Positions 1 to 10,492 of a stretch of DNA of 10,492 bases are shown in pieces (positions within the stretch are counted from its first letter, which is position 1; each line of letters begins with the position of its first letter). The DNA is taken from contig JAUJMI010000092.1 in assembly GCA_030446945.1 (NCBI GenBank), forward strand, positions 1-10,492. The letters run 5' to 3'. The translations under genes and the position numbers were made by a program. This DNA is from Longimicrobium sp. GTDB taxonomy: Bacteria; Gemmatimonadota; Gemmatimonadetes; Longimicrobiales; Longimicrobiaceae. The notes below the pieces were generated by a model. That model was not told where the DNA came from. It saw only the letters and a program-made list of their open reading frames with translations, and made no database searches.

Positions 1-819
1 TTGCTGGACCGCACCACCCCGATCAACGGCCTCCCCATCGACTGGCGCACGCTGGATTCCAAGCGCGAGCGCGACCTGCGCAAGCTGCAAAAGGTGCAGG
101 CGTACGGCTACACGGAGGAGTGCCGGCGCGGCTTCGTGCTGCGCTACTTCGGCGACCCGGCCGCCATGCGCGAGTGCGGCGCCTGCGACAACTGCCTGCG
201 CGCGGTCGGGCGCCCCGCCGTGGCCGGCGCCGGCGCATCGGAGGCGGTGGACCTGGGCACCTCCTCCACGCGCCGCCGCCCCTCGCGCCCCGCGCGCCGC
301 ACCGACCTGCTGGACCGCCTGCGCGAGCTGCGCGGCGAGCTGGCGCGCCGGCACGACCTGCCGCTCTTCATGGTCTTCCCGGAGGAGGTGCTGAAGGCGC
401 TCGCCGGGTACGCCCCCAGCACGCCGGAGGAGGTGCTGCGCGTCCCCGGCGTCACCCCCGCGCTGCTGGACCGCTGGGGGGCGCCGCTGATGGACGTCCT
501 CTCCGCGTTTTCTTTCGAGAACGGAGGCCGCATCGGCCGCCGCGCCCCCGCCGAGCCCGCCCCCAAGCGCGCCGCCCCCCAGGTCGCGCCCCCGACCGCC
601 GAGGAAGCGGACCTGTATGGCAGGCTCAAGGCGCTGCGGTCGAAGCTCGCCAAGGAGGCGAGCCTCCCCTCGTATTGCATCTTCTCGGACAAAACCCTGA
701 TCGAGCTCGCCCGCCGCCGCCCCGGTGACGACGCGGAGATGCTGGAGGTCCCGGGGGTGGGGCCGGCGAAGCTGGAGAAGTACGGGGAGGCGTTCCTGGA
801 GGTGCTGCGGGAGGGGTGA
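1..819 (+). CDS. recQ: RecQ-family ATP-dependent DNA helicase, C-terminal part (5' truncated by window)
   Basis: This is the C-terminal 272 residues of a RecQ-type 3'-5' DNA helicase acting in recombination and repair; the two RecA-like motor domains lie outside the window. The TTG at base 1 is only where the window begins, not a chosen start. The RecQ zinc module is clear: W15, a KL..Y stretch at 28-35, then C41, C59, C62 and C65 with the usual CRR...YFG...C..CDNC pattern. Two HRDC domains follow, at about 101-170 and 202-270, each ending in a helix-hairpin-like element (VPGVTPALLDRWG and VPGVGPAKLEKYG). They are joined by an Ala/Pro-rich linker at about 175-200. E. coli RecQ has an RQC winged-helix domain of about 100 residues between the zinc module and HRDC. 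Here only about 35 low-complexity residues separate them, so that DNA-binding domain appears absent. The family call is firm; helicase activity cannot be judged from this part. Confidence 0.93.
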   Translation: MLDRTTPINGLPIDWRTLDSKRERDLRKLQKVQAYGYTEECRRGFVLRYFGDPAAMRECGACDNCLRAVGRPAVAGAGASEAVDLGTSSTRRRPSRPARRTDLLDRLRELRGELARRHDLPLFMVFPEEVLKALAGYAPSTPEEVLRVPGVTPALLDRWGAPLMDVLSAFSFENGGRIGRRAPAEPAPKRAAPQVAPPTAEEADLYGRLKALRSKLAKEASLPSYCIFSDKTLIELARRRPGDDAEMLEVPGVGPAKLEKYGEAFLEVLREG

Positions 820-823
820 GGGG

Positions 824-1182
824 GGCCCTCACCCCCGTCTCGTTACACTCGCCTGCCCCCTCTCCCGATAACAGGAGAGGGCTGCGCCCTCCCGTTATCG
901 GGGCAGGCGGCGAATGCCTGTTCGTCCCGCGAATCCTCGTACGGGCTCGATTCGTCGCGCCCGTGCCCGACGCCGCTCCGCCGCCCATCGCGCACACCGA
1001 CGCTACGTAGGGGCAGACCTGCGTGTCTGTCCACCCTTGCCCCCACCGCGGCCACCGGCCTTGCGCACCCATAACCTGTGGGGGCCGCCCCACGCGGCTG
1101 CGCCTTCCCCGCTCCGACCCGCGCAACCCGCAAAGATGCCTGCGTGCGCCCCTCCCCCAGGTGGTTGGGGGCCTCGGCACCT
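824..1182 (+). repeat. Mosaic intergenic repeat, copy A
   Basis: Most of the gap after recQ is a repeat that returns in inverted orientation at 4264-4562. Matching blocks occur in the same order in both. They are a CCCTCACCCCCG block with a CTCGTT start; a CCCCCTCTCCCG core with a TAAC/GTTA palindrome and a GCTGCGCC centre; a CTCCGCCGCCC.TCGCGCA block (975-993); a TGCGTGTCTG block (1020-1029); and a GATGCCTGCG...CCC..CAGGTGGTT block (1137-1165) ending near GGCACC. An inner 32-bp piece (937-968) matches 8218-8249 in inverted orientation at 28 of 32 positions. Reading frames cross the region on both strands, but they show no recognisable protein and differ between copies, so I treat it as non-coding. 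The function is unknown. Confidence 0.75.
851..908. repeat. Nested palindrome in repeat copy A, possible recQ transcript end
   Basis: The outer arms GCCTGCCCC (851-859) and GGGGCAGGC (900-908) are perfectly complementary. Inside them CCCGATAAC (864-872) pairs with GTTATCGGG (894-902), overlapping the outer right arm, and AGGGC (878-882) pairs with GCCCT (886-890). It lies 32 bp after the recQ stop and could end or protect that transcript, but no T-tract follows, so terminator function is only a guess. The same core in copy B (4475-4525) argues that it is the structural heart of the repeat family. Confidence 0.6.
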
Positions 1183-1257
1183 TCCATCCCGCCCCTCTCC
1201 TCGGTACACTTTGTCAACGGTGACGGAACACCCGCGCGGCAGCATTGTACCGAAGAA

Positions 1258-1509
1258 ATGGCGAAAGACAGGGCGATTTTCCAGGACGGGCGGGGGAGGG
1301 GATGGCTGGTGGAGATCCTCTACGGGCACCCCGCCCCCACCGAGCGCGGGTTCTACGGCGCGCGCTTCCTATGCCCCGAAGACCCCGGGGAGCCGCCGCG
1401 CGTGGGATACGTGGAGATGGACGCCGTGGCCGAGGACGACGAGGAGCTCCTGTTGGAGGCGCTCGCCGAGTCCGAGCCAGCGCGCGAGGCGGGTGAGGAA
1501 GAGCGCTGA
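1258..1509 (+). CDS. Small acidic orphan protein between recQ and dinG (83 aa)
   Basis: I do not recognise this protein. The frame is open from further upstream (1078), but the part before 1258 is repeat DNA. I therefore start at the ATG at 1258, giving an 83-residue protein that begins MAKDRAIF. The shorter start has only weak purines (GAAGAA) directly before it and no proper Shine-Dalgarno. Residues 5-55 look like a compact beta-rich unit with aromatic and Gly positions (GRGWLVEILYG, RGFYGARFLC, RVGYVEMDA). The last 25 or so residues are a Glu/Asp/Ala-rich tail. There is one Cys and no signal peptide or TM segment, so it is probably cytosolic. It lies on the same strand as the flanking helicases, about 110 bp before dinG, so a link to DNA repair is possible but rests only on position. 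Codon usage matches the neighbours, which supports it being real. Confidence 0.6.
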   Translation: MAKDRAIFQDGRGRGWLVEILYGHPAPTERGFYGARFLCPEDPGEPPRVGYVEMDAVAEDDEELLLEALAESEPAREAGEEER

Positions 1510-1565
1510 GTCCTAGGTGCTGAGTGCTGAGTGAGCTGCCGTTCAGGACTCAGCTCTTAGCACTT
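1505..1565. repeat. Heptad repeats in inverted arrangement (GTGCTGA family)
   Basis: The orphan gene's stop codon lies inside this repeat. The left half reads as degenerate 7-bp units GTCCTAG, GTGCTGA, GTGCTGA, GTGAGCT. The right half, read on the minus strand from 1563, gives GTGCTAA, GAGCTGA, GTCCTGA. The two halves form an inverted repeat with a perfect 10-bp stem, GCTGAGTCCT (1505-1514) against AGGACTCAGC (1545-1554). In RNA this would be a large hairpin between the orphan gene and dinG. It is not followed by a clean T-run, though CTGTTTTCC comes shortly after (1566-1574). Confidence 0.7.
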
Positions 1566-1617
1566 CTGTTTTCCCGGGCCCGGACCTCCGCCGCGCCCGT
1601 ATCCGTAAGCCGCCGCG

Positions 1618-4161
1618 ATGAAGCAGCAACGTTCCGCCGTCGAGCTGTTCCTGGAGCCCGCCGCCGCCGAGCTGGTGCGGCGGGAGATCGCGCGCGCCCG
1701 CGGCAACGAGGTGTGCTTCGTGGCGCGCGTGGGCGAGGGCGGCGCCGTCAGCGAGCCGCGCGTCATCGCCCGCGGCGGGCCGTCGGCGGTGCTGGCGCTG
1801 GTGAAGTCGCCCGAGGCGGGGGGGCTGCTCATCCACAACCACCCCTCGGGCGTGCTGGAGCCCTCCGAGGCGGACTTCCAGGTCGCGGCGCGGGTGTGGG
1901 AGATGGGGCTGGGCTCCGCCGTCGTGGACAACGACGCGAGCGAGCTGTACGTCATCGTGGAGCCGCCCGACGTCAACGAGTGCAATCCGCTCGACCTGGA
2001 CGTGCTCGATCGGGACCTGGGCCCCGGCGGAGCGCTCGCCTCGCGCCACCCACGCTATGAGGACCGGCCGCAGCAGCGCGAGCTGGCGCGCATGATCGGC
2101 TCGCTCTACAACGAGGGAGGCGTCGGCATCGCGGAGGCGGGGACGGGGACGGGGAAGTCGGTAGCGTACCTCCTTCCCGCGATCCACTGGGCGGTGCTCA
2201 ACGGCGAGCGCACGGTGGTGTCCACCAACACCATCAACCTCCAGGAGCAGCTGGTCGACAAGGACCTCCCCATGCTGCGGCGCGCGCTGGGGATCCCCTT
2301 TCGCTTCACGCTGGTGAAGGGGCGGCGCAATTACGTCTCCGTCCGGCGCGCGCTGCTGGCCCGCGACAACGCGGCGGCGCTGTTCGACGCGGAGAAGCAG
2401 GCGGAGCTGGCCGGGATCGTGGAGTGGCTGGGGAAGACGGGCGACGGCTCCCTCTCCGACCTGTCGTTCCGCCCCTCGGCCGAGGTGTGGGACGAGGTGT
2501 CGTCGGAGAGCGACGTGTGCCTGCGGGCGAAGTGCCCCAACTTCGAGGACTGCTTCTACCAGCGCGCCCGGCGCGAGGCGTCCGCGGCGGACATCATCGT
2601 CTCCAACCACCACCTCCTGTTCAGCGACCTGGCCGTGCGCCGCGCGCAGGGGAACTACTCCGCCACCGCCGTCCTGCCGCACTACAAGCGGCTGGTGCTG
2701 GACGAGGCGCACAACCTGGAGGAGGCGGCGACGAGCCACCTCGGCGCCACCGTCTCCCGCCGTGGCCTCTTCCGCACGCTGCGACGGCTGGAGCACCGGG
2801 GAAAGGGGCTGCTGCCGGCCTTCCGAGGGGCGCTTGGGGCGGTGAAGAACGACCTGCTGGCCCGGGCCGCGCTCGACACCATCGAGGAGCGGCTTCTTCC
2901 GTCCCTCGAAGGCGCGCGGGAGCGGGCGGCGGCGGTGTTCTCCTTTCTCAACGACGTCTTCAACTCCGGCGAGCCCCTCGCTCGGCTGGACGACCACTTC
3001 GCCGCGCACCCCGTGTGGCCGCTGGGGCTGGACGACGCACTCTCCGGGCTCCTGGACAACCTCCAGTCGCTGCTGGCCGGGATGGAGCTCCTGCGCGAGC
3101 GCGCCGCCACCGACGACGAGCTGCGCCGCCAGATGGAGCAGCAGCTGATGGAGCTGCGCGGCGCCGCCAACCGCGTGCAGGGCGCCGCGGACGGCCTGCG
3201 CATGGCGCTGCGCCCCGGCGACGAGCGCGTCAAGATGGTGCGCTGGATGGAGCGGCAGGCGGCACGCGAAGGCCGCGAGGGGAACCTGACGCTGAACGCC
3301 GCCCCGCTGGACCTCTCCGGCGTCCTGCGCGAGTCGGTCTTCGAGCAGGTGCCGACGGTGATCCTGACCTCGGCGACCCTTTCGACGCAGGAGAAGGACT
3401 TCCGCTTCGTGCGCCACCGCCTGGGCCTCAGCGACGTCTTCGAGCAGGAGCACCCGGTGGCGGAGGCCGTTTTCCCGTCGCCCTTCGACTACGGTCGGCA
3501 GGCGCTCCTGGCTGTCCCCACCGACCTGCCGCTCCCCGCGGGCGATGCGGATCCGCGCCACGACGAGGCCAGCGTGCGCGCGGTGCTGGAGCACGCCAAG
3601 ATCTCGGACGGGGGCCTCTTCGTCCTCTTCACCTCGTACCGCGCGCTCCGCCACGTGGCCTCCGAGCTGCGCCGCCGCCGCGCCGACCTGGAGTGGCCGC
3701 TCTTCGTGCACGGCGAGGGGCCGCGCGCGCAGCTGGTGGAGCGCTTCGCCGTCTCCGGGCGCGGCATCCTGCTGGGGACCACCTCGTTCTGGGAGGGGGT
3801 GGACGTCCCCGGCTCGGCGTTGCGCGGGCTGGTGATCCCCAAGCTTCCCTTCAAGGTCCCCAGCGAGCCCGTGACCGCCGCGCGCATCGAGGCGATCGAG
3901 AGGGCGGGCGGCAACTCCTTCGTCTCGTACATGCTCCCCAGCGCGGCGATCCGGCTGAAGCAGGGCTTCGGCCGTCTGATCCGCTCCACCGGCGACCACG
4001 GCGTCGTACTGGTGCTGGACGGACGCGTGGCGAAGAAGAGCTACGGCCGCTATTTCATCGACTCCCTCCCCCCGGCGCCGGTGGTGAAGGGGCCGTGGCG
4101 CGAGGTGAAGGAGGCGATGCTGAGGTTTTATGGGGAGCGGGAGGAGCGTAGGGCGGGGTAG
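1618..4161 (+). CDS. dinG: RadC-like JAMM domain fused to a DinG/XPD-family helicase (847 aa)
   Basis: This is an SF2 helicase of the DinG/XPD group with an extra N-terminal domain. Residues 1-118 look like a RadC-type JAB/MPN fold with the full JAMM zinc motif: E31, then H73-N-H75-P-S-G and S83-x-x-D86. The helicase follows. It shows a Q-motif region (RYEDRPQQ, 146-153), Walker A EAGTGTGKS (173-181), a DEAH box (362-365), motif III TSATL (584-588), motif V GTTSFWEGVDVPG (720-732) and motif VI QGFGRLIRS (782-790). Fe-S domain cysteines C301, C306 and C312 are present. The expected first cysteine, after KGRRNYV, is S241 (TCC codon). DinG family helicases unwind 5'-3' on forked DNA, D-loops, R-loops and quadruplexes; that this one does so is inference. 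Gram-positive DinG proteins often carry an N-terminal exonuclease domain, whereas here a JAMM domain takes that place. The ATG at 1618 is the first sensible start, though no strong Shine-Dalgarno precedes it. The symbol refers to the helicase part. Confidence 0.93.
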   Translation: MKQQRSAVELFLEPAAAELVRREIARARGNEVCFVARVGEGGAVSEPRVIARGGPSAVLALVKSPEAGGLLIHNHPSGVLEPSEADFQVAARVWEMGLGSAVVDNDASELYVIVEPPDVNECNPLDLDVLDRDLGPGGALASRHPRYEDRPQQRELARMIGSLYNEGGVGIAEAGTGTGKSVAYLLPAIHWAVLNGERTVVSTNTINLQEQLVDKDLPMLRRALGIPFRFTLVKGRRNYVSVRRALLARDNAAALFDAEKQAELAGIVEWLGKTGDGSLSDLSFRPSAEVWDEVSSESDVCLRAKCPNFEDCFYQRARREASAADIIVSNHHLLFSDLAVRRAQGNYSATAVLPHYKRLVLDEAHNLEEAATSHLGATVSRRGLFRTLRRLEHRGKGLLPAFRGALGAVKNDLLARAALDTIEERLLPSLEGARERAAAVFSFLNDVFNSGEPLARLDDHFAAHPVWPLGLDDALSGLLDNLQSLLAGMELLRERAATDDELRRQMEQQLMELRGAANRVQGAADGLRMALRPGDERVKMVRWMERQAAREGREGNLTLNAAPLDLSGVLRESVFEQVPTVILTSATLSTQEKDFRFVRHRLGLSDVFEQEHPVAEAVFPSPFDYGRQALLAVPTDLPLPAGDADPRHDEASVRAVLEHAKISDGGLFVLFTSYRALRHVASELRRRRADLEWPLFVHGEGPRAQLVERFAVSGRGILLGTTSFWEGVDVPGSALRGLVIPKLPFKVPSEPVTAARIEAIERAGGNSFVSYMLPSAAIRLKQGFGRLIRSTGDHGVVLVLDGRVAKKSYGRYFIDSLPPAPVVKGPWREVKEAMLRFYGEREERRAG

Positions 4162-4168
4162 GGACTGC

Positions 4169-4232
4169 GGGGAATGGGGAATGGGGAATGGGTAACGGGG
4201 AACGGCAGGGGAAGGGTACAGGGGGTACAGGG
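4169..4232 (+). repeat. G-rich heptad array with G-quadruplex pattern after dinG stop
   Basis: Five 7-bp units start 8 bp after the dinG stop codon: GGGGAAT three times (4169-4189), then GGGTAAC and GGGGAAC (4190-4203). A second short tandem follows, GGGTACAGG twice (4214-4231). Four runs of at least three G separated by three-base loops fit the usual G-quadruplex pattern on the coding strand, so the structure could form both in DNA and in the 3' end of the dinG mRNA. Formation is inferred from the pattern only. Confidence 0.75.
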
Positions 4233-4263
4233 GGCAGCAGAACCCCTTACTACACATCAGCTC

Positions 4264-4562
4264 GGTGCCCCTCCTGCAAACCACTGGGCGGGGGCGCGCA
4301 GGCATCGGTGCGGGGCTGCGTGGGCCGTCGTGGGGTCGGGACGGGCAGACACGCACGAGGCGTCCTTGCGCGAGGGGCGGCGGAGCAGCGCCGGGGCACG
4401 CCTGGAATGCCGGAGGGCCCGCGAGAGGGGGAGCCCGCGTGCCCCGAATCTCTGCGGACGCGCGCCGACATCCGCCCCCTCTCCGGATAACAGAGGCGCA
4501 GCCTCTCCCGTTACCGGGAGAGGGGGCAGCGAGGAACGAGCGGGGGTGAGGGTCCCCGCGGA
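4264..4562 (-). repeat. Mosaic intergenic repeat, copy B (inverted relative to copy A)
   Basis: Read on the minus strand, this follows copy A (824-1182) block by block. The shared blocks are CCCTCACCCCCG (4542-4553), the CCCCCTCTCCCGGTAAC core (4509-4525), CTCCGCCGCCCCTCGCGCA, TGCGTGTCTG, and GATGCCTGCG followed by a CCAGTGGTT-like end near 4280. The hairpin core is better preserved here on one side, with CCTCTCCCG (4502-4510) followed by CGGGAGAGG (4515-4523). A + strand frame crosses the whole element and runs into the lspA remnant, but its repeat-encoded part has no protein-like features. The right end of the element lies about 45 bp before the point where lspA similarity begins. Confidence 0.75.
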
Positions 4563-4605
4563 ACCCCCTCGCCGCACCCGTGTACCGGCGCCGTTCCCGT
4601 CGGAC

Positions 4606-4752
4606 GGGGCCGTGGCCGACTTGGTCCTGGTGCACTCCTTTCCGTTCGTCTTCAACGTGGCCGATGTGGCGATCTCGCCGGGCGCCGTGGTGCTGGCGGC
4701 ACGACTGGTGCGCGACACCCCGGCCGACTCCACTCCGTCCACCGCGCTCTGA
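4606..4752 (+). pseudogene. lspA: C-terminal remnant of lipoprotein signal peptidase (lspA)
   Basis: About 48 codons match the end of LspA (signal peptidase II), the inner-membrane aspartyl protease that cleaves prolipoprotein signal peptides. GAVADLVLVHS corresponds to the family's G.VVDFI..h stretch. FNVADVAI corresponds to the hallmark FN.AD.AI motif, with the second catalytic Asp at 4663-4665. A final hydrophobic segment (AISPGAVVLAARL) and a short polar tail follow. The first catalytic Asp region (GN.iDR) and all earlier membrane helices are missing. Upstream in this frame there is only repeat copy B, and I see no LspA segments in the other two frames between 4490 and 4606. The stop lies 10 bp before the aminotransferase start, so lspA may once have been directly upstream of it. 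A functional LspA would have to be encoded elsewhere. The fragment is short, so chance similarity is possible but unlikely given the exact FNVAD motif. Confidence 0.7.
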
Positions 4753-4762
4753 GGCTTCGTAC

Positions 4763-5938
4763 ATGCCCCGTCTCGCCCGGCACTTCCAGGCTCTGCCGCC
4801 CTATCCTTTGACTGACGTTCCGGGCATCAAGCGCGAGCTCCTGGCCAAAGGGGTGGACGTGATCGACCTGGGGACGGGCGACGCGGACCTGGCGCCGCCC
4901 CCGGCCGCGGTGCAGGCGCTGCGCGAGGCGGCGCTGGACCCGGCCAACTCGCGCTACCCCTTCCAGCTCGGCCTGGTGGAGTTCCGCGAGGAGATCGCGC
5001 GGTGGATGCAGGGGCGCTTCGGCGTGGCAGTCGATCCGATGCGCGAGGTGCTACCGCTGATCGGCTCCAAGGAGGGGATCTTCCACCTCCCGTTCGCCTT
5101 CCTGGAGCGCGGCGACGTCACCATCATGCCCGACCCCGGCTACCAGGCGTATCTGGGCGGCACCGTGCTCGCCGGCGGCGAGGCGCACCTGGTTCCGCTG
5201 CGCCCCGAGAACGACTTCCTCGTCCCGCTGGACGAGCTTCCCGCGGAGGTGGTGAAGCGCGCGCGCATCCTGTACCTCAACTACCCGAACAACCCCACCG
5301 CCGCCATCGCGCCGCGGGACTACCTGGAGCGCACGGTGGAGTTCTGCCACGAGCACGACGTGATCCTGGCGTACGACAACGCTTACTCGGAGATCGCGTT
5401 CGACGGGTACGTGCCGCCGTCCATCCTGGAGATCCCGGGGGCGCGCGAGGTGGCGATCGAGTTCCACTCGATCTCCAAGACGTACAACATGACGGGGTGG
5501 CGCGCGGGGTGGGCCGTGGGCGAGCCGCAGCTGATCGCGGCGCTGCAGCGGGTGAAGACCTTCGCGGATACGGGCGTCCCCTTCTCCATCCAGCACGCGG
5601 GCGCAGCGGCCCTCCGCTCGCACGCGGAGTGGGTGCCGGGGAACGTGGCCACCTTCCAGGCCCGTCGCGACGCCGCGGTCGAGACGCTGCGCGCCGCCGG
5701 CTTCGACGTCCCCAATCCCGCCGCCACGATGTACCTGTGGGTGCCGCTCCCCGAGGGCGTGGAGTCGGAGCAGTGGGCGCGCCGCCTCCTGCTGGAGCAG
5801 GGGGTCAGCGTCCTCCCCGGCAAGTCGCTGGGGCGCGGCGGCGAAGGGTTCTTTCGCATCGCGCTGACCACGTCGGAGGAGCGGATACGTGAGGCGGCGG
5901 GGCGCATCGCGCGGATGTTGGACACGGCGGCGGTCTGA
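4763..5938 (+). CDS. dapL: PLP-dependent class I/II aminotransferase, probably LL-diaminopimelate aminotransferase
   Basis: This is a 391-residue fold-type I aminotransferase. If it is DapL, it converts tetrahydrodipicolinate and glutamate directly to LL-diaminopimelate for lysine and peptidoglycan synthesis in the cytosol. Visible family features are DLGTGDADLAPP near the N terminus (35-46), YPFQLG (65-70), GSKEGIFHLP (101-110, cofactor-side loop), PDPGYQAY (123-130), NYPNNPTA (173-180, PLP-site Asn), AYDNAYSEIAFDG (203-215, Asp205 and Tyr208), SISKTYNMTGWRAGW (236-250, Schiff-base Lys239 and phosphate-binding Arg247) and FFRIAL (363-368, carboxylate-binding Arg365). The SKTYNMTGWR form is typical of DapL-like enzymes, but related aspartate/alanine-type aminotransferases share it, so substrate is less certain than class. 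The ATG at 4763 is chosen because GAGG lies 8 bases upstream and family similarity starts there; the longer frame upstream is repeat and lspA DNA. No other lysine-pathway gene is adjacent. Confidence 0.9.
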   Translation: MPRLARHFQALPPYPLTDVPGIKRELLAKGVDVIDLGTGDADLAPPPAAVQALREAALDPANSRYPFQLGLVEFREEIARWMQGRFGVAVDPMREVLPLIGSKEGIFHLPFAFLERGDVTIMPDPGYQAYLGGTVLAGGEAHLVPLRPENDFLVPLDELPAEVVKRARILYLNYPNNPTAAIAPRDYLERTVEFCHEHDVILAYDNAYSEIAFDGYVPPSILEIPGAREVAIEFHSISKTYNMTGWRAGWAVGEPQLIAALQRVKTFADTGVPFSIQHAGAAALRSHAEWVPGNVATFQARRDAAVETLRAAGFDVPNPAATMYLWVPLPEGVESEQWARRLLLEQGVSVLPGKSLGRGGEGFFRIALTTSEERIREAAGRIARMLDTAAV

Positions 5939-5956
5939 CGCTGCGCGCCGTGGAGA

Positions 5957-5995
5957 CGAGCCCGGCGGGGGGTGCCCATCCCTTCGCCGGGCTCG
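5957..5995 (+). terminator. Hairpin terminator after the aminotransferase
   Basis: CGAGCCCGGCG (5957-5967) pairs perfectly with CGCCGGGCTCG (5985-5995). The 11-bp GC-rich stem has a 17-base loop and starts 18 bp after the stop codon. It is followed by CGCCTTTG, a weak T-tract, as is common for intrinsic-type terminators in high-GC bacteria. Confidence 0.65.
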
Positions 5996-6052
5996 CGCCT
6001 TTGATGCGCGGATCATGGCCGCGGCGGAACCGGCCGGGCGGGGGTGAGTAGA

Positions 6053-7075
6053 ATGGAGACGATGACCCGCGCCACTCTCGAACCGCCGCCCGCGCACGCG
6101 CGCACCCCGGAAGCCACCGGCGCGGTTCCGCACGTGCCCATCCGCGCGCCGTTCAGCCGGCCGCCGAGCCACGAGCGCGGCGGGCAAATGAGCCGGCGCG
6201 GGGTCGCGTTCTCGGCCGGGGTGCACCTGCTGCTGGCGCTGGCGGTGTGGCTGGCGCCGGTGCGCCGTACTGCGCAGCCGGGCGATTCGCCGCGCGTGGG
6301 TGCGCAGTCGGACGCGGTCAGCTACGTGGACATCGGCGCGTGGCCCGGCGATGACGGAGGCGCGGGTGGGCTGCCGGCGCCGCAGACCGCCGCTGGTGCC
6401 GAGCAGCTCCCGGCACCGGCGCGGGCGGACACGGCGTCGGGCGCGGCGCCGGAGCTGAGGAGCTTTCCGCAGCGCGCCCCCGCCGGTATCCCGGGGCGGG
6501 TGGCACCGCGCGCGGGCGGCGCTCCCGCGGGCGCGGCTCCGGGCAGCGGCGTGGCTCCCGGCGCGGGTACCGGCACCGGGACGGGTGGCCGCGGTCCGGG
6601 GCGCTCCGGCGCGGCGGGCGGGCGGCTGGGCACGGAGCTTGGCGACGAGCGGCTGGTGGTGCGCCCCGGGGCGGCTCCCGAGACCCCGATGAGCGACAAC
6701 GACCGGGTGCGCGCGCGGATCGCGCGGAGCCTCGGCGCCTACAACGACTCCGTTGCCGACGAGGCGCGGCGCCGCCACCGGGCCGAGAACTGGACGATCA
6801 AGGACCGGCAGGGGCGGGAGTGGGGGATCGGGAAGTGCGGCGCCCCCGTCATCGCCGGCAGGCGCATCCCCACGTGCACCACACCGCCGGTGGGACGCAG
6901 CCGCGAATCCGAGCTGCACGACGCCGAAGTGAGGCGGCAGCGCGGCGAGATCGACCGCCAGGCGGAGACGCAGGACATCGACCAGAACATGCGAGAACGG
7001 ACGCGGGCCACCCGCGAACGCATGGACCGCGAGCGCGAGCAGCGACGGCGCGGAGGGGCGCCCGGCAATCCATAG
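6053..7075 (+). CDS. Single-TM, Pro/Gly/Ala-rich envelope protein with TonB-like topology, function unknown
   Basis: I do not recognise the family. The protein (340 aa from this ATG) has a cytoplasmic N-terminal stretch, one TM helix at about 50-70 (GVAFSAGVHLLLALAVWLAPV), and a Pro/Ala/Gly-rich extended linker to about 205. A compact domain follows at about 218-280 (RVRARIARSLGAYNDS...ENWTIKDRQGREWGIGKCGAP...RRIPTCTTPP). It holds two cysteines (C262, C275) that could form a disulfide outside the membrane. The end is a charged helical Arg/Glu/Gln tail (about 280-334). Short N-terminus, signal anchor and extended linker resemble TonB/TolA energy transducers, but no TonB C-terminal domain is visible. 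I chose ATG 6053 because GGGGGTGAG lies just upstream. GTG 6044 and ATG 6062 are possible, and ATG 6188 would start directly before the TM helix. The gene stands alone between two terminators. Confidence 0.8.
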   Translation: METMTRATLEPPPAHARTPEATGAVPHVPIRAPFSRPPSHERGGQMSRRGVAFSAGVHLLLALAVWLAPVRRTAQPGDSPRVGAQSDAVSYVDIGAWPGDDGGAGGLPAPQTAAGAEQLPAPARADTASGAAPELRSFPQRAPAGIPGRVAPRAGGAPAGAAPGSGVAPGAGTGTGTGGRGPGRSGAAGGRLGTELGDERLVVRPGAAPETPMSDNDRVRARIARSLGAYNDSVADEARRRHRAENWTIKDRQGREWGIGKCGAPVIAGRRIPTCTTPPVGRSRESELHDAEVRRQRGEIDRQAETQDIDQNMRERTRATRERMDREREQRRRGGAPGNP

Positions 7076-7084
7076 CCGGGCGCC
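7057..7084 (+). terminator. Terminator hairpin overlapping a stop codon
   Basis: GGCGCCCGGC (7057-7066) pairs perfectly with GCCGGGCGCC (7075-7084), a 10-bp stem with an 8-base loop, followed by TTATTGG. The TAG stop of the preceding membrane protein (7073-7075) sits at the loop and stem edge. The hairpin therefore uses the last codons of the gene and also insulates the sigma-54-type promoter that begins 16 bp further on. Confidence 0.7.
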
Positions 7085-7099
7085 TTATTGGTGCCCGGC

Positions 7100-7115
7100 T
7101 GGAACACCTCTTGCA
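7100..7115 (+). promoter_or_regulatory. Sigma-54 (RpoN)-type promoter for the BON-domain gene
   Basis: TGGAACACCTCTTGCA has the -24 GG and -12 GC elements at exactly the sigma-54 spacing. Compared with the consensus TGGCACG-N4-TTGCA it differs at two positions, C4 to A and G7 to A. It lies downstream of the previous gene's terminator and 63 bp before the BON-domain start codon, leaving a leader of about 50 bases. Sigma-54 promoters need an upstream enhancer-binding activator; I could not identify its site in the short gap. Confidence 0.5.
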
Positions 7116-7177
7116 CCCCCGCGCCCCGCGCCGCGCTGCGCAAATCGGCTGGCACCAACATCGTACGAAGGGGGAAC

Positions 7178-8080
7178 ATGGGGCAGACTCGGGGGAAGCG
7201 CTCGCCGCGCGACGAGGGCAACGAGGGCGAGAACGCGCTGGTATTCGCCCTGGGGGCCGCCACCGGGTTCGCGCTCTCGCTGTGGGTGGTGGGGCGCGCC
7301 GCGCGGGAGGTGGAGGCGGGCGGCGTGCGCGGGCGGCTCCGCGACGGGGCCCTCTCGCTCACCGAGCGCCTGCGCCCGGGCCGCCTGCGGCGCGAGTACA
7401 GCGACCAGCGCGAGCTGACCCGGCTGGAAGACGCCGTGCTGGACGCCTTCCTGCGCGACGCGGTCCTGGCCGAGCGCCCGATCGACGTGGGTGCCATCAG
7501 CCGCGGCATCATCGAGCTCTCCGGCTCGGTGGACACGCACGAGGAGGCCCAGCTGGCGGTGCACACGGCGGAGCGCGTGCCCAACGTGGAGACGGTGGTC
7601 AACCGGCTGGAGATCGAGAACGACATTGCGCGCCGTCCGGCGCGCGTAAACCAGGGGACGGGGGGAGCGATGTCGGCAGAGTGGAGTGGCAACGTGAGCG
7701 GGATGGGGCGGAAGCGTCAGGGCGACACCGAGCCGGACCAGCGGGACGATTCGCAGCACATCCGCGAGACCTCCATCGAGCACTCGGACCGCCGCGAGTT
7801 TGAGGAGGAGGACCTGGCGCACTCGCACACCATCATGACCTCGCGCCCGTCGCCGCACCCGGAGAACCCCACGAACTTCTCCGAGGACGAACTGGACAAC
7901 CAGAGCCCGTACGGCAAGCACGCCGACCCGCAGACCGAGCAGCCGCAGGAGCTGAACTCGCTCGGCCGTGTGGGCGAGGGAATGAACCCGGGCATCCAGC
8001 TGCGTCTGGAGCAGGCCGACCTGCCGGTGAAGCCCAACCAGGCCGCCAACCCCACCGAGCCGCGCGACGAGAACGCCTGA
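7178..8080 (+). CDS. Membrane-anchored BON-domain protein with long acidic disordered tail
   Basis: This protein has 300 residues. A charged N-terminus is followed by one TM helix (about 19-39, NALVFALGAATGFALSLWVVG). A short Arg-rich linker leads to a BON domain at about 83-149 (DAVLDAFLRDAVLAERPIDVGAISRGIIELSGSVDTHEEAQLAVHTAERVPNVETVVNRLEI). The conserved I-L-G-V-T/S turn and the closing 'V.NRL.I' strand mark the fold. BON domains are envelope-associated modules, as in OsmY, thought to bind lipid or protein surfaces. Residues 150-300 are hydrophilic and low in hydrophobics, rich in Asp, Glu, Gln, Asn, Pro and His, and probably disordered. I chose ATG 7178 because AAGGGGG lies 4-10 bases upstream; the longer frame starting at GTG 7088 runs into the promoter. 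The sigma-54-type promoter would place it in a stress or envelope response, which is inference. Confidence 0.88.
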   Translation: MGQTRGKRSPRDEGNEGENALVFALGAATGFALSLWVVGRAAREVEAGGVRGRLRDGALSLTERLRPGRLRREYSDQRELTRLEDAVLDAFLRDAVLAERPIDVGAISRGIIELSGSVDTHEEAQLAVHTAERVPNVETVVNRLEIENDIARRPARVNQGTGGAMSAEWSGNVSGMGRKRQGDTEPDQRDDSQHIRETSIEHSDRREFEEEDLAHSHTIMTSRPSPHPENPTNFSEDELDNQSPYGKHADPQTEQPQELNSLGRVGEGMNPGIQLRLEQADLPVKPNQAANPTEPRDENA

Positions 8081-8138
8081 GCGCGCTTCCGCGGGCAAAA
8101 GCGGCGCGGGCCGGGGGCGATGACTCCGGACCGCGCCG

Positions 8139-8249
8139 CCCTCACCCGGCAGCTTACCGCTGCCACCCTCTCCCACAAACAGCCGTGGGAGAGGGACTTG
8201 GGGGCCGCGCGTTGGGCGGGCACGGGCGCGATGAATCGTACCCCTACGA
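8139..8249. repeat. Mosaic intergenic repeat, copy C (short, rearranged)
   Basis: The 260-bp gap between the BON gene and yqeY contains pieces of the same family as copies A and B. CCCTCACCC comes first, then a CCCTCTCCC...GGGAGAGGG hairpin, in copy A's orientation. The 32-bp segment 8218-8249 (GGGCACGGGCGCGATGAATC at its start) matches copy A 937-968 at 28 of 32 positions, but inverted. The modules are therefore shuffled, unlike in A and B. Confidence 0.65.
8166..8195. terminator. Strong hairpin in repeat copy C, possible terminator of the BON gene
   Basis: CCCTCTCCCAC (8166-8176) pairs perfectly with GTGGGAGAGGG (8185-8195), an 11-bp stem with an 8-base loop, 86 bp after the BON stop codon. 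It is followed by ACTTGGGG rather than a T-run. It may end or protect the transcript, but as part of the repeat family its placement may be incidental. Confidence 0.45.
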
Positions 8250-8278
8250 TCACATCGCCACGTACTCACGCCCCTGAA

Positions 8279-8307
8279 TTGATTCCCCCGACGCCCGCCC
8301 GTACATT
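8279..8307 (+). promoter_or_regulatory. Sigma-70-type promoter for yqeY
   Basis: TTGATT (8279-8284) and TACATT (8302-8307) are separated by exactly 17 bp. They match TTGACA at four of six and TATAAT at four of six positions. This lies 43 bp before the yqeY start codon, just past repeat copy C and in one of the least GC-rich spots of the window. An imperfect operator-like palindrome, ATTCC-AC-GGAAT (8329-8340), lies in the leader. Confidence 0.5.
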
Positions 8308-8349
8308 CCCGGCGGCCGCACCGCCGCCATTCCACGGAATCGAACGCAG

Positions 8350-8793
8350 ATGCCGGACGTACCGCTCAAGGACCAGGTCCGCGCGGACCTGAACGACGCC
8401 CGCCGCGGGCGCGACAAGCTCCGCACGACCGTGCTCAGCACCTTCATATCCGAGATCCGCAACCGTGAGATCGAGGTGGGCGGCGAGCTGAACGACGAGC
8501 AGGTGCAGGGGGTGGCGATCTCGGCCATCAAGAGGCGCCGCGAGGCCGCCGAGCTGATGCGCGCCAACGGCCGCGCCGAGCTGGCGGAGAAGGAGGAGCA
8601 GGAAGCCGCCGTGCTCCAGGGCTACCTTCCCGCGCAGCTCACCGAGGACGAGGTGCGCGCCATGGTCCGCGACGCCGTCGCCGCCGGCGCCAGGAACCTG
8701 GGCGACGTCATGAAGCAGGTGAGCCCGCGCACCAAGGGCCGCTTCGAAGGCAAGGAGCTCAACCGCGTCGCCAAGGAAGTCCTCGCGGGCTGA
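8350..8793 (+). CDS. yqeY: GatB/YqeY-family protein
   Basis: This is a 147-residue cytosolic protein of normal length for YqeY, related to the C-terminal domains of the GatB subunit of the Glu-tRNA/Asp-tRNA amidotransferase. The long helical N-terminal half shows LKDQVRADLNDARRGRD and LRTTVLSTFISEIRNREIEVGGELND (6-49), then VAISAIKRRREAAEL and the family's E..QEAAVLQGYLPAQLTEDE (83-101). The small C-terminal GatB-like unit has NLGDVMKQVSPRTKGRFEGKELNRVAKEVL (116-145), with the conserved G.VM and GR..G.. motifs. The biochemical role of free-standing YqeY is not settled; tRNA binding is presumed by analogy with GatB. The ATG at 8350 starts the family homology directly, although the ribosome binding site is weak. 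It appears monocistronic behind its own promoter, with no rpsU or dnaG next to it as seen in some genomes. Confidence 0.93.
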   Translation: MPDVPLKDQVRADLNDARRGRDKLRTTVLSTFISEIRNREIEVGGELNDEQVQGVAISAIKRRREAAELMRANGRAELAEKEEQEAAVLQGYLPAQLTEDEVRAMVRDAVAAGARNLGDVMKQVSPRTKGRFEGKELNRVAKEVLAG

Positions 8794-8822
8794 ACCCGGC
8801 GTTTGGACGAAGAGGAGCCGCG

Positions 8823-8956
8823 GCGGTTGAAACCGCTGCAACAACCGCGGGAAGTCCGCCTTCGCGGATGGTGATCGGCTGCGACCCCGGCCTCACTCCG
8901 CCGCCCCCGGGACCGCTTCAGCGGTCTTCCCGTGGTTCCAGCCGGCGTTTCAGCCC
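8823..8956. repeat. Palindrome cluster in the convergent gap after yqeY
   Basis: The 212-bp gap between yqeY (+) and the convergent minus-strand gene holds several small perfect hairpins: GCGGTT/AACCGC (8823-8836), TCCGC/GCGGA (8855-8868) and GACCGC/GCGGTC with a TTCA loop (8911-8926). The outer parts also form a longer imperfect inverted repeat, in which GTTGAAAC...CGGGAAG (8826-8853) faces CTTCCCG...GTTTCAGC (8927-8954). Its symmetry and position suit a two-way transcription end point, though there is no T-tract. I see no gene here. Confidence 0.5.
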
Positions 8957-9005
8957 CGGTGCCCCGGCCCGCGATGATTCGGCCCCGGACGGCGGGATCC
9001 CTCGA

Positions 9006-9410
9006 TTACCCGAACGCCGCCAGCAGGTCTCCCACCGCGTCCAGCACCGGCTCGCGGTTCTCCTTTGAACGCTCGTACCGCTCGATGTGGAGGAGCGTCT
9101 CCTCGTCCAGGCTGGCGTCGCGGAGCCAGTCGACGAGCGAGTCGCGGTCCATCCCGTCGTAGCCCAGCACCGGCTCCTCGTCCGCGTCGGAGTACTCGCC
9201 GATGGCGCCGTGCGAGTCGCGCGAGCCGTCGGTGCCGCGGAAGCCGCCGGAGCCCGCGCCCGAGCGGAGGTCGCGCCCCTGGCCTTCGTCCAGCGCCGCC
9301 ACCAGCGAGCCGCCGCGCAGCGCCCCGCGGAAGGCGAACGCGATCACCCCCACCGCCGCCGCGCCCAGCGCGAGCTTCCACCAGCCGTCGTTCCGATCCC
9401 TGTAATCCAT
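9006..9410 (-). CDS. Small membrane-anchored protein with C-terminal helical module
   Basis: This is a 134-residue protein of unknown function. A charged start (MDYRDRNDGWW) is followed by one TM helix at about 12-28 (KLALGAAAVGVIAFAF). A Gly/Asp/Ser-rich flexible linker (35-80) leads to a C-terminal module at about 84-132 (YDGMDRDSLVDWLRDASLDEETLLHIERYERSKENREPVLDAVGDLL). That module resembles a short helical motif I associate with pattern YD..s...L...L..l....L..i..YE....NR..VL..i, seen at the ends of various small bacterial proteins. I cannot name the family with confidence. It lies 69 bp downstream of the DtxR-family regulator on the same strand and may be co-transcribed with it. There is no clear Shine-Dalgarno before the ATG. 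Confidence 0.75.
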   Translation of the reverse strand: MDYRDRNDGWWKLALGAAAVGVIAFAFRGALRGGSLVAALDEGQGRDLRSGAGSGGFRGTDGSRDSHGAIGEYSDADEEPVLGYDGMDRDSLVDWLRDASLDEETLLHIERYERSKENREPVLDAVGDLLAAFG

Positions 9411-9479
9411 GTCTGTGCGCCCGTGCGTTGAAAGTGGTCCGGCCCGTCGCGGCGAGCGGGCGCAAAACCCCGGCCACCC

Positions 9480-10166
9480 TCACACCGGCGCGTCGCCCTC
9501 CGGCTCGGGCGCGGGGGTGGGGCGCACGCGGATGCGCTGGGCCAGCGAGTGGCTGATGACCGTGCGCGCCCCGTTCACCGCCACCGACACGGGGCCGTCG
9601 AAGGGCGACTTGTCCAGCAGCTCCACCTCCGCGCCGGGGCGCAGGTTGAGCGAGCCCAGGTAGCGCAGCTGCTCCGGCTCGTCCACCTCCACCTCCAGGA
9701 TGCGCCGGCACTCGCCCGTGGCCAGGTCGCCCAGCGAGGGGTAGTGCGCGGTGTCCACCTCGCCGGTGGCGCTGGGGATGGCGTTGCCGTGCGGGTCGCG
9801 GTCCGGCCCGCCCAGCAGCCGCGCCAGCCGCTCGATCAGCTCGTCGCTGGCGGCGTGCTCCAGCCGGTCGGCCTCCTCGTGCACTCGGTCCCACTCGTAG
9901 CCCAGCTTCTCCACCAGGAACAGCTCCAGCACACGGTGGCGGCGGATGATGCGCAGCGCCGCCAGCTCTCCCGAGGCGGTGAGCCGCACGCCGTAGTACG
10001 GCTCGTGGCGCACCAGCCCCTGCTCCGCCAGGCGCTTGACCATGGCGGTGACGGCCGCGGAGGTGAGCCCCAGCCGCTCCGCGATCCGCGACGTGGCCAC
10101 GGGCGACTCCAACTGCTGGAGCATCCACACGGCCTTGAGGTAGTCTTCCACAACCTGGCTGAACAT
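9480..10166 (-). CDS. mntR: DtxR/MntR-family metal-dependent transcriptional repressor with FeoA-like domain
   Basis: This 228-residue regulator senses divalent metal and represses uptake genes when metal is bound. Domains in order are a winged helix-turn-helix (1-65, VEDYLKAVWML then SRIAERLGLTSAAVTAMVKRLAEQGLV), a metal-binding and dimerisation domain (66-135) and an SH3-like FeoA domain (about 142-215). By alignment to DtxR the first site is H77 (RRHRVLE), E81 and H96, and the second includes E103 and H104. The second-site residue that is Cys102 in DtxR and IdeR is D100 here, and D8 matches the MntR N-terminal ligand. Carboxylates in place of Cys favour Mn(II) over Fe(II), so I prefer an MntR-like role; the FeoA domain keeps an IdeR-like layout. 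I chose ATG 10166 because homology begins there. The frame extends upstream to 10289 without family similarity. No metal transporter is in view. Confidence 0.9.
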   Translation of the reverse strand: MFSQVVEDYLKAVWMLQQLESPVATSRIAERLGLTSAAVTAMVKRLAEQGLVRHEPYYGVRLTASGELAALRIIRRHRVLELFLVEKLGYEWDRVHEEADRLEHAASDELIERLARLLGGPDRDPHGNAIPSATGEVDTAHYPSLGDLATGECRRILEVEVDEPEQLRYLGSLNLRPGAEVELLDKSPFDGPVSVAVNGARTVISHSLAQRIRVRPTPAPEPEGDAPV

Positions 10167-10214
10167 CGACACGGCGCGCCCACGGGGTCGGGTTGAATGC
10201 GGGATGCGCTGAAC

Positions 10215-10242
10215 AGTATGACACATCTTGGCGACGCGGCAA
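10215..10242 (-). promoter_or_regulatory. Possible sigma-70-type promoter of the DtxR-family gene
   Basis: On the minus strand TTGCCG (10242-10237) and CATACT (10220-10215) are separated by 16 bp, each matching the consensus hexamer at four of six positions. Transcription would begin near 10208, about 40 bases before the start codon. This is a plausible but weak match. Confidence 0.35.
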
Positions 10243-10259
10243 GCGGCACCTTGCGCGTC
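10233..10259. promoter_or_regulatory. Imperfect dyad in the divergent intergenic region, candidate operator
   Basis: GACGCGGCAAG (10233-10243) and CTTGCGCGTC (10250-10259) form inverted arms of 10 pairs with one extra G, separated by 6 bases. The dyad covers the -35 hexamer of the candidate minus-strand promoter. That would suit autorepression by the DtxR-family protein, or control of the divergent gene. It does not closely match a known MntR or IdeR box. Confidence 0.3.
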
Positions 10260-10324
10260 CGCACGATTCGCGCGCATGTTTGGGGTCATCCTGCTGCACC
10301 GGCCCCCTTATCTGCCGTGCCCGC

Positions 10325-10492
10325 ATGCTTTCCCACCCGCTCACCTTCCTTACCGATCCCGCGCGGCTGGCGGCCCTCGCAGAGACGGGGCTGCTCGATT
10401 CCGCGCCGGAAGAGGTGTTCGACCGGCTGACGCGCCTGGTGGTGCGGACGCTGGGCGCCGGCGCGTCCACGCTCACGCTGCTGGATGGCGAG
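10325..10492 (+). CDS. GAF-domain sensor protein, N-terminal 56 residues (3' truncated by window)
   Basis: The ATG at 10325 opens a frame that runs off the window: MLSHPLTFLTDPARLAALAE, then TGLLDSAPEEVFDRLTRLVVRTLGAGASTLTLLDGE. The stretch R..AL..TGLLDS.PEE.FDRLTRL..R.LGA....L.L.D is the usual start of bacterial GAF domains found at the front of sensor histidine kinases, cyclic-di-GMP enzymes and PP2C-type phosphatases. The output domain is not visible, so the class cannot be decided. It is divergent from the DtxR-family gene, with about 158 bp between start codons. There is no obvious Shine-Dalgarno. Confidence 0.75.
   Translation, partial: MLSHPLTFLTDPARLAALAETGLLDSAPEEVFDRLTRLVVRTLGAGASTLTLLDGE

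Follow-up and report, generated by a model that had tools for sequence, protein, structure and literature searches.

The window, i.e., the whole stretch of 10,492 nucleotides analysed here, is one contig of a Longimicrobium sp. MAG which consists of 526 contigs and is 86% complete. On its forward strand, a frame extending from an ATG at 1618 to a stop codon ending at 4161 codes for a protein of 847 residues in which a RadC-like JAB/MPN domain precedes a DinG-type helicase (Table 1). Further upstream on the same strand, the contig start truncates a RecQ helicase of which the C-terminal part is left (1-819), including its zinc-binding and HRDC domains, and it is followed just upstream of the fusion gene by a 95-codon open frame (1222-1509, forward strand) which may not be a gene and for which no Pfam match over the cut-off and no NCBIfam or PADLOC match was obtained. 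A DtxR-type metal-dependent repressor with a C-terminal FeoA domain is encoded on the reverse strand (9480-10289). Two intergenic imperfect inverted repeats (855-911 and 4474-4527) have a common arm, GCCCCCTCTCCNGATAAC, with 75 matches at one mismatch or less in the source genome and none in the reversed control; the matches often form facing pairs about 35-40 bases apart, and the repeats belong to a REP-like dispersed family.

Among the Gemmatimonadota loci listed, genes for an FAA hydrolase and a class I/II aminotransferase lie downstream of the fusion gene, the proteins encoded upstream are without a Pfam match, and a conserved operon explaining the function was rejected from these neighbours. 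A reading in terms of phage defence was rejected as well, since only the helicase part is matched by PADLOC, with type IV-A DinG models (residues 139-824 in the best match, 448.5 bits); PADLOC gave no match for the three other window proteins submitted.

Table 1. Features of the RadC-like DinG gene in the window
Feature	Position	Strand	Basis
RadC-like DinG, whole gene, 847 aa, stop included	1618..4161	+	translated frame; in-frame stop at 1606
RadC-like JAB/MPN domain, residues 10-117	1645..1968	+	Pfam PF04002; PDB 2qlc by profile; AF2 domain model and structure searches
E31, JAMM glutamate, start of first strand	1708..1710	+	alignment, AF2 model
H73-N74-H75, JAMM histidines, strand end	1834..1842	+	alignment, AF2 model
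S83 to D86, JAMM serine and aspartate, helix start	1864..1875	+	alignment, AF2 model
Linker between JAB domain and helicase, residues 118-140	1969..2037	+	AF2 model; domain-loss proteins start aligning at residues 112-138
Walker A motif, EAGTGTGKS, residues 173-181	2134..2160	+	translation
Ser241 in place of first Fe-S cysteine	2338..2340	+	alignment of 132 rows
Fe-S cysteines 301, 306, 312	2518..2553	+	alignment
DEAH box, residues 362-365	2701..2712	+	translation
Helicase_C_2 domain, residues 658-819	3589..4074	+	Pfam PF13307, 151.3 bits
C-terminal helix 827-846, putative 'alpha7' of PMC11981726	4096..4155	+	AF2 model; matched by position only

Reading frame, N-terminal domain and helicase part

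A first-pass annotation of the sequence had taken this frame to code for a RadC-like JAMM domain joined to a DinG/XPD helicase, which was borne out by the frame itself, Pfam, AlphaFold2 and structure searches. That the JAB segment might instead lie outside the protein because of an assembly artefact or a mis-called start has a negligible probability: a continuous frame aligned from residue 19 or earlier is present in 88 of the 97 matching genomes of the class, the fusion frame recurs in complete single-contig assemblies (e.g., G138 and G140), and the JAB-helicase frame is found in other phyla, too. With respect to a true start after residue 120, which the same annotation had allowed for, the alignments of 120 homologues (among the matches listed) cover 93-100% of residues 1-400, residues 10-117 are kept across phyla, and a stop codon lies in frame at 1606, directly upstream of the ATG. 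A mis-called start or an assembly chimera is thus ruled out by the comparative data together with this stop.

In the N-terminal region, the Pfam RadC family (PF04002, cut-off 22.1 bits) matches residues 68-96, scoring 28.1 bits in a scan of residues 1-121 and 23.5 bits in one of the whole protein, and it matches all 15 JAB domains of the fusion that were scanned. A profile of 15 fusion JAB domains retrieves the RadC structure 2qlc with E = 2.3e-8, compared with only 0.19-0.22 for AfJAMM. The AlphaFold2 models have a pLDDT of 88.4 for the whole protein and of 84.7 for the domain alone, and the top Foldseek matches of the domain model are RadC 2qlc (E 3.0e-6) and JAMM proteins; Rpn11, CSN5, PfJAMM1 and bacterial BubCD are matched in the structure searches as well. 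The solved structures closest in fold are RadC itself and metallo-isopeptidases. The search with the whole model listed helicases only and is uninformative on the JAB part. A DnaQ-type exonuclease domain was not found in residues 1-121, where Pfam matches are to RadC/Prok-JAB only and the model has an MPN fold.

The spacing H73-x-H75-x7-S83-x2-D86 is that of a JAMM motif, and the JAMM signature initially reported for the N-terminal region (E31, H73, H75, S83, D86) proved to be complete; the MPN/JAB fold was confirmed by PF04002, 2qlc, AlphaFold2 and Foldseek. In sequence and model, the E-Xn-H-x-H-x7-S-x2-D motif therefore resides on an MPN fold, which is the hallmark of JAMM/MPN+ metalloenzymes, and from the motif and its constraint the domain is predicted to bind zinc and to act as a hydrolase.

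The region following the JAB domain contains the Pfam domains DEAD, DEAD_2 and Helicase_C_2, and its fold is closest to that of DinG (6fwr) in the structure search. In the NCBIfam ranking YoaA comes first with 561.5 bits (NF053712, cut-off 680 bits) and DinG next with 460.7 bits, both scores being below the respective cut-offs. Residues 173-181, 362-365 and 782-790 carry the Walker A, DEAH and QGFGRLIRS helicase motifs, respectively. The initial claim that all the DinG motifs are present holds for these three and for three of the Fe-S cysteines but not for the first Fe-S cysteine, so that, in place of the four cysteines of DinG/XPD helicases, the protein has Ser241-C301-C306-C312. Among the 132 aligned rows (see below), position 241 is Ser in 26 of 46 Gemmatimonadota rows, including all 26 from the window's order, and in 4 of 12 rows from the phylum Sumerlaeota, and Cys in the other 102, while Cys301, 306 and 312 are present in 46/46 rows of the class and in 131 of all 132 rows, with L249 as the sole exception. 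This Ser241 variant with the remaining three cysteines kept represents a natural Ser-Cys-Cys-Cys form; three-cysteine variants in general have been counted as possible Fe-S domains (PMC11981726).

Distribution and history of the fusion

RadC-type JAMM proteins and DinG helicases had at first been thought to be normally separate, which is contradicted by the literature as well as by the survey of phyla that had been suggested at the same time. The architecture is already known as a named and widespread family: a 2025 review calls it 'RadC-like DinG' (Cheng 2025, PMC11981726, section 3.8), and RadC-DinG fusions are mentioned already in PMC5512222. The fusion was found in Gemmatimonadota, Spirochaetota, Desulfobacterota, Sumerlaeota, Dadabacteria and Fusobacterium, i.e., in at least five phyla.

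In the window's class, the protein is matched in 97 of 149 genomes. Besides the 88 mentioned above, whose alignments thus include the JAB domain, one genome (G110) has the JAB and helicase parts on two contig ends, six (G018, G033, G045, G051, G053, G060) align only from residues 116-147, the match in G065 is cut by a contig edge, and G016 yields a weak partial match only; the remaining 52 genomes are without any match to the protein, and those listed belong mostly to families f4, f5 and f9. In the phylum of a Treponema MAG (Spirochaetota), 182 of 198 genomes match, the alignments starting at residues 3-26 in at least 88 of them; in that of a Desulfuromonadaceae MAG (Desulfobacterota), 45 of 79 match, seven with alignments that start no later than residue 17 and one at residue 38; and in that of a Ca. 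Sumerlaeaceae MAG (Sumerlaeota), 38 of 40 match, 31 of them from residue 24 or earlier. These three phylum names are taken from the titles of the records on which the comparisons were centred. The fusion is also carried by a Ca. Dadabacteria MAG and by Fusobacterium vincentii, where residues 16-824 are aligned with 29% identity. A pattern scan, of which the first 80 of at least 119 stretches were analysed (L052-L131), reached 20 genomes, ten with the fusion and ten with the helicase only, aligned from residue 132 or later; the latter include Acidobacteria, Desulfobulbaceae and Elusimicrobia MAGs.

An alignment of 132 homologues comprises 101 rows with an intact site (E, H, H, D), five in which the site has decayed, 25 that lack the domain and one undetermined, counts that are not frequencies in nature since the rows are mostly best matches per phylum and 38 were fetched by place; L249, which lacks the E31 position at a contig edge, was counted as intact, and the undetermined row is L040, whose helicase is cut at a contig end. 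The JAMM residues are hence intact in 101 of 106 JAB-bearing sequences, the decayed rows being L032, L033 and L034 (Gemmatimonadota), L231 (Desulfobacterota) and L051 (Fusobacterium). In the 101 intact rows, which were picked by E, H, H and D only, N74, P76 and S83 are invariant; G53 is found in 100/100 intact rows, as is E31 in the 100 having that position, although E was a selection criterion. The mean frequency of the commonest residue is 0.53 in the JAB domain and 0.50 in the helicase, which are therefore equally conserved, and identity among 20 aligned JAB domains and that of the window is 35-52%, the site thus persisting in a domain that otherwise varies considerably. The invariance of N74, P76 and S83 and a JAB domain as conserved as the helicase argue for a working site in most lineages.

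In a tree based on helicase columns only, all JAB-bearing rows fall together (SH-aLRT 98) in a single group of 116 rows, nine of which are domain-less. A second helicase tree, calculated with a mixture model from 97 rows after 35 of the 132 had been dropped as near-copies or long branches, separates the JAB-bearing rows and six nested domain-less rows from 12 outgroup rows (SH-aLRT 99). Roots were placed on JAB-less rows, 14 in the first tree, where the root branch has a support of 13, and 12 in the second; the trees were built without DnaQ-DinG and E. coli DinG/YoaA, and the letter make-up is unequal among many rows. As the sampled JAB-bearing proteins form one group on both trees, a single old fusion of the JAB domain to the helicase is likely, and the sequences are most simply explained by this fusion followed by decay of the site on about four occasions and loss of the domain on at least four.

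Lineages inside the group that would have lost the domain are L035-L038, L039, L042 and L222-L223, and the long-branched L181 may represent a fifth loss. The domain-less L042 is sister to the decayed L033/L034, which suggests that decay preceded loss, and the repeated decay and loss show that the JAB domain is an accessory that the helicase can do without. A separate fusion-type JAB gene in domain-less genomes was considered and rejected: each of the ten genomes checked has one match to the JAB profile in another open frame, with 21.7-33.0 bits as opposed to 150.8 bits for the window's fusion, as expected of stand-alone RadC. The record containing L051 (NZ_CP084075.1) has 2.1 Mb and is filed as a Fusobacterium vincentii plasmid, though it is probably a chromosome; its RadC-like DinG has kept the domain with the JAMM residues gone.

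To the extent of a limited literature check, in which it was not found, this comparative history is what is new here, namely the single branch, the constrained site, its repeated decay and loss, and the replacement of Cys by Ser.

Possible roles of the JAMM domain

We consider it rather probable that RadC-like DinG is a YoaA-type Fe-S DNA helicase for blocked or stalled DNA that carries an accessory RadC-JAMM zinc hydrolase in cis. The helicase would open or displace a strand at blocked or stalled DNA, and the N-terminal JAMM domain would hydrolyse something exposed by the helicase; catalysis, zinc binding and helicase activity are predicted here, and a role at the fork is proposed by analogy with YoaA.

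The substrate could well be a nucleic acid or a blocked strand end, to which we assign a probability somewhat short of even, or, with a lesser one, a protein or peptide bond, the rest falling to a non-catalytic role. We lean slightly towards the nucleic acid, firstly because the place of the JAB domain in the fusion is taken by a nuclease in other DinG subgroups, namely by an exonuclease in ExoDinG and an endonuclease in EndoDinG (PMC11981726), and secondly because the RadC clade is said to lack the groove for a ubiquitin tail (PMC5512222, PMC3482391); a nuclease role for the clade is proposed in the same papers. The more general notion of RadC-type JAMM domains as hydrolases of nucleic acids (or DNA adducts) acting in cis with an Fe-S helicase, as an ancient counterpart of DnaQ-DinG, is put forward tentatively and may well turn out to be wrong.

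A fair rival, albeit a rather unlikely one, is the idea of the first-pass annotation that the protein is a protein-processing machine, in which a JAMM metalloprotease or isopeptidase strips a protein or a modification from DNA-bound substrates as the helicase moves. The characterised JAMM enzymes named in PMC5512222 and PMC11981726 are peptidases of ubiquitin-like proteins, in line with the matches of the domain model to Rpn11, CSN5, PfJAMM1 and BubCD; however, a common fold does not show the substrate, the domain is dispensable in several lineages, and the reported lack of the ubiquitin-tail groove in RadC-clade domains also speaks against this idea.

Alternatively, the RadC-like domain might be a non-catalytic docking module that recruits the helicase in replacement of YoaA's HolC-SSB link, with the JAMM residues as a structural metal site. 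HolC (PF04364) was not found in the source genome, with E. coli and Caulobacter controls positive and a gap being possible at 86% completeness, and it is reported absent from RadC-like DinG hosts (PMC11981726); in addition, the domain is retained with a decayed motif in L051, L231, L032, L033 and L034. Docking is nevertheless improbable in view of the complete catalytic set, including E31, in 101/106 JAB-bearing sequences from several phyla. The glutamate of AfJAMM corresponding to E31 reportedly bonds to the water. Since it is not a zinc ligand (PMC300881), E31 should be superfluous in a metal site of purely structural function.

RadC proteins are among the most widespread prokaryotic JAB proteins; a function in DNA repair was claimed for them but has been contested, and they have been suggested to act as nucleases as well as peptidases (PMC5512222, PMC3482391, PMC11981726). 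In the fusion the site lies beside a helicase and persists in most lineages, having independently decayed or disappeared in others, so that proteins possessing it can be compared directly with closely related ones that do not. The value of the fusion lies in this natural series, in which sites are intact, decayed or lost, as material for asking what is cut by RadC-type JAMM domains. If the domain is a nucleic-acid hydrolase, this series (101 intact and five decayed sequences, at least four lineages with loss) would make RadC activity directly testable. Discovery of the JAMM activity would establish a helicase-coupled processing step for groups where RadC-like DinG is a common or the usual DinG (Spirochaetota, Gemmatimonadota).

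Comparison with known families

The window protein resembles RadC-like DinG as described in PMC11981726 in having an N-terminal RadC-like domain on a DinG-type helicase with an Fe-S region, a putative centre of E, H, H and D (here E31, H73, H75 and D86), a helix after motor domain 2 in the model (residues 827-846) that by its position may be alpha7, and a source genome in which, as in the described hosts, no HolC was found. It differs in that Ser241 replaces the first Fe-S cysteine, and whereas the review gives the four residues as conserved, some lineages analysed here have decayed sites. The main text of PMC11981726 makes no mention of Gemmatimonadota (0 matches).

Stand-alone RadC (PF04002; 2qlc) has the same fold and the HNHPSG...PS..D motif and is the nearest solved structure by sequence; the overlap of the window's domain with it is shorter (Pfam profile positions 66-95 of 121), and the window protein scores far below the RadC equivalog cut-offs (22.6/180 bits for NF000642 and 18.0/133.85 bits for TIGR00608). 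The source genome has a separate full-length RadC domain (156.2 bits) at C401:3943-4302 (L001).

E. coli YoaA, the best NCBIfam match of the helicase part, likewise has the alpha7 helix; as described, however, it lacks a JAB domain and has HolC as its partner, whereas the window protein has a JAB domain in a genome where HolC was not found. ExoDinG, or DnaQ-DinG, of Gram-positive bacteria (TIGR01407, matched over the helicase part only, profile positions 245-887 of 889) also places an enzyme domain ahead of the same helicase, but this domain is a DnaQ exonuclease, while that of the window protein has an MPN/JAMM fold.
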